Of a DNA stretch of 64,000 bases, positions 1 to 64,000 are shown one piece after another (the first letter of the stretch is position 1; every line of letters begins with the position of its first letter). The stretch comes from Arthrobacter sp. JZ12 (GTDB lineage Bacteria > Actinomycetota > Actinomycetes > Actinomycetales > Micrococcaceae), in assembly GCF_035189165.1 (NCBI RefSeq), contig NZ_CP045246.1, forward strand, positions 2,852,001 through 2,916,000, in the 5' to 3' direction. The notes under the pieces are model-generated. The model saw nothing but the letters and a program-made list of their open reading frames with translations, searched no databases and was not told the DNA's origin. A program made the position numbers and the translations under genes.

Positions 1-855
1 AGCGTCATGGCGCTCGTGCTGTTCCTCGCCCATCTTGCCCGTGAACTCCGCGTGGAAACGATGCTCTCCCGCGTGCATGCCGAAACGAATGACACGATCA
101 ACGCTGTCTTCCCCGAATCCAAGGATGAACTGCACTCAATTCCTGAACCCAGGGATTCCATCAAGCACGTCGAAGCCGAGAGGTCGGGTTTCCTCACCGG
201 ATTGGATGAGCGGGCTTTGGTGAGGGCAGCTCACTCCGCCGACGCTGTGGTGCGGCTCGACAGGCCGCTGGGTTCTTCCCTTATTCGCGGAGTTCCGATA
301 GCGACCGTCTGGACACAGGCAGCAGGCTCGCCGGACGCGGAGGTGCTGACAGAACTGAGCGGGAAAATCAACGCATCCATCTTCATCGAAGATGAACGCA
401 CCAGCGCCCAGGACGTTGCGTTCGGCTTCCGCCAATTGGTCGATGTTGCCTCCCGCGCCCTCTCACCGGGAATCAACGACCCCACAACGGCCATACATGC
501 ATTGAGTCATCTTTCGAGCCTGCTCTGCCACCTCGTTGGCCGGAACCCGGGGCCGCGGGTTCTGACGGACCAGCGGGGCGAGAGAAGGGTCATACTCCAG
601 CTCCCCACCCTCGAGGACCTGCTCGACCTGGCACTGCGCCAGCCTCTCCTGTACGGGAGCGAGGACCCAGCCGTGATGGCCCGCATGATCGAGCTCGTCC
701 TTGAGGTGTCCTGGCACGACCGCCACGGAAAACACGAGCCCGCCCTTTCAGCCCAGGTTGCACAGCTTACCCAGGCCCTTGCCACAGCGACCTACACGGC
801 GGAGGAAAGACGCCATCTGGAGCAGCTGCTCTCACGCTTTCCGACGTCGCACTAA
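1..855 (+). CDS. DUF2254 family membrane protein, C-terminal part
   Basis: The reading frame is open from the first base of the window, so the gene begins upstream and only about 284 C-terminal residues are visible. The run VETMLSRVHAETNDTINAVF and the later block RQLVDVASRALSPGINDPTT are typical of the C-terminal half of DUF2254 proteins, which carry several N-terminal membrane helices (not visible here) followed by a soluble domain. The function of the family is not established. The gene is convergent with the epimerase gene that follows after only 20 bases. Confidence 0.85.
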   Translation, partial: SVMALVLFLAHLARELRVETMLSRVHAETNDTINAVFPESKDELHSIPEPRDSIKHVEAERSGFLTGLDERALVRAAHSADAVVRLDRPLGSSLIRGVPIATVWTQAAGSPDAEVLTELSGKINASIFIEDERTSAQDVAFGFRQLVDVASRALSPGINDPTTAIHALSHLSSLLCHLVGRNPGPRVLTDQRGERRVILQLPTLEDLLDLALRQPLLYGSEDPAVMARMIELVLEVSWHDRHGKHEPALSAQVAQLTQALATATYTAEERRHLEQLLSRFPTSH

Positions 856-875
856 GGACAGGCCCCGGCTGAGCT

Positions 876-1865
876 TCAGCCATGCGACCGTGCGGCGGCG
901 ATCACTTTGTCGAACTGCGCGTCGAGTTCGGGATCTACCTCCTGCCGGCGCGGATCGGCGTCGTACCAGGCAAGAATCTCCCGGGCGCCGTGAACAAAAG
1001 GGGTAGTGCAGAAAAAGTCGGGCACCAACGCCTTCACCTTCGAGTTGTCGAAAATGACCGAATGGGACTTGTCGCCCAGCAGCTGCGGCCCGATGTCCGG
1101 AATTGCTGCCGCAATTGTCTCCGACGCGACGTGCACCAGTTCCGGCTCCGGAACGCCGGCCGCCTCCGCGAAGATCTGGTAGATCCGGTTCCAGGGCAGG
1201 AACTCATCGGAAGTGATCGTGAAGCTGTCACCGATCGCCTGCGGAAGACCGAGCAGCCCAACGAAAGCCTTCGCGAAATCGGTGCTGTGGGTAAGAGTCC
1301 ACAGCGAAGTACCGTCGCCGTGGACCAGCACAGGACGCCCGGCCCGCATCCTCGCGATGTCGGTCCAGCCGCCGGTGAGGGCGATCTTGGTGTGGTCGTA
1401 GGTGTGCGACGGGCGGACGATCGTGACGGGGAAGCCACGCTCCCGGTACTCGGTCACCAGCACGTCCTCAGCCGCGATCTTCTCGCGCGAATACTCCCAG
1501 TACGGGTTGCGGAGCGGCGTCGATTCCCGGATGGGGAGCGACGCCGGCGGCTTCTGGTACGCCGAAGCCGAGCTGATGAACACATACTGCCCGGTGCGCC
1601 CGCTGAAGAGCTCGATGTCGGTCGCCACATGCTCGGAGGTGAAGGCTACGAAATCCACGACGACGTCGAAGGTTCGGTCCCCAAGGGCCGCCCTCACCTC
1701 GCTGGGCCGGCGGATATCCGCCGTCACCACCTCCGCTCGGGAGGCAGGCGGCCGCTCGCTGCTGCTCCCCCTGTTCAGGATGGTCACGGAGTGACCCTGG
1801 GCAAGCGTCCGGTCCACCACCGCGGTACTGATGACGCCGGTTCCGCCGATGCAGAGGATGTTCAT
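876..1865 (-). CDS. NAD-dependent epimerase/dehydratase family protein (extended SDR)
   Basis: This 329-residue protein begins with the Rossmann nucleotide-binding motif GGTGVIS (residues 7-13) and contains an active-site YSREK (YxxxK) downstream of a serine-rich stretch (SSASAY), the layout of extended short-chain dehydrogenases such as nucleotide-sugar epimerases. The length fits the family. The substrate cannot be told from the sequence. It starts 5 bases after the stop codon of the aldo/keto reductase gene, so the two are almost certainly one transcription unit and its ribosome binding site overlaps the end of the upstream gene. Confidence 0.85.
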   Translation of the reverse strand: MNILCIGGTGVISTAVVDRTLAQGHSVTILNRGSSSERPPASRAEVVTADIRRPSEVRAALGDRTFDVVVDFVAFTSEHVATDIELFSGRTGQYVFISSASAYQKPPASLPIRESTPLRNPYWEYSREKIAAEDVLVTEYRERGFPVTIVRPSHTYDHTKIALTGGWTDIARMRAGRPVLVHGDGTSLWTLTHSTDFAKAFVGLLGLPQAIGDSFTITSDEFLPWNRIYQIFAEAAGVPEPELVHVASETIAAAIPDIGPQLLGDKSHSVIFDNSKVKALVPDFFCTTPFVHGAREILAWYDADPRRQEVDPELDAQFDKVIAAARSHG

Positions 1866-1870
1866 GGTGC

Positions 1871-2842
1871 CTACCAGGCGTAGTCTTCGGGGGCTGTCTT
1901 GTGCCCGGGGAAGATGTCGTCCAGCGCTGCCAGGGCGTCGTCGTCGAGCTTTATTTCAAGGGTGGCCAGGCCGGCGTCGAGCTGGTCCTGGGTGCGCGGT
2001 CCAATGATCGGCGCGGTGACGGCGGGCTGCGCCAGCAGCCAGGCCAGGCCGAGGTCGGCCGGCGAGTGACCCAACTGGTCTGCGAGGTCCTCGTAGCGCT
2101 GGATCTGGTCGCGGTGCTTCTCGAGTGTGTCGGCGGCGCGGCCCTCCAGACGCCGGACGCCTTCATTCTCCTTCTTCAGCACCCCGCCCAGCAGTCCGCC
2201 GTGCAGCGGTGACCATGGAATGATGCCCAGCCCGTACTCCTGCGCGGCGGGCAGCACCTCAAGCTCCACGGTCCGGGTGAGCAGGTTGTAGATGGACTGC
2301 TCGCTGATCAGTCCCGTGTAGTTCCGGCGGGCGGCAGCGGCCTGCGCCTGGGCGATGTGCCAGCCCGCGAAGTTGCTGCTGCCCGAGTACAGGATCTTGC
2401 CCTGCTGGACGGCCACCTCGATGGCCTGCCAAATTTCGTCCCAGGGAGTGTTCCGGTCAACGTGGTGGAACTGGTACAGGTCGATGTAGTCGGTCTGCAA
2501 CCGCCGCAGGCTTGCATCGAGTGCGCGGCGGATATTCAGTGCGGAGAGCCGTCCGTCGTTAGGCCACTCGGACATGTCGCCGTACAGCTTGGTGGCCAGG
2601 ACCGTCTTCTCCCGGCGTCCACCGCCCTTGGCGAACCAGCGGCCGATGATGGCCTCGGTGCGGCCCTTGTTGGCACCCCAGCCGTAAACGTTGGCGGTAT
2701 CGAAGAAGTTGATGCCGGCAGCGTGGGCCGCGTCCATAATCGAGTGCGAGTCGGCTTCCTCGGTCTTGGTGCCGAAGTTCATGGTGCCCAGGCAGAGCCG
2801 GGAAACGGACAGACCGGAACGGCCCAGATGGGTGTACTGCAT
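1871..2842 (-). CDS. aldo/keto reductase
   Basis: I chose the ATG at 2842, giving 323 residues starting MQYTHLGRSGLSVSRLCLGT, because a GAGGAGA ribosome binding site precedes it; an in-frame ATG 51 bases further upstream has no such support. The protein shows the aldo/keto reductase signatures: FDTANVYGWG with the catalytic Asp and Tyr, ATKLYGD with the catalytic Lys, and YQFHHVD with the active-site His. Such enzymes reduce aldehydes or ketones with NADPH in the cytoplasm. It is the first gene of a two-gene unit with the epimerase and is divergent from the SDR gene at 2934. Confidence 0.9.
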   Translation of the reverse strand: MQYTHLGRSGLSVSRLCLGTMNFGTKTEEADSHSIMDAAHAAGINFFDTANVYGWGANKGRTEAIIGRWFAKGGGRREKTVLATKLYGDMSEWPNDGRLSALNIRRALDASLRRLQTDYIDLYQFHHVDRNTPWDEIWQAIEVAVQQGKILYSGSSNFAGWHIAQAQAAAARRNYTGLISEQSIYNLLTRTVELEVLPAAQEYGLGIIPWSPLHGGLLGGVLKKENEGVRRLEGRAADTLEKHRDQIQRYEDLADQLGHSPADLGLAWLLAQPAVTAPIIGPRTQDQLDAGLATLEIKLDDDALAALDDIFPGHKTAPEDYAW

Positions 2843-2933
2843 CAGCGCAATTTCTCCTCGCGAAGTTTCGGGAAACGTTTTCCACCCTGCCACGCCGGAA
2901 GCGGCAGCGCTAGGGGGAACTAGGATTCAACCC

Positions 2934-3659
2934 ATGACTTCCTCAAGCCCGCTCCCACGGACGCCGCTGCCCACGGCCCTCATCACCGGCGCCTCCCGCG
3001 GTATCGGCCGTGCCATCGCCGACGAACTCGCCACTACCCACCACCTGCTGCTCGGCGGGCGTGACCGCTCCGAGCTTGAGGCCCTGGCGTCGTCGTACCC
3101 GTCGGCCGAGCCGTTCGCGGTCGATGTACGCCAGGTGGCCGAAGCTGACGTCGCCGGCATCGAAAGCCTGGACGTGCTGGTGCACTCGGCGGGCGTGCTG
3201 CGGATGGGTGCCGTGGCGGACCTCGACGACGACGCCTGGCGCGAGAGCTTCGAGATCAACGTCTTCGCCGTTGCGAGGTTGACCCGGCTGCTGCTGCCCG
3301 CGCTCCGCCGAGCGGGCGGACAGGTTATTGCCATCAATTCGGGTTCGGGGTTCACCTCGGGATCGAGCTCCGCAGTGTATAGCGGCACCAAGTTCGCGCT
3401 ACGCGCCCTGACCGATGCACTCCGCGAGGAGGAACGTCCTCACGGTGTACGTGTCTGCTCCATCCACCCGGGCCGGGTGGCCACCGACATGCAGCGCGAA
3501 CTCCACGAGTACGAGGGCAAGGACTACAACCCCGGCGCGTGGATCCAGCCGGAGCAGGTGGCAAAGACGGTGCGTCTCGCCGTCGACGCTTCCAGGGAAG
3601 CGGCAGTCGAGTCGCTGAACATCCGCCCTTCCGGGATTCGCACTGCGGGGATGGCATGA
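2934..3659 (+). CDS. SDR family oxidoreductase
   Basis: The 241-residue protein starting MTSSSPLPRTPLPTALITGA has the classical short-chain dehydrogenase cofactor motif GASRGIG and the catalytic YSGTK (YxxxK) preceded by serines. Its substrate is unknown. The ATG at 2934 places the Rossmann strand near the N-terminus as expected; an open frame continues upstream but overlaps the divergent promoter of the aldo/keto reductase gene. Its stop codon overlaps the start of the acylphosphatase gene (ATGA), so the two are translationally coupled. Confidence 0.88.
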   Translation: MTSSSPLPRTPLPTALITGASRGIGRAIADELATTHHLLLGGRDRSELEALASSYPSAEPFAVDVRQVAEADVAGIESLDVLVHSAGVLRMGAVADLDDDAWRESFEINVFAVARLTRLLLPALRRAGGQVIAINSGSGFTSGSSSAVYSGTKFALRALTDALREEERPHGVRVCSIHPGRVATDMQRELHEYEGKDYNPGAWIQPEQVAKTVRLAVDASREAAVESLNIRPSGIRTAGMA

Positions 3660-3931
3660 CCGGGGTGCGGCTGACCGCCGTCGTCACCGGCGAGGTCCAG
3701 GGAGTGGGCTTCCGGTACCGCACGCGGCAGCAGGCGGAGCAACTGGGCCTGGTCGGCTCGGCCACCAATCGCTCCGACGGATCGGTTCTGGTGGTCGCCG
3801 CCGGACCGCAGTCCTCGGTCGATCAGCTGTTGAAATGGCTGCAGTCGGGAGACACTCCGGGGTGGGTTGAGAACGTGGAGGCGGAAATGCACGACGACGG
3901 CGCGGGCCTGGTCGGGTTCGTCACCGACTAG
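3656..3931 (+). CDS. acyP: acylphosphatase
   Basis: This 91-residue protein is the usual size of an acylphosphatase and has the family signature GEVQGVGFRYRTRQQA, with the catalytic Arg and the Asn in ATNRSDGSV. It hydrolyses carboxyl-phosphate bonds such as that of acetyl phosphate in the cytoplasm. The ATG overlaps the stop of the preceding SDR gene by the ATGA arrangement, and the gene converges on the antiporter gene with a 38-base gap. Confidence 0.95.
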   Translation: MTGVRLTAVVTGEVQGVGFRYRTRQQAEQLGLVGSATNRSDGSVLVVAAGPQSSVDQLLKWLQSGDTPGWVENVEAEMHDDGAGLVGFVTD

Positions 3932-3969
3932 CGGCACGTCGCTGGACGAGGACGGCAGTCCGTGAGTTC

Positions 3970-5277
3970 CTAGACGTGGACGTTCGAATCGCGGTCGTCC
4001 TTGCCCGCCTTCCTGCTGCGAAGCCGGTCCAAAGTGAGCATGACGGGCGTGGCGGTCACGCCGTGGAGCACTACCGACAGTGCGACCACCAGGCCGACGA
4101 ACGCCCAGACCTCGTTGGCTTCCGCATCGAACTGGCCGTTGCTGAGGCCGTAACCCAGGTAGTACAGGGAGCCGATTCCGCGAACGCCGAAGAAGGCAAG
4201 CGCCACCTTCTCGCGCACGCCGGGCGGCCCGCCAAGCAGCCCGATGAAGCCCGCAAGCGGCCTCACGATGATCAGGAGGACCAGGGCGAGGACGACGTCG
4301 GTCCAGCCGATAGTCTCCAGCAGGCCGCGCGCGATGGCTCCGCCCAGAAGCACCAGGATCACAACCGACAGCAGCCGCTCAAGCTGTTCAACATAGCTGT
4401 GGAGGACGCGATGGAAGCCGTGGTCGCGTTCAGCGGCCCGGATGGTGATGGCACAGACAAACACGGCTATGAAGCCGTATCCCTCAAAGGTTTCGGTAAC
4501 CCCGTACGCGAGGAAGGTCGCAGCGAGCGCCACGAATCCCTCGGAGTGATTCGACAGGCGGAAGGACTCCCGGCGCGAGGAGAAGAAGAGGCGTCCCAGG
4601 AGCTTGCCGGTGCCGTATCCCAGCAGCACGCCGAAGCCGATACGCCACAGTACATCCACCGCAAACCACTGGGGCAGCCACGAAAGCGACGAGGCTCCGG
4701 CACCCGCCAGGCTGATCGTGATGGCCAGGTAGACGAACGGGAAGGCCAGGCCGTCATTCAGGCCGGCTTCGCTCGTGAGCCCGAACCGAACCTCGTCCTC
4801 CCGGTCGAAACCCTCCTCGCCGTCGGCCGGCTCGCCCACCTGAACCTCCGAGGCGAGGACAGGGTCCGTCGGCGCCAGTGCTGCCCCGATGAGGATCGCG
4901 CTGGCGATGCCGAGGCCCAGGAACAGGTAGCCGAGCACTGCGAACACCAGGATGCACAGCGGCATGACGATGGCGAGCAGCCGCCACGTCGTCGACCAGG
5001 TTCTCCAGCCGATGGGCCGGTCGAGTGCCAATCCGGCGCCCATGAGGGAGATGATCACGCAGACCTCGGTCAGGTGCGTGGTTGCGGTTTCGTACTTCAC
5101 GGGATCAGGCGTGGGCAGGTAGTCGATCAGCGCGAAGGCAAGCACACCCGCGGCGAGGAACACCATCGGCATGGATATGGGCGCCCGTCGGAGCAGCCTG
5201 GGCAGCAGGGCTGCGGCAAAGACAACGAGGCCAAGAACCGTGTAGATGATGCTGGGTCCCTCGAAGAGTTTGAGCAC
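3970..5277 (-). CDS. cation:proton antiporter (CPA1, NhaP-like)
   Basis: A 435-residue membrane protein with about twelve hydrophobic segments, the size of Na+/H+ exchangers of the CPA1 family. The segment SEAGLNDGLAFPF, with Asn-Asp in a transmembrane context, matches the ion-binding helix of these antiporters, and APTDPVLAS is also typical. It should exchange Na+ or K+ for protons at the cytoplasmic membrane. The start is a GTG with a GAGAGGGG element just upstream. It is divergent from the diguanylate cyclase gene and convergent with acyP. Confidence 0.9.
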   Translation of the reverse strand: MLKLFEGPSIIYTVLGLVVFAAALLPRLLRRAPISMPMVFLAAGVLAFALIDYLPTPDPVKYETATTHLTEVCVIISLMGAGLALDRPIGWRTWSTTWRLLAIVMPLCILVFAVLGYLFLGLGIASAILIGAALAPTDPVLASEVQVGEPADGEEGFDREDEVRFGLTSEAGLNDGLAFPFVYLAITISLAGAGASSLSWLPQWFAVDVLWRIGFGVLLGYGTGKLLGRLFFSSRRESFRLSNHSEGFVALAATFLAYGVTETFEGYGFIAVFVCAITIRAAERDHGFHRVLHSYVEQLERLLSVVILVLLGGAIARGLLETIGWTDVVLALVLLIIVRPLAGFIGLLGGPPGVREKVALAFFGVRGIGSLYYLGYGLSNGQFDAEANEVWAFVGLVVALSVVLHGVTATPVMLTLDRLRSRKAGKDDRDSNVHV

Positions 5278-5391
5278 AAGGGGCCCCTCTCGGTGTGGAA
5301 GTCTTGCCTAAAGATACTCCCGGAGACCACGTGGCGGTTCGGTCGAGCGGAATGAAATACTTGTGCCAATCACGACACGGCTGGGGACCCC

Positions 5392-6552
5392 ATGGAATTC
5401 CTTGATACAACCTCGCTGCGAGTCGCGTTCGGAATTATCGCTCTCACCCTGCTGGCCCTGTTCTATTTCGTCACTTTCCGGCACACGAGGTCCGTATACA
5501 GCGCCTGGTGGTGTGTTGCCCTGGCCCTTTTCCTGACCGGGTCGGCCGCTTACCTTCTCGACGGAACCGTCCACCAGCTCTGGGCAAACCCGTTGGGGAA
5601 CGTGCTGCTGGTCCTGGGGTCGGCAAGTGTCTGGGCCGGCGCCCGGACGCTGCGCACGGCAGGCCCGCGTCCATGGCAGATGGCGGCCGCGCCGGTGTTG
5701 ACGCTGGTGGTGAGCGCACTGGACAACCCCGCCGCAAATGACTGGTCGGGCGGGCCGTTCTTCCTCGGCTTCATGACCCTGTTTTTCGCCCTGACTTCCG
5801 CTGAGCTCTGGAGACTGAGGCGCTCCTACAGCCGCGTGCAAAGGCCGCTGGCGTCCGCATCGGCACTGCTCGCGGTGTTCTACTTCTGCCGGTGGGTGGT
5901 GTTCCTAGCCGAGGGACCCGACGGACCAAACTTCGCCCTCTACTTCGACTCGGCAATCACTACGCTCATCACCCTTGTGCTGCTGGTGGTTGTGTCCTTC
6001 AGCATGGCGGCTTTGAGCAATGAGCAGGTGACTCACGAGCTGGAACAGCGTGCTGCCCGGGATGACCTGACCGGGCTCCTGAACCGCTCCGGCTTTCACA
6101 ATCTGGCGGTGAACGAACTGCAGCGGATGAAGGACCGCGGCACGCACGGTGCGTTGGTGCTGGCCGATCTCGACCATTTCAAGGCGGTGAACGACACTCA
6201 TGGACACGCCGCCGGAGACCTGGTGCTCCAGGCTTTTGCCGCCGCCTGCGAGCGGACCGTGCGGTCCACCGACCTGGTGGGCAGGCACGGCGGGGAGGAG
6301 TTCATCATCCTGCTTTCGGGCGCCGACCCTGACCGCGCCGAGACGATCGTGGGCCAGATGAGCGCCCAACTGGCCCGCACGGCCCTCCCCGGTAACATCA
6401 GGCCGCCGACGGTCAGTTATGGGATCGCATCCATCGAGCCTGGATCGGTTGACCTCGACGCCATTATCGCCACCGCCGACGCAGCACTCTATGAGGCGAA
6501 ATCGCTCGGGCGGGACCGTGCCGTACAGGGTCCGACGGGACGGCCGAGCTAG
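5392..6552 (+). CDS. membrane-bound GGDEF diguanylate cyclase
   Basis: The first 210 residues of this 386-residue protein contain about six hydrophobic segments; the C-terminal part is a GGDEF domain beginning at RDDLTGLLNRSGF. The active-site motif is GGEEF at residues 300-304, a functional variant in known cyclases, and an inhibitory I-site RxxD (R291 to D294) lies exactly five residues before it. It should therefore make cyclic di-GMP from GTP at the membrane and be product-inhibited. No EAL domain or PilZ protein is encoded nearby. Its TAG stop overlaps the GTG start of the YbaK gene. Confidence 0.92.
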   Translation: MEFLDTTSLRVAFGIIALTLLALFYFVTFRHTRSVYSAWWCVALALFLTGSAAYLLDGTVHQLWANPLGNVLLVLGSASVWAGARTLRTAGPRPWQMAAAPVLTLVVSALDNPAANDWSGGPFFLGFMTLFFALTSAELWRLRRSYSRVQRPLASASALLAVFYFCRWVVFLAEGPDGPNFALYFDSAITTLITLVLLVVVSFSMAALSNEQVTHELEQRAARDDLTGLLNRSGFHNLAVNELQRMKDRGTHGALVLADLDHFKAVNDTHGHAAGDLVLQAFAAACERTVRSTDLVGRHGGEEFIILLSGADPDRAETIVGQMSAQLARTALPGNIRPPTVSYGIASIEPGSVDLDAIIATADAALYEAKSLGRDRAVQGPTGRPS

Positions 6553-7043
6553 TGGCGCGCCGGGAAGCATCAGCCGGAACGCCGGCGACAGTGCTGCTGG
6601 GCAAGCTCGGCATCGAACACCGAATCCTCTCCTACGTCCACGACCCGGCGGCCGAGCATTATGGAACTGAGGCCGCCGAGAAGCTGGCGGTGGACCCCGC
6701 CCGGGTGTTCAAGACGCTGATGGTGGATGTGGGGCAGAAGCTGGCGGTCGCCGTCGTACCCGTCAACCGGACACTGAACCTGAAGGCCATGGGCGCGGCC
6801 TGCGGGAGCAAGCGGGCATCCATGGCCGACCGTGCGGCCGCCGAGCGGCGGACAGGCTACGTGGTCGGCGGGATTTCTCCGCTGGGCCAGAAGCAGCGCA
6901 GTCCGCTGGTCCTGGACGAATCGGCGCTGACCTTCGAGACGATCCTCGTCTCCGGAGGCAGACGCGGATTGGAGATCGAGCTGTCCCCGCTGGACCTGCT
7001 GCGTGCCACGGACGGTACGACGGCGGCCCTCGCCGCTGCTTGA
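6552..7043 (+). CDS. ybaK: Cys-tRNA(Pro) deacylase, YbaK/EbsC family
   Basis: The 163-residue protein matches YbaK-type trans-editing domains: VFKTLMVDV, the NLKAMGAACGSKRASMA stretch with the conserved Lys region, and GGISPLGQKQ. YbaK removes cysteine from mischarged tRNA-Pro in the cytoplasm. It starts with a GTG whose first base is the last base of the stop codon of the diguanylate cyclase gene, so translation is coupled, although a functional link is not obvious. Confidence 0.92.
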   Translation: MARREASAGTPATVLLGKLGIEHRILSYVHDPAAEHYGTEAAEKLAVDPARVFKTLMVDVGQKLAVAVVPVNRTLNLKAMGAACGSKRASMADRAAAERRTGYVVGGISPLGQKQRSPLVLDESALTFETILVSGGRRGLEIELSPLDLLRATDGTTAALAAA

Positions 7044-7115
7044 CCGCTCGTACTATTGTGTTGCGAGTTGTCCCAATCCCTTCAACAGGCAAGAGCACCC
7101 GTGCACAGTCAGGGC

Positions 7116-8030
7116 ATGCTGGCAATCGTCAACGCATCAGCCGGAACAGCCAACCGGCGCACCGTCGATGCAGTGGCCGCTTTCCTCTCCTCCGCCGCGC
7201 GGCGCCGCGGCACCTCCTTTGAGCTCGCGGAAACGCAGGACCTGGCCGAACTCGACCGAACCCTCGCCGAGCTGAAGGACAGGCAGTTGATCCTGTTGGG
7301 CGGAGACGGATCTATTCACGCTGCGGTGCAGTGCCTGTATTCGAAGGGGATGCTGCTGGATGCCGGTCCCATCGGAATCGTCCCGGTGGGCACGGGAAAT
7401 GACCTTGCCCGGTCGCTGGAGATTCCGCTCGATGCGCTGCAGGCTGCCGCATGCGTGCTGTCCGGTCGGTCGAGACGCATGGAGCTACTGATCAGCGGAG
7501 ACCGCATCACGGTGAATGCGGTGCACGTCGGGATTGGCGCGGCAGCGGCTGCGAAGGGCGCTTCCGTCAAGAAGGCCCTCTCCCGATTCCGGCTCGGAAA
7601 GCTTGGTTACCCGCTCGGTGCCCTCGCAGCCGGCATAAGTTCCCCTGGCTGGAACTTGAGCGTACGGGTGGACGGTGAACTGCTTCATGACGGTTCGAGC
7701 CCGCTGTTGATGGCAGCGCTGGGCCTGGGCGGCACAGTCGGGGGAGGCGCCCGGCTCATACCGAACGCAAACCCGCACGACGGCGCCGTCGACGTCGTTC
7801 TGTGGGAATCAGTGGGTCGGGCGGCCAGGGTGGGTTACGCACTCGGCCTGAAGGATGGGGACCACGCACGTCGCAGCGATGTGCGGATCGGCCGCGGACA
7901 GACCGTGGAAATCACCGCTGTGAACGGAGACGGCTTCGGCGTGGACAACGACGGCGAACTGCTGGGTCCGTTTACCGAGCGGCGTTGGGCTGTTGTCTGT
8001 GACGCCTGGAACGTCATAGCACCGCAGTAA
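7116..8030 (+). CDS. diacylglycerol/lipid kinase family protein (DAGK catalytic domain)
   Basis: A 304-residue kinase of the DgkB/YegS type. It has LLGGDGSIHAAVQ, a variant of the GGDGT nucleotide-binding motif, and the conserved GIVPVGTGNDLARS. Such enzymes phosphorylate diacylglycerol or related lipids with ATP at the inner face of the membrane. The ATG at 7116 begins the conserved MLAIVNASAGT strand; a GTG at 7101 with an AAGAG element before it is a possible alternative start that would add five residues. Confidence 0.88.
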   Translation: MLAIVNASAGTANRRTVDAVAAFLSSAARRRGTSFELAETQDLAELDRTLAELKDRQLILLGGDGSIHAAVQCLYSKGMLLDAGPIGIVPVGTGNDLARSLEIPLDALQAAACVLSGRSRRMELLISGDRITVNAVHVGIGAAAAAKGASVKKALSRFRLGKLGYPLGALAAGISSPGWNLSVRVDGELLHDGSSPLLMAALGLGGTVGGGARLIPNANPHDGAVDVVLWESVGRAARVGYALGLKDGDHARRSDVRIGRGQTVEITAVNGDGFGVDNDGELLGPFTERRWAVVCDAWNVIAPQ

Positions 8031-8256
8031 GGACGCCATTCTTGCGCAGTTGACTGCGCCCGCGATGGATTCACTCAAGGTTTCCACAAGAGACACGGAG
8101 CACCCTATCTACAAGACATTTGGGCCGATAGTCTGAATGTCGGCCACAGCAATAGAGCCCTCGCCGGGCACCTAGCAAAGGCCGAATGTTTCGAATTCCT
8201 CAGTGAGGGTTTCGTTGTATTGGACCTTTACCAGGGGAAAACATGGGGAGCCATCC
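8031..8256 (+). other. leader region upstream of the M23 peptidase gene
   Basis: This 226-base stretch contains no convincing gene. It should hold the promoter and 5' leader of the M23 peptidase gene; a pair of short complementary segments (GGCCGA near 8123 and TCGGCC near 8139) could form a hairpin. The GTG start at 8257 is preceded by GGGGAG at 8245-8250, a good ribosome binding site. I see no clear riboswitch signature. Confidence 0.4.
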
Positions 8257-9987
8257 GTGACCGAAGTCAGGCCAACCACCGGCCGCCACGTTTTACGATC
8301 CCGCCGCACGGCGGTCCGTTCCGGAATGGGCGTCTGCCTTGCACTGGCAGTTATCTACTCATTCGGGTACCCCGGCAGCACGCCGCTCTCCTCCACCGTC
8401 AGCTCTAACGGAACCGTCCTCGCCCAGGGGTCAGCGGGCGCCGCTAATTCCGACTCCCACTCCGCACCCACCGGTTTCGTTGGTGAGCAGCTGCTGCAAC
8501 CGGCAGAGATCCTCGCACCCTACGGCAAGAGCGACTCCCTGGTGCCCGGCGGCGTCATTCCCGGTGTGGAAGGTTCCGGTTCCGGCGGCAGCGGGCGCGG
8601 CAGCGTCTCCTCCGGCCCTGACCGCTCCCCTGCCGAACCTGCCGGCACCATGGAGCGCCCGGGCAAGGGCATGTTGATTGCACCGCTGCAGTTCCTGACG
8701 CCGAGTTCGCCCTTCGGCCTGCGCACCAGCCCGATTACCGGCGAGCACGGCGAGTTCCACTCCGGCCAGGACTTTGCCGCCCCTTGCGGCACGCGAGTTT
8801 TCTCCGCCGACGCCGGCACCGTCCGGGCCGCCGGCTGGCATCCCTGGGGTGGCGGGAACCGCGTCGAGGTGGATCACGGCAACGGCCTGGTCACCACCTA
8901 TAACCATCTTGAAGGCGTTGCTGTGAAGACCGGCGACCGCGTTGGTGCCGGGCAGGTCATCGCCACCGTTGGCACCACAGGCTGGTCCACGGGCTGCCAC
9001 CTGCACTTCGAAACCATCCTGAACGGCGAGCACACCAACCCAAGCCAGTGGAAGCTCATCTCCCTGAACGGCAGCGGTCCTGTTGGCATGCCGTCGCTCG
9101 TCAACTTCACTCCGGGTACGGGCAACGAGCCCGACGGCGAGACCGCCTGGGTTGCCTACCTTGCCTCCGGCGGCAGTGACATTCACCCCATAGCGGTCAA
9201 ATCGCCATCGCGGGTGGATGCCGAAACGTCCGCAATTGGAAAGCGTCCGTCGACGGGGTCCTCCACGGCGTCGGCCTCGGGTAAGCCGTCGTCCGGCAAG
9301 CCGCGTCTTTCGTCCTCACCGAGCACTAGCCCAGCTCCGCAGGCCTCACCGTCAAAGCCCGGAACTTCCACGGCCACGCCGGGAACCACCACCAAGCCCA
9401 CGCCGGGCACGTCCACGTCGCCCGACCCCACGCCGCCAGTCAGCTCGACACCACCGGCCACCTCAACACCACCGGCGGACCCCACACCACCTGCCACCTC
9501 GACACCACCGGCCACCTCAACACCCCCGGTTGATCCGACGCCTGTGCCGCCGGCCGATCCGACGCCTGCGCCCCCGGCCGATCCGACGCCTGCGCCCCCG
9601 GCCGATCCGACGCCTGCGCCCCCGGCGGATCCGACGCCTGCGCCCCCGGCCGATCCGACGCCGGAGCCACCGGCACCAAGCGACCCGGCGCCAAGCGATC
9701 CAGCACCGAGTGACCCGGCCCCAAGCGATCCCACTCCGAGTGACCCGGTGCCGACGGCCACCATTACACCCACCGAGGCAGCCACCGCCGACCCTGGTGT
9801 CTGTGATGCGGTCATCGACCCGGTGACCGGAACTCCTGTCGATCCGGTGACCGGCGCTCCTGTCGATCCCACCACCATAGATCCCGTCACGGGTACCTGC
9901 GCCGTGGTAGAAGGCACAGCCGATGCGGCTGCTGCCGGCGCCGACGCCGCCCGAGAGCCGGAAAGCGCCACGGTCCAGGCACCATAG
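8257..9987 (+). CDS. secreted M23 family metallopeptidase with Pro-rich repeat tail
   Basis: About 576 residues from the GTG at 8257, which has GGGGAG six bases upstream. A basic N-terminus and hydrophobic segment (GMGVCLALAVIYSFG) act as signal or anchor. The LytM/M23 domain spans roughly residues 145-265 with zinc ligands H168 and D172 in HSGQD, and H248-x-H250 in CHLHFE; H217 is the other catalytic His. It should cleave peptidoglycan cross-bridges outside the cell. The C-terminal half is low complexity: Ser/Thr/Pro-rich, then six ADPTPAPP-type and five APSDP-type repeats, then DPVTG repeats, which probably span the wall. It is followed by a strong terminator. Confidence 0.92.
   Translation: MTEVRPTTGRHVLRSRRTAVRSGMGVCLALAVIYSFGYPGSTPLSSTVSSNGTVLAQGSAGAANSDSHSAPTGFVGEQLLQPAEILAPYGKSDSLVPGGVIPGVEGSGSGGSGRGSVSSGPDRSPAEPAGTMERPGKGMLIAPLQFLTPSSPFGLRTSPITGEHGEFHSGQDFAAPCGTRVFSADAGTVRAAGWHPWGGGNRVEVDHGNGLVTTYNHLEGVAVKTGDRVGAGQVIATVGTTGWSTGCHLHFETILNGEHTNPSQWKLISLNGSGPVGMPSLVNFTPGTGNEPDGETAWVAYLASGGSDIHPIAVKSPSRVDAETSAIGKRPSTGSSTASASGKPSSGKPRLSSSPSTSPAPQASPSKPGTSTATPGTTTKPTPGTSTSPDPTPPVSSTPPATSTPPADPTPPATSTPPATSTPPVDPTPVPPADPTPAPPADPTPAPPADPTPAPPADPTPAPPADPTPEPPAPSDPAPSDPAPSDPAPSDPTPSDPVPTATITPTEAATADPGVCDAVIDPVTGTPVDPVTGAPVDPTTIDPVTGTCAVVEGTADAAAAGADAAREPESATVQAP
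9529..9672 (+). repeat. six tandem 24-bp coding repeats in the M23 gene
   Basis: Six units of 24 bases in exact register encode the octapeptide ADPTPAPP with small changes (first unit VDPTPVPP, last unit ADPTPEPP). Middle units are nearly identical at DNA level, which suggests recent slippage or unequal recombination. Confidence 0.95.
9676..9750 (+). repeat. five tandem 15-bp coding repeats in the M23 gene
   Basis: Five 15-base units directly after the 24-bp array encode the pentapeptide PSDPA/T/V. They continue the Pro-rich wall-spanning tail of the M23 peptidase. Confidence 0.9.
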
Positions 9988-10006
9988 CAAGCACCGCAAT
10001 ACCGTT

Positions 10007-10043
10007 CCGGTGGGCGAGGCAGATGCCTCGCCCACCGGCATTT
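10007..10043 (+). terminator. intrinsic terminator after the M23 gene
   Basis: A perfect 14-bp inverted repeat (10007-10020 with 10025-10038, arms CCGGTGGGCGAGGC and its complement) encloses an AGAT loop and is followed by a short T run. It lies 20 bases after the M23 stop codon. Confidence 0.9.
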
Positions 10044-10110
10044 AAACCACCGGCACCCGCTCGTCAAGATGGCAGCGCGATATTGGCCCAGTTTCAGGGC
10101 ATACTCACCA

Positions 10111-10133
10111 GTAAGTTGCTTAACGCAAGTAAC
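10111..10133. promoter_or_regulatory. imperfect inverted repeat, possible operator upstream of the M14 genes
   Basis: GTTGCTT and AAGTAAC around 10115-10133 form an imperfect dyad about 40 bases before the start of the first M14 gene, where a regulator of the carboxypeptidase pair could bind. No cognate regulator gene is adjacent, so this is only a suggestion. Confidence 0.3.
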
Positions 10134-10174
10134 GTCGTGACACCACTCCTTGAGACCCCCGGAGGTTCACGACC

Positions 10175-11335
10175 ATGGGAAAAGCCCTACCCCGCCATGC
10201 ACGGTTCGCACTGCTGAGTGCCGCCGTACTGGCAGCCCCGCTCCTCACCGGTCCTGCCGCCGTCGCAAACTTTCCTTCCACGGAGGGAAACACCAGCACG
10301 GCGAGCATCCTGACCTATGACGACACCATCACCGAGCTGACCAAGCTCGAACGCACCAGTCGTTATCCCGTGGACGTCTTCACGCTTGAGGAGGCCGGCA
10401 CCACCGTCAACAAGAGCGAGCAGGGACGGGACCTCTATGTAGCCACCGTCGGAAGCGGGCCCGAAGAGATCTGGATTCAGGGCCGGATTCACGGCAATGA
10501 GCCCTACGGAACGGAATCCATTCTGACGCTCCTGAAGGACCTGGGCACTAATGGATCTGCTGAGTACCAAGCGATCCGGGACGCCTTCACCATCCACTTC
10601 ATCCCGATGTACAACCCTGACGGCAGCGAGATGAACATCCGCCAGACCGTCCTGTACGACGATGCAACCGGAGAGCCGCTGCTGAACTCAGCCGGACAGC
10701 AGCAGCGCATCGACCTGAACCGGGACTGGACGGCGGATCGCTTTGCCGCCGATGAATCACTCGCGTTCTACGAGTACTGGACCATGGTGCAGCCGGAATA
10801 CGGCATCGACATCCACCACCAGGGCCTGAAGCAGCAGTACGGGACCGGCGACGACGTCACGCTGTCCCTCGGCATCTCCCTTGCGCCGGGAGGCCCCACC
10901 CTTCCCACCATCAAGGACGGCGCCTACGACGTACTGACCCGGCAGATGCACGGCTACGTCTTCCAGGAACTGTCGCAGTACGGCTACATCACGATGGACC
11001 GCTACCAGGTGGGCAACAGCCTCGAGATCGATATCAAGGGCGGGGTTGTCTCGGCCATGATGCTCGGCCTCAACTATCAGGGAATGAACCCGACCGGACA
11101 CTCGAATCCGGTGGTGTTCTTCGAGACGTCGGGCAACACCAGCGATGGATCACTCGGCCAGAAGGCCCGCGGAAAGAGTATCCAGCAGAACGTTCTGGCC
11201 ATGAAGAGCCTCCTCTCCGGTCTCGCAACCGGCGAAGTCCAGCAAGTGGATCCCGAAACCTGGGATGCGATCCCGCACGCGCCGGTTACCGGTTACAGCA
11301 CGGACTACGCCGGCACCATCCCGGCGTCGTTCTAG
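10175..11335 (+). CDS. secreted M14 family zinc carboxypeptidase (first of pair)
   Basis: This 386-residue protein has a signal peptide (basic start, hydrophobic core, AVAN near residue 32) and the M14 peptidase signature: zinc ligands H106 and E109 in GRIHGNE, a His of IDIHHQG (H214/H215), the substrate-carboxylate binding pair N182-R183 in DLNRD, and the catalytic E317 in FFETSGN. It should remove C-terminal residues from extracellular peptides. The ATG at 10175 has GGAGG ten bases upstream. A paralogue follows 50 bases downstream. Confidence 0.93.
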   Translation: MGKALPRHARFALLSAAVLAAPLLTGPAAVANFPSTEGNTSTASILTYDDTITELTKLERTSRYPVDVFTLEEAGTTVNKSEQGRDLYVATVGSGPEEIWIQGRIHGNEPYGTESILTLLKDLGTNGSAEYQAIRDAFTIHFIPMYNPDGSEMNIRQTVLYDDATGEPLLNSAGQQQRIDLNRDWTADRFAADESLAFYEYWTMVQPEYGIDIHHQGLKQQYGTGDDVTLSLGISLAPGGPTLPTIKDGAYDVLTRQMHGYVFQELSQYGYITMDRYQVGNSLEIDIKGGVVSAMMLGLNYQGMNPTGHSNPVVFFETSGNTSDGSLGQKARGKSIQQNVLAMKSLLSGLATGEVQQVDPETWDAIPHAPVTGYSTDYAGTIPASF

Positions 11336-11385
11336 AACACACCCGTTCAATCACCGTTCAGTTACAGGAAGGCACCCACTTCACC

Positions 11386-12420
11386 ATGAGGAAATCACTC
11401 GCAGCTGCCGCACTCGCCGGCGCACTCACCATCTCATCCGTAGCCGTCGCCACACCGAGCTTCGGTGTTGGTGAAGGGCCCGGCTACAACGGCAATGAAA
11501 CCATCAACACCTCCATCCTCCGCACCTACGATGAGATGGTTGACTACCTGAAAACGCAGGATGCCAAGCAGGATGCGATGGAACTTGAGGTTATCGGTCA
11601 GTCCGTGAAGGGCCGGGATCTGTACCTCGCAAAGTACATCACCAACCCGGATAACCCGACCATCCTCTTCCTCACCCAGCAGCACGGTAATGAGCAGCTC
11701 ACCACCGAGGGTGCGCTTGAATTCATCAAGCACCTGGGCACCGGCAAGACCGGCGGAGTGCTCGACGGCGTGAACGTGCTCGTGGTGCCGATGCTCAACC
11801 CTGACGGCGCGATGGGCGACGTGGACTTCTCGCTTGATGACTACATCGCCAGCGGGGACCGCCACCTCACCCGGTACAACGCAGTGGGCGTGGACCTGAA
11901 CCGCGACCACGTGGACAAGATCCAGCCGGAGACGCAGGCGCTGCACAACAACGTGATGGCCAAGTACGACATCGACTACATGATCGACCTGCACCACCAG
12001 GGCACCAGCAGCGAGCGCGACGGCGAACTGGTGTCCGGCTCGATCCTGCACCCCACCACGCAGAACGTTGCGCCGGAAGTTCTGGAAGGCTCCAAGCAGC
12101 TTGGCGCGGTAGTGTTCGACGCCGTCGACTCCACCGGGTGGGGCCACCTCGGCAAGTACGCGGGCGGCTCGGCAGAGACCATCAGCCGCAACGGAATTGC
12201 CGTCGAGTACGGCATCTCCACGCTGCTGTTCGAGATGCGCGGCATGTCCGACCACTTCAACGAGGGCGCGGTTCTCGGTCAGAAGAGCAACGGGTACCTG
12301 ATCAAGCAGACCGTGACCACGCTGGATGCCACGGTACGTGCGATCGCCGACGGTTCCATCAAGACCGCCGACACCTCGTTCTGGGACACCCTCGCGACTC
12401 AGACCAACCGTTCGGAGTAA
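11386..12420 (+). CDS. secreted M14 family zinc carboxypeptidase (second of pair)
   Basis: A 344-residue paralogue of the preceding gene with its own signal peptide (MRKSLAAAALAGALTISSVA). It keeps all M14 landmarks: H100 and E103 in QQHGNE, N172-R173 in DLNRD, H203 in DLHHQG, and E283 in LFEMRG. A weak AGGAAGG site precedes the ATG. The pair is probably cotranscribed, since no terminator separates them, while a long hairpin follows this gene. The different sequence around the catalytic Glu (FEMRG against FETSG) suggests different substrate preference. Confidence 0.92.
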   Translation: MRKSLAAAALAGALTISSVAVATPSFGVGEGPGYNGNETINTSILRTYDEMVDYLKTQDAKQDAMELEVIGQSVKGRDLYLAKYITNPDNPTILFLTQQHGNEQLTTEGALEFIKHLGTGKTGGVLDGVNVLVVPMLNPDGAMGDVDFSLDDYIASGDRHLTRYNAVGVDLNRDHVDKIQPETQALHNNVMAKYDIDYMIDLHHQGTSSERDGELVSGSILHPTTQNVAPEVLEGSKQLGAVVFDAVDSTGWGHLGKYAGGSAETISRNGIAVEYGISTLLFEMRGMSDHFNEGAVLGQKSNGYLIKQTVTTLDATVRAIADGSIKTADTSFWDTLATQTNRSE

Positions 12421-12438
12421 CGCTCCCTCAGCCGTAAA

Positions 12439-12493
12439 CGAGCGGTCGGAAATAACCACAAACCCCCTTTGGGAGGTTATTTCCGACCGCTCG
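12439..12493. terminator. bidirectional terminator, perfect 19-bp stem
   Basis: The arms 12439-12457 (beginning CGAGCGGTCGG) and 12475-12493 are perfectly complementary over 19 bp, with a 17-base loop that itself can pair CCC with GGG. It sits between the convergent M14 and LacI-type genes and can serve both strands. Confidence 0.85.
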
Positions 12494-12511
12494 ATGCGTT
12501 GTGGAGGTGCT

Positions 12512-13531
12512 TCAGCTCTCCGGTGGAGCGGATGTGCTCGAGCGGATGATCATCTCGGTGTGAGCGGTGTGGTTGGTGCGTTCGTCAGCTTCGGCCGGGC
12601 CGGTGAACCGCTGCAGCATCCGTTGCACCGCGCGGGCGCCCTGCAAGGCCGGGAACTGGGCAACGGTGGTCAGTCCGAAGACTTCGCCCAAATCGTGTCC
12701 ATCGATTCCGATCACGGACAGGGCATCCGGAACCCGGATTCCGAGTTCGCGGGCGGCGACGATGGTGCCGATCGCCATCTCGTCCGAGGCGCAGAAGACG
12801 GCGGTTGGCCGGTTCCGGGGGTGACCCAGCAGGTGCTTGGCGCTGGCGTAGCCGCCGGGAATGGTGAAGTCGGCGTGGCCCACCCAGGAGGGTAGAACCT
12901 CGAGCCCTGCAGCTTCCATGGCTACTTCGTATCCCCGGCGCCGCCCCTCTGAGATGTTGAAGTCCACGGCTGTGTCTTCCTGTCCGCCGATATAGGCGAT
13001 CCGCGTGTGCCCCAGGCTGATGAGGTGCTCGGTTGCCAACTGCGCAACTGCGAACTCGTTGACGCTGATCGTGTCGGCGCCGGGCAGGGGGCCGCCGATG
13101 CCGACGATCGGTTTTTGTACCGCGTGCAGCTGGTCCAGTTCGGATGTGCTCAGCTGCAGCGCCACCGAAATGACGCCGTCGCAGCGCTGGCGCAGCAGGA
13201 ACTCGGAGAACACGCGATCACGGTGCGCGGCGCCATCGCTCACGTTATAGAGCGTGAGGTCATAGCCGGCGTCGAGCAGGGAAGCCGCCACGCTGTCCAC
13301 GATTTGCGAGAAGTACCAGCGGTTCACAGACGGGACCACGACGCCGACATTCCGGTTCCGCCCTGACGCCAGGGAAGATGCCGAGAAGGACGGGACGAAG
13401 TCGAGCTGTTTCGCTGCCTCCAGTACCTTCAGCCGGGCCTTCTCGGAGACCTGGCCGTTTCCGCTGAGCGCACGGGACACCGTGGCGGTGGATACGCCGG
13501 CGAGTGCGGCAACGTCCTTGATGCCCACCAC
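12512..13531 (-). CDS. LacI family transcriptional regulator of the maltose locus
   Basis: The 339-residue protein starts with the LacI-type helix-turn-helix: IKDVAALAGVSTATVSRAL (residues 4-22), followed by the hinge helix region and a periplasmic-binding-like effector domain to the C-terminus. I chose the first of two adjacent GTG codons at 13531 because AGGAGG lies just upstream; the frame stays open further upstream into the alpha-glucosidase gene but without homology. It lies 26 bases after the alpha-glucosidase gene in the same direction, and two LacI-type operators occur in the divergent promoter region at 15319 and 15420, so it probably represses the locus until maltose or maltodextrin is present. 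Confidence 0.93.
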   Translation of the reverse strand: MVGIKDVAALAGVSTATVSRALSGNGQVSEKARLKVLEAAKQLDFVPSFSASSLASGRNRNVGVVVPSVNRWYFSQIVDSVAASLLDAGYDLTLYNVSDGAAHRDRVFSEFLLRQRCDGVISVALQLSTSELDQLHAVQKPIVGIGGPLPGADTISVNEFAVAQLATEHLISLGHTRIAYIGGQEDTAVDFNISEGRRRGYEVAMEAAGLEVLPSWVGHADFTIPGGYASAKHLLGHPRNRPTAVFCASDEMAIGTIVAARELGIRVPDALSVIGIDGHDLGEVFGLTTVAQFPALQGARAVQRMLQRFTGPAEADERTNHTAHTEMIIRSSTSAPPES

Positions 13532-13557
13532 GGTGTCCTCCTCAGCGCAAACGGAAT

Positions 13558-15297
13558 TTAGATCGAACTTGAACGGGCGACCCTCAACCAGACGCAGCGG
13601 TTGGGAGCCAGGGCGCCATTGGCGCCGGCGTCCGGATGACTCGCTGCAAGGACGGTTCCCGACGGTAGATAGGTCTCGAATTCTCCCATGTTGAGGATCA
13701 CCAGGACATCGCCGTTGAGGAACGCCACCGTATCGGTGCCCTCGTAGTCTGCCGCCCAACTCAGGGACCCTGCACCCAGTCGCAGTTCCTTCCGGAGGGC
13801 CAACGCCTCGCGGTAAAGGTTGAGGGTCGAGGAGGGGTCTGCGGACTGGGCATCGCGGGCGAGACCGTGCCAGTCCGAGGGCTGGGGCAGCCAGCCCGAC
13901 TCTGCGGATCCGAAGCCATAGAGGAGTTCGTCCGACTGCCATGGAAGGGGAACACGGCATCCATCACGGCCAACGCGCTCCCCGCCGGTGCGGATGAAGG
14001 TTGGGTCCTGGCGCAGTTCGTCTGGAATAGTGTGGTGATCCGGAAGTCCCAGTTCCTCGCCCTGGTAGAGGTAGATGCCGCCGGGAAGGGCGAACATCGC
14101 CAGCGAAGCGGCTCGCGCACGGTCCAATCCCAGTGCGTGATCCGGTTCTGCGCCGTCACCCGACTGGGCCGCCGCCTCCAGCGCGAATCGTGAAGCGTGG
14201 CGCGGAACGTCGTGGTTGCTCAGCACCCAGGTGGTGGGGGCACCCACGCCGTCGAATGCCTGCAGTGAGTCCGTGACGATGGTGCGGATAGCTTCGGCGC
14301 TCCAAGGGTGGTTCAGGTAGGCGAAGTTGAATGCCTGGTGCATCTCGTCGGCGCGCACCCACTCCGCCATGCGCGGGAGGGGATCAACCACAGCTTCCGC
14401 GCAGAGGATGCGCTCGCCGTCGTACTCGTTGAGGATGCTGCGCCAGCGGCGGTAGATGTCGTGGACAGGCTGCTGACCGAACATCGGGGCGAGGTGACCG
14501 GGGTAGTCCTCAGTGGAGCAGCCGTCGGGGCGCCCGTGCCAGTCGGGCAGCCCCTCGGCCTTAACAAGGGCGTGGGCGACGTCCACGCGGAACCCGCTGA
14601 CGTTGCGATCAAGCCAAAAGCGGAGGATCCGTTCGAACTCTTCGTGAACCGCCGGGTTGTCCCAGTTGAAGTCGGGCTGGGAGGAGTCAAAGAGGTGCAG
14701 ATACCACTGGCCGGGGGTGCCGTCGTCGTGCAGGGTCCGGGTCCAGGCGGAGCCGCCGAAGTGGGACTGCCAGTTGTTCGGCGGAAGGGCGCCGTCGGGC
14801 CCTGTTCCGTCCCGGAAGATGAACAGATCCCGCTCGGCGGAACCCGGCCCGGCAGCCAGGGCGGCCTTGAACAGCGGGTGCTCGCTGGAGCAGTGGTTGG
14901 GTACGAGGTCGACGATGATCTTGATCCCAAGCGCGGTTGCGCGGGAAACGAGGGCGTCGAAGTCCTCCAACGTGCCGAACATCGGGTCGACATCGCAGTA
15001 GTCGGCGACATCGTAGCCGCCGTCGCGCTGCGGTGAGGTGTAGAAGGGCGACAGCCAGATGGCGTCGATGCTGAGTTCGGCGAGGTGGTGAAGTTCGGCG
15101 GTGATGCCGGCGAGGTCGCCGGTGCCGTCGCCGTTCGAGTCGCGGAAGGACCGCGGGTACACCTGGTAGATGACCGACGAGCGCCACCAAGCGTCGTCGT
15201 CGTTGTGCTTGGTGTGGAGGGGTTCCTGGAAGGTGAGTGCTGTGGGCAGTACGGACACAGCAGGAGCCAGGGATGAAGCGTTAGGCATGCGGAACAT
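13558..15297 (-). CDS. alpha-glucosidase, glycoside hydrolase family 13
   Basis: A 579-residue cytoplasmic GH13 enzyme of the oligo-1,6-glucosidase/alpha-glucosidase type. Near the N-terminus it has the conserved SVIYQVYPRSFRDSNGDGTG; the catalytic nucleophile is D239 in GFRVDVAHA, the acid/base E301 in LCAEAVV, and the transition-state stabiliser D363 in LSNHDVPRH. It should release glucose from maltose and short maltodextrins imported by the divergent transporter. The first ATG at 15297 follows a GGGGAG element. It is the first gene of a unit with the LacI gene. Confidence 0.93.
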   Translation of the reverse strand: MFRMPNASSLAPAVSVLPTALTFQEPLHTKHNDDDAWWRSSVIYQVYPRSFRDSNGDGTGDLAGITAELHHLAELSIDAIWLSPFYTSPQRDGGYDVADYCDVDPMFGTLEDFDALVSRATALGIKIIVDLVPNHCSSEHPLFKAALAAGPGSAERDLFIFRDGTGPDGALPPNNWQSHFGGSAWTRTLHDDGTPGQWYLHLFDSSQPDFNWDNPAVHEEFERILRFWLDRNVSGFRVDVAHALVKAEGLPDWHGRPDGCSTEDYPGHLAPMFGQQPVHDIYRRWRSILNEYDGERILCAEAVVDPLPRMAEWVRADEMHQAFNFAYLNHPWSAEAIRTIVTDSLQAFDGVGAPTTWVLSNHDVPRHASRFALEAAAQSGDGAEPDHALGLDRARAASLAMFALPGGIYLYQGEELGLPDHHTIPDELRQDPTFIRTGGERVGRDGCRVPLPWQSDELLYGFGSAESGWLPQPSDWHGLARDAQSADPSSTLNLYREALALRKELRLGAGSLSWAADYEGTDTVAFLNGDVLVILNMGEFETYLPSGTVLAASHPDAGANGALAPNRCVWLRVARSSSI

Positions 15298-15318
15298 GTA
15301 ACCACGCGCTCCCCAGAA

Positions 15319-15334
15319 ATGGAAGCGCTTACAG
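15319..15334. promoter_or_regulatory. LacI-type operator candidate 1
   Basis: The sequence GGAAGCGCTTAC (15321-15332) contains the perfect AAGCGCTT core typical of LacI/GalR operators with a central CG. It lies about 25 bases upstream of the alpha-glucosidase start. Confidence 0.7.
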
Positions 15335-15419
15335 CGATGATTTGGGCGGCTGTTCTCTTGATTTGCGGGCTGACGTGGGACTTTTCAACATTCGCGAGTC
15401 CTGCCTTGAACATCCGGAT

Positions 15420-15435
15420 CGCAAACGCTTACGAT
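15420..15435. promoter_or_regulatory. LacI-type operator candidate 2
   Basis: GCAAACGCTTAC (15421-15432) differs from operator 1 at only two positions and lies about 135 bases upstream of the binding-protein gene. Having two near-identical sites 100 bases apart in a divergent promoter region suggests shared control and possibly looping. Confidence 0.7.
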
Positions 15436-15566
15436 GTGGTGTGCCTCACCCTCCGGAGCTCTCCGAAGGGCATCAGGCACTATCCGCAAAGGTCTCAACT
15501 CTTACCCGTCACGCAGTGCGTTGCCCAGCGCTGGGCTGCTTCGTGGCGCCACAGAAAGGTTCACCA

Positions 15567-16862
15567 ATGAAGGTGCAAACACCCAGACTCCTGACCCGCC
15601 GGACCCTGGCTACAGCCGCGATGTCCGTCGCGGTACTGGCGATGACCGCGTGCGGCGGTGGATCCACCGAATCCGCTACGGGTGAATCGGCCGCGCCAAC
15701 CAATCTCGCCGAGGGCGGCTCGACCACCCTCACCATGTGGGTTGACGCCGAGCGCGCGCCTGCGCTCGAGAACATCGCCGCATCGTTCGAGGAAGACACG
15801 GGAATCGCGATCGATCTCGCGGTGAAGGACTTTGCGGCGGTTCGGGATGACTTCATCACCCAGGTGCCCACCGGAAACGGTCCCGACCTCATCGTCGGGC
15901 CGCACGACTGGATCGGCACCTTCGTGGAGAACGGCGTTGTGGCGCCGATCGAGCTCGGCGACAAGGCCTCCGAGTTCCAGGAGTCTGCAATCCAGGCGAT
16001 GTCCTACGAGGGCAACCTGTACGGCGTCCCCTACGCCATTGAGAACATTGCCCTGCTGCGCAATGCCGACCTCGTGCCCGAGCCCGTCGGGACGTTCGAC
16101 GAGGTGGTCAAGAACGGTGAGGCAGCCGTCGAAGCAGGCGAGGCGGAGTTCCCGTTCCTCGTGGGACTGGATCCCAAGCAGGCCGATCCGTACCACATGT
16201 ACCCGTTCCAGACCTCGATGGGCGTTCCGGTCTTCGCGCAGAACGAGGACGGCAGCTACGACGCGTCCAAGCTCCTGCTCGGTGAGCCGAACGGCGTCGA
16301 ATTCGCCAAGAAGCTTGTTGAGTGGGGTGATGCCGGCTCCGGCATCCTGAACTCCAACATCACCGGCGACATCGCCAAGGAGAAGTTCAACGCCGGAGAA
16401 TCCCCGTACTTCCTGACCGGTCCGTGGAACGTGGGTGCGGCACAGGAGGCCGGCATCAACGTCGCCGTGGATCCGCTGCCGACAGTCGGCGACCAGCCCG
16501 CACAGCCCTTCATCGGCGTGAACGGCTACTTCATCTCAGCCCAGAGCTCCAACGCGCTTGCGGCCAACGAGTTCGTAGTCAACTACCTGACCACCGAAGA
16601 GGCACAGGACGCCATGTTCGAGGTGGGCGGCCGTCCCCCGGCACTCACCGCTTCCTTCGAGAAGGCGGCGTCGGACCCGATCGTCGAAGCCTTCGGTGAG
16701 ATCGGCGCCAACGGCGTCCCCATGCCGTCTGTCCCCGAGATGCAGGCAGTTTGGGCTGACTGGGGTTCAACCCAGCTCGCCCTCATCAAGGGCAGCGCTA
16801 AGCCGGAGGAAGCCTGGCCGGCCATGGTGAAGAACATCGAGCAGAAGATCTCTGCCGGGTAG
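15567..16862 (+). CDS. malE: maltose/maltodextrin-binding lipoprotein of an ABC transporter
   Basis: This 431-residue protein starts with a lipoprotein signal peptide whose lipobox LAMTAC places the acylated Cys at residue 29. The rest matches cluster 1 (MalE-type) solute-binding proteins: LTMWVDAERAPALENIAASF, GPHDWIGTFVENGV and the C-terminal MQAVWADWGSTQ. The ATG at 15567 follows AGAAAGG. Together with the MalF and MalG genes downstream it forms a maltodextrin importer; the ATPase is missing and, as is usual in actinobacteria, may be a shared MsiK-type protein encoded elsewhere. Confidence 0.92.
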   Translation: MKVQTPRLLTRRTLATAAMSVAVLAMTACGGGSTESATGESAAPTNLAEGGSTTLTMWVDAERAPALENIAASFEEDTGIAIDLAVKDFAAVRDDFITQVPTGNGPDLIVGPHDWIGTFVENGVVAPIELGDKASEFQESAIQAMSYEGNLYGVPYAIENIALLRNADLVPEPVGTFDEVVKNGEAAVEAGEAEFPFLVGLDPKQADPYHMYPFQTSMGVPVFAQNEDGSYDASKLLLGEPNGVEFAKKLVEWGDAGSGILNSNITGDIAKEKFNAGESPYFLTGPWNVGAAQEAGINVAVDPLPTVGDQPAQPFIGVNGYFISAQSSNALAANEFVVNYLTTEEAQDAMFEVGGRPPALTASFEKAASDPIVEAFGEIGANGVPMPSVPEMQAVWADWGSTQLALIKGSAKPEEAWPAMVKNIEQKISAG

Positions 16863-16879
16863 TTAGTCCCTGAGCAGCT

Positions 16880-16911
16880 GTTGCGGGCCGACGACAATTC
16901 CGGCCCGCAAC
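16880..16911 (+). terminator. hairpin between binding-protein and permease genes
   Basis: An 11-bp perfect stem (GTTGCGGGCCG at 16880-16890 with its complement at 16901-16911) and a 10-base loop lie just after the binding-protein stop, followed by a T/C-rich stretch. It probably causes partial termination or protects the upstream mRNA, so that binding protein is made in excess over the permeases. Confidence 0.7.
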
Positions 16912-16984
16912 GGCTTACCTTTCTGCACCATTTATCCGGTGCACAGCCTCTCTCCTGCACTGCTTTGAACGAAAGCTTCGGCCC

Positions 16985-18580
16985 ATGCCCACCACCGAAC
17001 TGACACGCACCCCTACGCGGAAACAGCCCCGCACCCTTCGGCCCTCCGACTCCCTTGCCGGCCTTCTGGCGAAGATCATCCTGCTTGGCCTCGTCGACGC
17101 CTTTGCGGTCTACGTCCTCATAGTCCTGTTCCTGCAGGAGAAGTGGGCGGTGCTGGTCCTGGCGGCCGGCGTCACCCTGCTCATCAACTGGATCTACCTG
17201 CGACGCGGCGGGCTGCCTGCCAAATACCTGGCTCCCGGCGTCTTCTTCCTGCTGATCTTCCAGGTCTTCGTCATGGTCTTCAGCGGCTACGTCGCGTTCA
17301 CCAACTACGGTGACGGCCACAACAGCACCAAGGAAGACGCTATTGCGGCGATTCAGTCGGCCGCCCAGCAGCGGGTGCCGGACTCCCCCGCCTATCGCGT
17401 CACCATCCTCGAACAGGACAATGAGTTCCACTTCCTGGCCACGGATCCCGACGGCGGGGTCAGCATCGGCAGCGCGGAGGAACCCCTGGAGGAGGTGTCG
17501 AACGCCGCAACCGACGGCACCGGTAAGGCAACCGGCCTCGACGGCTATCGCACCCTGCAGTTCAACGAGGTTCTCGCCAACCAGGCCGATATCCTCGCAC
17601 TCAGCGTCCCGTTCTCCGACGATCCCGATGACGGCACGCTGAAGACGAGCGACGGCTCCACCGCTTACGTCTTCAGCCCCACGCTCGAATACGACGAGGC
17701 CGCCGACACCTTCACCGACACCGAGACCGGGACCACCTACGCGGATTCCGGGCAGGGCACGTTTGTCTCCGAGGACGGCGAGGAACTGAGCACAGGCTGG
17801 AAGATCGACGTCGGATTCGCGAACTTCGCGAAGGCCTTCACCGATGAGAACATCCGCGGACCACTGCTGGAGGTCACGCTTTGGACCTTCACCTTTGCCC
17901 TGGTCTCGGTGCTGTCCACCTTCGCCCTGGGCCTGTTCCTCGCCAACGCGTTCAACCTGCCCAACCTGCGCGGGAAGAAGATTTACCGGATCCTGATGAT
18001 CCTGCCCTACGCTTTCCCCGCGTTCCTGGCGGGCCTGGTGTGGTCGGGTCTGTTGAACCCCGAGTTCGGCTATGTGAACAATACGTTCTTCGGCGGGGCC
18101 AACATTCCATGGCTGACCGATCCGCTGCTCGCAAAGTTCAGCGTGCTCCTGGTGAATCTGTGGCTCGGCTTCCCGTACATGTTCCTGGTGTGCACCGGCG
18201 CCCTGCAGTCACTGCCCGAAGACGTCAACGAGGCTGCGCGCATGGACGGCGCCGGCCCGTGGAAGATCTTCACCTCCATCAAGCTGCCGCTCCTCCTGGT
18301 TTCCGTAGCACCGCTGCTGATCGCCAGCTTTGCCTTCAACTTCAACAACTTCAACGTGATCTACATGCTTACGGACGGCGGTCCGAGGCTTCCGGACACC
18401 ACAGTGAACGTCGGTGCCACAGACATCCTGATCACCCTGGTGTACGAGGTTGCGTTCGGCAGCGGCGTGGGGCGTGACTACGGCCTGGCCAGCGCCCTCT
18501 CCATCGTCATCTTCTTCATCGTTGCCGCGATCTCGATCATCAGCTTCCGGCAGACCAAGGCCCTTGAGGAGATCCACTAA
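16985..18580 (+). CDS. malF: maltose ABC transporter permease MalF
   Basis: A 531-residue membrane protein with an N-terminal group of helices, a large extracytoplasmic insertion (about residues 100-280) characteristic of MalF, and a C-terminal BPD transport domain. The ATPase-coupling EAA loop reads EAARMDGAGPWKIF near residue 415. It forms the channel with MalG. Its TAA stop overlaps the ATG of malG by one base, so synthesis of the two subunits is coupled. Confidence 0.93.
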   Translation: MPTTELTRTPTRKQPRTLRPSDSLAGLLAKIILLGLVDAFAVYVLIVLFLQEKWAVLVLAAGVTLLINWIYLRRGGLPAKYLAPGVFFLLIFQVFVMVFSGYVAFTNYGDGHNSTKEDAIAAIQSAAQQRVPDSPAYRVTILEQDNEFHFLATDPDGGVSIGSAEEPLEEVSNAATDGTGKATGLDGYRTLQFNEVLANQADILALSVPFSDDPDDGTLKTSDGSTAYVFSPTLEYDEAADTFTDTETGTTYADSGQGTFVSEDGEELSTGWKIDVGFANFAKAFTDENIRGPLLEVTLWTFTFALVSVLSTFALGLFLANAFNLPNLRGKKIYRILMILPYAFPAFLAGLVWSGLLNPEFGYVNNTFFGGANIPWLTDPLLAKFSVLLVNLWLGFPYMFLVCTGALQSLPEDVNEAARMDGAGPWKIFTSIKLPLLLVSVAPLLIASFAFNFNNFNVIYMLTDGGPRLPDTTVNVGATDILITLVYEVAFGSGVGRDYGLASALSIVIFFIVAAISIISFRQTKALEEIH

Positions 18581-19506
18581 TGGCTACCGAGACACTCCTG
18601 GACAACACAGCAACGGGCACGACGCCGGCAACCCCCTCCCAGCGCAAGCAGTCCTTCGGAGCCTGGTTCCGGGAGAAGGGCTGGCGTCACCTGGTGGGTG
18701 TCCTCACCACCGCCTTTGCCGTCTTCCCGCTGCTCTATGTGCTGTCCGCGGCGTTCAACTCAACCGGGACGATGGCCGGGTCCAACGTTCTCTTCAGCCG
18801 CATCGACTTCGGCAACTTCCAGCAGCTGTTCAGCGATCCCAACCGCCCCTTCGGCAAGTGGTTCCTCAACACGCTGGTGATCGGCGTCGTAACCTCTGTG
18901 GCGACAGTCTTCCTGGGTGCGCTTGCCGCGTACGCCTTCAGCCGCATGCGGTTCAGGGGCCGCAGGGTCAGCCTGCTGTCGCTGCTCATCCTGCAGATGT
19001 TTCCGCAGCTGCTTGCCGTCGTCGCAATCTTCCTGCTGCTGAACTTCATCACCGATGTGGTGCCGTGGCTGGGGCTGGGAAGCCAGCTGGGGCTGATCAT
19101 GGTGTATCTCGGCGGAGCGCTCGGGGTGAACACGTACCTCATGTACGGGTTCTTCAACACCATTCCGGCGTCGCTCGATGAGGCTGCGCGCATTGACGGT
19201 GCGAGTCACGTCCAGGTGTTCTTCACGATCATCCTGCCGCTTGTCACTCCGATCCTCGCGGTCGTGGGGCTGCTGGCTTTCATAGGCCTGAGCAGCGAGT
19301 TCGTGATTGCGAGCGTGGTGCTCACGGATCCGGACAGCCAGACACTCGCGGTCGGACTGTATTCCTACGTCGGGCAGCAGCGGTCCGAAAACTGGGGCGT
19401 GTTCGCCGCCGGAGCCGTCCTTGCCGCGCTGCCAGTGATGGCACTGTTCCTCTACCTGCAGAAGTACATCGTGAACGGGCTTGCCGCCGGTTCGGTGAAG
19501 GGCTGA
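18580..19506 (+). CDS. malG: maltose ABC transporter permease MalG
   Basis: A 308-residue permease with about six transmembrane segments and the EAA loop EAARIDGASHVQVFF near residue 201. It is the usual partner of MalF. A hydrophilic N-terminal tail of about 30 residues precedes the first helix. The ATG overlaps the malF stop codon, and its own stop overlaps the ATG of the following GH13 gene (TGATG). Confidence 0.94.
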   Translation: MATETLLDNTATGTTPATPSQRKQSFGAWFREKGWRHLVGVLTTAFAVFPLLYVLSAAFNSTGTMAGSNVLFSRIDFGNFQQLFSDPNRPFGKWFLNTLVIGVVTSVATVFLGALAAYAFSRMRFRGRRVSLLSLLILQMFPQLLAVVAIFLLLNFITDVVPWLGLGSQLGLIMVYLGGALGVNTYLMYGFFNTIPASLDEAARIDGASHVQVFFTIILPLVTPILAVVGLLAFIGLSSEFVIASVVLTDPDSQTLAVGLYSYVGQQRSENWGVFAAGAVLAALPVMALFLYLQKYIVNGLAAGSVKG

Positions 19507-21413
19507 TGTTCGTCCTCCCCCACCACGACGGTTCGGCGCTGTACGTTCCTGCCGCGCCGGTGCTGGGTTCGGTGGTGCCGGTCCGGATCCGGGTGCCGCG
19601 TGCGTACGGGGACGTACGTCGGGTGTTTGTGCGGTCCCTGCGGGATGCGGAGCCGCACTACGACGAGGCGTCGTTGCTTTCGGCTTCATTGCTTGCAGTG
19701 CCCGGTTCGCCGCCTGGTTCCGACGACGACGGCTGGGACTGGTGGGAAGCATCGCTCACGCTGGTGAACCCAGTGACCCAGTACCGGTTCCTGCTGGAAG
19801 TGGCGGACGCTGCCGGCTCCGCCTGGCACTGGCTCAACGCGGAAGGGCATTTTGAGCGGGACACTCCGGACGTTCATGACTTCCGTCTGACCTGCTTCGA
19901 ACCGGCGCCCGAGTGGGCCCGTCGTGGGGTGATCTACCAGATCTTTCCAGACCGGTTCGGCCGGTCGGCAGCGGCTTCCTCCCGCGAGGTCCCCGACTGG
20001 GCAGTGCCGTGTGACTGGGATGAACCCGTGCAGGCGTCCGGCGTCGATACGCCATACCAGTTCTACGGCGGAGATCTGGACGGGATTACCGAGCGGCTGG
20101 ACCACATCGCGTCGACGGGTGGGACGGTGCTCTATCTGACGCCGTTCTTTCCCGCACGGTCCAACCACCGGTACGACGCGTCGACCTTCACGATGGTCGA
20201 CCCAGTGTTGGGTGGGGACGAGGCACTGATCCGGTTGGTTGCTGCCGCCCATGCCCGCGGGTTGAAGGTGATCGGTGATCTGACGACCAATCACACCGGT
20301 GACGCGCACGAGTGGTTCGGGCTGGCGCAGACCGACGCGCAATCGCAGGAGGCGGGCTTCTACTACTTTTCGGAAGACGGTTCCGAGTATGCGGCCTGGT
20401 TCGGGGTGCCGAGCCTGCCGAAGCTGGACTGGCGTTCCCAGGCGCTTCGGGAGCGCTTCGTGAGCGGTCCCGATTCAGTTGTGGGGCGTTGGCTTCAGCC
20501 GCCGTTCAACCTGGACGGCTGGCGGATAGATGTTGCGAATATGACCGGCCGTCATGGCGACGTCGACCTGAACCGTTCGGTTGCGCAGGCGGTCCGCGAC
20601 ACGGTGCGTTCGGTGAAGCCCGATGCGCTACTGCTTGCCGAGTCCGCCAACGATGCGGCCGCGGACTTCGACGGCAACACCTGGCATGGCGCCATGACGT
20701 ACTCCAACTTCACGCGGCCGCTGTGGCAGTGGTTAGCTGGTGACTCTGCTGATCAGGTGAACTTCTTCGGGACTCCCCTGCCCGGCCCGAATCGGATTCC
20801 GGCAGAGCAGTTTGTTGAGCTTCATTCCGTGTTCGCTGCGGCGTTTCCATGGCAGGTGCGGACGCAGAACATGATTGCGGTGAATACCCACGACACCGCG
20901 CGTGCGGCGACGGTCATGATCCCGGGCAGCCAACTCGTGGGCTTGGGAATCCTGTTTTCGATGCCCGGGATTCCCACCCTGTTCGCCGGCGACGAGTTTG
21001 GCCTTGAGGGTGTCAACGGTGAGCATTCGCGGACGCCGATGCCGTGGGACTCCCTGTCGCGGGCCCACACAGACCAGTACGACGCCGTTGCCTCCCTTGG
21101 GCAGTTGCGCCGGGACATTTCGGCGTTGGTTTTCGGCGGGTTGCGCTGGCTGTACGCGAAGGGCGACGTGCTCGCGTTCATCCGTGAGCACGTTTCAGAG
21201 TCGGTGCTGGTGGTGGCCGCCCGGGCTGGCTTTGAAGGTGTGCGCCTGCCGTTGACGCTGCTCGGCTTGGGCGGCATCGGTACCCCATCTAACCTTTGGA
21301 GTTCCGGCCATCTCGAGGCTGCCTGGGACGCCGATGCTGTCACCTTCAGTGGTGGCGGTCCGGCTGTGGGCCTGTGGAAGCTGCCCGGCGTCGTCGTGCC
21401 AGGTTCCACCTAA
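19506..21413 (+). CDS. glycoside hydrolase family 13, neopullulanase/maltogenic-amylase type
   Basis: A 635-residue enzyme with no signal peptide. The first 125 residues look like the N-terminal beta-sandwich (CBM34-like) module of cyclomaltodextrinase, neopullulanase and maltogenic amylase; the catalytic barrel begins at GVIYQIFPDRFGRS. Catalytic residues are D342 in GWRIDVANM, E379 in LLAESAND and D463 in VNTHDTARA. It probably cuts imported maltodextrins in the cytoplasm, complementing the alpha-glucosidase. It is translationally coupled to malG and is the last gene of the unit, followed by a long hairpin. Confidence 0.9.
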   Translation: MFVLPHHDGSALYVPAAPVLGSVVPVRIRVPRAYGDVRRVFVRSLRDAEPHYDEASLLSASLLAVPGSPPGSDDDGWDWWEASLTLVNPVTQYRFLLEVADAAGSAWHWLNAEGHFERDTPDVHDFRLTCFEPAPEWARRGVIYQIFPDRFGRSAAASSREVPDWAVPCDWDEPVQASGVDTPYQFYGGDLDGITERLDHIASTGGTVLYLTPFFPARSNHRYDASTFTMVDPVLGGDEALIRLVAAAHARGLKVIGDLTTNHTGDAHEWFGLAQTDAQSQEAGFYYFSEDGSEYAAWFGVPSLPKLDWRSQALRERFVSGPDSVVGRWLQPPFNLDGWRIDVANMTGRHGDVDLNRSVAQAVRDTVRSVKPDALLLAESANDAAADFDGNTWHGAMTYSNFTRPLWQWLAGDSADQVNFFGTPLPGPNRIPAEQFVELHSVFAAAFPWQVRTQNMIAVNTHDTARAATVMIPGSQLVGLGILFSMPGIPTLFAGDEFGLEGVNGEHSRTPMPWDSLSRAHTDQYDAVASLGQLRRDISALVFGGLRWLYAKGDVLAFIREHVSESVLVVAARAGFEGVRLPLTLLGLGGIGTPSNLWSSGHLEAAWDADAVTFSGGGPAVGLWKLPGVVVPGST

Positions 21414-21427
21414 TTCCTCAGGCACAA

Positions 21428-21490
21428 ACCCGTTGCCCGGGTGCAGAGGCCGTGGCGTTTGGGCAACGGTTCTGCACCCGGGCAACGGGT
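21428..21490. terminator. perfect 20-bp palindromic hairpin between convergent genes
   Basis: Arms at 21428-21447 (ACCCGTTGCCCGGGTGCAGA) and 21471-21490 are exactly complementary over 20 bp. The 23-base loop carries a third GGGCAACG copy. It lies between the convergent GH13 and subtilisin genes and probably ends both transcripts. Confidence 0.8.
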
Positions 21491-21533
21491 CTATGTGGCT
21501 ACTGCTTCGCCAGGAGTTGGCCGGTCGGACCCC

Positions 21534-23000
21534 CTAGTACACCCGCACCGTGTTGGACCGTGCCGACTCAGGGCTGCTGCCGAGCTTGTTGGTGGCTACC
21601 ACACTGAACGAGTAGTACCGCCCGGACGAAAGACCGGAGATGGTAACGCTGGAGGTCGATGCCCCTACCGAGAGCGACGCAATCCTGCTGGTGCCCGAGT
21701 AGACGTGGACGGTCTGGCCGGTCAGCGGTGAGCCGCCGTCACTACCCTTGGTCCAGCTGACTTTCGCGGACCTGCTGCCGGCAGTCGCGGTCACGCGCGT
21801 GGCTGCGGAAGGCTTGGTCGCCGTCGTAACGGTCCCCGTACCAGTTGCGGTGCCGGTGAAGAGCAGCCGGTTCGCGGTACCGGCGGAGGCTGCCGAGATT
21901 ACTCCGGGGGTGGCGCTTCCGTTGATGCTGGATGCGACCTGGGCGGGAGTGAGTGACCGGTTCTGGGAAAGCAGCAGCGCTGCCGCGCCGGCAACGTGCG
22001 GTGACGCCATCGAGGTACCGGACAGGGACGCGACCGCCGTTGTCGACGTGTGGTACGCCGACGCGATACCCACGCCGGGCGCATAGAGGTCAACGCACGA
22101 GCCGAAGTTCGAAAAGGGAGCCTGTCGATCGGACGAGTCGCTGGCTGCAACAGTCAGGGCGGCAGCAAGGCGTGCGGGCGAGCTTCCGCAGGCATCGGCG
22201 GTCTCATTTCCGGCCGCAACTACCGCCGTCACGCCGTCGTTGATGACGTTCTGCAGCGCTGCGTCGACGGTTGAGTTTGCACCGCCGCCGAGGCTCAAAT
22301 TTACGACGGCGGGAGTGCCGGCCGCGTGATGGGCAGCCACCCAGTCCAGGCCCGCGATGACGTCCGACGTGAATCCGCCACCGTCACAAGCCATAACCCG
22401 GACAGGGACTACAGTTGCGGACTTCGCGATGCCGTACTTTGCTCCGGCGACGGTGCCGGCCACATGGGTTCCATGACCGTTGCAGTCCGACGACCCACGC
22501 CCGTCAGCGATCGTTGAAAAACCCACCGCCACCCGGCCTCCGAAGTCGGTGTGCGAGGCAAGGACACCGGTGTCCACGACGTACACATTCACCCCGGAAC
22601 CTGCAGACGGCGGAGTGTAGGTGGTGGACAGCGGGAGGGCGCGCTGGTCGCTACGGTCCAGCCCCCACGGAGCGTTGGTCTGGGTGGCCGAGATGCGGAC
22701 GGGCATGTCCTTCTCCACTGCAACGACGTTCGGGGAAGCAGCGAGCGAAGCTGCCTGTGCCGGCGTCGTGGTGACGACGGCTGCGCGCACGGCGGTCGAG
22801 AAGGTCTTGCCGACCGATTTGCCGGATTTGCGAAGGGAGGTTGCCGCGGCTGCGACGTCTGTGCCCGGCGCATACCGGACGATGTAGCGCGACTGCTGTT
22901 CGTCGCCGGCAGGTGCCGCTGTTGCGGCGACGGGACCAACGGAGCTGACGGCTACGGCTGTGATTGCTGCTGCGGCGAAGGCGCGGAGTGAGGAACGCAT
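21534..23000 (-). CDS. secreted S8 family serine peptidase (subtilisin-like) with FnIII domain
   Basis: This 488-residue precursor has a signal peptide (about 30 residues), an inhibitor I9-type prodomain (RYIVRYAPGTD to EKDMPVRI, about residues 37-103) and a subtilase domain with the catalytic triad D143 in VVDTGV, H176 in NGHGTHVAG and S330 in SGTSMASPH. The final 85 residues look like a fibronectin type III module (KVSWTKGSDGGSPLTGQTVH). It is an extracellular protease, processed by autocleavage. GAAAGGTGAG precedes the ATG. Confidence 0.95.
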   Translation of the reverse strand: MRSSLRAFAAAAITAVAVSSVGPVAATAAPAGDEQQSRYIVRYAPGTDVAAAATSLRKSGKSVGKTFSTAVRAAVVTTTPAQAASLAASPNVVAVEKDMPVRISATQTNAPWGLDRSDQRALPLSTTYTPPSAGSGVNVYVVDTGVLASHTDFGGRVAVGFSTIADGRGSSDCNGHGTHVAGTVAGAKYGIAKSATVVPVRVMACDGGGFTSDVIAGLDWVAAHHAAGTPAVVNLSLGGGANSTVDAALQNVINDGVTAVVAAGNETADACGSSPARLAAALTVAASDSSDRQAPFSNFGSCVDLYAPGVGIASAYHTSTTAVASLSGTSMASPHVAGAAALLLSQNRSLTPAQVASSINGSATPGVISAASAGTANRLLFTGTATGTGTVTTATKPSAATRVTATAGSRSAKVSWTKGSDGGSPLTGQTVHVYSGTSRIASLSVGASTSSVTISGLSSGRYYSFSVVATNKLGSSPESARSNTVRVY

Positions 23001-23366
23001 AACTCACCTTTCGAGTCCGCCGGAGTGCGGACGTCCAGGACGCTCGAAGGAAGCGTGGGGGGAACTTCGGTTGGGCTGCCAAAGGCCCGGGCGTTGTAAC
23101 GTTCGACCCCTCGATGATCAGCCATCTCCAAGGTAAAGGTGAGCATAAAGCTACCCATCGGATCTTGGAAAGACATTGGAGAATACTGCCCTGGGTGACC
23201 GAAAACTGCGTCTTCGCTTGCAGGAAAGGGTGCGCGGCTATCCACGGTGCGTGCCGCCGTCGTTATTGGGCTGGATACACTGCAGCCGACCCTTGACGGC
23301 CGCTCGACAGCGGGTGACTATGGGGAAGCCTTTGCACCGGGTCTCCTTATTCGATGGTGGTCTTTG
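23001..23366. other. 366-base intergenic region
   Basis: This stretch separates the divergent protease and membrane-protein genes. It should hold both promoters. I see no RNA gene, no convincing small gene and no clear repeat; the frame of the downstream gene stays open from 23247 but those 40 residues do not resemble a membrane-protein N-terminus. Confidence 0.5.
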
Positions 23367-23969
23367 ATGACTTCGGGAACTGAAACTACGACGACCCAAC
23401 GATTCCCGCGGTGGGCCGGGCCTGCGGCGATGTTGGGCGGTCTGCTGTCTGCGTCGGGTGTGGTGCTTCATTCGCTGGCTCCGGAAGGATGCATCGGAGA
23501 CGAATGCAGCGTGAGGGCAATGCGGGAGGCCACTGGTTTAGTCACCGGCCTGCAGGCTGTGTCGGCCGTCCTGGTGGCAGTGGGCGTCATTGGCCTGATC
23601 CTTGTTGCGCGGCGTTCAGGACGGTCGCCTCGAACCGTGCAATCCGGGCTCCTGTTCGCCGCGGCAGGGTTCCTTGTCCTTCTTGGAGGCGTGTCGATTC
23701 AGGTGTTGCTCCATGGCGGGGATTTCGGGGGCATGCCCTACTTTGTTGTGACCGGGATGTTGTTGCTGATTGTGGGGTTTGTGCTGATCGGCATCTTCAT
23801 CCTCCGCTCGGGTGTTCTGCCTCGTTGGCTTGGGGCAGCCCTCCTCTTCGGCGCTGCTCTGCTGATCGCTGCGAACGAGCAAACCGCTGCGGTCCTGCTG
23901 GCGATTCCCTTCGCCCTCTCCATCGCAGCGACGGGTTACTTCATGTGGACGCAGAAAGACGGGACCTAA
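23367..23969 (+). CDS. six-helix membrane protein of unknown function
   Basis: The 200-residue product starting MTSGTETTTTQRFPRWAGPA has about six evenly spaced hydrophobic segments and short polar loops, including a small Cys-containing loop (EGCIGDECSV). I do not recognise the family. The ATG at 23367 is chosen because the first helix then begins after a normal short cytoplasmic tail. It lies 8 bases before the DUF2243 gene and is probably cotranscribed with it and with ctaG. Confidence 0.7.
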   Translation: MTSGTETTTTQRFPRWAGPAAMLGGLLSASGVVLHSLAPEGCIGDECSVRAMREATGLVTGLQAVSAVLVAVGVIGLILVARRSGRSPRTVQSGLLFAAAGFLVLLGGVSIQVLLHGGDFGGMPYFVVTGMLLLIVGFVLIGIFILRSGVLPRWLGAALLFGAALLIAANEQTAAVLLAIPFALSIAATGYFMWTQKDGT

Positions 23970-23977
23970 GGAGACGT

Positions 23978-24460
23978 ATGTCCACTGTGAAGCCTCCCGA
24001 GAACGCCTCGAGCCTCGAGCCGGACCGCGGCACCATTCTTTCCGGGTTCTTGTTCGGATGCGGCATCGCGGCGTCGATGATCGACCTGTTCATCTTCCAC
24101 CTCGCCCTTCACTGGCATCACTTCTATGACCTCTCCACCACAGAGGTGGCATTAACCGTCGATGGTTTCTTCCACGCGTTCGGCTGGTTCATCACCATCT
24201 GGGGCCTGTTCCTGCTTGCCGACGTGCGTCGCCGCGCTGAAGTGGTGTGGGCGCGTTGGACGGGTGCTGTGCTGGCCGGTGTTGGGTTATTTCAACTGCT
24301 GGACGGCGTGCTCAACCACAAGATCCTCGGCATCCATCAGATCCGCTACAACGTGGACCTGCTGCTGTACGACGTCGTATGGATCGGCTCTGCGGTAATA
24401 GTCCTGTTGCTCGGCGCCTTCGTCCTATGGCGGACCCGCCATGCCCGGGCACGCGTGTGA
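23978..24460 (+). CDS. DUF2243 family membrane protein
   Basis: A 160-residue protein with four predicted helices and the family's conserved features: LSGFLFGCGIAASMIDLFIF, a His-rich LHWHHFYDL segment, DGFFHAFGW, and HQIRYNVDLLLYDVVW. The function is not known, but DUF2243 genes commonly sit next to caa3-type CtaG genes, as here. The conserved His residues suggest metal or haem handling. A near-perfect AAGGAGA lies seven bases before the ATG, and its stop overlaps the start of the next gene (TGATG). Confidence 0.9.
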   Translation: MSTVKPPENASSLEPDRGTILSGFLFGCGIAASMIDLFIFHLALHWHHFYDLSTTEVALTVDGFFHAFGWFITIWGLFLLADVRRRAEVVWARWTGAVLAGVGLFQLLDGVLNHKILGIHQIRYNVDLLLYDVVWIGSAVIVLLLGAFVLWRTRHARARV

Positions 24461-25368
24461 TGGACCACCTGAATCATGGCGCCGCCTCGTCCGGTCCACT
24501 CAGTTGGCCGGCGTCCGACGTCGTAATCCTTGTTGTTCTCACCGCCGCCGCGAGTGGTTATGGGATGGCGCTGTGGGTGGCGCGCGAGCGCGGCCGGTGG
24601 CCGGTTCACCGTGCGCTCTTCTGGTATCTCGGCCTGATGGCCGCCGGTGCTGGGCTTGTTGGTCCGGTGGCCGAGGCTGCCCATTCGAGCTTCACAGCCC
24701 ACATGACGGGGCATCTTCTGCTTGGGATGATCGCCCCCGTGCTCCTCGTGCTGGCGGGGCCGATAACCGTGGGGTTGCGCGCTTTACCGGTTCCGGCCGC
24801 GAAGGCCCTAGCCCGTATGCTGCGGTCCCCCTTGGTACGCGTTGCAGCGCATCCCGTGACTGCGCTGGTGCTCAACGGTGGCGGATTGTGGGCTCTGTAC
24901 GCCACGGATCTCTACCCGTTGATGCACGCGTCGCCGGTGATTCATGCACTCGTGCATGCCCATATTCTCCTGGCCGGTTATGTGTTCGCGGCGTCGCTGG
25001 TAGGAGTGGATCCCAATCCCCATCCAACGTCGATGCGCCTGCGGTCAGCGGTGCTCATCGTGTTTATCGCGGTGCACTCAATCCTCGCGAAATGGCTGTA
25101 CGCCAACCCGCCTGCCGGTGTTGAAGAGGCTGATGCACGGATCGGCGCCCAACTGATGTACTACGGCGGCGATGCGGTTGACGTGATGCTCATCGTCCTG
25201 CTGTTCGCTGGTTGGTACTCGGCAACGTGGCGGCGCCACAGCACCGACGGAGTCAAGCCTGTTCGTGGTCTCCGTCGTGGCGCTCGTTCAGCTTCTCCTC
25301 GGCGTCCTGACGCCGATGGGAAAGAGCCTGCAGATCCTGGTTACCGCTGGTCTCGTCAGGAGTCTTAG
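24460..25368 (+). CDS. ctaG: cytochrome c oxidase assembly protein, caa3_CtaG family
   Basis: A 302-residue membrane protein with about seven helices. The segments HSSFTAHMTGHLLLGMIAP, LVHAHILLAGYVFA and DPNPHPTSMRLRS, rich in membrane-embedded His, are typical of the CtaG/Caa3-type assembly factors involved in copper delivery to haem-copper oxidases. The C-terminal 45 residues are basic and hydrophilic. It is translationally coupled to the DUF2243 gene. No oxidase subunit is encoded in the window. Confidence 0.88.
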   Translation: MDHLNHGAASSGPLSWPASDVVILVVLTAAASGYGMALWVARERGRWPVHRALFWYLGLMAAGAGLVGPVAEAAHSSFTAHMTGHLLLGMIAPVLLVLAGPITVGLRALPVPAAKALARMLRSPLVRVAAHPVTALVLNGGGLWALYATDLYPLMHASPVIHALVHAHILLAGYVFAASLVGVDPNPHPTSMRLRSAVLIVFIAVHSILAKWLYANPPAGVEEADARIGAQLMYYGGDAVDVMLIVLLFAGWYSATWRRHSTDGVKPVRGLRRGARSASPRRPDADGKEPADPGYRWSRQES

Positions 25369-25486
25369 GACGGGAGCGTGCGTCGTGGCCGTGGTCGTCT
25401 TCCTGGGATGTTTCGCTCATGGCCACCATCGTGGCACTGACGACGCGGCAGGGGAACCCCGGCCCCAGCGTCCAGCCGACAGCGGG

Positions 25487-28400
25487 CTACCTCCGGAAGC
25501 GCAACGTCACCAACTGGAACGGTCGCAGCGAAAGCGTCAGGCCGCGGTCACCGAGGACACCGTCGGTCACCCCCAGGCACCCCGCTTCCACCTCCCGCTC
25601 CAGCAGATCCGTCACCTCAACCGAGGAGTACTCGAACCCAGGCACCACCTGAGCCGACGCCCGCCCACCAAACGCCTCGTACAGCCGAACCACAACATCG
25701 CCGCTACGGTTCTCCGCCAGCTTCACAGCCTCAACCACCACCGCCGGACTGGACACCGTCACCATCGGCTCCACCGATGTCAGCTCAACACCGGACACCC
25801 TCCGCAACGGAAGGTTCAACCGATATCCCTCAGCCACCGCCTCAGCAATCCCAGACGCGGGCCTCAACGAGAACTCGAAACAATGCGCGCCCTGATCCGC
25901 CTGCGGATCCGGAAACAGCGGTCCCCGCAACAACGACGCCCTCATCAACGTATAAGGGACACCTGACGGGGAAGATGCCCGCGTGATGTCGTAGCCGTAC
26001 GTCGAGTTATTCGCCAACGCCACACCGAACCCCGGCTCCGCCACATGCGTCCACCGATGCGCCACCGTCTCAAACCTCGCAGAATCCCACGAAGTGTTCG
26101 AATGCGTAGGCCTACGGATATGCCCAAACTGGATCTCGGACGACGCCGTATCAGACAACACCTCTACCGGGAACGCCAGTTTCAGCAGCTTCTGCTGCTC
26201 GTGCCAATCTGCCTCGATCGACAGGTCCACCGCCGTACCGTCAGCGCTGAGCGAGATCCGCTGCACCAACCGCGACTTCCCGAAAACCCGCTCCACCCGC
26301 AACACCGCACCAACGGCCTCAATCGCGGCCGCATCCACAAGCTCGGTGACGTTGAACCGGTAATGCTCGTCGATGTCCCAGGCATCCCATTGGTTCGGCG
26401 TATCCCGGAACAACTGGAACACATTCGCCCGCAACCCCGCCGGAATGACCTCACGCCCGCCGGCCACCAGTGAGGTGAACAGGCCGTTCTCGTCGACCGT
26501 CAGTCGCAACGATGAGCTCTCGAAGACCCAGCCGGAACCCACCGGCCGCGGCTCGAAACCAGCCGACGACGACGACACCGCACCTTCCAGCGCACCTGCG
26601 CCCCCAGCGCTCTCGCCTCCGACGCCCGCACCTCCCAGCGCCGGCACGCCATCGACACCGTACGGACCGGCATTCAGGGCAACGGTCGCGGATCCCGAAC
26701 CCAACAGCGCACTCAACGCCGCCGTGATAAGCGACTCCAGCTTCGCCTCGACCGCCGCATAGTTCCGTTCAGCTTCCTGGTGCACCCAGTTGATGGACGA
26801 GCCCGGCAGGATGTCATGGAACTGCTGCAACAGGACGGTGTGCCAGGCGGTCTCCAGCTCGTCATAGGGATAAGCGAATCCGCTCCGCACCGCCGCCACG
26901 GAGCACCACAGTTCAGCTTCCCGCAACAGGTGCTCACACCGACGGTTTCCATGCTTGGTCCGGGCCTGCGACGTGTACGTGCCCCGGTGGAACTCGAGAT
27001 ACAGCTCCCCCGACCAGACCGGAGCTTCCGGGTACTCCGCTGACGCCTCCTCAAAGAACCGTGCCGGCGAAGACAGCTTCACCGTCGGTGACCCCTCCAA
27101 CGACGCCGTCCGCTCGGCCGCAGCCAACATCTCGCGGGTGGGACCGCCACCGCCGTCGCCCCAGCCAAACGGAACCAGCGACGTGTTGGCCACGCCCTTC
27201 TCCCGATAGTGCCGCTGTGCCCGGGCAAGGTCCGCTCCCGACAGCTCAGAGTTATAGGTATCAACGGGCGGAAAGTGCGTGAACACCTTCGTTCCGTCGA
27301 TGCCCTCCCACGCGAACGAGGAATGCGGGAAGAGGTTCGTCTCATTCCAGGAAATCTTCTGCGTCAGGAAGTACCGGGACCCGGCCGCACGCACGATCTG
27401 CGGCAACGCCGCCGAATACCCGAACGAATCCGGCAGCCACACTTCCTCCGGCTCAACCCCGAAGTTCTCGAGCAAGAACCGCTTCCCAGCCACGAACTGC
27501 CGTGCCATGGCCTCACCACCGGGCATGTTGGTGTCGGACTCCACCCACATACCGCCCGTGGGCGCGAACTGCCCCGACCGGACCTTCTCAGCCACCCGCT
27601 CGAAGACGGACGGATAGTGCTCCTTCAGCCAGGCATACTGCTGCGCCGACGACGCAGCGAAGACAAAGTCCGGGTTCCGCTCCATCAGCTCCAGCACATT
27701 CGAGAACGTCCTCGCCACCTTGCGGACGGTCTCCCGTACCGGCCAGAGCCAGGCACTGTCGATGTGCGCGTGGCCAACGGCATGCACCCGGTGCGCACTG
27801 GCATAGGCCGGCGACGCCAGCACACCGGCCAGGCACGCCCGGCCGGCGGCTGCCGTCCCCCCAACGTCGGAAGGGTCGACGGCGTTGAGTGCCTTCTCGA
27901 GGGCCCTCAGAATCTCGTGCCGCCGCGGAAGATCGACGGGCAGCTCGTGCATCAGCCCGTTCAGCGTCCAGATGTCCTGCCCCAGCTCCCAGGCTTCCCG
28001 GTCGAACACCGCTACATCAGCCCGGCGGAAGGTGTAAAGAGCAGCGGATCCGGCCGTGGACAGCGAACCCAGCGGCGTGGGCTGGTAGTCGAACCCTTCA
28101 ATCACATTGGGGTTCGACGCCGCCTCCACATAGAACTCGACGGCGTCACCCGGCTTCGCATCCAGGGGCACCCACATGTTCAGCGGCTCAAGCGCCTTGA
28201 TCACCGTGCCGTCGGGCGCGTAGGCCAGCCCCTCGGCCTGGAACCCGGGCATCGTCGTCGTGAAGCCGAGGTCCACTACCGCCTCGACGGTTAACCCGTC
28301 CTTCTTGGCCCATTCCTCGGGCACGGTCCCGGCGAAGCGGAACCACGTGGTCCCCCACGGCCGCCCCCAGACGGATCCGATGACGAATGGCTCGAACCGC

Positions 28401-28552
28401 TCCAGCACCGCCTGCGAAAACGGCACGGGCTCCCCCGGCGCCTGCCACATCGAAACTTCCAGAGGAACGCCGACCGGCCAGACGGCGGGGGTAAGCCGCT
28501 CGGTGAGGAAGCGCAGGATTCGGGCCTCGACCAGGAGCCGGTTGTCGTGCAT
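25487..28552 (-). CDS. alpha-mannosidase, glycoside hydrolase family 38
   Basis: The 1021-residue product has full GH38 architecture. The zinc ligands H263 and D265 lie in GHAHIDSAWLWP and the predicted nucleophile D340 in WVESDTNMPGGE; the middle domain and the C-terminal beta domains follow. Without a signal peptide it should act in the cytoplasm on alpha-mannosides brought in by the adjacent ABC transporter. It is the last gene of the unit, starting 4 bases after the second permease gene, with AAAGG upstream of the ATG. Confidence 0.95.
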   Translation of the reverse strand: MHDNRLLVEARILRFLTERLTPAVWPVGVPLEVSMWQAPGEPVPFSQAVLERFEPFVIGSVWGRPWGTTWFRFAGTVPEEWAKKDGLTVEAVVDLGFTTTMPGFQAEGLAYAPDGTVIKALEPLNMWVPLDAKPGDAVEFYVEAASNPNVIEGFDYQPTPLGSLSTAGSAALYTFRRADVAVFDREAWELGQDIWTLNGLMHELPVDLPRRHEILRALEKALNAVDPSDVGGTAAAGRACLAGVLASPAYASAHRVHAVGHAHIDSAWLWPVRETVRKVARTFSNVLELMERNPDFVFAASSAQQYAWLKEHYPSVFERVAEKVRSGQFAPTGGMWVESDTNMPGGEAMARQFVAGKRFLLENFGVEPEEVWLPDSFGYSAALPQIVRAAGSRYFLTQKISWNETNLFPHSSFAWEGIDGTKVFTHFPPVDTYNSELSGADLARAQRHYREKGVANTSLVPFGWGDGGGGPTREMLAAAERTASLEGSPTVKLSSPARFFEEASAEYPEAPVWSGELYLEFHRGTYTSQARTKHGNRRCEHLLREAELWCSVAAVRSGFAYPYDELETAWHTVLLQQFHDILPGSSINWVHQEAERNYAAVEAKLESLITAALSALLGSGSATVALNAGPYGVDGVPALGGAGVGGESAGGAGALEGAVSSSSAGFEPRPVGSGWVFESSSLRLTVDENGLFTSLVAGGREVIPAGLRANVFQLFRDTPNQWDAWDIDEHYRFNVTELVDAAAIEAVGAVLRVERVFGKSRLVQRISLSADGTAVDLSIEADWHEQQKLLKLAFPVEVLSDTASSEIQFGHIRRPTHSNTSWDSARFETVAHRWTHVAEPGFGVALANNSTYGYDITRASSPSGVPYTLMRASLLRGPLFPDPQADQGAHCFEFSLRPASGIAEAVAEGYRLNLPLRRVSGVELTSVEPMVTVSSPAVVVEAVKLAENRSGDVVVRLYEAFGGRASAQVVPGFEYSSVEVTDLLEREVEAGCLGVTDGVLGDRGLTLSLRPFQLVTLRFRR

Positions 28553-28556
28553 GGAT

Positions 28557-29438
28557 CTAGCCTTTCAGGGCGCCCGACATGGCAAATGAGCCACCGAACA
28601 CGCGCGAGACGAGGACGTACAGAACTATGACAGGCAGTGCATACAGGATGGAAAAAGCCGCCAGCTGACCGTAGGCAACGGTTCCGAACTGCCCGAAGAA
28701 CCGGAAGATGCTGACGGCGGCCGGCTGGTTTTCCAGCGAGAACAGCAGGATGAACGGGACGAAGAAGTTCCCCCATGCCTGGATGAAGACAAAGATGAAC
28801 ACCACGCCGATCCCGGGACGCATCAGCGGCACCACCACGTGCCACAGCGCCTTCATGGCGGACGCGCCGTCCACCCACGCCGCCTCCTCCAGGGACACGG
28901 GCACCGAATCCATAAAGTTCTTCGTCATCCAAATGGCCATCGGCAGCGACGTCGCAGCCATGAAGAACGTCGTCGCGGCGAGCGAATCGAGCAGGTTCAG
29001 CTGCACAAACAGGCTGTACACGGGCACCATGATCGCGGTGATCGGCAGGCACGTCCCGAACAGCACCGTGTAGAGGAACGGCCGGTTGAACCGCGTGTTG
29101 AACCTAGACAGCGGATACGCCGCGAGCACAGCCGCGATCACCGTGATCACCGCGGATCCGCCCGAGAGAATCACGCTGTTGAGCAGCGGCCCGAACGTCT
29201 GCTCCGGCGTCAGGATCTCGGTGAAGTTGGCCAGCGAGAACGATGACGGCACCTGGGTCTCGTAAGTGGCCTCCGCATCGAGTGACGCCAGCACCAGCCA
29301 GCTCAGCGGGACCACGAAGCACAGTCCGATCAGTGCGAGGACAGCGCTGGCCAGCCAGCTGGGCGCGCCTCGCCGCCTGCCCGACGCTCGCGCCGCCGTC
29401 GTGCCCGATAGAGTCGTCGTGCCCGTTGAAGCGGTCAT
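28557..29438 (-). CDS. carbohydrate ABC transporter permease, MalG/UgpE type
   Basis: A 293-residue permease with six predicted helices and the ATPase-coupling loop EEAAWVDGASAMKALWHV. It is the second channel subunit of the mannoside importer. It overlaps the upstream permease gene by four bases (ATGA). As in the maltose locus, no ATPase gene is present, so the subunits may share a common ATPase encoded elsewhere. Confidence 0.92.
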   Translation of the reverse strand: MTASTGTTTLSGTTAARASGRRRGAPSWLASAVLALIGLCFVVPLSWLVLASLDAEATYETQVPSSFSLANFTEILTPEQTFGPLLNSVILSGGSAVITVIAAVLAAYPLSRFNTRFNRPFLYTVLFGTCLPITAIMVPVYSLFVQLNLLDSLAATTFFMAATSLPMAIWMTKNFMDSVPVSLEEAAWVDGASAMKALWHVVVPLMRPGIGVVFIFVFIQAWGNFFVPFILLFSLENQPAAVSIFRFFGQFGTVAYGQLAAFSILYALPVIVLYVLVSRVFGGSFAMSGALKG

Positions 29439-30409
29439 GACGCCTTCCTCTCCCGCAGCAGCCGGATGTAGGCCAGCGAGAAGGCGGCACCGATGATGAG
29501 CATGACGACGGCGATGGCCGTCCCGTACCCGATATCGCTGTAGCGGAAGGCTTCCTCGTACGCCATGATCGGCAGCGTCGTGGAGCGGTTGGTGGGCCCG
29601 CCGGCCGTCATCACGTAGATGAGCGTGAAGACCGCGAGTGTTTGCAGGGTGATGAGCATCAGGTTGGTGGCGATGCTGCGCCGGATCATCGGCACGGTCA
29701 CGAAGAGCAGGGTCTGCCCGCGGCCGGCACCGTCGATTTCGGCGGCCTCGGTGACCTCCTTGGGCACGTCATTCAGCGCTGCCTGGTACACCATCATCGA
29801 GAACGCCGTTCCGCGCCAGATGTTCGCAAGAATCACCGCGAGCATCGGATGCTCGAACAGCCAGTCCACCGCGGGAAGACCCGCCAGCCCGGTGAGCTGG
29901 TTCAGGGTCCCGTCCCGGAAGAAGAATGCGTACGCCACGAAGGCGGCCACGATCTCCGGCAGCACCCAGGCCGCCACAACACAAACACCGACGACGGCGG
30001 CAACCACCCGATGCGCCCTGCGCATCAGGAGCGCCAGCCCCAGTCCGAGGAAGTTCTGTCCGATCACGGCCGAAACGAGCACGAAGACGACGGTGAGCAG
30101 CAGCGACTGCGGGAACAGCGGGTCGGAGAACAGCGCTGTGTAGTTGTCGAGTCCGATCCACTCAGGGTTCTTTGCGTTGACTCCGGTCAGGGCTGCGTTG
30201 GTGAAGGACCCGTAGAAGGACCACACGATCGGTCCGGCCAGGAAGATCCCGATCAGGATGAGGGCAGGCGCGAGCGGCACCAGCTTCAGCGCGGATCGGA
30301 AGAACCACGAAGCGGAGCGGGAGGCCCGTCCGTTGCGCTCCCGCTCCTGTCTGTTGGTCCTCCGCGGGGTTCGGCGCTGAACGCCGGACGACGAGCCCCT
30401 GGACGTCAC
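29435..30409 (-). CDS. carbohydrate ABC transporter permease, MalF/UgpA type
   Basis: A 324-residue permease. An Arg-rich N-terminal tail of about 35 residues precedes six hydrophobic segments; the EAA loop reads EAAEIDGAGRGQTLLFV. It lacks the large MalF-type insertion. It starts with a GTG 14 bases after the binding-protein gene, where the ribosome binding site is weak, so a start further downstream is possible. Confidence 0.9.
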   Translation of the reverse strand: MTSRGSSSGVQRRTPRRTNRQERERNGRASRSASWFFRSALKLVPLAPALILIGIFLAGPIVWSFYGSFTNAALTGVNAKNPEWIGLDNYTALFSDPLFPQSLLLTVVFVLVSAVIGQNFLGLGLALLMRRAHRVVAAVVGVCVVAAWVLPEIVAAFVAYAFFFRDGTLNQLTGLAGLPAVDWLFEHPMLAVILANIWRGTAFSMMVYQAALNDVPKEVTEAAEIDGAGRGQTLLFVTVPMIRRSIATNLMLITLQTLAVFTLIYVMTAGGPTNRSTTLPIMAYEEAFRYSDIGYGTAIAVVMLIIGAAFSLAYIRLLRERKAS

Positions 30410-30423
30410 CGTGGACGAGATGG

Positions 30424-31791
30424 CTATCCCTCCACGACGTTTTCCTCGCCGACGATGGACTTGAGCGTCTCGTCGTAGGTTGCTGCCGCTTCTTCAGGAG
30501 TAGCGCCGCCGGTAATCACGGCTTCCGTGGCCTCCTGGATCGCGGTGGAGATTTCGGCGTAGTTCGATGTGGCTGGGCGATAGTGCGTCACGTCCACCAC
30601 TTCAGATACAGCGCCGACGAACGGATTGGCCTCGAGGTACTCGGGAGCCTCGGCAATGTCCGTGCGTACTGCGATCTGTGAGTTGTCGATGGTGTAGGAG
30701 AGCAGGTTCTCCTGGTTCATCGCGGTGGTGAGGAACTCGAATGCGAGGTCCGGATTCTCAGTTCCGGCACCGATGGCCAGCGTCCAGCCGCCGGACATGC
30801 TCACCGCGCCCGGCTCCTGGCCGTTCTGCGTGGGGAACGGCGCAACCCCCATGACGTCTCCGTATTCCGGCCACGCGAACTGCCCGCCTTCCTGCCAGAA
30901 CGACGGCGCGTAGGAACCTTCGACGGTGGCGCCCATCCGGTTCTCGGGCAGCAGGGTGCCGATGACTGTCTGCCAGACGTTCGGATCCAGCGCTTCGGCA
31001 GGCGTTACGGCGAGTTCCTCGTCGTAGAGGGTCTTCAGGAAGGCCAACGAGTCAACAAATCCCTGGGAACCGGCGATCCACTTCTGGGACGATTCGTCGT
31101 ACAGCCCGCCGTCCTCGGCTCCGTACAGCAGTTCGTAGAAGCTCTGCATGACCGTGCCCTCGCCGGTGCCTGTTCCCGCATACATGCTGAACGGCACTGC
31201 GTCGGGCTGGGATTCCTTCACGGCACGGGCCATCTCGAGCAGGTCGTCCCAGTTCTCGGGCTGCCAGGGCACCTCGACGCCGGCGTCCTGAAGGACCTGC
31301 TTGTTGTACCAGATCACGCGGGTGTCGGTGCCCAGGGGCACCGCGTAGGTGCTGCCGTCGTCGGCCTTGCCTGCTTCCTTTGCCGCCTCATTGAAGCTGT
31401 CCCACTCGTCCCAGCCCGCCAGGTGCTCGTCCAGGTTGAGGAGATAGCCGGCCTCAACGTCGGAACGGAGGCGGAACGTGTCCTCGTAGAAGACGTCGGG
31501 AGCAGTGTCCGGCGAGCGCTGCGAGAGTGCCAATCGGGTGTTGTAGTCCTCGTCGGTGCCCTCGACCGGTTCGAGTTCGACGGTCACGCCCTCATTGGCT
31601 GCCTCGAACTGTTCCTTGGTGGTCTGCATGAGGGTGTCCAGCGGTGATTCATCGCCGGTCTTTTGGTAGATGATGCGGAGTGTTTCCCCGCCTGCATCAT
31701 CGGTGCCGCCACCGCCGCCCGACGCACAGCCACTGAGTGCGAGGAGTGCGACGAGGGCCGCTGCTGAAAGGGTTTGTGAGGCGCCGCGCAT
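30424..31791 (-). CDS. extracellular sugar-binding lipoprotein (mannoside ABC transporter)
   Basis: The 455-residue protein beginning MRGASQTLSAAALVALLA has a lipobox LALSGC with the acylated Cys at residue 22, then a Gly/Asp linker and a cluster 1 solute-binding fold (GETLRIIYQKTGDESPL, VIWYNKQVLQDAGVEVPW, GGWTLAIGAG). The ATG at 31791 has AAGGAGA upstream; an in-frame start 75 bases earlier lacks a signal-peptide-like context. It supplies alpha-mannosides or manno-oligosaccharides to the two permeases that follow (substrate inferred from the GH38 gene). Confidence 0.92.
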   Translation of the reverse strand: MRGASQTLSAAALVALLALSGCASGGGGGTDDAGGETLRIIYQKTGDESPLDTLMQTTKEQFEAANEGVTVELEPVEGTDEDYNTRLALSQRSPDTAPDVFYEDTFRLRSDVEAGYLLNLDEHLAGWDEWDSFNEAAKEAGKADDGSTYAVPLGTDTRVIWYNKQVLQDAGVEVPWQPENWDDLLEMARAVKESQPDAVPFSMYAGTGTGEGTVMQSFYELLYGAEDGGLYDESSQKWIAGSQGFVDSLAFLKTLYDEELAVTPAEALDPNVWQTVIGTLLPENRMGATVEGSYAPSFWQEGGQFAWPEYGDVMGVAPFPTQNGQEPGAVSMSGGWTLAIGAGTENPDLAFEFLTTAMNQENLLSYTIDNSQIAVRTDIAEAPEYLEANPFVGAVSEVVDVTHYRPATSNYAEISTAIQEATEAVITGGATPEEAAATYDETLKSIVGEENVVEG

Positions 31792-31884
31792 AGTTTCTCC
31801 TTCGAAACCGGCATCGGGAGACTTGCCGTTACCGGGAATAGTACATCGACTGGATTTAAGCCACAACGGTCTGTGCCTGGCCGC

Positions 31885-33123
31885 TCACTGGGCGAGCATG
31901 AGGCGCTCGGCCCGGGGACCCAGCGTCTGTTCAAGCAGCAGGCAGGCGGCGCCGACGGCGGCCACGTCGTCGGAGATTCTGGTTGACACGAGTTCCAGCG
32001 GATGGATGCTTCGCGCGGCCCGGTAACTCGGCAACGACGACGGCATCACTTCCAAGTAGCGCTTCGCCAGCGGCTCCCAGAACGGCCCCCCGAAAACCAC
32101 GCGGTCCACGTCCAGGAGGTTGGTGACCACGGAGACTGCTCGGGCGGTACGGACGGCGGCCCGGTCGAGGATTTCATTCGCCAGCTCGTTGCCCTCCTCG
32201 GCTATGGCGCACAGCCGCAGGAGCCCGTCCGCCACGTCACCGTTGCGGTGGCGCTCCCCGTTCAGGACGCCGAGGGCCTCGGCCTCGCGCACCAACGACT
32301 GCGGATCACACGTGACGGCAATGCAGCCGCGCATGCCGCATGAACATTCGGGTCCGTTTGAATCCGTGACGATGTGCCCGATCTCGCCCGCGTTCCCGGA
32401 CGTCCCGCGCAACACCTCGCCGTCAACCACGATGCCGCTGCCGATACCCGTGCCGATATAGACGAAGACGAAACTGCGGGTGCTCTCGTGGCCGCCAGCC
32501 CAGATCTCCGCAACAGCCGCGGCCGTGACGTCCTTTTCGACGAAGACGGGCATGTCCGTGGCCTCGGCCAGCGCGTCCCGCAGCGGCACCCGGCTCCACC
32601 CCCTCAGGAGGGGAGGGTCGACGACGGCGCCCGCCGGCTGGTCGATCGGCCCGGGAGGCGCTACCCCGATGCCCTCGATACGGGCGGGATCGACTGAAGA
32701 CTCCTCGATCAGCGCCCGCACTTCATCGGCAATGATCTCGATGATTCGGGCCGGCTCGGTCTCCACCGGGGTTTCCCGGACCCGGCGTTGAAGCACCACT
32801 CCCATCAGGTCCATCAGCAGGACCGTCATGACGGCGGGGTCCAGGTGCACTCCGATCGCAAAGCGGCCCGAGGGATTGATCCGCAGGATGGTGCGCGGCT
32901 TTCCGGGACCGGAACCCGCCTTGCCGGCCTCGACGATGAGCTCCTCGGCCAGCAGGCGGCGCGTAATGTTGGAGACGGCCTGCGGGGACAGACCGATCAG
33001 CTCAACCAGTTCCACCCGGCTGAGCCCCTCGCTGGAGCGCCTGATGGCGTCAAGGATGACGCTCTGGTTGAAGTCCCCCATGCGGGGAAGGTTGGTGCCA
33101 CGGCGCACGTGCGAACCTCTCAT
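31885..33123 (-). CDS. ROK family transcriptional regulator
   Basis: A winged helix-turn-helix (LSRVELVELIGLSPQAVSNI, about residues 25-60) is followed by a sugar-kinase-like ROK domain with the nucleotide/sugar-binding VFVYIGTGIGSGIV and the zinc-binding CSCGMRGC motif. It probably senses a sugar and controls the mannoside genes, which follow 93 bases downstream on the same strand. The start is unsure: ATG at 33123 gives 412 residues, but further in-frame ATGs lie in a tandem repeat just upstream and another at MGDFNQSV just downstream. Confidence 0.9.
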   Translation of the reverse strand: MRGSHVRRGTNLPRMGDFNQSVILDAIRRSSEGLSRVELVELIGLSPQAVSNITRRLLAEELIVEAGKAGSGPGKPRTILRINPSGRFAIGVHLDPAVMTVLLMDLMGVVLQRRVRETPVETEPARIIEIIADEVRALIEESSVDPARIEGIGVAPPGPIDQPAGAVVDPPLLRGWSRVPLRDALAEATDMPVFVEKDVTAAAVAEIWAGGHESTRSFVFVYIGTGIGSGIVVDGEVLRGTSGNAGEIGHIVTDSNGPECSCGMRGCIAVTCDPQSLVREAEALGVLNGERHRNGDVADGLLRLCAIAEEGNELANEILDRAAVRTARAVSVVTNLLDVDRVVFGGPFWEPLAKRYLEVMPSSLPSYRAARSIHPLELVSTRISDDVAAVGAACLLLEQTLGPRAERLMLAQ

Positions 33124-33168
33124 TGCCAGAGTCATTGCCAGGGTCTTCGCCAGGGTCATTGCCAGGGC
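33121..33168. repeat. four tandem 12-bp repeats at the ROK gene start
   Basis: Four consecutive 12-base units (CATTGCCAGAGT, CATTGCCAGGGT, CTTCGCCAGGGT, CATTGCCAGGGC) span the start of the ROK gene. On the coding strand they encode repeated LAMT and supply in-frame ATG codons. Confidence 0.9.
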
Positions 33169-33247
33169 TACTGGTTGCCTGATCTTACAGTTGTATCTCA
33201 GCACGGAATCCGGCACGTCGATAGACTCGGGCGCAGCGGGTTAACGT

Positions 33248-34948
33248 ATGGGACAGATAATCCGGACGAAGGGATCCAGACGCGTGGGCGCAACCGGCAT
33301 GTCCGAAGCTGCTGCAAGCAGGGCCCTGGTGGTCGATTCCAATCTCGAGGTACTCGACGAAGTCGCGAACAGCCTCCGGAATGCGGGGTTCGACGTCGCC
33401 ACCCTCAGCGAAGTCGACCACGCGATCGAGACAGCCCGTGTGAGTACGGCGGACGTCGCCGTCGTTGGTGGAGATATTGCCCTGAAGTACCTCTCGACCA
33501 TCGCAAAGGAAGCGGACCACCTACTGCCGCGCGATATCCCGGTGGTGTTGACCGTCGATTCGGCGGAGCAGGTCACCTCCCACCCGGAACTGGCGATGCG
33601 CTCGAGCGATTATTTGCTGCGGCCCTTCACTGCCGATGAGCTGGTGCACCGGGTCCACACAGCAATCCACCGCAACCAGTTGCGGATGTCACGCCGCACG
33701 GAATCGGCGTATCTGCGTGAGCGGGTACGAAGGATTTCGGACGAGATCCGTCATACGAATTCACCGACCGAGATGGTCGAGCTGGCCCTTCGGGGCGTAG
33801 GCGAAGCGATGGACGCTGAAACGGCCACCCTCTTCATCTTCGATGACACCCGGCTGACGTGTACGTCGTCGCGTTGGCAGAGCGGTGAAGGCATGGTGGC
33901 GGCCCCGGACGTCGGGGAGTACAGCGAGGAACTGCAGAAGCTCGGTAGCGAGCTGTGGAAGGCTTCCGGTTCGCTGGCGGTGCTGGATGGAAAGAGCGAC
34001 GGCCTTCCCGAGCATCTGCGCGGACAGTTGCCCGGCTTGAAGGCCCGGATCGATGCCTTCGGAGGAAGCGGCCTGGTACTGCCTGTCGGAGAGGGCGCGC
34101 GCCCGTTCGGGCTCTTTTGGCTGGTCGCCGACCGCGGTCAGCGACGCTGGACCAGCGCCGAAATCGCCCTGCTGCAGCACCTACTCGGGAACCTCGCGTA
34201 CGGCATGGTCCAGGGCGAGCTGATTCTCGCCCAGCAGCAGGTGGTCGAACGCCTGCAGGAGCTCGACGCCGCCAAGGACGGCTTCGTGGCAACTGTGCAC
34301 CACGAGCTGCGCACCCCGCTGTCCTCGATCCTCGGCTATGTGGAACTGCTCCAGGACGGGGACGCCGGCGACCTTCCTGGTCCGGCTCAGCGGATGCTCG
34401 GAATCATCGAACGCAACGGCCAACGCCTGAGCACACTCGTGGAGAACGTGCTCGCCCTGTCGGTGCTCGACGCCGGCACTGAACTGGGCTCGGCACGAAT
34501 CGATATCGAACAGCTCCTCAACACCGTTGCCACCGACCTGCTTCCAATCGCCGGCGCCAAGAACGTCAAGGTCCTGGTCCTCCCGGCCCCGGACACACAG
34601 GAAGTGCTGGGGGTCTGGGAGCTATTGGCCCGGGCCTTCGTCAATGTGCTGTCCAACGCGGTCAAGTTCACGCTCGACGGCGGATCGGTCACCGCCCGCT
34701 TTGCATCGGACAGCGAGACCGTCCGGGTGATGATCGAGGACAGCGGCATCGGGATCCCGCCGGACGAACTGCCTCACCTGCTGACCCGCTTCTACCGGGC
34801 TTCGAACTCCGTGTCGGCCGAGATACCCGGGACGGGACTCGGCCTGTCCATCACGGCCGCAGCCGTGGAACGGCACGGAGGAAAGCTCTCCGTGGAGTCC
34901 GAACTGGGTGTCGGGACCACAGTCACCGTGGAGCTCCCGCGGGCATGA
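33248..34948 (+). CDS. soluble histidine kinase with degenerate receiver and GAF domains
   Basis: A 566-residue protein without membrane helices. Residues 24-140 form a CheY-like receiver fold in which the phospho-accepting Asp is replaced by Gly74 and the conserved Lys by Arg125, so it is a pseudo-receiver. A GAF-like domain (about 165-320) follows, then HisKA with the phosphorylation site H352 in HHELRTPLSS, and an HATPase domain with LSNAVKF, DSGIGIPPDEL and GTGLGLSI. It should autophosphorylate in response to a cytoplasmic signal and pass phosphate to the regulator encoded 57 bases downstream. An alternative start is the ATG at 33299. Confidence 0.9.
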   Translation: MGQIIRTKGSRRVGATGMSEAAASRALVVDSNLEVLDEVANSLRNAGFDVATLSEVDHAIETARVSTADVAVVGGDIALKYLSTIAKEADHLLPRDIPVVLTVDSAEQVTSHPELAMRSSDYLLRPFTADELVHRVHTAIHRNQLRMSRRTESAYLRERVRRISDEIRHTNSPTEMVELALRGVGEAMDAETATLFIFDDTRLTCTSSRWQSGEGMVAAPDVGEYSEELQKLGSELWKASGSLAVLDGKSDGLPEHLRGQLPGLKARIDAFGGSGLVLPVGEGARPFGLFWLVADRGQRRWTSAEIALLQHLLGNLAYGMVQGELILAQQQVVERLQELDAAKDGFVATVHHELRTPLSSILGYVELLQDGDAGDLPGPAQRMLGIIERNGQRLSTLVENVLALSVLDAGTELGSARIDIEQLLNTVATDLLPIAGAKNVKVLVLPAPDTQEVLGVWELLARAFVNVLSNAVKFTLDGGSVTARFASDSETVRVMIEDSGIGIPPDELPHLLTRFYRASNSVSAEIPGTGLGLSITAAAVERHGGKLSVESELGVGTTVTVELPRA

Positions 34949-35005
34949 GCACAAAAAACGAACCACGTTCCCACTTGTGGGCCCGATTCTGGCAAGGTAC
35001 TGGGT

Positions 35006-35758
35006 ATGGCAACTGAATCCTTTGAGCGTACAGCCGTGGTGGTGGAGGATGATTCCGACATCCGCGAGCTCCTCGCGCTGACGCTGTCGATGATCGGCTT
35101 CAAGATCATCGAAACCGCGAGCGGCAAGGAAGCCATCGACCTTGTCCAGGAACACCAGCCGGACCTGGTCACCCTGGACCTCAACCTCCCGGACCTTGAG
35201 GGCATGGAAGTATGCCGGCAGATCCGGCCGGTCACCGACGCCTACATTGTCATGATCACGGCGCGCGTCGAGGAGATCGAGCGCGTGGTCGGACTTGAGA
35301 TCGGTGCTGACGACTTCATCATCAAACCGTTCAGCCCGCGCGAGGTCCGCGCGCGCGTCGGAGCGATGTTCCGCCGCCCACGGTCCATGCAGGAGCAGGG
35401 CGCGCCCGCCGAAGGAGCTCCCGAGCCGGCAGCGGCTGAGCAGGACGGGGAGGCCGTCGTCGAGCATGGCGCACTGTCGGTGGATATCGACGGGCGCGTA
35501 GCGCGCCTTCACGGCGAGGAACTGCCGCTGACCCGAATCGAGTTCGATCTGCTCGCAACGCTGATCACCGGGCCGCGGCGCGTGTGGACCCGCGAGAGCC
35601 TCCTCGCACGTGTCTGGGGTGAGGGCTGGACCGACGACCACCACCTGGTGGAGGTCCACATCCGGAATCTGCGGAAGAAGCTCGGCGAAGACACACGGGA
35701 TCCCCGCTACATCAAGACGGTCCGCGGCGTGGGGTACCGGCTGGTTCCGATCGGCTAA
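35006..35758 (+). CDS. OmpR/PhoB-type response regulator
   Basis: A 250-residue regulator. The receiver domain has the acidic pair E14-D15, phospho-acceptor D58 in LVTLDLNLP and K107 in IIKPFS. A linker of about 35 residues rich in Glu, Ala and Pro joins it to the winged-helix DNA-binding domain (LPLTRIEFDLLATLITG to VRGVGYRLVPIG). It is the likely partner of the kinase encoded just upstream and converges, with a 33-base gap, on the Hpt-like gene. Confidence 0.94.
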   Translation: MATESFERTAVVVEDDSDIRELLALTLSMIGFKIIETASGKEAIDLVQEHQPDLVTLDLNLPDLEGMEVCRQIRPVTDAYIVMITARVEEIERVVGLEIGADDFIIKPFSPREVRARVGAMFRRPRSMQEQGAPAEGAPEPAAAEQDGEAVVEHGALSVDIDGRVARLHGEELPLTRIEFDLLATLITGPRRVWTRESLLARVWGEGWTDDHHLVEVHIRNLRKKLGEDTRDPRYIKTVRGVGYRLVPIG

Positions 35759-35791
35759 CTGCGCTTCCGCTAGCTGCAGGTTTCGTTGCTT

Positions 35792-36217
35792 TCACCGGCC
35801 AGGTCTTTCATTGGCCAGGTAGGCCAGGAAGGTCTCGGCCTCACGCCTGAGTGCGGGCAGGAGCGGGACCGTGGAGTCCTGCTCATAATCGGCCAGGCAC
35901 TGGCGCACCACGTGCTGCAGCCGGGGTGCGCCCACCATGGTTGACCCCACCTTGAGAGTCAGCAGGGTGGAGGTGGCAACCTCGTAGTCCCGCGCTCGAA
36001 GGCCCATCGCGAGCCTCTCCAGGCGTTCGGGCAGGAGCCTGGCGAAGTTGTCGCGGTAGCGAAGCGCGTCCTCCCGGTTGGGCAGCTCGTCCGCAAGTTT
36101 GGCAAGCGCTTCAGGCTGATGGACAGGCAGGTTGCGGGGCACAAATTCCACCGGCGGCACAGCCGATGCCGGCTCCGACCGGGACTCCCGGTGCAGGCTC
36201 CGCTTCAGCCAGGTCAT
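35792..36217 (-). CDS. Hpt-domain-like protein lacking the phospho-histidine
   Basis: The 141-residue protein is predicted alpha-helical. Residues 58-135 resemble a histidine phosphotransfer domain: FARLLPERLERLAMGL, then TLLTLKVGSTMVGAPRL, which aligns with the usual AHTLKGSSxxLGAxxL block. The position of the phosphorylated His is occupied by Leu86, so it cannot relay phosphate in the usual way. TTAGGAG lies eight bases before the ATG. It is convergent with the response regulator gene. The assignment rests on this short motif and on context and is moderately secure. Confidence 0.65.
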   Translation of the reverse strand: MTWLKRSLHRESRSEPASAVPPVEFVPRNLPVHQPEALAKLADELPNREDALRYRDNFARLLPERLERLAMGLRARDYEVATSTLLTLKVGSTMVGAPRLQHVVRQCLADYEQDSTVPLLPALRREAETFLAYLANERPGR

Positions 36218-36546
36218 CGCGTACGCTCCTAACCTCTGGCAAACAAATAACCTCCGGGCCGGCGAACGGTCCGGCCCGGAGGAGCATAATCACCGGATCA
36301 CGCGACGCTGCGGTTCGGCAAAACTCGGGACGGCCGTCTAAGTCGGGAAACTCGTCCGGCGTCATATCCACTGTGAACCACCATCCTCAAGAGAATCGGA
36401 GAAGCGCGGCGAAGGTTTCCTCAAGAAACCTCCGCGGCAGGCCTGGCTTAAGGTTCCCGCCCGTCGAGCGGGGCTGACGGTGTGTTGAACTAGAGTCGAC
36501 AGCACCCACCGCGGAACACCGGCAACTCGACGAGGAGGCAGACGGC
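36218..36546. other. 329-base intergenic region between Hpt-like and GntR genes
   Basis: The two flanking genes are divergent. The stretch contains the hairpin annotated at 36240-36282 but no convincing gene. A minus-strand frame (36111-36371) begins within it but shows no recognisable sequence. Confidence 0.5.
36240..36282 (-). terminator. GC-rich hairpin with T-rich tail in the Hpt-like gene leader
   Basis: A perfect 12-bp stem (CCTCCGGGCCGG at 36251-36262, complement at 36271-36282) encloses eight bases. Read on the minus strand the stem is followed by TTATTTGTTT, the form of an intrinsic terminator. It sits about 35 bases before the Hpt-like start, so it could attenuate that gene or end a short upstream transcript. 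Confidence 0.6.
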
Positions 36547-37209
36547 ATGGCCGGCACATCGGGCAAACGCCCACCCACCGCGCAGGCCTTCGCCCTTGCC
36601 GAGCTCCGCCGCATGATCATCGCCGGCGAGGTTGAACCCGGGCAGCCGCTGCGCCAGGACGCGCTGGCCGAACGCCTCGGCGTAAGCCGGGTACCCCTGC
36701 GCGAAGCCTTCAAGATTCTCGAGGGCGAAGGCCAGATCGTCTACGAACCGCACCGCGGGTTCAAGGTAGCCCGGCTATCCCTCGAGGACCTGCTGGAGGT
36801 CTACCGCATCCGCAAGCTGCTGGAAACGGAAGCAGCCTCCGCCGCCGTCGAACGCGCGGACAGTTCTGTGCTTCAGGCGATGAAGGATGCCGCCCGCGAG
36901 GTGGAGGACGCCAGCGCGGCGGCCGACATCCTTCCCATGACGGAAGCCAACCGCCGGTTCCACTTCGTGCTGTTGTCAGCGTCCGGAATGCCGCGCCTTG
37001 AGAAGCTCATCCAGGTGCTCTGGGACGCCACGGACACCTACCGCTTTGTCTACTACGGAACCCCGACCAACCGGGAACGTGTGGAGGCGGAGCACAACCT
37101 GATCATCGACGCGTTTGCCGCGCGCGACGCAGAACGCCTGGTCAAGCACCTGGACGAGCACCGGGACCACGCCGTCGACGCCCTGCGAGCCTTCCTCGAT
37201 TCTCGGTAG
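36547..37209 (+). CDS. GntR family regulator, FCD domain (FadR/VanR type)
   Basis: A 220-residue regulator. A winged helix-turn-helix (LRQDALAERLGVSRVPLREA, about residues 36-55) is followed by an all-helical FCD effector domain (about 80-210) with the metal/ligand-binding positions in EANRRFHFVLL and AEHNLIIDAFAARD. FCD regulators usually respond to carboxylic acids, which fits the downstream organic-acid catabolic genes. Palindromes at 37278-37337 are its probable binding sites. The ATG follows GGAGGCAGACGGC. Confidence 0.93.
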   Translation: MAGTSGKRPPTAQAFALAELRRMIIAGEVEPGQPLRQDALAERLGVSRVPLREAFKILEGEGQIVYEPHRGFKVARLSLEDLLEVYRIRKLLETEAASAAVERADSSVLQAMKDAAREVEDASAAADILPMTEANRRFHFVLLSASGMPRLEKLIQVLWDATDTYRFVYYGTPTNRERVEAEHNLIIDAFAARDAERLVKHLDEHRDHAVDALRAFLDSR

Positions 37210-37277
37210 ACGGTCCCAAAGAGTTCCCGTAGCAGCCGACGGCAGCCGATCGCCGCAAAACTGTAACCTCCATCGTC

Positions 37278-37294
37278 AGTTACCTCTGGTAACT
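37278..37294. promoter_or_regulatory. inverted repeat AGTTACC-TCT-GGTAACT
   Basis: A perfect 7-bp inverted repeat with a three-base spacer upstream of the catabolic unit; a candidate regulator-binding site. Confidence 0.5.
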
Positions 37295-37297
37295 TCA

Positions 37298-37315
37298 GTG
37301 TGACCGCGGTTACAC
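37298..37315. promoter_or_regulatory. 18-bp near-perfect palindrome
   Basis: GTGTGACCG and CGGTTACAC form a dyad with one mismatch, only three bases after the preceding inverted repeat. Candidate operator or promoter-overlapping site. Confidence 0.5.
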
Positions 37316-37327
37316 TAGATGCAGGAT

Positions 37328-37337
37328 TTGTATACAA
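37328..37337. promoter_or_regulatory. TTGTATACAA palindrome, likely GntR/FCD operator
   Basis: The perfect 10-bp palindrome TTGTATACAA has the GT...AC half-site form common for FadR-subfamily GntR regulators and lies 60 bases before the first catabolic gene. Confidence 0.65.
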
Positions 37338-37397
37338 TCTCCAATAACTCTCGCTTCAACGACCTACTTTCAACGACGAAACAGAGGATCGCTCTTC

Positions 37398-38126
37398 GTG
37401 GAGAACTGGCTCGGACTCACTGAACGGCGCGTGCTGATCGCAGGCGCCGGAGGCATTGGTGAGGCCTGCGCAGGAGCCTTCACCGCGGCGGGGGCACAGG
37501 TACTCGTCGCCGACATCGACTCCTCCCGGCTTGAGCAGCACGAGCGCTCGCTGACGGCTGACTTCTCCACGAAACAGGGATGCGAGGACGCCGTCGAACA
37601 GGCCGCCGCGGACCTTGGCGGCATCGATGTCCTGGTTCACGCCGTCGGCATCAACTCCCGCGTCCCCCTCCTGGACACCGACGACGACGAATGGCAGCGC
37701 ACGCTCGACATCAACCTCTCCAGCGCATTCCGCCTGGGCAAAGCCGCCGGCAGGCACATGGTTGAGGCAGGCTGGGGCCGCCAGGTCTACTGCTCGTCCG
37801 TCTCGGGTCTCCTCGCTCACCCCGACCACGGACCCTATGCCGCGAGCAAGGGCGGCATCAACCAGCTCATGCGCGTCATGGCCCGGGAGTGGGCACCGCA
37901 TGGCGTCACGGTCAACGCGATCGCCCCCGGCTACACCGAAACAGACCTCACCCGAGCACACCTCGACAGGCCCGGAGTCCGGGAACACTACACCTCGCTG
38001 GTTCCCTCGGGACGGCTGGGCACCGTAAATGACCTGACCGGGCCCGTTCTCTTCTTGGCCTCCGACCAGGCGGCCTTCGTTACCGGTCACGTGCTCTACG
38101 TGGATGGAGGGCGGACCCTTGTCTGA
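37398..38126 (+). CDS. SDR family oxidoreductase (first gene of organic-acid cluster)
   Basis: A 242-residue short-chain dehydrogenase with cofactor motif GAGGIGEA, and a complete active site: Ser in YCSSVSG and Tyr/Lys in YAASKGG. The C-terminal FLASDQAAFVTGHVLYVDGG is typical of FabG-like enzymes. It probably oxidises a hydroxy acid or similar intermediate. It starts with GTG at 37398 with GAGGA upstream. It overlaps the next gene if that gene uses the TTG start at 38119. Confidence 0.9.
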   Translation: MENWLGLTERRVLIAGAGGIGEACAGAFTAAGAQVLVADIDSSRLEQHERSLTADFSTKQGCEDAVEQAAADLGGIDVLVHAVGINSRVPLLDTDDDEWQRTLDINLSSAFRLGKAAGRHMVEAGWGRQVYCSSVSGLLAHPDHGPYAASKGGINQLMRVMAREWAPHGVTVNAIAPGYTETDLTRAHLDRPGVREHYTSLVPSGRLGTVNDLTGPVLFLASDQAAFVTGHVLYVDGGRTLV

Positions 38127-38739
38127 TCTGACCAGCCCCTTCCCGCTCCTGCTCCCGGACTCCCTGTCCGCAGCCCAGAAGGAGCTCTACGACACCCTCA
38201 CTGCCGGCCCCCGCGCCAACGGCCCTTTCACCATCCGGCACGACGACGGCACCCTCGCCGGTCCCTTCAATGCACTGCTCTTCGCTCCTCGGATCGGTGA
38301 CGCCGTGCAGGCCCTGGGCGCCGCGCTGCGCTTCGGCGGCGGCCTGACCGACCGCACACGGGAACTCGTCATCTGCGCAGTCGCCGCCGCACTGAACTCC
38401 GAGTACGAGTGGTACGCCCACAGCCGCGTCGCTCTCAAGGCAGGCGTTACCGATGAGGAGCTGGACCGCATTGCAGCCGGGGAAATACCCGCGAGCGCGT
38501 CGGATCCAGAGAAGGCAGCGCTGGCGCTGACCCGGGAACTGCTCGCGGAGAACGGCATCACCGAACGGACCCACTCCGCTGCCCGGCAACACCTCGGGCT
38601 GGACGGAATGACCGAGGTGTCAATCCTCACGGGGTACTACCGCACCCTCGCAGGACTTCTGACCGTGGCCGGTGCGGGCGCACCGGCCGACAACGCTTCA
38701 CATCAACCCATCACTGAAGATCAAGGGAGAAATCCATGA
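38119..38739 (+). CDS. carboxymuconolactone decarboxylase family protein
   Basis: About 206 residues. The segment TDRTRELVICAVAAALNSEYEWYAH has the conserved Glu and His of the CMD/AhpD fold, but no CxxC, so it is not a peroxidase. Family members decarboxylate gamma-carboxymuconolactone or related lactones, but many have no known activity. I chose the TTG at 38119 because GGAGGG lies seven bases upstream; an in-frame ATG at 38104 would add five residues. Its stop overlaps the ATG of the TAXI gene. Confidence 0.8.
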   Translation: MSDLTSPFPLLLPDSLSAAQKELYDTLTAGPRANGPFTIRHDDGTLAGPFNALLFAPRIGDAVQALGAALRFGGGLTDRTRELVICAVAAALNSEYEWYAHSRVALKAGVTDEELDRIAAGEIPASASDPEKAALALTRELLAENGITERTHSAARQHLGLDGMTEVSILTGYYRTLAGLLTVAGAGAPADNASHQPITEDQGRNP

Positions 38740-39752
38740 CCAGCACCACCAACAGGGCTCGCGGACCGCGCATCGTTGCCGCCGCGATCCTTGCACCGGC
38801 ACTGTTCCTGAGCGCCTGCGGCAGCCCCGTCACCGACGGCGGCGGTGGCGAAGGCGGAGGCGGCGCGGAGGGCGGCGACGGCGGTACCCTCTCCATCGCA
38901 ACCGGCGGCACCGGCGGTGTCTACTACCCGCTGGGCGGCGGTTTCGCGACCGTCATCCGCGAGAACGTCGAGGGCTACGATGCCACCGTCCAGGAGACCA
39001 ACGCGTCAGTTGACAACATGCTGCTCATCCAGAGCAACGCCGCACAACTGGCGTTCTCGGTGGGCGACGTTGTCGCGGACGCCGTGGAAGGCGTCAATGA
39101 CTTCGAGGGCCAGCCCCTGGAGATCTGCTCCCTCGGCAACATCTACAACAACTACCTGCAGACCGTGACGGTCGAGGGCACGGGCATCCAGTCCATCGAG
39201 GACATGCGCGGCAAGGTTGTCTCCGTGGGTGCACCCAGCTCGGCAACCGAAGTGGCAGCGCTGCGCACGCTGGAAGCCGCGGGCTTGGACCCCGAGACGG
39301 ACATCGACCGCCGCCAGCTCGGTGTAGCCGAGACGGTGGCCGCGCTCCGTGACGGCACCATCGACGCCGGATTCTGGTCTGGCGGCCTGCCCACCGGTGC
39401 ACTCATCGACCTGGCAGCGGACGGCGACATGGTGATCATCCCGATCGGCGAGTACGCAGCACCGATGGCCGAGGAGTACGGCGAGTACTACGTCGAGAGC
39501 GAGATCCCCGCGGAGACCTATGAGGGCCAGACCGAAGCTATTCCCGTCATCGCCTCGCCGAACATCCTCGTTGCCTCCAAGAGCATGGACGAGGAGCTGC
39601 AGCAGAACATCACTGCCGCGCTCTTCGACAACAAGGATCAGCTCGTCCAGGTGCACCCCGCCGCGGAGGAGATGGACCCTGCCACCGCAGCTGATGTCCC
39701 CTTCGTCGAGACCTGCCCCGGCGCCCAGGCCTACTTCGACTCGGCAGGATAA
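38736..39752 (+). CDS. TAXI family TRAP transporter solute-binding lipoprotein
   Basis: A 338-residue protein with lipobox LFLSAC (Cys at residue 28), a Gly-rich linker, and the TAXI-type core: LSIATGGTGGVYYPLGGGFA, TNASVDNMLLIQSN, VVSVGAPSSATEVAA and FWSGGLPTGA. It binds a carboxylic acid outside the cell for the fused TRAP permease encoded 0.5 kb downstream. The ATG overlaps the stop of the preceding gene (ATGA). Confidence 0.95.
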   Translation: MTSTTNRARGPRIVAAAILAPALFLSACGSPVTDGGGGEGGGGAEGGDGGTLSIATGGTGGVYYPLGGGFATVIRENVEGYDATVQETNASVDNMLLIQSNAAQLAFSVGDVVADAVEGVNDFEGQPLEICSLGNIYNNYLQTVTVEGTGIQSIEDMRGKVVSVGAPSSATEVAALRTLEAAGLDPETDIDRRQLGVAETVAALRDGTIDAGFWSGGLPTGALIDLAADGDMVIIPIGEYAAPMAEEYGEYYVESEIPAETYEGQTEAIPVIASPNILVASKSMDEELQQNITAALFDNKDQLVQVHPAAEEMDPATAADVPFVETCPGAQAYFDSAG

Positions 39753-39782
39753 GGCGAGCCAGGAAAAGGGCCGATCAGCGAG

Positions 39783-40283
39783 ATGCGCAAGCTGGCCGCC
39801 GTCGTCGTAATCCTTGCGAGCCTGGGCACGCTGGGAGGAAGCAGCGCGGGCAGCGCCGGTGAACCCCGGCGCTACCTGGCGGTGATGAACGACGACGGCG
39901 GGCTGGCGCAGGTGCCGCTGGCCGGCACCACCTTCGCGGTGAGCTACCGCAACTCCATCTATCAGACGCTCGCCGAGGAGCGTTACGAGGTGCTCGGGGA
40001 CGGGTCGTTCCGGCTGGTCGAGATCGCAGCCGACCAGCTCGCCGTCCTCGAGGAGTACTACGCCGTTCCCGGCACCCCTGTCCCGGCCGATGATCAGGAC
40101 CGGCGGAACTACGTGGTCCCGCCGAACCCTGACCGTCCGGCTGTCTTCCAGACCCTCTCGATCGCTGCCACAGACCTGGGGCAGCGCACCCTCCACGTTC
40201 CCGGAGAACCACCGCTTGAGCTGTGGGAGCTTGTGGGGAACGACAATCCATACGTTGTGTTGAACATCAAGGAGACCCAATGA
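39783..40283 (+). CDS. DUF1850 domain protein
   Basis: The 166-residue protein has an N-terminal hydrophobic signal-like segment and the DUF1850 core with FAVSYRNSIYQTLAEERYEV and the later aromatic/Asn-rich C-terminus. DUF1850 genes are regularly found between TAXI binding-protein and TRAP permease genes, as here, which suggests an accessory role at the cell surface. Its stop overlaps the ATG of the permease gene. Confidence 0.88.
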   Translation: MRKLAAVVVILASLGTLGGSSAGSAGEPRRYLAVMNDDGGLAQVPLAGTTFAVSYRNSIYQTLAEERYEVLGDGSFRLVEIAADQLAVLEEYYAVPGTPVPADDQDRRNYVVPPNPDRPAVFQTLSIAATDLGQRTLHVPGEPPLELWELVGNDNPYVVLNIKETQ

Positions 40284-42373
40284 CCGAGCGAGGCTCCCAC
40301 CGGGCTGAGGCATCCAACGCCGCAAGCCCGGCGCCTACCCTCAAGGGCTCACCAGACCCGGACACCGACGACGTCGCCATCGATGAAGAGGCGCTGATCG
40401 CCGAGTTCGAAGCCGAAAAACCCGCGCGGCACACCAGCGGAAAGCCGGACCTGATTATCAAGATCGTCGGTGTGGCGTTGTCCGCGTTCGGGTTGTACTG
40501 GGTTTTCAACCCGATGGCCACGCAGTTCTACCTGCCGGCGTTCCTGATGATCGGCCTGGCGATGACGTTCCTGGTGTACCGCGGCTGGGGCAGGTCCGAC
40601 AAGGACCGTGAAGCCGGCAAGGCTGACAACCCGCACATCGCCGACTGGGTGCTTGCCGTCGTCGCCGCCGTTCCGTTCGCCTACATCATCAGCGACTGGG
40701 ACGGCTTCTTCCGCCGCGCCATCATCCCCACCTACCTCGACCTGATCATGGGCACGATCGCCATCCTCGTGGTGCTCGAAGCATGCCGCCGGACGGTGGG
40801 CATCCTGGTGCCGATTGTGGTGCTCGGATTCTTCGCCTACGCCTACTTCGGTCCCTACTTTCCGGACCCGTTCCAGACGTCGTCGTTCGGGTGGATCCGG
40901 CTGGTGGGCCACAACGTGATGGGCACGCAGGGCCTGTTCGGTGTGCCTACGGACGTTGCGGCGACCTACATCATCCTTTTCACCATCTATGGCGCGGTGT
41001 TGACGGCATCCGGTGCCACAAAGTTCTTCATTGATCTGTCCTTCTCGGCGTTCGGGCAGTCCAAGTCCGGGCCCGGACGTACCGTGACCCTGGCCGGCTT
41101 CCTGCTCGGCACCGTGTCCGGATCGGGTGTTGCCACCACCGTCACCCTCGGTGGTATCTCCTGGCCGCTGCTGAAGAAGGCCGGCTATCCCAAGGAACAC
41201 GGCGGCGGTGTGCTGGCTGCGGCCGGTATCGGCGCAATCATGTCGCCCCCGACCCTTGGCGCTGCGGCGTTCATCATCGCAGCACTGCTGAACGTGTCCT
41301 ACCTCGAGGTTCTGATCTGGGCCACGATCCCCACGCTGCTGTACTACCTGGGCATCATCCTGGCCATCGAGATGGACGCCCGTAAGTTCAAGACCCACGC
41401 GGTGGACATCGAGACCAAGCCGGTGGGCAAGCTGCTGCTGCGCTTCGGCTACCACTTCAGCTCGCTGATCGCGATCGTGGTGTTCATGGCCCTGGGCATG
41501 ACGCCGTTCCGCGCAGTGGTCTACGCAACCATCCTGGCGTTCATCCTCAGCTTCCTCGACCGCGAATCGTGGATGACGCCGAAGCGGATCTGGGAGGCGT
41601 TGGCTGCCGGCGCGCACGGCGCGCTGTCCGTCATTCCCGTGATGGCCGCGGCGGGCCTGATCGTGGGCATCATGACGCTGACCGGCCTGGGCCTGAAACT
41701 GGCGAACATCATTGTGGACTTTGCCGGCGGCTCACTGTTCCTTACGGCACTGTTCTCGGCGATCTCCGTGATCCTGCTCGGCCTGGCAGTTCCGGTGACA
41801 GCGAGCTTCATCATCTCCTGGGTGATCATCGGCCCTGCCCTGCAGGACGTCGGGGTGCCCGCCTTCGCAGCGGCGATGTTCATCTTCTACTACTCGGTCC
41901 TCAGCGAAGTGTCCCCGCCCACCGCGCTCAGCCCGTTCGCGGCGTCGGCCATCACCGGCGGCAAGCCGATCAAGACCATGTGGCTCACCTGGCGGTACAC
42001 GCTTTCGGCATTCCTGGTGCCGTTCGTGTTCGTGCTGTCGGGCCCGGGCATCGGCCTGCTGATGCAGGGCGGGGTCGGCACGGTGTTGCTGGCGCTGGTT
42101 GTTTCGGCGGTCGCCGTCGCTGCCCTTGCCGTCGCCACCGGCGGCTGGGTGCTGGGGCCGGCCAACGTCGTCGAGCGCGTGCTGATCGGGCTCGGTTCGC
42201 TGCCGCTGTTGGTGATGGAGCCGATGTACATCGGGATCGGCGCGGCGCTGATCGCCGTCGGGCTGGTGCTGCATGTGATCCGGGTGAAGAGAAATCAGCA
42301 CAAGCACAAGGACAGCACGAAGGACGCCACGACGACGGCGGCGGAGACCCGCGCGCCCAGGACCGCCTCGTGA
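40280..42373 (+). CDS. TRAP transporter fused permease (DctQM type)
   Basis: A 697-residue membrane protein. A hydrophilic N-terminal tail of about 55 residues is followed by four helices (DctQ part) and then the larger DctM domain with GLFGVPTDVAATYIILFTIYG and the conserved LGTVSGSGVATTVTLG. It imports an organic acid with a cation gradient and works with the TAXI protein. The ATG at 40280 overlaps the DUF1850 stop codon; a frame continues upstream inside DUF1850 but is unlikely to be used. Confidence 0.95.
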   Translation: MTERGSHRAEASNAASPAPTLKGSPDPDTDDVAIDEEALIAEFEAEKPARHTSGKPDLIIKIVGVALSAFGLYWVFNPMATQFYLPAFLMIGLAMTFLVYRGWGRSDKDREAGKADNPHIADWVLAVVAAVPFAYIISDWDGFFRRAIIPTYLDLIMGTIAILVVLEACRRTVGILVPIVVLGFFAYAYFGPYFPDPFQTSSFGWIRLVGHNVMGTQGLFGVPTDVAATYIILFTIYGAVLTASGATKFFIDLSFSAFGQSKSGPGRTVTLAGFLLGTVSGSGVATTVTLGGISWPLLKKAGYPKEHGGGVLAAAGIGAIMSPPTLGAAAFIIAALLNVSYLEVLIWATIPTLLYYLGIILAIEMDARKFKTHAVDIETKPVGKLLLRFGYHFSSLIAIVVFMALGMTPFRAVVYATILAFILSFLDRESWMTPKRIWEALAAGAHGALSVIPVMAAAGLIVGIMTLTGLGLKLANIIVDFAGGSLFLTALFSAISVILLGLAVPVTASFIISWVIIGPALQDVGVPAFAAAMFIFYYSVLSEVSPPTALSPFAASAITGGKPIKTMWLTWRYTLSAFLVPFVFVLSGPGIGLLMQGGVGTVLLALVVSAVAVAALAVATGGWVLGPANVVERVLIGLGSLPLLVMEPMYIGIGAALIAVGLVLHVIRVKRNQHKHKDSTKDATTTAAETRAPRTAS

Positions 42374-42380
42374 GCGTGCT

Positions 42381-43616
42381 GTGACCGAACCGCTGTCCGG
42401 ACGGCCTGTCACCACCCTGCTGCAGGCCGTCTCCGTCACCACCACCGGGGTACTGCCGGCGTTCCTGCTGGGCGCGCTGGCAGTACAGATCCGCGACGAC
42501 CTCGACCTGGGGCCGGCGCAGATGGGCATCGCCGCGGCAATCCTGTTTGCGGTGTCCGGGACGCTCGCCCGTCCCCTGGGCGGGGTTGTGCAGCGAATGG
42601 GTGCCGGACGGGGCATGGTTCTCTCGGCCGCGCTGGCCACCGTGGCTCTGGCCGGTGCCGGTGCAGCCCCTACTTTCCCTGTCCTGGTGGCTGCCCTGTT
42701 CATCGGCGGACTGGCCAACGCCACCGCACAACCTTCGGCGAACCTCGGTATCTCGCGGAGTATCGGCAGCAACCGGTTGGGCCTGGCCTTCGGTGTGAAG
42801 CAGTCGTCGATCCCGGCGGCGTCGCTGCTGGGCGGGCTGGCCGTTCCCGGCATCGCACTGGTGCTCGGCTGGCGGTACGCGTTCTTTGCAGGCGCCGTGC
42901 TGGCACTGTGCCTGGCCGGGTGGGCCCTTCTTCGGGGGCAGGCGCAGGGAACCACGACGGCGGTAGGCGAAGCAAGGGACCGCGGCACCCCCCGCGGCGG
43001 CCTGGTGGTGCTGACCATCGGTGCGGGGCTGGCGGCTGCGGCTGCAACGTCGCTCGGTGTGTTCCTGGTGGACTCAATGGTGCAGGCGGGCATCGCGCCG
43101 GGCACTGCGGGTCTAATCTTCGCGGGCGCCGCGGTGCTCGGACTGGGGATCCGGATCCTGCTGGGCACTCTGATGGACCGGATGCCCACCCGCAGCCCCT
43201 ACGTACTGATGGCCAACCTGCTGGTGGCCGGCGTCGTCGGTTATCTGCTGCTCAGTGTCGGAACGCCGGCGCTGATGGTTGCCGGGACTCTCCTGGCGTA
43301 CAGCGCGGGCTGGACATGGCCGGGGCTCCTGCATTTCGCCGTCGTCCGCGATAACCGGCTGGCGGCCGCCTCCGCCACCGGCGTGGTGCAGACCGGGCTC
43401 TCGCTCGGTGCGGCCGGCGGGCCGCTGCTGTTCGGGTTGCTGGTGAGCGCGACGTCGTACTCCACCGCCTGGGTGGTGGCCGGCGTCGTCGCTCTGGCGG
43501 CCGCCCTGACCTTCCGCATCGCACGCCGAATGATCCGCAAATCAAGAGGACTTCCAGTGCCTAACCTATTTTCGATTCGCAATCGCTTCACCCCCTCGGT
43601 CAAGGAGACTTCATGA
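42381..43616 (+). CDS. MFS transporter
   Basis: A 411-residue protein with twelve predicted helices and the major facilitator loop motif between helices 2 and 3 (LARPLGGVVQRMGAGRG). Length and layout suit a small-molecule importer or exporter. The GTG start at 42381 lies seven bases after the TRAP permease stop. Its position inside a TRAP-containing operon suggests a second carrier for a related substrate or export of a product. Its stop overlaps the ATG of lhgO. Confidence 0.85.
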   Translation: MTEPLSGRPVTTLLQAVSVTTTGVLPAFLLGALAVQIRDDLDLGPAQMGIAAAILFAVSGTLARPLGGVVQRMGAGRGMVLSAALATVALAGAGAAPTFPVLVAALFIGGLANATAQPSANLGISRSIGSNRLGLAFGVKQSSIPAASLLGGLAVPGIALVLGWRYAFFAGAVLALCLAGWALLRGQAQGTTTAVGEARDRGTPRGGLVVLTIGAGLAAAAATSLGVFLVDSMVQAGIAPGTAGLIFAGAAVLGLGIRILLGTLMDRMPTRSPYVLMANLLVAGVVGYLLLSVGTPALMVAGTLLAYSAGWTWPGLLHFAVVRDNRLAAASATGVVQTGLSLGAAGGPLLFGLLVSATSYSTAWVVAGVVALAAALTFRIARRMIRKSRGLPVPNLFSIRNRFTPSVKETS

Positions 43617-44848
43617 CAGCCACCCGCTACGGGATCATCGGCGGCGGTATCCTGGGGACCGCCGTCGCGCGCCGGCTGCTGCAGCAGCAGCCCGATGCCC
43701 AGGTGACGGTGCTCGAGAAGGAGCAGGAACTCGCCGCCCACCAGACCGGACGCAACTCCGGCGTGGTGCACGCGGGCCTGTACTACATTCCCGGGTCCCT
43801 GAAGGCGACCCTGTGCCGGCGGGGCGTGGGGCTCTTGAAGGAGTACTGCGGCGAGCGTAACCTCGCCTATGACGAAATCGGCAAGGTACTTGTCGCCCGC
43901 AACGCCGAGGAGGAATCCCGGCTGGGCGGCATTCTGGACCGCGCCCGGGCCAATGGCGTCCCGGGTGTGGGGATCATCGGCTGGGATGAGCTTCGGGAAA
44001 TCGAGCCGCACGTCGAGGGCGTCGCCGGGCTGCACTCCCCCTCCACAGCGATCGTTGACTACGGGGCGGTGACGCGCGCGCTGGCGGACGACGTCGTTAC
44101 CGCCGGTGGCACTGTGCACACCGGCTTCGAGGTCACCGGGCTGACCACCCGCGGCAATGAGACGCTCGTGACCGGGCGGCACAACGGAACCGAGACCTGG
44201 GAGATCTTCGACTCGGTGATCATCTGCGCCGGGCTGCAGTCGGACCGCGTTGCCAAGCTGGCGGGCGACAAGGAGGACCCGAAGATCGTCCCGTTCCGCG
44301 GCGAGTACTACCTGCTGAAGCCGGAGAAGCGTTCGCTCGTGAAGGGCCTCGTGTACCCGGTGCCCGACCCGCGCTATCCGTTCCTCGGCGTGCACCTGAC
44401 CCCGCGGACCGACGGCGAGGTGATGGTCGGCCCCAACGCGGTGCTGGCGCTGGCCCGCGAGGCGTACGGCTGGGGCACGGTGTCCCCGCGCGACCTGGGC
44501 GACGCCGTCGGCTACCCCGGCTTCCGAGCCTTCGCCAAGCAGCACTGGCGCACCGGTGCCGTCGAAATGCTGGGCTCCCTGAGCAAGCGCCGGTTCGTGA
44601 ACGAGGCGCGAAAGTACGTGCCGGAACTGACAATCGACGACGTCGTTCCCGGCCCCAGCGGCATCCGCGCCCAAGCGCTGGACCGCGACGGATCGCTGGT
44701 GGACGACTTCCGCATCACCCGACACGGCTCCGTGCTGGCGGTGCGGAATGCGCCGTCGCCGGCTGCGACGTCGTCGTTGGCTATCGCCGAGCACATCGTC
44801 GCCGAAGTTCTTGAAGTTGCCGCCTCCGACCGGAAGGAAACTGCATGA
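43613..44848 (+). CDS. lhgO: L-2-hydroxyglutarate oxidase (FAD-dependent)
   Basis: A 411-residue DAO-type flavoprotein. It starts with the FAD-binding IIGGGILGTAVARRL and has the LhgO hallmark HQTGRNSGVVHAGLYY, plus PFLGVHLTPRTDGEVMVGPN and GSLVDDFRI near the end. LhgO oxidises L-2-hydroxyglutarate to 2-oxoglutarate and passes electrons to the quinone pool. Its overlap with the MFS gene (ATGA) and with the DapA-family gene shows it is part of the operon. Confidence 0.9.
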   Translation: MTATRYGIIGGGILGTAVARRLLQQQPDAQVTVLEKEQELAAHQTGRNSGVVHAGLYYIPGSLKATLCRRGVGLLKEYCGERNLAYDEIGKVLVARNAEEESRLGGILDRARANGVPGVGIIGWDELREIEPHVEGVAGLHSPSTAIVDYGAVTRALADDVVTAGGTVHTGFEVTGLTTRGNETLVTGRHNGTETWEIFDSVIICAGLQSDRVAKLAGDKEDPKIVPFRGEYYLLKPEKRSLVKGLVYPVPDPRYPFLGVHLTPRTDGEVMVGPNAVLALAREAYGWGTVSPRDLGDAVGYPGFRAFAKQHWRTGAVEMLGSLSKRRFVNEARKYVPELTIDDVVPGPSGIRAQALDRDGSLVDDFRITRHGSVLAVRNAPSPAATSSLAIAEHIVAEVLEVAASDRKETA

Positions 44849-45735
44849 CGCATCTGAAGAAGGGCCTCTGGGGCGTGCTGGCCACGCCGTTCACCGGGCC
44901 GCAATTCGCCCTCGACACCGAGTCCCTCACCCGCGAGGTGGAGCTGTACACGCGCATCCCCGCCACCGGCATGGTGGTGCTCGGGGTATTCGGTGAGGGC
45001 GCGACGCTCGATACCGGCGAGCAGATCCTCGCCATCTCTACGGTGGTGGAGGCGACCGGTGAGACGCCCGTCGTCGTCGGGTTGTCCTCGCGAACAACTG
45101 CGGTTGCGATTGAGCAGGGCCGGACGGCGGTCAACGCCGCGGGGCCGAACCTTGCGGCGCTGATGGTGCAGGCAAACACTCCGCAGCCGGACGTCCTGGT
45201 CCAGCACCTCACCGCCGTCCACGACGCGACCGGCGCCGACATCGTGCTGCAGGACTACCCGGTCGCTTCGGGCGTGAAGATCAGCACGGCACAGATCCTC
45301 GCCGTAGTCGAACGGTGTCCGTTCATCGCGGCCGTGAAGTCGGAGGCGCCGCCGACCGCTGCGGCGATCGCCGCGCTGACGAGGGCTACCGATGTGCCGG
45401 TGTTCGGTGGGTTGGGCGGCGTCGGGCTGCTTGATGAACTCGCCGCGGGCGCGGCAGGTGCCATGACCGGCTTCTCCCATCCGGAAGCGCTGCAGCTTGC
45501 CATCACCGCGCACGACGACGGCGGCTTCCGCGCTGCCCGCGACGCCTTTGCACCGTGGCTGCCGCTGGCGAACTTCGAAGGCCAGCCCGGGATCGGCCTG
45601 GCGCTGCGGAAGGAGATCCTGAAGCGGCGCGGCATCATCGCCGAGGCGCTGGTCCGGCCGCCCGCACCGACGCTGCCTGCTGAGCTTGCCGACATGATTG
45701 ACGCCCACCTCGACGCTGTTAAGGAGCTTGCCTAG
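44845..45735 (+). CDS. dihydrodipicolinate synthase/N-acetylneuraminate lyase family protein
   Basis: A 296-residue class I aldolase-fold protein. The Schiff-base Lys is K165 in IAAVKSEAPP and the catalytic Tyr is Y138 in VLQDYPV. It differs from true DapA in the N-terminal active-site loop (GVFGEGATL in place of GTTGES), so it is more likely an aldolase, lyase or decarboxylating dehydratase acting on an oxo-acid of this pathway. It overlaps lhgO by four bases and abuts the SDR gene. Confidence 0.88.
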   Translation: MTHLKKGLWGVLATPFTGPQFALDTESLTREVELYTRIPATGMVVLGVFGEGATLDTGEQILAISTVVEATGETPVVVGLSSRTTAVAIEQGRTAVNAAGPNLAALMVQANTPQPDVLVQHLTAVHDATGADIVLQDYPVASGVKISTAQILAVVERCPFIAAVKSEAPPTAAAIAALTRATDVPVFGGLGGVGLLDELAAGAAGAMTGFSHPEALQLAITAHDDGGFRAARDAFAPWLPLANFEGQPGIGLALRKEILKRRGIIAEALVRPPAPTLPAELADMIDAHLDAVKELA

Positions 45736-46509
45736 ATGGATACCGGACTCAAAGGGAAGAACGTGCTGGTGCCGGGGTCGAGCTCCGGCATCGGGCTGGC
45801 CATCGCGCAGGCGCTGGCAGACGAGGGCGCCAACGTGGTGCTCGCCGCCCGCCGCGAGGACGTGGTGCAGGCCGAGGCCGGGAAGCTGCCGTCCGCCGTC
45901 GGAATCGGACTGGACCTGAACGAGGACGGTGCGCCCGAGCGACTGGTTCAGGAGGCCGAGAAGGCGTTCGGGCCGATCGATGTGCTGGTGCTCAACAGCG
46001 GCGGGCCGGCTCCGGGAGGGGCGGTCGACGTCTCGGATGAACAGGCGCTGGCCGCCGTGAACCAACTGCTGCTGCAGCACATCAAGCTCGTGTCACTGGT
46101 GTTGCCCGGGATGCGGGAGCGGGGCTGGGGGCGGATTGTCGCCGTCGGCTCCTCCGGAATCCAGAGCCCGCTGCCGAACCTGGCGCTGTCCAACATCGGC
46201 CGCGCGGGGTTGGCCGGGTACCTGAAGACTCTTGCCAACGAGGTCGCCGCCGACGGGATCACCGTGAACATGGTGCTGCCCGGCCGGATCGACACCGACC
46301 GGGTGGCGTCGCTGGATGCCGCCGCGGCGAAGCGGACAGGCAAGACCCCGGAGGAAGCGCGAGCGTCCTCTGAGGCGACTATCCCCGCGGGCCGGTACGG
46401 CAAGCCGGAGGAGTTTGCCGCCGTCGTCGCCTTCCTGGCGAGCGAGCGCGCAGCATACGTGACCGGTGAGCAGATCCGCTGCGACGGCGGACTGGTGAGG
46501 AGCTACTGA
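45736..46509 (+). CDS. SDR family protein with atypical active site
   Basis: A 257-residue protein with an intact Rossmann cofactor motif (GSSSGIG, residues 14-20) and the usual C-terminal FLASERAAYVTGEQIRCDGG. At the active site the YxxSK motif is replaced by L149-A-L-S-N153, although the preceding serines are kept (GSSGIQ). Such variants occur in a subgroup of FabG-like proteins, and the reaction is unknown. The gene starts directly after the DapA-family stop and its own stop overlaps the FAH gene (TGATG). Confidence 0.85.
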   Translation: MDTGLKGKNVLVPGSSSGIGLAIAQALADEGANVVLAARREDVVQAEAGKLPSAVGIGLDLNEDGAPERLVQEAEKAFGPIDVLVLNSGGPAPGGAVDVSDEQALAAVNQLLLQHIKLVSLVLPGMRERGWGRIVAVGSSGIQSPLPNLALSNIGRAGLAGYLKTLANEVAADGITVNMVLPGRIDTDRVASLDAAAAKRTGKTPEEARASSEATIPAGRYGKPEEFAAVVAFLASERAAYVTGEQIRCDGGLVRSY

Positions 46510-47369
46510 TGAAGAACACCCTGCACTTGTGCGCGATCCGCGAGGGCGATTCCGAGGTCGCCGCGGTGGTACATCCGTCCCGCGGACTGGCGCTGGTCCT
46601 CGAACTGGTTCCCGGGTTCCACGGCGACATCCGCGATGTGCTCACCGGTGGGTTGCTGGACCAGCTTGAGTCCGCTGCCCTCACGGCCGACGACGATACC
46701 TTCCGGGACCCTGCCTCCGTCGAGTACGGTGCGCCCTACCGGCATCCGCGGATGCTGTGGGGCATCGGGCTGAACTACGTGGAGCACGCGTCCGATCTGT
46801 CCGAGGGTGTGCCGGAGGAGCCGGCGTCGTTCATCAAGGGCGACCACACCGTCATCGGCCCCGGCGAGGATATTCCCATCCCGTCGCAGAGCGAGCGGAC
46901 CACGGCGGAGGCGGAGGTCGCCGTCGTCATCGGAAAGTACTGCCGCAATGTGGAGGTGGAGGACGCGCTGGACTATGTGGCCGGCGTCGTGCCCGTGCTG
47001 GATCAGACGGCCGAGGACATCCTGCAGCGGAATCCGCGCTTCCTGACGCGGTCGAAGAACTTCCCGGGCTTCTTCTCGTTCGGGCCGCGAATTGTGCCGC
47101 TGGCCGAGGCGGTGGGCGACGGAATGCTCGCAGACATGGAGGTGTCCACGGTGGTCAACGGCGAGGTGCTGCGGGCCAACACCGTCTCCCACATGCGCTA
47201 CAGCCCCGAGTACCTGATCAGTTTCCACTCGAAGGTGATGCCGCTGTACCCCGGCGACATCATCTCCACCGGCACACCGGGCGCGATCCACATCAAGCCG
47301 GGAGACGTCGCTGAGGCGCGGGTGGCCCGCGTCGGCACTCTGACCAATCCTGTTGTCCAGGGGCCGTGA
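46509..47369 (+). CDS. fumarylacetoacetate hydrolase family protein
   Basis: A 286-residue protein with the FAH core: LWGIGLNYVEHASD, metal-ligand Glu residues in TTAEAEVAVVIGKYC, and the C-terminal GDIISTGTPGAIH. Family members hydrolyse or decarboxylate acylpyruvates and related oxo-acids with a divalent metal. Unusually, the block normally reading GKSFDTF is replaced by LTRSKNFPGFFSFGP. It is translationally coupled to the SDR gene and followed by a hairpin. Confidence 0.88.
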   Translation: MKNTLHLCAIREGDSEVAAVVHPSRGLALVLELVPGFHGDIRDVLTGGLLDQLESAALTADDDTFRDPASVEYGAPYRHPRMLWGIGLNYVEHASDLSEGVPEEPASFIKGDHTVIGPGEDIPIPSQSERTTAEAEVAVVIGKYCRNVEVEDALDYVAGVVPVLDQTAEDILQRNPRFLTRSKNFPGFFSFGPRIVPLAEAVGDGMLADMEVSTVVNGEVLRANTVSHMRYSPEYLISFHSKVMPLYPGDIISTGTPGAIHIKPGDVAEARVARVGTLTNPVVQGP

Positions 47370-47383
47370 ACCCCCTCGTTGAG

Positions 47384-47433
47384 TTGGCAGGACACACCCC
47401 TTTATAGGCACCTTTCGGGGCGTGTCCTGCCAA
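47384..47433. repeat. 17-bp hairpin element within the operon
   Basis: Arms 47384-47400 (TTGGCAGGACACACCCC) and 47417-47433 are complementary except one position, with a 16-base loop. It lies between FAH and CoA-transferase genes transcribed in the same direction, so it may be an attenuator, an mRNA-stability element or an interspersed palindromic repeat. Confidence 0.75.
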
Positions 47434-47466
47434 GTGAACGTACTAGCAAGTAAGGAGACGACGCCG

Positions 47467-48675
47467 ATGGGCACCTCTGGAGCTGCCGGTCCCCTTGCGG
47501 GCATCCGGGTGGCGGACTTCTCGCGCGTGCTGGCGGGACCGTACGCGTCGATGATGCTCGCCGATTTCGGAGCGGACGTCATTAAGGTGGAGAGCCCGGC
47601 CGGGGATGACACGCGGTCGTGGACGCCGCCGGTCGACGCGCACGGCGTCGGCACGTACTTCTCGAGCGTGAACCGGAACAAGCGCTCGGTGGTTTGCGAC
47701 CTGCGGACTGACGAGGGACTCCACCGGGCGCGTGAGCTGGCGCTGAACGCCGACGTCGTCATCGAGAATTTCCGGCCCGGCGTGATGAAGAAGTTCGGGC
47801 TGGACTACGAGACGCTGCACGCCGAGAAGCCCGACCTCATCTACTGCTCCATCACCGGATTCGGTGCGACGGCGGGAGCCCACCTTCCCGGGTACGACCT
47901 CCTGGTGCAGGCGGTCGGCGGGCTGATGAGCGTCACCGGGTCGCGTGATTCGGAGCCGAGCAAGGTGGGCGTGGCCCTGGTGGACGTGCTCACCGGGCAG
48001 AACGCCGTCGTCGGAATTCTGGCGGCGCTGAGGCACCGGGACGCGGCCGGGCGGGGGCAGCGGATTGAGGTGAACCTGCTGTCGTCGCTGCTGGCGGGGC
48101 TGGTGAACCAGGCGTCGAGCACGCTGGCCACCGGCGAGGCGCCGCAGCGGATGGGGAACGCGCATCCGTCGATCGCGCCGTACGAGACGCTGCGCACCGC
48201 AGACGGGCCGCTCGCCGTCGCTGTGGGGAACGACCGGCAGTTCGGCGCGCTGGTGCGGATCCTCGGGATCCCGCGGCTGGCTGAGGACCACCGGTTCCGG
48301 ACCAATACGGAGCGCGTGGCGCACCGCGTCGAGCTGAAGGCGCTGCTCGAGGAGCAGCTGGCCGGGCGGCCCGCCGCCGAGTGGTCCGCCGTCCTGTCCG
48401 CCGAGGGCGTGCCGGCCGGGAAGGTGAACTCCATCAAGGAGGCGCTGGAGTTGGCTGGGCAGCTAGGGCTGGATCCCGCCGTCGTGATGAACGACGACGC
48501 CGGCCCGCGCACCAGCCACCAGGTCGCCAACCCGATCCATCTGTCCGAAACCCCAGCCAGCTATCGGCGCCTGCCGCCGTTGCTCGGCGAGCACGACGGC
48601 GCGGCGTTCGCGTCGCTCTCCCCTGCGTCTGTCTCCCCCACGTCCACCACCACCTCCACCTCGACGGGAAAGTAA
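47467..48675 (+). CDS. CaiB/BaiF type III CoA-transferase
   Basis: A 402-residue protein with the family III signature: LAGIRVADFSRVLAGPYASM, MMLADFGADVIKVESP, SVNRNKRSV, and GYDLLVQAVGGLMSVTG. Such enzymes move CoA between carboxylic acids, for example from succinyl-CoA to glutarate or a hydroxyacid. AAGGAG nine bases before the ATG at 47467 fixes the start; an open frame upstream runs into the hairpin. The end is low complexity (Ser/Thr/Pro-rich). It precedes the acyl-CoA dehydrogenase gene by 5 bases, a pairing known for glutarate breakdown. Confidence 0.93.
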   Translation: MGTSGAAGPLAGIRVADFSRVLAGPYASMMLADFGADVIKVESPAGDDTRSWTPPVDAHGVGTYFSSVNRNKRSVVCDLRTDEGLHRARELALNADVVIENFRPGVMKKFGLDYETLHAEKPDLIYCSITGFGATAGAHLPGYDLLVQAVGGLMSVTGSRDSEPSKVGVALVDVLTGQNAVVGILAALRHRDAAGRGQRIEVNLLSSLLAGLVNQASSTLATGEAPQRMGNAHPSIAPYETLRTADGPLAVAVGNDRQFGALVRILGIPRLAEDHRFRTNTERVAHRVELKALLEEQLAGRPAAEWSAVLSAEGVPAGKVNSIKEALELAGQLGLDPAVVMNDDAGPRTSHQVANPIHLSETPASYRRLPPLLGEHDGAAFASLSPASVSPTSTTTSTSTGK

Positions 48676-48680
48676 GAACC

Positions 48681-49835
48681 ATGACTGTTGACCTGTTGTC
48701 CATTGACTCGCTCCTGTCTGAGGAGGAGTTGTCGCTGCGTGCGCGTGTCCGCTCATTTGTGGAGTCGGAGATCAAGCCGAACATCGCCGGGTGGTACGAG
48801 GATGCGGTGTTCCCGCTGGAGATCGTGCCGAAGATGGCGGAACTGGGGCTGCTCGGCATGCACATCAAGGGGTACGGTTGCCCCGGCCGCAGCTCGGTGG
48901 AGTACGGGCTGGCGGCGATGGAACTGGAGGCCGGCGACTCGGGGCTGCGGACGTTCGTGAGTGTGCAGGGGTCGCTGGCGATGAGCGCTCTGGCCAAGCA
49001 CGGGTCCGAGGAGCAAAAGAACGAGTGGCTGCCGCGGATGGCCAAGGGCGAGGTGATTGGCTGCTTCGGGCTGACAGAGCCGGGGTCGGGGTCCGATCCG
49101 GGGTCGATGACCACCAACGCCCGGCGCGACGGCGACGGCTGGGTGCTCAACGGTGCCAAGCGGTGGATCGGGCTGGCAACGGTTGCACAGGTCGCGATCA
49201 TTTGGGCCATGACCGACGACGGCATCCGCGGCTTTGTGGTGCCGACCGACTCGCCGGGGTTCACGGCGACCGCAATCACGCAGAAGCTGTCGATGCGGGC
49301 GTCGATCCAGTGCGACATCACGCTTGAGGACGTGCGACTGCCGGAGTCGGCGATGCTGCCGAACGCGAAGGGGCTGCGTGGGCCGTTCGAGTGCCTGAAC
49401 GAGGCGCGGTACGGGATCATCTGGGGTGCGATGGGTGCTGCGCGGGACAGTTACGAGGCGGCGCTGGCGTATTCGAAGGAGCGTCTGCAGTTCGGCAAGC
49501 CGCTGACCGGGTATCAGATCACGCAGCAGAAGCTAGTGAACATGGCGCTGGAGATCAACAAGGGAACGTTGGTCGCCCTGCAGACCGGACGGCTGAAGGA
49601 TGCCGGGACGCTGGAACCGTGGCAGATCTCTGTGGGGAAGCTGAACAACTGCCGCGAGGCGATCCAGATCTGCCGGGAGGCGCGGGCGATGCTCGGCGGC
49701 AACGGGATCACCTTGGACTATTCGCCGCTGCGGCATGCGAACAACCTGGAGAGCGTGCGCACGTACGAGGGCACCGATGAGGTGCACACCCTGATCCTGG
49801 GCAACAAGATCACGGGTACGCAAGCGTTCCGGTGA
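48681..49835 (+). CDS. gcdH: acyl-CoA dehydrogenase, glutaryl-CoA dehydrogenase-like
   Basis: A 384-residue flavoprotein. CFGLTEPGSGSDPGSM and RTFVSVQGSLAM resemble glutaryl-CoA dehydrogenase more than other acyl-CoA dehydrogenases, and the catalytic base is E363 in TYEGTDEVHTLILGNKITG. Glutaryl-CoA dehydrogenase converts glutaryl-CoA to crotonyl-CoA and CO2. A related decarboxylating or non-decarboxylating substrate is possible. It is the last gene of the cluster and forms the left border of the less G+C-rich island; a degenerate copy of its last 28 codons occurs at 53977-54061. Confidence 0.88.
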   Translation: MTVDLLSIDSLLSEEELSLRARVRSFVESEIKPNIAGWYEDAVFPLEIVPKMAELGLLGMHIKGYGCPGRSSVEYGLAAMELEAGDSGLRTFVSVQGSLAMSALAKHGSEEQKNEWLPRMAKGEVIGCFGLTEPGSGSDPGSMTTNARRDGDGWVLNGAKRWIGLATVAQVAIIWAMTDDGIRGFVVPTDSPGFTATAITQKLSMRASIQCDITLEDVRLPESAMLPNAKGLRGPFECLNEARYGIIWGAMGAARDSYEAALAYSKERLQFGKPLTGYQITQQKLVNMALEINKGTLVALQTGRLKDAGTLEPWQISVGKLNNCREAIQICREARAMLGGNGITLDYSPLRHANNLESVRTYEGTDEVHTLILGNKITGTQAFR

Positions 49836-50319
49836 GCGCTGGGTCTTCGGATGTCCCGGGGAGCTTGCGTTGATAGACCACGCCGACCAGGTCGCATCGA
49901 CGGTGGCGTGTCCCTTGCTCACCTGTTCAAGACAAGGCAAGATTCCGAGAGGCTTGGGAAGCAGAAGAGGTGACTCTTGCCCGCCAACACGCCATCGTCG
50001 ATTAGCTCATTGATCGAGTCTGGAGAAACACCTTGGTCCAACAGCTCTTTCCCGGGCGATCTAAATCGGCAGGCGTGCGGTGATGCCTGTCTTGGGAGGG
50101 CGCTATATTTGGGAGGGCTTGTCTGGCACGGTCGAGTGCTGAACGGCCAGGTCACCCTCCTCAGTTTGCCCGCGCCTGATCTTGCCACCGAGGAAGGTGA
50201 AAAATACACATAGTCGCCCATCGAGTACGTTGCTGACAAGTCAAGCCAAAGTGGGCGGCATCGGAGCCATTCCGGCACACCCTAGTGTTCGCCTTTTTGA
50301 CGGTGTTTCGGGAGAGCCT
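49836..50319. other. left part of the island, no confident gene
   Basis: 484 bases separate the acyl-CoA dehydrogenase stop and the end of the DUF6414-like gene. Composition is mixed. Only one frame is noteworthy: a minus-strand frame at 49919-50278. I see no tRNA, integrase or insertion-sequence end here. Confidence 0.5.
49919..50278 (-). CDS. hypothetical 119-residue frame downstream of the DUF6414-like gene
   Basis: This frame starts 41 bases after the DUF6414-like stop on the same strand and ends before the acyl-CoA dehydrogenase gene. Its last 50 residues (KELLDQGVSPDSINELIDDG and following) look protein-like, whereas the first half is rich in Arg, Cys and Pro and looks like non-coding translation. 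There is no good ribosome binding site. It may be a gene remnant, or nothing. Confidence 0.25.
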   Translation of the reverse strand: MPEWLRCRPLWLDLSATYSMGDYVYFSPSSVARSGAGKLRRVTWPFSTRPCQTSPPKYSALPRQASPHACRFRSPGKELLDQGVSPDSINELIDDGVLAGKSHLFCFPSLSESCLVLNR

Positions 50320-51285
50320 TCAAATGAAGATAGCCATGGGAAGCACCTGTATAGCCGGTCCGCTCACAATCGCGTCGGGAACGTCCAGATTGAAGTCATC
50401 TGAGTTCGTAACCGAATTGAGAACGTCGTTCGCCAAGGCAGGTCCTGCCACTCCAAGAACTGTTCTTCGCATCAGATTTATGGATTGGCCTTCCTCCAGC
50501 ACTCTGGTCACCTTTCCGATGACGCGGAACTCGCCAGCGCGCAGATGCTCAGTTGTGGTGGCGGAGTAGTAAAGCGAAGCCACCGTGACCACGGCTTCGA
50601 GCTCGTGTTCGGTCCGAAACAGAAGATCGTGGACAGGCGCTGACTTTATATCTTGACTCATCCGCCGCAACACACGAATGCCCTCTTCCGAAGGATTCTC
50701 CTCGACGACTGGTTGCTGGACTTGATGCTGTGTCGAGGCTTTGACTGCGGGATTGCCAGAGCGACTCTTTTGAGCTCTAGTCTGAACCGTAGGCGCAGGT
50801 TCGACCTTCGCCGGCTCATCCTCCTCGATATAGGGCAGAAACGCATCGAAGAACGCAAGGACATTCTCAATTGGGTTCCCTAGGAACTCACCAGAAAACT
50901 CTACCAACTGCCCATTCTGCACTTCAGTGAGCTGACCGGGATCGTCAAGGCGAATCGTTTTCCCATCTTCGGTCAGGTAGTCATATAGCAGGTTGAAGAG
51001 GCTCGCCTCAGTATGATGTCGTTCCGTTTGAGATTCAACCTGGGTTTCGTCCCGATTTTGCTGGCTCCCTTCGCCTTCGAAGTTCGCGTCACCAATCGCG
51101 AAGAGCTTCGCACGAATTCCCCCACGAGCCTTCAGAAATCGCTCACGAGCCCCAGTGGCAGTGGTCCTTTCGCTCTCCGAGACCGAAACTCCGCCTTCAA
51201 GATGCGCAAGAAAACTCAACATCATTTGCACATCTAGATAGATGGGGTGGGCCAACCCGTAGCCAGCATCATTCTGAATGGTCAC
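50320..51285 (-). CDS. DUF6414-like protein of the putative defence island
   Basis: The 321-residue product begins with a GTG and near its N-terminus has HPIYLDVQMMLSFLAHLEGGVSVSE, which resembles the start of DUF6414 proteins (recognised from memory, not searched). A charged, low-complexity linker (about residues 155-195) separates an N-terminal domain from a C-terminal domain with LRAGEFRVIGKVTRVLEEGQ. No catalytic motif or membrane segment is visible. It is divergent from the ATPase-HNH pair across 260 bases and shares their lower G+C content, which suggests that it arrived with them; whether it works with them is unknown. Confidence 0.7.
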   Translation of the reverse strand: MTIQNDAGYGLAHPIYLDVQMMLSFLAHLEGGVSVSESERTTATGARERFLKARGGIRAKLFAIGDANFEGEGSQQNRDETQVESQTERHHTEASLFNLLYDYLTEDGKTIRLDDPGQLTEVQNGQLVEFSGEFLGNPIENVLAFFDAFLPYIEEDEPAKVEPAPTVQTRAQKSRSGNPAVKASTQHQVQQPVVEENPSEEGIRVLRRMSQDIKSAPVHDLLFRTEHELEAVVTVASLYYSATTTEHLRAGEFRVIGKVTRVLEEGQSINLMRRTVLGVAGPALANDVLNSVTNSDDFNLDVPDAIVSGPAIQVLPMAIFI

Positions 51286-51545
51286 AAGTTCACCATAGGC
51301 GCTGGGACAAGAGGAGACTGCAAGTGTCGATCGGCAGGAGCGAGGAAGTATGAAACGATTTGCTTCCTTCGCGGTCTAATTCTACTCGATCGCTGCGTTC
51401 TCTATCCCGGTTCCCACCGCGATCTTCTTTGGTTGGCTGCCACTCCATTTATGATTGACGAGTGATAGGTGTTCAGGTGTCCATCTTCTCTTAGAGCGGC
51501 GCTCCGGCTCGTATTTGCAATATAAACCCCTTTGGGAGGCAGCGA
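51286..51545. other. divergent promoter region of the putative defence module
   Basis: 260 bases, A+T-richer than most of the window, separate the DUF6414-like gene from the ATPase gene and must hold both promoters. The ATPase start is preceded by GGGAGG. I could not identify a defined promoter or operator. Confidence 0.5.
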
Positions 51546-53051
51546 GTGAAATTTCGCGTGATCGACGGTTTCGGAGCCGTCAGCAAACCGCCCCATGAGA
51601 CCCTCGTCCTACTAAGGCGCAACTCGTGGGACGACTTCACGTTCAAAACTTCCTTCGAAGCGGAATTGCTGCGCCCGGTCGGCGACCCAGTCGACCTTGG
51701 ACTTGTCAAGATCCTCAGAGCTGGACAGCGGACGGGCCCGACAACGTTCGAAGCCAATGAATTCGAAGCGCTGGGCAGCGATTACTGCTCGCTCGGCCAA
51801 GACATCGAATTCTACGAGAAGCTGACTGCTCTTGCTGAAGAAGAGCGAGTCGTCTTCCTGCGATCGATCCGAGATGCCGCGACGGATAAGGAGATAGCCG
51901 CAACATTTGAAGGCGAAGAAGGCTGGAATAAGTCGCTACTCCGATTCGGACAGGCCGAGCACACTCTTGCTTCCGCAAGCTCGCTCTTCGATGGAACGGA
52001 ACCCTCCGAAGGAATAATGTTCTTTACTCATCGAAGCCGTGAGCTCGATGCAGAGATCCGTTTCGACTTTGATGACTCAGACGTGCTTCCCGGACGTTGT
52101 AAGGTTTTGATCGGCTACAACGGCGTTGGCAAGACGCGGTTACTCGCCGACCTAGCGAGGGCAACAAGTAAGGTAGGACAATCTCCGGAGAATCATGGAG
52201 GAAGTGAAAGTCTGTTCAGCGCTGTCCTGGCGGTCTCGTATAGCGCGTTCGATACCTTTGAACTGCCTCCATCGGCTGGCCATACGTTCAACGGAGGCGG
52301 CGACGCTGATCACCAGCCCGTAACAACGTATTTTGGATACACCTATTGTGGACTCCGCCGCCTAGAAAATGGCCAAGCTAGTTCCCAACTGAAATCGATT
52401 CACGAGCTGACTATCGAGCTTTCAGACGCTTTCCGCCTAGCCTGCAGCCGCGATGCAAGCGCACTTAATCAAGCACTCAGAGACCTCGAACTGGACCCTT
52501 CATTCGGACGATCAGGCTTGAGCTTATCAAAATGGGTTACCGTCGGTGAGTTACCTGACGAAGAATTGGGGATGCTCAGCGCCGGACAGAAGATTGTGAT
52601 CAACATCATCGTTCAGCTGGGCGCACATCTTCGTAATCGCTCTCTAGTTCTAATCGACGAGCCAGAAACACATTTGCATCCTTCCCTTTTAGCAGCCCTC
52701 CTGCGGGGAACTCAAAAACTTCTAGACGGCTTCGATTCATTCGCGATTATCGCCACTCACAGTCCAGTCGTCCTTCAAGAGGTGCCTGCCAAAGATGTGC
52801 AGGTGATTGAGAGGTTCGGCAGTACCATTCGCGCTGTTGACCCTCAGCTTGAAACGTTCGGAGCCGGGCTCGGCGAACTTACGCATGAGGCGTTCGGACT
52901 CGACAACTCTGTGTCTGACTACCGTACTGTGATTCGCGAACTCGCACAGAAGTTGAGCCATGATGAGCTCGAGCAACTGTTTCCCCTAGGGCTCAGCAGT
53001 CAGGCCCGAGCTCTAGCTCTGCGCGCCAGAGGTGCTTCGCGAACGAGATGA
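51546..53051 (+). CDS. AAA/ABC-type ATPase of a Septu-like defence pair
   Basis: The 501-residue protein has an uncharacterised N-terminal region (about 1-180) and then a split ABC-type ATPase domain as in OLD, RecF and PtuA proteins: Walker A GYNGVGKT (190-197), signature LSAGQK (344-349), Walker B LVLIDEPETHLHP (367-379) and the switch His in ATHSP (403-407). All catalytic motifs are intact. The GTG at 51546 follows GGGAGG. Its stop overlaps the ATG of an HNH nuclease gene (ATGA). An ATPase of this class coupled to an HNH protein is the layout of the Septu anti-phage system (PtuA-PtuB); membership is inferred. Confidence 0.85.
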   Translation: MKFRVIDGFGAVSKPPHETLVLLRRNSWDDFTFKTSFEAELLRPVGDPVDLGLVKILRAGQRTGPTTFEANEFEALGSDYCSLGQDIEFYEKLTALAEEERVVFLRSIRDAATDKEIAATFEGEEGWNKSLLRFGQAEHTLASASSLFDGTEPSEGIMFFTHRSRELDAEIRFDFDDSDVLPGRCKVLIGYNGVGKTRLLADLARATSKVGQSPENHGGSESLFSAVLAVSYSAFDTFELPPSAGHTFNGGGDADHQPVTTYFGYTYCGLRRLENGQASSQLKSIHELTIELSDAFRLACSRDASALNQALRDLELDPSFGRSGLSLSKWVTVGELPDEELGMLSAGQKIVINIIVQLGAHLRNRSLVLIDEPETHLHPSLLAALLRGTQKLLDGFDSFAIIATHSPVVLQEVPAKDVQVIERFGSTIRAVDPQLETFGAGLGELTHEAFGLDNSVSDYRTVIRELAQKLSHDELEQLFPLGLSSQARALALRARGASRTR

Positions 53052-53890
53052 GGACTCTTACACCGCCTGTGATCGACGAACGCGACCTTTATGACCGCCT
53101 ACGAGCACGCCGGAACCGCGATATTGCGACCGTGCTCGTAAATGTCAGGCAGGCTGTATTTGGAGCCTACATCCAGTACAAGCTCGGGGAACTTTGCAGC
53201 CTGGCGACTGTCATCGACGATGACGATACAGCCCAGAAAGTCCGGTCGAATTACGAGGTTTTGAGATCAGGCGCGCTCGTTGATGATGGTGCAAAAATCT
53301 TGGCGCGTAGCAGGATTTGCTGTCTGTGTGGTCTCCGCCCCACGAGCGAGCTCGATCATTATCTTCCTAAGCAGCTATTCCCCGAATTTGCTGCTCTCAC
53401 AGTCAACTTGGTTCCCGTCTGCGGCGTCTGCAACAAGCGAAAGGACCAGCTGTACAAGACTGACTTGGGGGATCCTGCATTCATCCACGCCTACCTCGAT
53501 CAGCTTCCAGGATCAGAGCCCTTCCTGCGGGCAACCTTGGAAGTTGGCGACGGCATTATTCCTTCATTCGAGATCGTGCAAGCGTCCGGGCTACCGGACA
53601 AAACCTTTCGAGTTCTCGTCTCACACTTCGCCCATTTCCAGTTGGGTACGGTCTATTCGGAAGAGGCAGTTGAGCTGCTCTATGAGAAGAGCGTTGCTAT
53701 TGCGGACTTCTATTCTGAGGGTGGACCTACCGGCGTGGAAAAGTACCTGCGACTTGAAGCGCTGAGCACTGCCCGGCACTTCGGTCTTAATCACTGGAAA
53801 CCGGCCACGCTCACTGCGGCCGCCGAGTCCGCGGACTTCTGCGGAGGTGGTTTCCGGCTTCTGATCTCGACATCCGACCGCAGCCATTGA
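53048..53890 (+). CDS. HNH endonuclease of a Septu-like defence pair
   Basis: The 280-residue protein carries a zinc-stabilised HNH motif at residues 91-131: CCLCG, then LDHYLPKQLFPEF with the general-base His (D103-H104), Asn120 in VNLVPVC, and CGVCNKRK. The two CxxC pairs are complete, so nuclease activity is plausible. The helical N-terminal (1-85) and C-terminal (140-280) regions are not familiar and make it longer than the smallest PtuB proteins. It overlaps the ATPase gene by four bases, implying equal synthesis of the two as parts of one complex. Confidence 0.82.
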   Translation: MRTLTPPVIDERDLYDRLRARRNRDIATVLVNVRQAVFGAYIQYKLGELCSLATVIDDDDTAQKVRSNYEVLRSGALVDDGAKILARSRICCLCGLRPTSELDHYLPKQLFPEFAALTVNLVPVCGVCNKRKDQLYKTDLGDPAFIHAYLDQLPGSEPFLRATLEVGDGIIPSFEIVQASGLPDKTFRVLVSHFAHFQLGTVYSEEAVELLYEKSVAIADFYSEGGPTGVEKYLRLEALSTARHFGLNHWKPATLTAAAESADFCGGGFRLLISTSDRSH

Positions 53891-54144
53891 TGCCGCGGAA
53901 GTTTGAACGACGCAGGTTTGCCTAGCAAGCAACTAGTCAATCAGGTCTAACCCGGAGTCGATGACGTCCAATTAAGAGCGTGCTCACATTCGAGGGGGCC
54001 CACGAGGGGCACAACCTGATCCTGGACAACAAGATCACGGTGACGGCTGCCCTTCCGGTGAATCATCGTGGAGCCAGCCGCCGCTGGCCATTTACGTGCC
54101 GGGTTACCTAATGAAAACTCGAAGCGGTTCCTCCCTCTCGGCGA
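53891..54144. other. right border of the island
   Basis: 254 bases between the HNH gene and the end of the histidine-kinase gene. It contains the acyl-CoA dehydrogenase remnant at 53977-54061 and otherwise no gene. Confidence 0.6.
53977..54061 (+). pseudogene. degenerate copy of an acyl-CoA dehydrogenase 3' end
   Basis: These 85 bases align with 49752-49835, the last 28 codons of the acyl-CoA dehydrogenase gene: by hand, 54 of the first 65 positions match, then one base is inserted. The frame still reads SVLTFEGAHEGHNLILDNKI against SVRTYEGTDEVHTLILGNKI. Nothing upstream continues the gene, so it is a fragment at the island's right edge. Confidence 0.85.
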
Positions 54145-55680
54145 CTAGGCACCCCTTGTGCTGGACGCATCTGGCGATATCGACCGGGGATGAGCGGAGT
54201 TCGTGCCCTTTGGAAGACGGACGGTGAAGCTGGTGCTACCCGGTTCACTGTGCACAGTGATCTGCCCTTGGTGAGCACGAACGATTGCGTCGACTATAGA
54301 CAATCCCAACCCTGACGTCGCGTGCCCGCCGGTTCGTGCTTTGTCGGCACGGGTGAAGCGGGAGAAGACGTGGTCGAGGAATTCGGGCGGAATGCCGGGG
54401 CCATCGTCGGTCACCGTGAGCCTGATCTGATCGTTCTCCATGGTCACGCTTGTCACGACAGTGGTTCCAGGACTGGTGTGCTTGTGCGCGTTGGAGAGGA
54501 GGTTGATGAGGACTTGGCGCAGGTGATTTGCATTTCCGCGGATGACGACGGGCTCCTCGGGGAGATGCACGCTCCACTGTTGCTCAGGAGCGGTAATCCG
54601 GATGTCACTTACGGCCTCGATGATGAGTTCCGTTATGTCGACGTCCTCATCGACCGCGGAGTGGCCCTCATCGAGCCAGGCGAGGAGGAGCAGATCTTCA
54701 ACGAGGGTGGTCATTCTTTGAGTCTCGGATTCAACCCTCCGCAGTGAAGCGTCGCCTTTTGGCCCAAGGTGTTCTGTCATTCGAATCAGCTCGGAGTGGC
54801 CTCGGATCGCAGCCAAAGGTGTGCGCAACTCATGGCTGGCATCTGCCACAAACTGACGGACTTGCGTTTCGCTGCGCTGTCGAGCGTTGAGGGCACTGGC
54901 AACGTGATCGAGCATTTTATTGAAGGCGTGTCCCATGTTGCCCACTTCGGTTTGAGGGGAACCTGAGGTAACACGTGCAGCCAATACAACTTCCCCCACA
55001 TCGAGGGGTAATTCGGCGACGTTGGTTGCTACTTTCGACAGGTTATCCAAGGGGCGAAGAGTTCGGCGGATGACGAATGCCGCTGAGAGTCCGGTGACAA
55101 TAAGCCCTGCTAGGGAAATGCCGGCCATTGCGCTTGCCAGTGAATTCAAGGTGGCGTCTCTATCAGCTGTAGGCAGTCCTGTTATGAGGATGTCCCCTTC
55201 CGTGTCATCCACAGCGATCAGGCGGTACCGGCCTACGGACAGTAAGCGCTCCGCGGGCTCGCTGCTTTCGGGCAGACTGTTGATTATTGGGATGTCTGCA
55301 GGCGGTAGATCCTCGTGTTCCTCATCGATGGAGTACAGCGCGGAAAAATAGACTTCACCATCGGATCGGTAGGCGCTGAGCGTGCCTGCGCCTTGATTGG
55401 GCAGAGCGTCCCTTTCCACCTGTGATGTCCGCCGGGGTATGGGGTCTCCAAACCTGATCGTTCGGTTCGAGGCCTCGTGCAGTTCGCGGTCAAGTTGTTG
55501 GGTGAGGATTACATTCACCGCGGCGTAGCCAAGAATGCCCAACGCACTGCATATCGCGGTGAGTAGGAGCAGGGTCAACACCGACAACTTAGTCCGCAGT
55601 TTCCACGAGGAAACCTTCCAGCGGGAGGGAGAGTTCCCCTTTTGTGCAGCCCCTAAGGGCTCAGCCGCCGGAGTCTCCAT
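54145..55680 (-). CDS. membrane sensor histidine kinase
   Basis: A 511-residue kinase. One helix (about residues 33-57), an extracytoplasmic sensor region, a second helix (about 175-200) and a HAMP segment (LRPLDNLSKVATNVAEL) are followed by HisKA with the phosphorylation site in VADASHELRTPLAAIRG and a catalytic domain with LLSNAHKHT, DDGPGIPPEF and GLGLSIV. All motifs are intact. Its start overlaps the end of the response-regulator gene by 20 bases, so the two form an operon and a functional pair. Confidence 0.94.
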   Translation of the reverse strand: METPAAEPLGAAQKGNSPSRWKVSSWKLRTKLSVLTLLLLTAICSALGILGYAAVNVILTQQLDRELHEASNRTIRFGDPIPRRTSQVERDALPNQGAGTLSAYRSDGEVYFSALYSIDEEHEDLPPADIPIINSLPESSEPAERLLSVGRYRLIAVDDTEGDILITGLPTADRDATLNSLASAMAGISLAGLIVTGLSAAFVIRRTLRPLDNLSKVATNVAELPLDVGEVVLAARVTSGSPQTEVGNMGHAFNKMLDHVASALNARQRSETQVRQFVADASHELRTPLAAIRGHSELIRMTEHLGPKGDASLRRVESETQRMTTLVEDLLLLAWLDEGHSAVDEDVDITELIIEAVSDIRITAPEQQWSVHLPEEPVVIRGNANHLRQVLINLLSNAHKHTSPGTTVVTSVTMENDQIRLTVTDDGPGIPPEFLDHVFSRFTRADKARTGGHATSGLGLSIVDAIVRAHQGQITVHSEPGSTSFTVRLPKGTNSAHPRSISPDASSTRGA

Positions 55681-56431
55681 GACTTTCCTTTGCTGGCTTG
55701 AGTACGTATCCGGCGCCGCGCACGGTATGAATCATGGGTTCGCGGCCCATATCGATCTTCTTCCGCAGGTAAGAGATGTTCAGTTCGACGACGTTCAGTT
55801 GGCCGTCAAAGCCGTGGTCCCAGACATGGTCCATGATCTGGCTCTTGCTCAGGACGTGCCGGGAGTTCTCCATGAGGAAACGGAGTAGGTTGAACTGGGT
55901 TGCTGTTAGCTGAATGTCCTGGCCGGCACGGTTGACTTCACGCGTATCCAGATTCATGGATAGGTCACCAACTACCAGCCTGACGTTGTCAGCGGCGGTG
56001 ATCCCTGAGCGTTGAACCAGCCTGTGTAAGCGCAGGACGACTTCCTCCAGGCTGAAGGGTTTCGTGACGTAATCGTCGCCTCCTGCAGTGAGGCCGGTGA
56101 TTCGGTCCTCCACGCGCCCCTTCGCGGTCAGGAAAAGCGCGGCAATGTTGGGATCGTGGTCCCGAATCTTGCGTAGGACTTCAACACCGTCCAGCCCAGG
56201 AAGCATCACGTCCAGCACCAGAACATCCGGGCGGAACCGCTGGGCAAGTTGAACAGCAGAAAGGCCGTCCGCTGCCACCGTAACGTCCCATCCCGACAGT
56301 CTGAGTACCGAGCTCATCACCTCAGAGAGCGCAGGCTCATCATCGACCACCAAAGCTCGCACCCGAGACCCATCGAAGCGCCGCAATAGTGGCAAGTGCG
56401 CCATCATCGAGCCCCACGTGTCCGAGGTCAT
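55661..56431 (-). CDS. OmpR-type response regulator
   Basis: A 256-residue regulator with about 24 extra N-terminal residues before the receiver core (ALVVDDEPA). The acidic cluster D30-D31, phospho-acceptor D74 in VLVLDVMLP and K124 in VTKPFS are all present. The winged-helix domain ends TVRGAGYVLKP. It is the partner of the downstream histidine kinase. A GAGGGAG element precedes the ATG at some distance. It is divergent from the membrane acyltransferase-like gene, which may be a target. Confidence 0.94.
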   Translation of the reverse strand: MTSDTWGSMMAHLPLLRRFDGSRVRALVVDDEPALSEVMSSVLRLSGWDVTVAADGLSAVQLAQRFRPDVLVLDVMLPGLDGVEVLRKIRDHDPNIAALFLTAKGRVEDRITGLTAGGDDYVTKPFSLEEVVLRLHRLVQRSGITAADNVRLVVGDLSMNLDTREVNRAGQDIQLTATQFNLLRFLMENSRHVLSKSQIMDHVWDHGFDGQLNVVELNISYLRKKIDMGREPMIHTVRGAGYVLKPAKESHGDSGG

Positions 56432-56623
56432 GGATGCATTCTCCCTCTTGCGAAAAATGGTTCAAGGGTTCCCTAGCAACTAGTCGGCAGCGGGGTGAAG
56501 GCCCGGTCAATATGTTGGCGGTTGTTAACGGCAAACTCACAGGACTCCTATAACTCAGGCATAGCGCAGCCTGCTGGACTAGTAGCGGTTGACGGCTAGG
56601 CAGTATGAGTAGAGGAGAATTAG

Positions 56624-57796
56624 ATGCGGTTCTCTGGCGCTGTGAAAAGGACCCGGATGCTCGGGGTCGATGCAGCACGCGGTGTCGCCTTGGTCGGGCT
56701 AATGATCATCCATATTCTCTCGGGCACAAATGACGACGACGGCCCGACTGTTTTGTGGACAATATTCGCCGGCCATTCGGCCGCCTTGTTCGCCCTGTTG
56801 GCGGGAGTGTCGCTCGCTTTTATCTCCGGAGGCCAGCACCCGGTGAAAGGCCCTGCGCTTAGGGCCACTCGATGGTCGGTCGCGGTCCGTGCCGGTCTCA
56901 TCACAGCCCTGGGGCTCTCGATCGCTTACATCGATACGCCGCCGTCGATCATTCTGGCCTACTACGGCGTGATGTTTATGCTGGCGATCCCGTTGCTTCG
57001 ACTCTCCGCCAAATCACTGGCTTTCCTTGCCGCGGGCCTGGCGGTGGTGGGCCCGCTCGCTGTGCAGGCTCTGCGGGACTTCTTGCCGGAACCTGGTTCC
57101 GATCCTACTTTCACAACACTTTTCACCGAACCCGATGTGCTCTTCAGTCAACTGCTCTTGACCGGTGAGTATCCTGCTCTGCCGTACATGGCTTACCTCT
57201 GCGCCGGGCTGGCCCTCGGTCGACTGGACCTCAGCTCCCGCATGGTACAGATCCGCGTGGCGTTGACCGGCCTGATTCTGACGATCGCCAGCTGGCTGTT
57301 TTCGGTCGTTCTCCTGGGTCCGCTCGGAGGGATGAGCCGTTTGCTGGAGTCGTCACCCGAAATGAGCGCCGACATCATCGACGAGATGCTGATCTGGGGG
57401 CCTGAAGAGTATCTGCCAACCACTTCATTGTGGTGGCACGCCGTCGTTGCGCCCTACTCGACCACAATCCTGGAAATGGTGAACACCACCGGCACATCCA
57501 TCGCCGCACTAGGGTTGATACTGCTCCTCGCCCGCCTCACCACGGAGCCGCTGATGCCGCTGGTCGCTATGGGCAGCATGACGTTGACCCTCTACTCGGC
57601 ACACCTCATCATCCTCGCAACCGGCTTCTTGGAAGACCAATCCGACGCTTCCCTCATCGTCCAGATCGCTGTCGCCGCCCTCTTCGCTTCTCTGTGGCGA
57701 AGAATCCACGATCACGGGCCGCTGGAGAGCCTCATCGCAACTGCAACAAGACGCACCCGCACTCGCCTGTCAGGGAAGTCTTCGATAGCCGGCTGA
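56624..57796 (+). CDS. heparan-alpha-glucosaminide N-acetyltransferase-like membrane protein (DUF1624/DUF418)
   Basis: A 390-residue membrane protein with about ten helices. The N-terminal MLGVDAARGVALVGLMIIHI with an Asp-Ala-x-Arg-Gly motif and the conserved His at the end of helix 1 is shared by the DUF1624/HGSNAT and DUF418 families, which move acyl groups across membranes onto cell-surface glycans. The substrate is unknown. GAGGAGAATTAG precedes the ATG. Its divergence from the two-component operon suggests regulation by it. Confidence 0.82.
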   Translation: MRFSGAVKRTRMLGVDAARGVALVGLMIIHILSGTNDDDGPTVLWTIFAGHSAALFALLAGVSLAFISGGQHPVKGPALRATRWSVAVRAGLITALGLSIAYIDTPPSIILAYYGVMFMLAIPLLRLSAKSLAFLAAGLAVVGPLAVQALRDFLPEPGSDPTFTTLFTEPDVLFSQLLLTGEYPALPYMAYLCAGLALGRLDLSSRMVQIRVALTGLILTIASWLFSVVLLGPLGGMSRLLESSPEMSADIIDEMLIWGPEEYLPTTSLWWHAVVAPYSTTILEMVNTTGTSIAALGLILLLARLTTEPLMPLVAMGSMTLTLYSAHLIILATGFLEDQSDASLIVQIAVAALFASLWRRIHDHGPLESLIATATRRTRTRLSGKSSIAG

Positions 57797-57859
57797 AGCA
57801 CACTGTCTCGCCCGGCGAGATCGCGACCACGGCCCTGCTTCAACGGGCAGGTCTTCCCC

Positions 57860-58879
57860 TCAATCGTCTGCCGGGGAGGCAACCGCGAACGCCCACGTCG
57901 CGTAGGCAAGCGCTCCCGCCATGTCGGCCAGCAGATCCAGGTCCACGTTGTCGATGGTGTCGCAGTTCCGGTGATAGCACGGGTCGTGGGCAGACCCCGC
58001 TTCCCCGCCGAACGCCTCGACTTCTGCAGGTGTCTTGACCCCGACGTCGCCGGAGAACAGGCCGCCTACGGGAATGCCCTCTTCCTCGAAGGCGGCGTAA
58101 TCGGAACCGCCGTCGAAGAATGTGGGTTCAACGTCCTGACCCACGGCCGAAAAGTACTCGAGGAAGACCCTCTCAATCTGGGCCGAACCCTCGGGGAGAT
58201 CGTCGCCGAAGTCCGACCCATCGCCGTCGTGCACAAACCGCCCACCGTTCGGGGAAGCCGCCATGTCCACGTTCAGGTTCAGTGCCGTCTGGTCCCTCTC
58301 GCTGCCGGACAGCTCATCGACGTAGTGATCGGACCCTTCAAGACCTTGCTCCTCCGCCCCCCAGAACGCGAACCGGACGCGGTTGGCCGGGGGTGTGTCC
58401 GAGGCAGCAATCCACCGGGCAACCTCAAGCATCGCCGCGATGCCGCTACCGTTGTCGTTGATCCCGGGGCCCTCGTCCACCGAGTCGAGGTGGCCGCCCA
58501 CGACAATCGTGTGCTTCTCGTTGCCTCCGGTGTCGGCCAGGATGTTGAAGGACTGGACCTCCTCGTCGTCGCGTCCCTTCCGGAAGGTGAAGGGCTGCCG
58601 GACGGGCTCGTACCCCGCCTCGCGGAGAACTTCCTCGACGTACTGTGCGGATTCTTCGTACCCTGAGGTGCCGGCCGCGCGGTTCCCGTCGTTGGCATCG
58701 GCAATGTCCTGCAGCGCCTGCAGGTGTGCCTCATAGTCCTGGTCGGCCAGTTCCTGTTTAATCGTGCTCGCGTCCAGCGCCTGGTCGGGAGACAGCGGAA
58801 ACGCCGGCGAGCAAGCGGCTATCCCGAACACCACCATGGCCCATGTGGCCATGACCGCCCAGAGGCGAAGCGCTCGCAT
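57860..58879 (-). CDS. M28 family zinc aminopeptidase lipoprotein
   Basis: A 339-residue lipoprotein with lipobox GIAAC (Cys at residue 23). The M28 site is complete: H130 and D132 in GGHLDSV, D142 in INDNGSG, E176-E177 in FWGAEEQG, and a C-terminal His in HDPCYHRNCDT. It should remove N-terminal residues from peptides at the outer membrane face. It is monocistronic by position, with converging neighbour at 57796. Confidence 0.94.
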   Translation of the reverse strand: MRALRLWAVMATWAMVVFGIAACSPAFPLSPDQALDASTIKQELADQDYEAHLQALQDIADANDGNRAAGTSGYEESAQYVEEVLREAGYEPVRQPFTFRKGRDDEEVQSFNILADTGGNEKHTIVVGGHLDSVDEGPGINDNGSGIAAMLEVARWIAASDTPPANRVRFAFWGAEEQGLEGSDHYVDELSGSERDQTALNLNVDMAASPNGGRFVHDGDGSDFGDDLPEGSAQIERVFLEYFSAVGQDVEPTFFDGGSDYAAFEEEGIPVGGLFSGDVGVKTPAEVEAFGGEAGSAHDPCYHRNCDTIDNVDLDLLADMAGALAYATWAFAVASPADD

Positions 58880-58956
58880 GGACTCAACTTAGACCGGCGA
58901 GGCTGCGCGCGGAAGACTACAAAAGCCCTGTATCTACTTCCGTCTGGCCAATCGGC

Positions 58957-59442
58957 TCAGGGCTCGACGCGGGAAGCCTCCCTGTGTCCGGCAGCAACAA
59001 GGACCCTCTCCGCCAGCGCCGATTCGATGCTCTCCATAAGCAGGTAGGCGACTGCCGCGGCGAACGGCGCGAGGCTCCAGAGCCAATTGCCGTCCAACCG
59101 AAGGGTGAGCAGGAGAGCCACGCCCATCCCGGCCAGCACTGAGAACAGATTCATGCTGGTGCCCAGGGCTTGGGTGATGGTCGAGTGCTGAGGCATGGAC
59201 CGCGTAAACCCCTTGGAGAGAAGCCCTTCCAGCACGGTGAAGGACAGGACTGAGCCCGTCGCGTAAAGGAAGATTTCGGGCACGTTCGGAGCGCCCGCTG
59301 TGGCTTGGAGGAGCCCGAAGGTGACCGTGACCAGGATGGAGAAACCGAAAGTGGTGCTCTCCCTGCCTGTAGTGCTGCGGAGCGCACGAAGAACGGTCGG
59401 CGTCTTCCGCTCATCCTCGTTGGAACTGGTGTTTCCGGCCAT
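58957..59442 (-). CDS. four-helix membrane protein of unknown function
   Basis: A 161-residue protein with four clear hydrophobic segments (about residues 31-52, 56-78, 95-116 and 121-142) and a polar N-terminal tail. I do not recognise the family. AAGGAAG is placed well before the ATG. It is on the same strand as the M28 gene and upstream of it by 77 bases, so cotranscription is possible. Confidence 0.7.
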   Translation of the reverse strand: MAGNTSSNEDERKTPTVLRALRSTTGRESTTFGFSILVTVTFGLLQATAGAPNVPEIFLYATGSVLSFTVLEGLLSKGFTRSMPQHSTITQALGTSMNLFSVLAGMGVALLLTLRLDGNWLWSLAPFAAAVAYLLMESIESALAERVLVAAGHREASRVEP

Positions 59443-59548
59443 GGCTTCCTTACCCGCAGCAGTGCCCGGCTGCCCGATGGCAGCAGATAGTGATCCGACT
59501 GTAGGCCGCGTTTCCAGTCGGATTCCAGAGCACGGTTCTGTTCAGGCC

Positions 59549-59589
59549 GGCTCCGGCAGGGTGTCGAACAGACTCGTCCTGCCGGAGCC
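59549..59589 (-). terminator. hairpin after the methionine operon
   Basis: A perfect 12-bp stem (GGCTCCGGCAGG at 59549-59560, complement at 59578-59589) with a 17-base loop lies 19 bases downstream of the MetE-like stop on the minus strand. There is no T run, so it may be rho-assisted. Confidence 0.6.
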
Positions 59590-59607
59590 AACGCTCATGA
59601 ACCGGAG

Positions 59608-60846
59608 CTAGACCAGCGTCCCCGACTTCGCGAACAGACGCTCCGACGCAAGCTGCGCACCTCGTCCAAGGGACTCCAGCTTCGCGGCCGCGATTTGCGG
59701 GTGGATCCTGCCGCCCAGACCGCAGTCGGTGGAGGCGATGACATTCTCGCGACCGACCAGCGAGGCAAACCGCTCGATGCGCTGGGCCACCAGCTCGGGG
59801 TGCTCGACGACGTTGGTCGCGTGGGAAACGACGCCGGGAACCAACACCTTGCCCGCCGGGAGCCTCGTGTCCTGCCACAGCGCCCACTCGTGTTCGTGGC
59901 GGGCATTCGCAGCCTCGAACGAGTACGAGCCTGCGTTGATACCCAGCACGATGTCCACGATGTCCTTGAACTCGATGTCCGTGGTGTGCGGTCCATGCCA
60001 GGATCCCCAGCAGATGTGCAGGCGGACCTGCTCCTCAGGCAGATCGCGAATGGCGTAATTCAGCGCCTCTGCCCGGATTTGGGTGAACTTCTGGTAGTCC
60101 TCGACGCTGGGCTCAGGGTTGATCTGGTCCCAGTTCTCGGCGATCGACGGATCGTCAATCTGCACGGTCAGGCCCGCCTCGACGATCGCCTTGTACTCCT
60201 CACGCAGCACGTCAGCCCACGCGTAGATGAACTCTTCCTCAGTGGCGTAGTACTCGTTGCCGATTCGGCTGGCAGATCCCGGCGACAGCGCCGTGATGAA
60301 GCCGGTGGACAGACCCGCAGCGTTCAGGCCCGCCTTCAGGTTCGCGATGTCGCTGGCGAGCGCATCCTGCCCCGTGTAGGAGATCGGCCCGGTAGCGGAC
60401 GGGAACGCCGTCGCATTCTTGCCGATCTGGATCCCGCTGTCCGGATCCTGGTAGGCATCTGCAAATCGGGTCCAGTCACGACGGTCAGCAAACGATGTCA
60501 GCCGAACCGCACCCGGCTCGCTGCGCACGGGCTCAGCGAGGATCGGGTTGAAGTCCGTCAGTTCCAGGCCCGCGGTGCGCTGGAAGCTGTAGGTCCACCA
60601 GGCTCCGTAGTCCACCGGGTTGGACATTGCCTTGCCGTACTCTCCGTCGCCGGGGATGGTGATGCCCAGGTCCTTCTGGCGCTGCACCAGGTCGGTGACG
60701 GCGGCGGTGAGCAGGCCCTCGAACTCGGGCGTCCGCTCCAGGGTGAAGCCATCCTCGGCGAAGCTCCGCGCAGCGTTGGCCTGAATCAGTTCAGGCGTAC
60801 GCGGCAACGAGCCGGCATGGGTGGTGTGGATGCGGTCAAGTGTCAT
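59608..60846 (-). CDS. MetE-like cobalamin-independent methionine synthase family protein (short form)
   Basis: A 412-residue protein equivalent to only the C-terminal catalytic barrel of MetE. The zinc site residues are visible: H277 and C279 in LHICWGSWHG, E311 near SFEAANARHEH, and C375 in ASTDCGLGGR; substrate residues include GDGEYGKAM. Full-length MetE has about 750 residues, so this is a stand-alone methyltransferase of the MetE C-terminal family, which may use another methyl donor. It follows metY by 52 bases under the same SAM-IV riboswitch, supporting a role in making methionine. I chose the ATG at 60846, as the upstream frame overlaps metY. Confidence 0.88.
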   Translation of the reverse strand: MTLDRIHTTHAGSLPRTPELIQANAARSFAEDGFTLERTPEFEGLLTAAVTDLVQRQKDLGITIPGDGEYGKAMSNPVDYGAWWTYSFQRTAGLELTDFNPILAEPVRSEPGAVRLTSFADRRDWTRFADAYQDPDSGIQIGKNATAFPSATGPISYTGQDALASDIANLKAGLNAAGLSTGFITALSPGSASRIGNEYYATEEEFIYAWADVLREEYKAIVEAGLTVQIDDPSIAENWDQINPEPSVEDYQKFTQIRAEALNYAIRDLPEEQVRLHICWGSWHGPHTTDIEFKDIVDIVLGINAGSYSFEAANARHEHEWALWQDTRLPAGKVLVPGVVSHATNVVEHPELVAQRIERFASLVGRENVIASTDCGLGGRIHPQIAAAKLESLGRGAQLASERLFAKSGTLV

Positions 60847-60898
60847 GAAAGCTATTCCGTTTCTTCGTTCGTACCGTTGTTGCTGGTGGCGGATTTCT

Positions 60899-62215
60899 TT
60901 ACGCTTCCTTCGCCGCCCGGAAGCCGTTCTCGAGGTCGGCCAGGATGTCATCAATGTGCTCCAGGCCCACCGACAGCCGGACCAGTCCCGGCCGTACGCC
61001 GGCCACGGCCTGCTGCTCGGCTGAGAGCTGGCTATGCGTGGTCGACGCCGGATGGATCACCAGCGAGCGCACGTCGCCGATGTTCGCCACGTGGGAGTGC
61101 AGTTCCAGCGCGTCCACGAAGCGCTTGCCCGCCTCGGCACCACCGGCCAGATCAAAGGCGACGATGGCGCCGGTCCCCTTGGGACCGTACTTGCGTCCGC
61201 GCTCGTACCACGGGCTTGAGGGCAGCCCCGCGTAAGCGACGGCGACGACGTCGTCCCTGTCCTCCAGCCAGCGCGCCACCTTCTCCGCGTTCTCAACGTG
61301 ACGCTCCACGCGCAGGCTCAGGGTCTCGAGGCCCTGGGCGATCAGGAAGGCGTTGAACGGCGAGACCGCCGAGCCGAGGTCGCGCAGGAGCTGGACCCGC
61401 GCCTTGAGGATGTAGGACAGGTTCGCGCCGAGTGCGCCGCCCTCGCCCAGGTCACGGGCGTAGACCAGGCCGTTGTAGGTGGGGTCCGGCGTGTTGAAGC
61501 CGGGGAAGCGCTCAGGATCGGCGCCGAAGTCGAACTTCCCGGAATCGACAATGACTCCGGCGATCGCCGCGCCGTGGCCGCCCAGGTACTTCGTGGCCGA
61601 GTGCACCACGATGTCGGCGCCCCACTCAAGCGGGCGGATGAGGTACGGCGTCGAAAGGGTGTTGTCGACGATCAGGGGGACGCCGGCGTCGTGCGCGGTG
61701 CGGGAGACGCCCTCAATGTCCAGCACGTCCTGGCGCGGGTTGGAAACGGCCTCGGCGAAGAAGAGCTTGGTGTTGGGCTGTACGGCGTCGCGCCACTGGT
61801 CGAGGTTGTCGGGATCCTCGACGAAGGTGACGGAGATGCCGAACTTCTTCAGCGTGTGCGCGAAGAGGTTGTACGTGCCGCCGTAGAGGCTGGGGCTGGC
61901 GACGATGTGGTCACCGGACTCGGCGATGTTCAGGATCGCGAAGGTTTCAGCCGCCTGCCCCGAGCTGAGCAGCAGGGCAGCCAGGCCGCCCTCCAGGCTG
62001 GCGATCCGCTGCTCGACCGCGTCCTGGGTCGGGTTGCCGATGCGGGTGTAGATCGGCGCGATCTCGGCGAGCGCGAAGCGGTTCGCGGCGCTCTCGGCGG
62101 TCGGGAAGACGAACGACGTGGTCTGGTAGATGGGCAGGGCGCGTGCGCCGGTGGCGGCGTCGGGCTCCTGGCCTACGTGGATCTGACGGGTTTCAAAGGA
62201 CCAACCGTTGGACAT
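60899..62215 (-). CDS. metY: O-acetylhomoserine sulfhydrylase (aminocarboxypropyltransferase)
   Basis: A 438-residue PLP enzyme of the Cys/Met metabolism family. The PLP Lys is K209 in SATKYLGGHG, and the N-terminal ETRQIHVGQEPDAATGARA, YTRIGNPT and AEAVSNPRQDVLDIEG blocks are typical of MetY. It forms homocysteine from O-acetylhomoserine and sulfide in the cytoplasm. AGGAG precedes the ATG. A SAM-IV riboswitch in its leader should shut the operon when SAM is plentiful. Confidence 0.95.
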   Translation of the reverse strand: MSNGWSFETRQIHVGQEPDAATGARALPIYQTTSFVFPTAESAANRFALAEIAPIYTRIGNPTQDAVEQRIASLEGGLAALLLSSGQAAETFAILNIAESGDHIVASPSLYGGTYNLFAHTLKKFGISVTFVEDPDNLDQWRDAVQPNTKLFFAEAVSNPRQDVLDIEGVSRTAHDAGVPLIVDNTLSTPYLIRPLEWGADIVVHSATKYLGGHGAAIAGVIVDSGKFDFGADPERFPGFNTPDPTYNGLVYARDLGEGGALGANLSYILKARVQLLRDLGSAVSPFNAFLIAQGLETLSLRVERHVENAEKVARWLEDRDDVVAVAYAGLPSSPWYERGRKYGPKGTGAIVAFDLAGGAEAGKRFVDALELHSHVANIGDVRSLVIHPASTTHSQLSAEQQAVAGVRPGLVRLSVGLEHIDDILADLENGFRAAKEA

Positions 62216-62233
62216 TGAAGTCTCCTGGAATCA

Positions 62234-62263
62234 GGGCCCGGCATGCTCGAAGCACCACGGGCC
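62234..62263 (-). promoter_or_regulatory. expression-platform hairpin of the SAM-IV riboswitch
   Basis: GGCCCG and CGGGCC flank an inner TGCT/AGCA pair, giving a hairpin between the aptamer's 3' strand and the AGGAG of metY. Its 5' arm overlaps the pseudoknot strand of the aptamer, so the two structures can be mutually exclusive. Confidence 0.55.
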
Positions 62264-62378
62264 GCGCTTGCCACCCGACACTTCGCCGGACGGCCAGGTC
62301 TTCACCCGGGGCACCCCGCCGCGGTTGGAGGGTTGCCGGCCAGCAAGCCGGGGCTATCTGCTGGCACTCATGACCTGA
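62255..62378 (-). ncRNA. SAM-IV riboswitch
   Basis: Read on the minus strand, the leader of metY contains the SAM-IV core: GGTCATGAGTGCCAGC, CCCCGGCTTGCTGGCCGGCA, ACCCTCCAACCGCGG, GGGGTGCCCCGGGTGAAGAC and, further on, GGCAAGCGCGGCCCG that forms the pseudoknot. CAGGTC pairs with GACCTG to close the P1 helix. This class is known from actinobacteria upstream of methionine genes and turns off expression on binding S-adenosylmethionine. Confidence 0.95.
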
Positions 62379-62440
62379 GCCCAGTGTAAGCAGACGGAGT
62401 TCCATGGGCGTCAAGATGACGCGATGTGTAACTGTGGAGC

Positions 62441-63172
62441 GTGAGCGAAATCCGCATCGGCACCTCCGGCTGGAGCTACGACCACTGGAACGGCGTCTGC
62501 TACCCGCATGGCACTCCCCCGGCGCGGCGGCTCGATTCCTACGTGGCCCGCTTCGACACGGTGGAGCTCAACGCCAGCTTCTACCGCTGGCCGCGGGATA
62601 CGACGTTCGCCGGGTGGCGCCGTCGTCTTCCCCATGATTTTGCCCTGTCGGTGAAGGCACCCCGCGGGCTGACCCACGCGAAGAAGCTGTACGCGCCGGA
62701 GGTGTGGATCGAGCGGATCGCCCGCTGCTGGCACGAGCTGGGCGACCGCCGCGCCGTCCTGCTCGTCCAGCTTCCGCCGGGGACGGAGCGCGACGACGCC
62801 CGCCTGGACTACTTCCTGTCCCAGCTGCCCTGGTGGATCCGGGTGGCGGTCGAATTCCGCCATCCCAGCTGGCACGACGACGCCGTGTACGCGCTGCTCG
62901 AACGGCACCAGGCCGCCTACACCGTCATGAGCGGAGCTGGTCTCCCCTGCGTTCTGCGGGCGACCGCGCCATTTGTGTACGCGCGGCTGCATGGCCCGGA
63001 TCATGGGCACCTGTATGCCGGCTCGTACTCGGACGCGGACCTGGGCTGGTGGGCGGACCGGATCCGGGAATGGCATGGCTCCGGCAAGGACGTGTACGTC
63101 TACTTCAATAACGACGGCGGCGGGAACGCTGTGCGGAACGCCGCGACTCTGCGGTCATCAGTGAACCGCTGA
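62441..63172 (+). CDS. DUF72 domain protein
   Basis: A 243-residue protein with the DUF72 signature: RIGTSGWSYDHWNGVCYP, then VELNASFYRWP, SVKAPRGLTHAKKL, VAVEFRHPSW and YVYFNNDGGGNAVRNA. DUF72 proteins have a TIM-barrel-like fold and no established function. The start is the GTG that begins this signature, close behind a GGAG element. It is divergent from the methionine operon. Confidence 0.93.
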   Translation: MSEIRIGTSGWSYDHWNGVCYPHGTPPARRLDSYVARFDTVELNASFYRWPRDTTFAGWRRRLPHDFALSVKAPRGLTHAKKLYAPEVWIERIARCWHELGDRRAVLLVQLPPGTERDDARLDYFLSQLPWWIRVAVEFRHPSWHDDAVYALLERHQAAYTVMSGAGLPCVLRATAPFVYARLHGPDHGHLYAGSYSDADLGWWADRIREWHGSGKDVYVYFNNDGGGNAVRNAATLRSSVNR

Positions 63173-63211
63173 GTCCTTTACGCCTAACTCACGCGGTGCC
63201 ACAATCCTCTC

Positions 63212-63898
63212 GTGGCTGAGAAAATCTCGACCGCAAGGCCGCGGCTCGTGAGACCTACTGCGGTGGCGATCGGCCTACTGGTCGCCATCGTCCTGGTGTC
63301 CGCGGCGGTTCGGATCGCCGTCGACTGGCCGAACATCCTCGCGGGCACCGAGCCCACCGAGAACGACTTCGCTAGGCGGTACGTCGCCCACCCCTGGCTG
63401 GCATACGTTCACATAGCACCGGGACTCGTCTACCTGCTGGGCGCACCGCTGCAGCTGTCGCGGCGGTTCCGCACCCGGCACTACAACTTTCATCGGCGGC
63501 TCGGTCGGGTCCTGCTTACCTGCGCGCTGATCTCCGGACTCTTCGCGCTCTTCTTCGGCGTGCCGTATGCCTGGGCGGGAGCGCCTGAAGCGGTCGCGAC
63601 GGTCGTGTTCGGCTGCTGGTTCCTTGTGTGCCTCGTGCTCGCGTTCCGGGCCATCCGGGGTGATGACGTACGGCAACACCGGCGCTGGATGATTCGCGCA
63701 TTCGCCGTCGCCATCGGTATCGGAACCATCAGGATCTGGGTGGGTATCTTCGAGGGTGTGGAGCAGGCAACCTCCGGCGGGACATCGCCGGGCGAACCTG
63801 ACCCGACGATGTTCGGCATAGCGTTCTGGCTAGCGTTCACTATGCACGTCGCCGTCGGGGAATGGTGGCTGCGCCGTACACCCGCCCTCACCGGATGA
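63212..63898 (+). CDS. DUF2306 family membrane protein
   Basis: A 228-residue membrane protein with about six helices. HIAPGLVYLLGAPLQLSRRFR, FHRRLGRVLL and RQHRRWMIRAFA, with paired His residues at helix ends, are typical of DUF2306 and suggest haem or metal binding, but no function is known. It begins with a GTG 39 bases after the DUF72 stop. Confidence 0.9.
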   Translation: MAEKISTARPRLVRPTAVAIGLLVAIVLVSAAVRIAVDWPNILAGTEPTENDFARRYVAHPWLAYVHIAPGLVYLLGAPLQLSRRFRTRHYNFHRRLGRVLLTCALISGLFALFFGVPYAWAGAPEAVATVVFGCWFLVCLVLAFRAIRGDDVRQHRRWMIRAFAVAIGIGTIRIWVGIFEGVEQATSGGTSPGEPDPTMFGIAFWLAFTMHVAVGEWWLRRTPALTG

Positions 63899-63931
63899 CG
63901 GTGTCGGGGGCCAAACAGAACGAGGAGCGCG

Positions 63932-64000
63932 ATGCCGCCAGAAGATTCTCCAGTACCTACCGAGTACCCGCAGGCGATCGGACGCACCGCACGCCGAGCA
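63932..64000 (+). CDS. start of a gene running off the window
   Basis: An ATG at 63932 preceded by GAGGAG opens a frame that continues to the last base: 23 codons beginning MPPEDSPVPTEYPQAI. The product cannot be identified from this fragment. It lies 33 bases after the DUF2306 stop and is probably cotranscribed. Confidence 0.6.
   Translation, partial: MPPEDSPVPTEYPQAIGRTARRA

Follow-up and report, generated by a model that had tools for sequence, protein, structure and literature searches.

Positions 50320-53890 of the window (the whole 64,000-nucleotide stretch of Arthrobacter sp. JZ12 contig NZ_CP045246.1 that was analysed) hold three intact genes, whose coordinates and reading frames were checked and found correct (Table 1). 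Two lie on the plus strand and encode an ABC-type ATPase and an HNH endonuclease, the start of the latter overlapping the stop of the former by ATGA; the third encodes a DUF6414 protein and diverges from this pair, head to head with the ATPase gene across 260 bp. The ATPase gene opens with GTG, with GGGAGG six bases ahead of it. An earlier note, made from the sequence alone, had pointed to the overlap, the divergent third gene and a visibly lower G+C content of all three, and each observation holds: the G+C content of the three genes is 0.543 (54.3%) versus about 65% around them, and in 99 windows of 3.57 kb, taken with 49.8-57 kb left out, it averages 0.651 with a minimum of 0.622. Promoter and terminator scans gave no excess over shuffled sequences.

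Table 1. Features of the locus, in positions of the window
Feature	Position	Strand	Extent	Basis or remark
Acyl-CoA dehydrogenase gene, 3' end	49750..49835	+		Intact direct-repeat copy; gene identified by inspecting its translation
DUF6414 protein	50320..51285	-	321 aa	Pfam, E 1.7e-45; on inserted segment
PtuA-like ABC-type ATPase (PDC-M01A)	51546..53051	+	501 aa	PADLOC, Pfam, AlphaFold2/Foldseek
N-terminal domain coding region of the ATPase	51546..51995	+	residues 1-150	
HNH endonuclease (PDC-M01B, PtuB-like core)	53048..53890	+	280 aa	PADLOC, E 1.4e-44
Second copy of acyl-CoA dehydrogenase 3' end	53975..54061	+		Degenerate; right boundary of inserted segment

The 3' end of the upstream gene is present twice, once on either side of the three genes, which suggests that one insertion probably brought all three. 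The right copy is 80% identical to the left (E 1.2e-14), and among the direct repeats reported within 49600-57600 the one formed by these two acyl-CoA dehydrogenase 3' ends is the longest (71 nt at 83%). No clean empty site was found among 13 relatives fetched (38 genomes searched), since none of them carries a second 3'-end copy in the 2.2-9.4 kb examined; in these relatives other genes follow the acyl-CoA dehydrogenase. An integrase-borne island was considered and rejected, as integrases are absent from the three scanned genes between the repeats (a 119-aa open frame lay outside the scan).

The ATPase comprises an N-terminal, family-specific domain, from residue 1 to about 150, followed by an ABC/AAA core. 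The full set of motifs that had been read in it is present: Walker A (GYNGVGKT, near 190-197, with Lys196), a signature-like LSAGQK, Walker B (LVLIDEPE, near 367-374, with Asp371-Glu372) and an H-loop (THSP, His405), and residues K196, D371, E372 and H405 are invariant among 36 aligned sequences. It matches the PADLOC model PDC-M01A over residues 1-489 of 501 (E 1.2e-115), the PADLOC PtuA1 model PDLC00282 over its length (E 7.6e-79) and Pfam AAA_21 (E 1.6e-10). An AlphaFold2 model (pLDDT 86), compared with the PDB by Foldseek, retrieved at ranks 1-43 chains that all belong, by title, to Septu or retron complexes; by sequence profile the closest PDB chain is 9kjx_B (E 1.6e-17). Pfam gives no TOPRIM match, and an OLD/Gabija-type nuclease was accordingly discarded.

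With Walker A at about residue 190, the extension of roughly 180 residues remarked on in the earlier note is real, and it is a family-defining trait: an N-terminal domain some 150 residues long is common to the aligned family, is conserved across phyla, is covered by the PADLOC PDC-M01A models and contains invariant D30, L76, Y90, S130 and R133. Folded alone, it is predicted with a pLDDT of 90. No relative was found in the PDB by fold (best Foldseek E 0.15) or by sequence profile (best E 0.08), and the best fold match in BFVD had an E of 0.48.

The HNH protein matches PADLOC PDC-M01B over residues 1-270 of 280, the 25 PADLOC models listed of 46 all being PDC-M01B, and has no match in Pfam. Its zinc-binding Cys pairs (Cys91/94/125/128) and catalytic His104 are complete, as had been noticed, and together with Asn120 are invariant among 40 aligned sequences. 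The HNH profile aligned with one canonical PtuB at Prob 94 and E 8.5e-8, in an alignment that does not extend beyond the HNH core; against the PDB it matched other HNH-nuclease chains (E 1.3e-5) better than retron PtuB (0.005).

The earlier note had proposed a Septu-like ATPase-HNH module and an HMM search of both proteins; that search placed both in one candidate defence family, with PtuA1 matched by the ATPase in addition. The pair is thus the PADLOC candidate system PDC-M01, already catalogued. Among ten aligned sequences of each protein, PDC-M01A and PDC-M01B matched 10/10 ATPases and 10/10 HNH proteins, and PDLC00282 likewise matched 10/10 aligned ATPase sequences. The window copy shares with the family near full-length matches of both proteins, N-terminal domain included, and the A-B gene order; no difference was found in the features compared, although the copy is divergent.

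Conservation of this operon is pronounced. Among the matches listed, an HNH gene lies directly 3' of the ATPase gene in 48/48 other loci from genomes and plasmids (39 had no role in building the HNH profile) and in 63/66 viral-contig loci, the other three being contigs that end just past the ATPase gene; 80 of 104 viral-contig loci were examined. These counts exclude 40 weak-match genome loci (L050-L089), four of which hold a PtuB-like HNH gene, and 14 weak-match viral loci. Ninety-one plasmid records match the ATPase, 58 of them over at least 80% of its length, and seven of the 91 were fetched. Type I restriction enzymes, type II methylases, LmuB, argonaute-associated proteins and HamB are among the 25 families listed (of 132) in a survey, run without a control set, of the 135 genes nearest the pair at 39 genome loci. 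In a tree of the ATPase phyla are mixed, and the window copy stands beside two Rhodococcus plasmid copies, the nearest with 45% identity to it. A widespread candidate defence family thereby gains an actinobacterial and clearly mobile member.

As in Septu type I, the gene of an HNH protein comes after that of an ABC-type ATPase; the best fold matches of the window ATPase are Septu and retron PtuA, and the His-Asn-Cys spacing of the HNH core (His to Asn +16, His to second CxxC +21) is identical in six Septu-type PtuBs. The pair departs from the minimal Septu architecture, in which Walker A lies near the N-terminus and PtuB has about 210-230 aa. In a set of nine Septu-type reference loci, three of them confirmed PtuA1/PtuB1, Walker A lies at residue 29-33 of 412-431 aa in six, at 67 and 94 in two (probably overlong start calls), and the last is a fragment; the reference HNH proteins measure 210-228 aa in seven loci and are shorter, at 186 and 114 aa, in the other two, versus 280 aa here. 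PMC13096335 puts the Walker Lys of Septu EcB88 PtuA at 43, compared with 196 in the window ATPase. In the tree, 45 PDC-M01A rows, the window copy among them, are split at 100/100 from 8 canonical PtuA rows, under a midpoint root and with four of the 48 other ATPases (L030, L034, L047, L049) left out. The reading in the earlier note is supported in part: the locus holds a Septu-like ATPase-HNH module of a candidate defence family, whose N-terminal domain is absent from the minimal Septu-type reference loci found, and this kind of pair had already been catalogued as PDC-M01. The closest solved structures to the ATPase, by profile and fold, are PtuA/PtuB of the type I-A retron Ec78/Eco7 and those of Ec83; a type I-A retron, which would have a reverse transcriptase gene and msr/msd next to PtuAB, was rejected on finding no reverse transcriptase in ten neighbouring proteins scanned and nothing in Rfam across 49836-54145 at E values up to 0.1.

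Labelled DUF6414-like in the earlier note, the product of the third gene is a true member of Pfam DUF6414, a family that includes DolA of Dodola. Three of nine other DUF6414 proteins (L109, L114, L116) match DolA at 4.1e-71 or better, whereas the window protein matches no PADLOC model, DolA included, up to E 10, and is longer (321 aa versus 258 for the DolA model). Its gene adjoins the PDC-M01 ATPase gene on one side and the 119-aa open frame on the other, without a DolB-type AAA+ gene beside it, and a Dodola reading was rejected in the absence of a DolA match. At DUF6414 loci elsewhere the partners are of the AAA+ and not the ABC type, both in Dodola and in a second group that resembles IetA: DolB was matched by 5/96 scanned neighbour proteins of 15 loci, and the families listed (25 of 158 and 25 of 88) also include IetA, Gabija and integrases. 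In the sequence examined, the window protein's nearest homologues (L124/L250, L125/L251) show no adjoining AAA+ gene, contig L250 ending 0.3 kb past the gene. That DUF6414 contains DolA connects a family without a name to Dodola, and also to another AAA+ pairing that is probably IetA-like.

The two families were not found to travel together. Among the matches listed, DUF6414 occurs at 0/48 other genome and plasmid loci and 0/66 viral loci of the pair (0/114), and is absent also from the 54 weak-match loci (40 genome, 14 viral); conversely, the pair occurs at 0/34 DUF6414 loci. In Actinomycetota samples DUF6414 was present in 23/392 genomes and the ATPase in 4/396, with both only in the window's genome. 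Detection, over limited flanks, used a 16-sequence profile for genome and plasmid loci, which found 17/19 loci outside its training set (L250-L268), and a 12-sequence profile for viral loci, which found 6/7 held-out proteins (L096 missed); combined, they found 33/34 DUF6414 loci (L267 missed, although its DUF6414 gene was recognised in another comparison). Single-protein searches gave no plasmid, phage or viral-contig match, a weak method given that phmmer with a single DUF6414 protein was blind to other DUF6414 proteins in loci known to hold one; the counts therefore rest on the profiles. As co-occurrence was found in neither direction, the DUF6414 gene probably does not belong to the pair; it is probably a distinct gene, associated with defence and carried on the same insert.

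From these results we conclude that the two plus-strand genes very probably constitute an intact, horizontally moving, putative two-gene anti-phage module of PDC-M01 type, in a clade related to Septu. The basis is the family, the motifs, the conserved A-B operon, the plasmid and viral-contig settings and the nearby defence genes; on the other side weigh the PtuB resemblance limited to the HNH core, the better PDB matches of the HNH profile to other HNH nucleases and the distance in the tree between these ATPases and canonical PtuA. An ATPase-HNH pair serving other ends, such as DNA repair or the maintenance of a plasmid or some other element, could be argued from those same plasmids and viral contigs, where upkeep functions also sit, and from NCBIfam, in which all matches of the ATPase fall under the cut-offs (best 25 of 31) and the HNH protein has none. 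We consider it very unlikely: the best-scoring PADLOC models belong to defence systems (as do all models in that library), the pair has restriction and other defence genes in its vicinity, and PtuAB, to which it is related, has been tested as a defence effector. For PDC-M01 itself no assay was found in the accessible literature, where the passages naming it give predictions only.

The earlier note had also raised a new three-component system. In such a system the divergent DUF6414 protein would act as sensor, regulator or antitoxin of the pair in this lineage. Common low G+C, head-to-head genes and a single bracketing repeat are what such a system might present, DUF6414 proteins do adjoin AAA+ ATPases elsewhere, and one insertion holding all three genes is also expected of a three-gene unit. 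Against this, however, stand the absence of co-occurrence in both directions, the single Actinomycetota genome with both families and the AAA+, not ABC-type, nature of DUF6414 partners; the pair being PDC-M01 and its extension family-wide, the proposal is not sustained. It now seems extremely improbable, and the third gene an unlikely conserved component of the pair. A further reading, of two independent defence units in which a stand-alone DUF6414 gene has its own anti-phage activity beside the PDC-M01 pair, is possible while falling short of probable. The inclusion of DolA in the family, the DolB, IetA, Gabija and integrase families near DUF6414 loci, and nearest homologues without an adjoining AAA+ gene speak for it; the lack of a PADLOC match and the early end of contig L250 weigh on the other side, and we know of no activity of a lone DUF6414 protein.

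For the two-gene module, target, trigger and oligomer are carried over by analogy from Septu and retron PtuAB. PMC13096335 reports that tRNA-Tyr is cut in E. coli Septu EcB88 and that mutations in the Walker or HNH motifs abolish immunity, and PMC11555353 reports degradation of tRNA-Tyr by retron-Eco7 PtuAB. By this analogy an ATP-bound ATPase oligomer would restrain the HNH protein until a signal of infection, which the N-terminal domain might detect, altered the ATPase; the released HNH protein would then cleave nucleic acid (tRNA or DNA) and halt the infected cell before phage release, as abortive infection. Tentatively, and as a rather doubtful extension, PDC-M01 may form a separate Septu-like class whose fused N-terminal domain detects infection or determines what an ATP-gated HNH nuclease cuts, replacing in one polypeptide the role of the retron RT-msDNA. 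The domain, conserved across phyla and confidently predicted with no solved relative found, lies where a trigger sensor could be.

The ATPase and the HNH endonuclease constitute a real module of known kind, a new member of the PADLOC candidate system PDC-M01. HMM searches of both proteins, the course suggested by the earlier note, gave PDC-M01A as the best PADLOC model for the ATPase (residues 1-489, E 1.2e-115) and PDC-M01B for the HNH protein (residues 1-270, E 1.4e-44); these families were also matched by all ten members of the first ATPase alignment and all ten of the first HNH alignment. One PtuA1 (Septu) model likewise spans ATPase residues 15-490 (E 7.6e-79). Among the NCBIfam matches listed for the ATPase (25 of 31), all lay under their cut-offs, and a Pfam search of the HNH protein returned no match. 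Pairs of this kind are already in print as candidates: excerpts of a Bacillus cereus group study record 41 PDC-M01 calls duplicating Septu calls, and place PDC-M01 among candidates given other names by DefenseFinder (PMC11811056). In excerpts of the literature naming PDC-M01, no assay of it was found. Inspection of reading frames bore out the claim that the genes are intact, and the GTG start of the ATPase gene coincides with the start position of most aligned relatives.

Features of the pair, the divergent DUF6414 gene and their flanks (window positions)
Feature	Position	Strand	Remarks
Upstream gene 3' end (last 86 bp), acyl-CoA dehydrogenase by eye	49750-49835		Intact copy of direct repeat
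DUF6414 gene	50320-51285	-	260 bp from ATPase gene
ATPase gene	51546-53051	+	GTG start, six bases 3' of GGGAGG
HNH gene		+	Start overlaps ATPase stop by ATGA
Second copy of the upstream gene 3' end	53975-54061		Degenerate; 84 bp 3' of HNH gene
Two-component genes (sensor kinase and response regulator)	54145-56431		Right of repeat; Pfam

The two genes of the pair travel together. Genome contigs scanned with the ATPase alignment yielded at least 79 loci, at least 39 of them with a family ATPase; with these 39, two further genome loci and seven of 91 plasmid records, an HNH gene adjoins the family ATPase in all 48 loci besides the window, as judged with an HNH profile built without the 39 scan loci. 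Among the best 80 of 104 viral-contig loci, 66 have a family ATPase, and in 62 of these an HNH gene counts as adjacent by the rule used; in one more (L188) the pair is present with a frame overlap slightly beyond that rule, and the remaining three contigs stop directly after the ATPase. Within the relatives set of 147 genomes, the window's own included, three have the ATPase, and a phylum sample added two genomes, one of which (L130) bears the pair. The other, a further Actinomycetota genome (L131, 1021-2471), has a truncated ATPase frame and an HNH frame split in two, so that its copy of the pair looks decayed. Phyla are intermixed in the tree, where the window groups with two Rhodococcus plasmid copies (96/99). 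A survey of the 135 genes nearest to the pair at 39 genome loci, counted by family without a control set, included restriction, methylase, Lamassu, argonaute-associated and Hachiman proteins among the families listed (25 of 132). In Pseudomonadota and Acidobacteriota, large proteins that are 46% identical are encoded immediately 5' of the pair (L013:3658-6936, 1093 aa; L016:3812-6814, 1001 aa), the former matching AAA_21, plus Ppl at its C-terminus; in three other loci (L018, L023, L039) a gene of comparable length comes before the pair.

The long N-terminal extension of the ATPase, previously regarded as a departure from minimal Septu, is present as described and is a trait of the family, not an oddity of this copy. 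Across 36 ATPase sequences D30, L76, Y90, S130 and R133 are invariant, and W28, T35, G52, K55, F73, S82, G84 and D110 nearly so. AlphaFold2 predicts five strands followed by five helices; block pLDDT over residues 21-130 is 93-97 when the whole protein is modelled and 90-97 for the domain alone. Fold searches with this domain found nothing better than E 0.15 in the PDB or 0.48 in BFVD, and a sequence search of the PDB gave no clear relative (best E 0.08). With the whole ATPase model, the top 43 Foldseek matches are chains that, going by their titles, come from Septu and retron complexes; their query TM-scores (0.22-0.41) are as expected if the core is common to both and the first domain is not. 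In nine Septu-type loci from the same scans, three of them confirmed as PtuA1/PtuB1 pairs, Walker A lies at residue 29-33 of 412-431 in six; the other three comprise a fragment and two with Walker A at 67 and 94, probably overlong start calls.

Resemblance to Septu extends in part to the nuclease. The HNH core spacing equals that of six Septu-type PtuBs (His to Asn 16, His to second CxxC 21), and the His-Asn distance is also that of Septu EcB88, for which excerpts report H75 and N91, with K43 and D316 of PtuA, as essential (PMC13096335). Against close kinship, the profile match to PtuB is confined to the HNH core, and in the PDB other HNH chains outscore retron PtuB.

The pair is a mobile operon with the families and motifs observed here. 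Judging from the structure titles of the Foldseek matches, ATPases of PtuA type keep HNH nucleases of PtuB type in large complexes. A Septu structure study reportedly found inhibition by ATP. According to excerpts, tRNA-Tyr is cut or depleted by Septu EcB88 and retron-Eco7 PtuAB, and another Septu is reported to act on DNA (PMC13096335, PMC11555353). From such complexes and cleavages, ATP-gated, infection-triggered cleavage of nucleic acid, with tRNA or DNA as possible target, would be expected of the pair, together with abortive infection. The N-terminal domain would be the likeliest sensor or target selector and, with no solved relative found, is the part worth following.

The earlier note entertained a three-component system that takes in the divergent gene. 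The three-gene segment is indeed less G+C-rich than its surroundings (54.3%, where 99 same-length windows outside 49.8-57 kb average 65.1% and fall no lower than 62.2%), and the duplicated acyl-CoA dehydrogenase 3' end brackets all three genes. No second copy of that end was present in the fetched sequence of 13 relatives; in 12 of these a same-strand gene of 569-588 aa directly follows the dehydrogenase gene, and this follower is missing there in the window. The one example read (L133) looks by eye like a dihydroxy-acid dehydratase; its nearest match in the window's own genome (57%) is located elsewhere. The interval between the repeats showed no integrase. On the simplest view a single insertion brought in all three genes, which would give them a common composition without a common function. 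The low-G+C stretch is moreover wider than the three genes, since the adjoining two-component genes are also lowered (58.2%); these may have been acquired as well, given that composition and longer DNA matches of about 72% or less in other species of the genus. Between the dehydrogenase gene and DUF6414 lies an open frame of 119 aa (49919-50278, minus strand), which may be a remnant or chance.

Co-occurrence, the note's own test, argues against the three-gene idea within the collections and profiles used. DUF6414 profiles found nothing in the 88 loci L002-L089, with as much as 7 kb of flank covered (shorter where contigs end, and 1.5 kb in L002 and L003), nor in the best 80 of 104 viral loci, with as much as 4 kb of flank; pair loci make up 114 of the 168. 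Conversely, 34 DUF6414 loci yielded neither a family ATPase nor a family HNH; weak ATPase-profile matches in two of them, L109 and L112 (E 1.1e-5 and 8.6e-4), had no HNH match beside them. In Actinomycetota samples DUF6414 occurred in 23 of 392 genomes and the ATPase in four of 396, the two being found together only in the window's genome. In all likelihood DUF6414 is either a passenger or a further defence gene.

Its product is a true DUF6414 protein (Pfam, E 1.7e-45), a name under which no literature was found. When nine other DUF6414 proteins were compared with DolA of Dodola, three matched (E 4.1e-71 or better); the remaining six did not, nor did the window protein. Scanning 96 of 153 neighbour proteins at 15 DUF6414 loci gave, among the families listed (25 of 158), five matches to DolB, three to IetA, two to GajA and two to GajB. 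Beside the genes of the window protein's two closest homologues (28% and 25% identity) no AAA+ gene was seen, one contig stopping 0.3 kb past the gene. Mutually alike AAA+ genes overlap or adjoin DUF6414 in nine loci (L109, L110, L113, L114, L116, L117, L254, L260, L267). In L110:6647-9312, L113:7652-10368, L117:6736-9197 and L254:3976-6875 the DUF6414 protein is long (424-487 aa) and its gene overlaps or adjoins an AAA+ gene (402-481 aa); the three IetA-matching neighbours are probably these AAA+ partners, and the combination looks to be a different sort of two-gene unit resembling Dodola.
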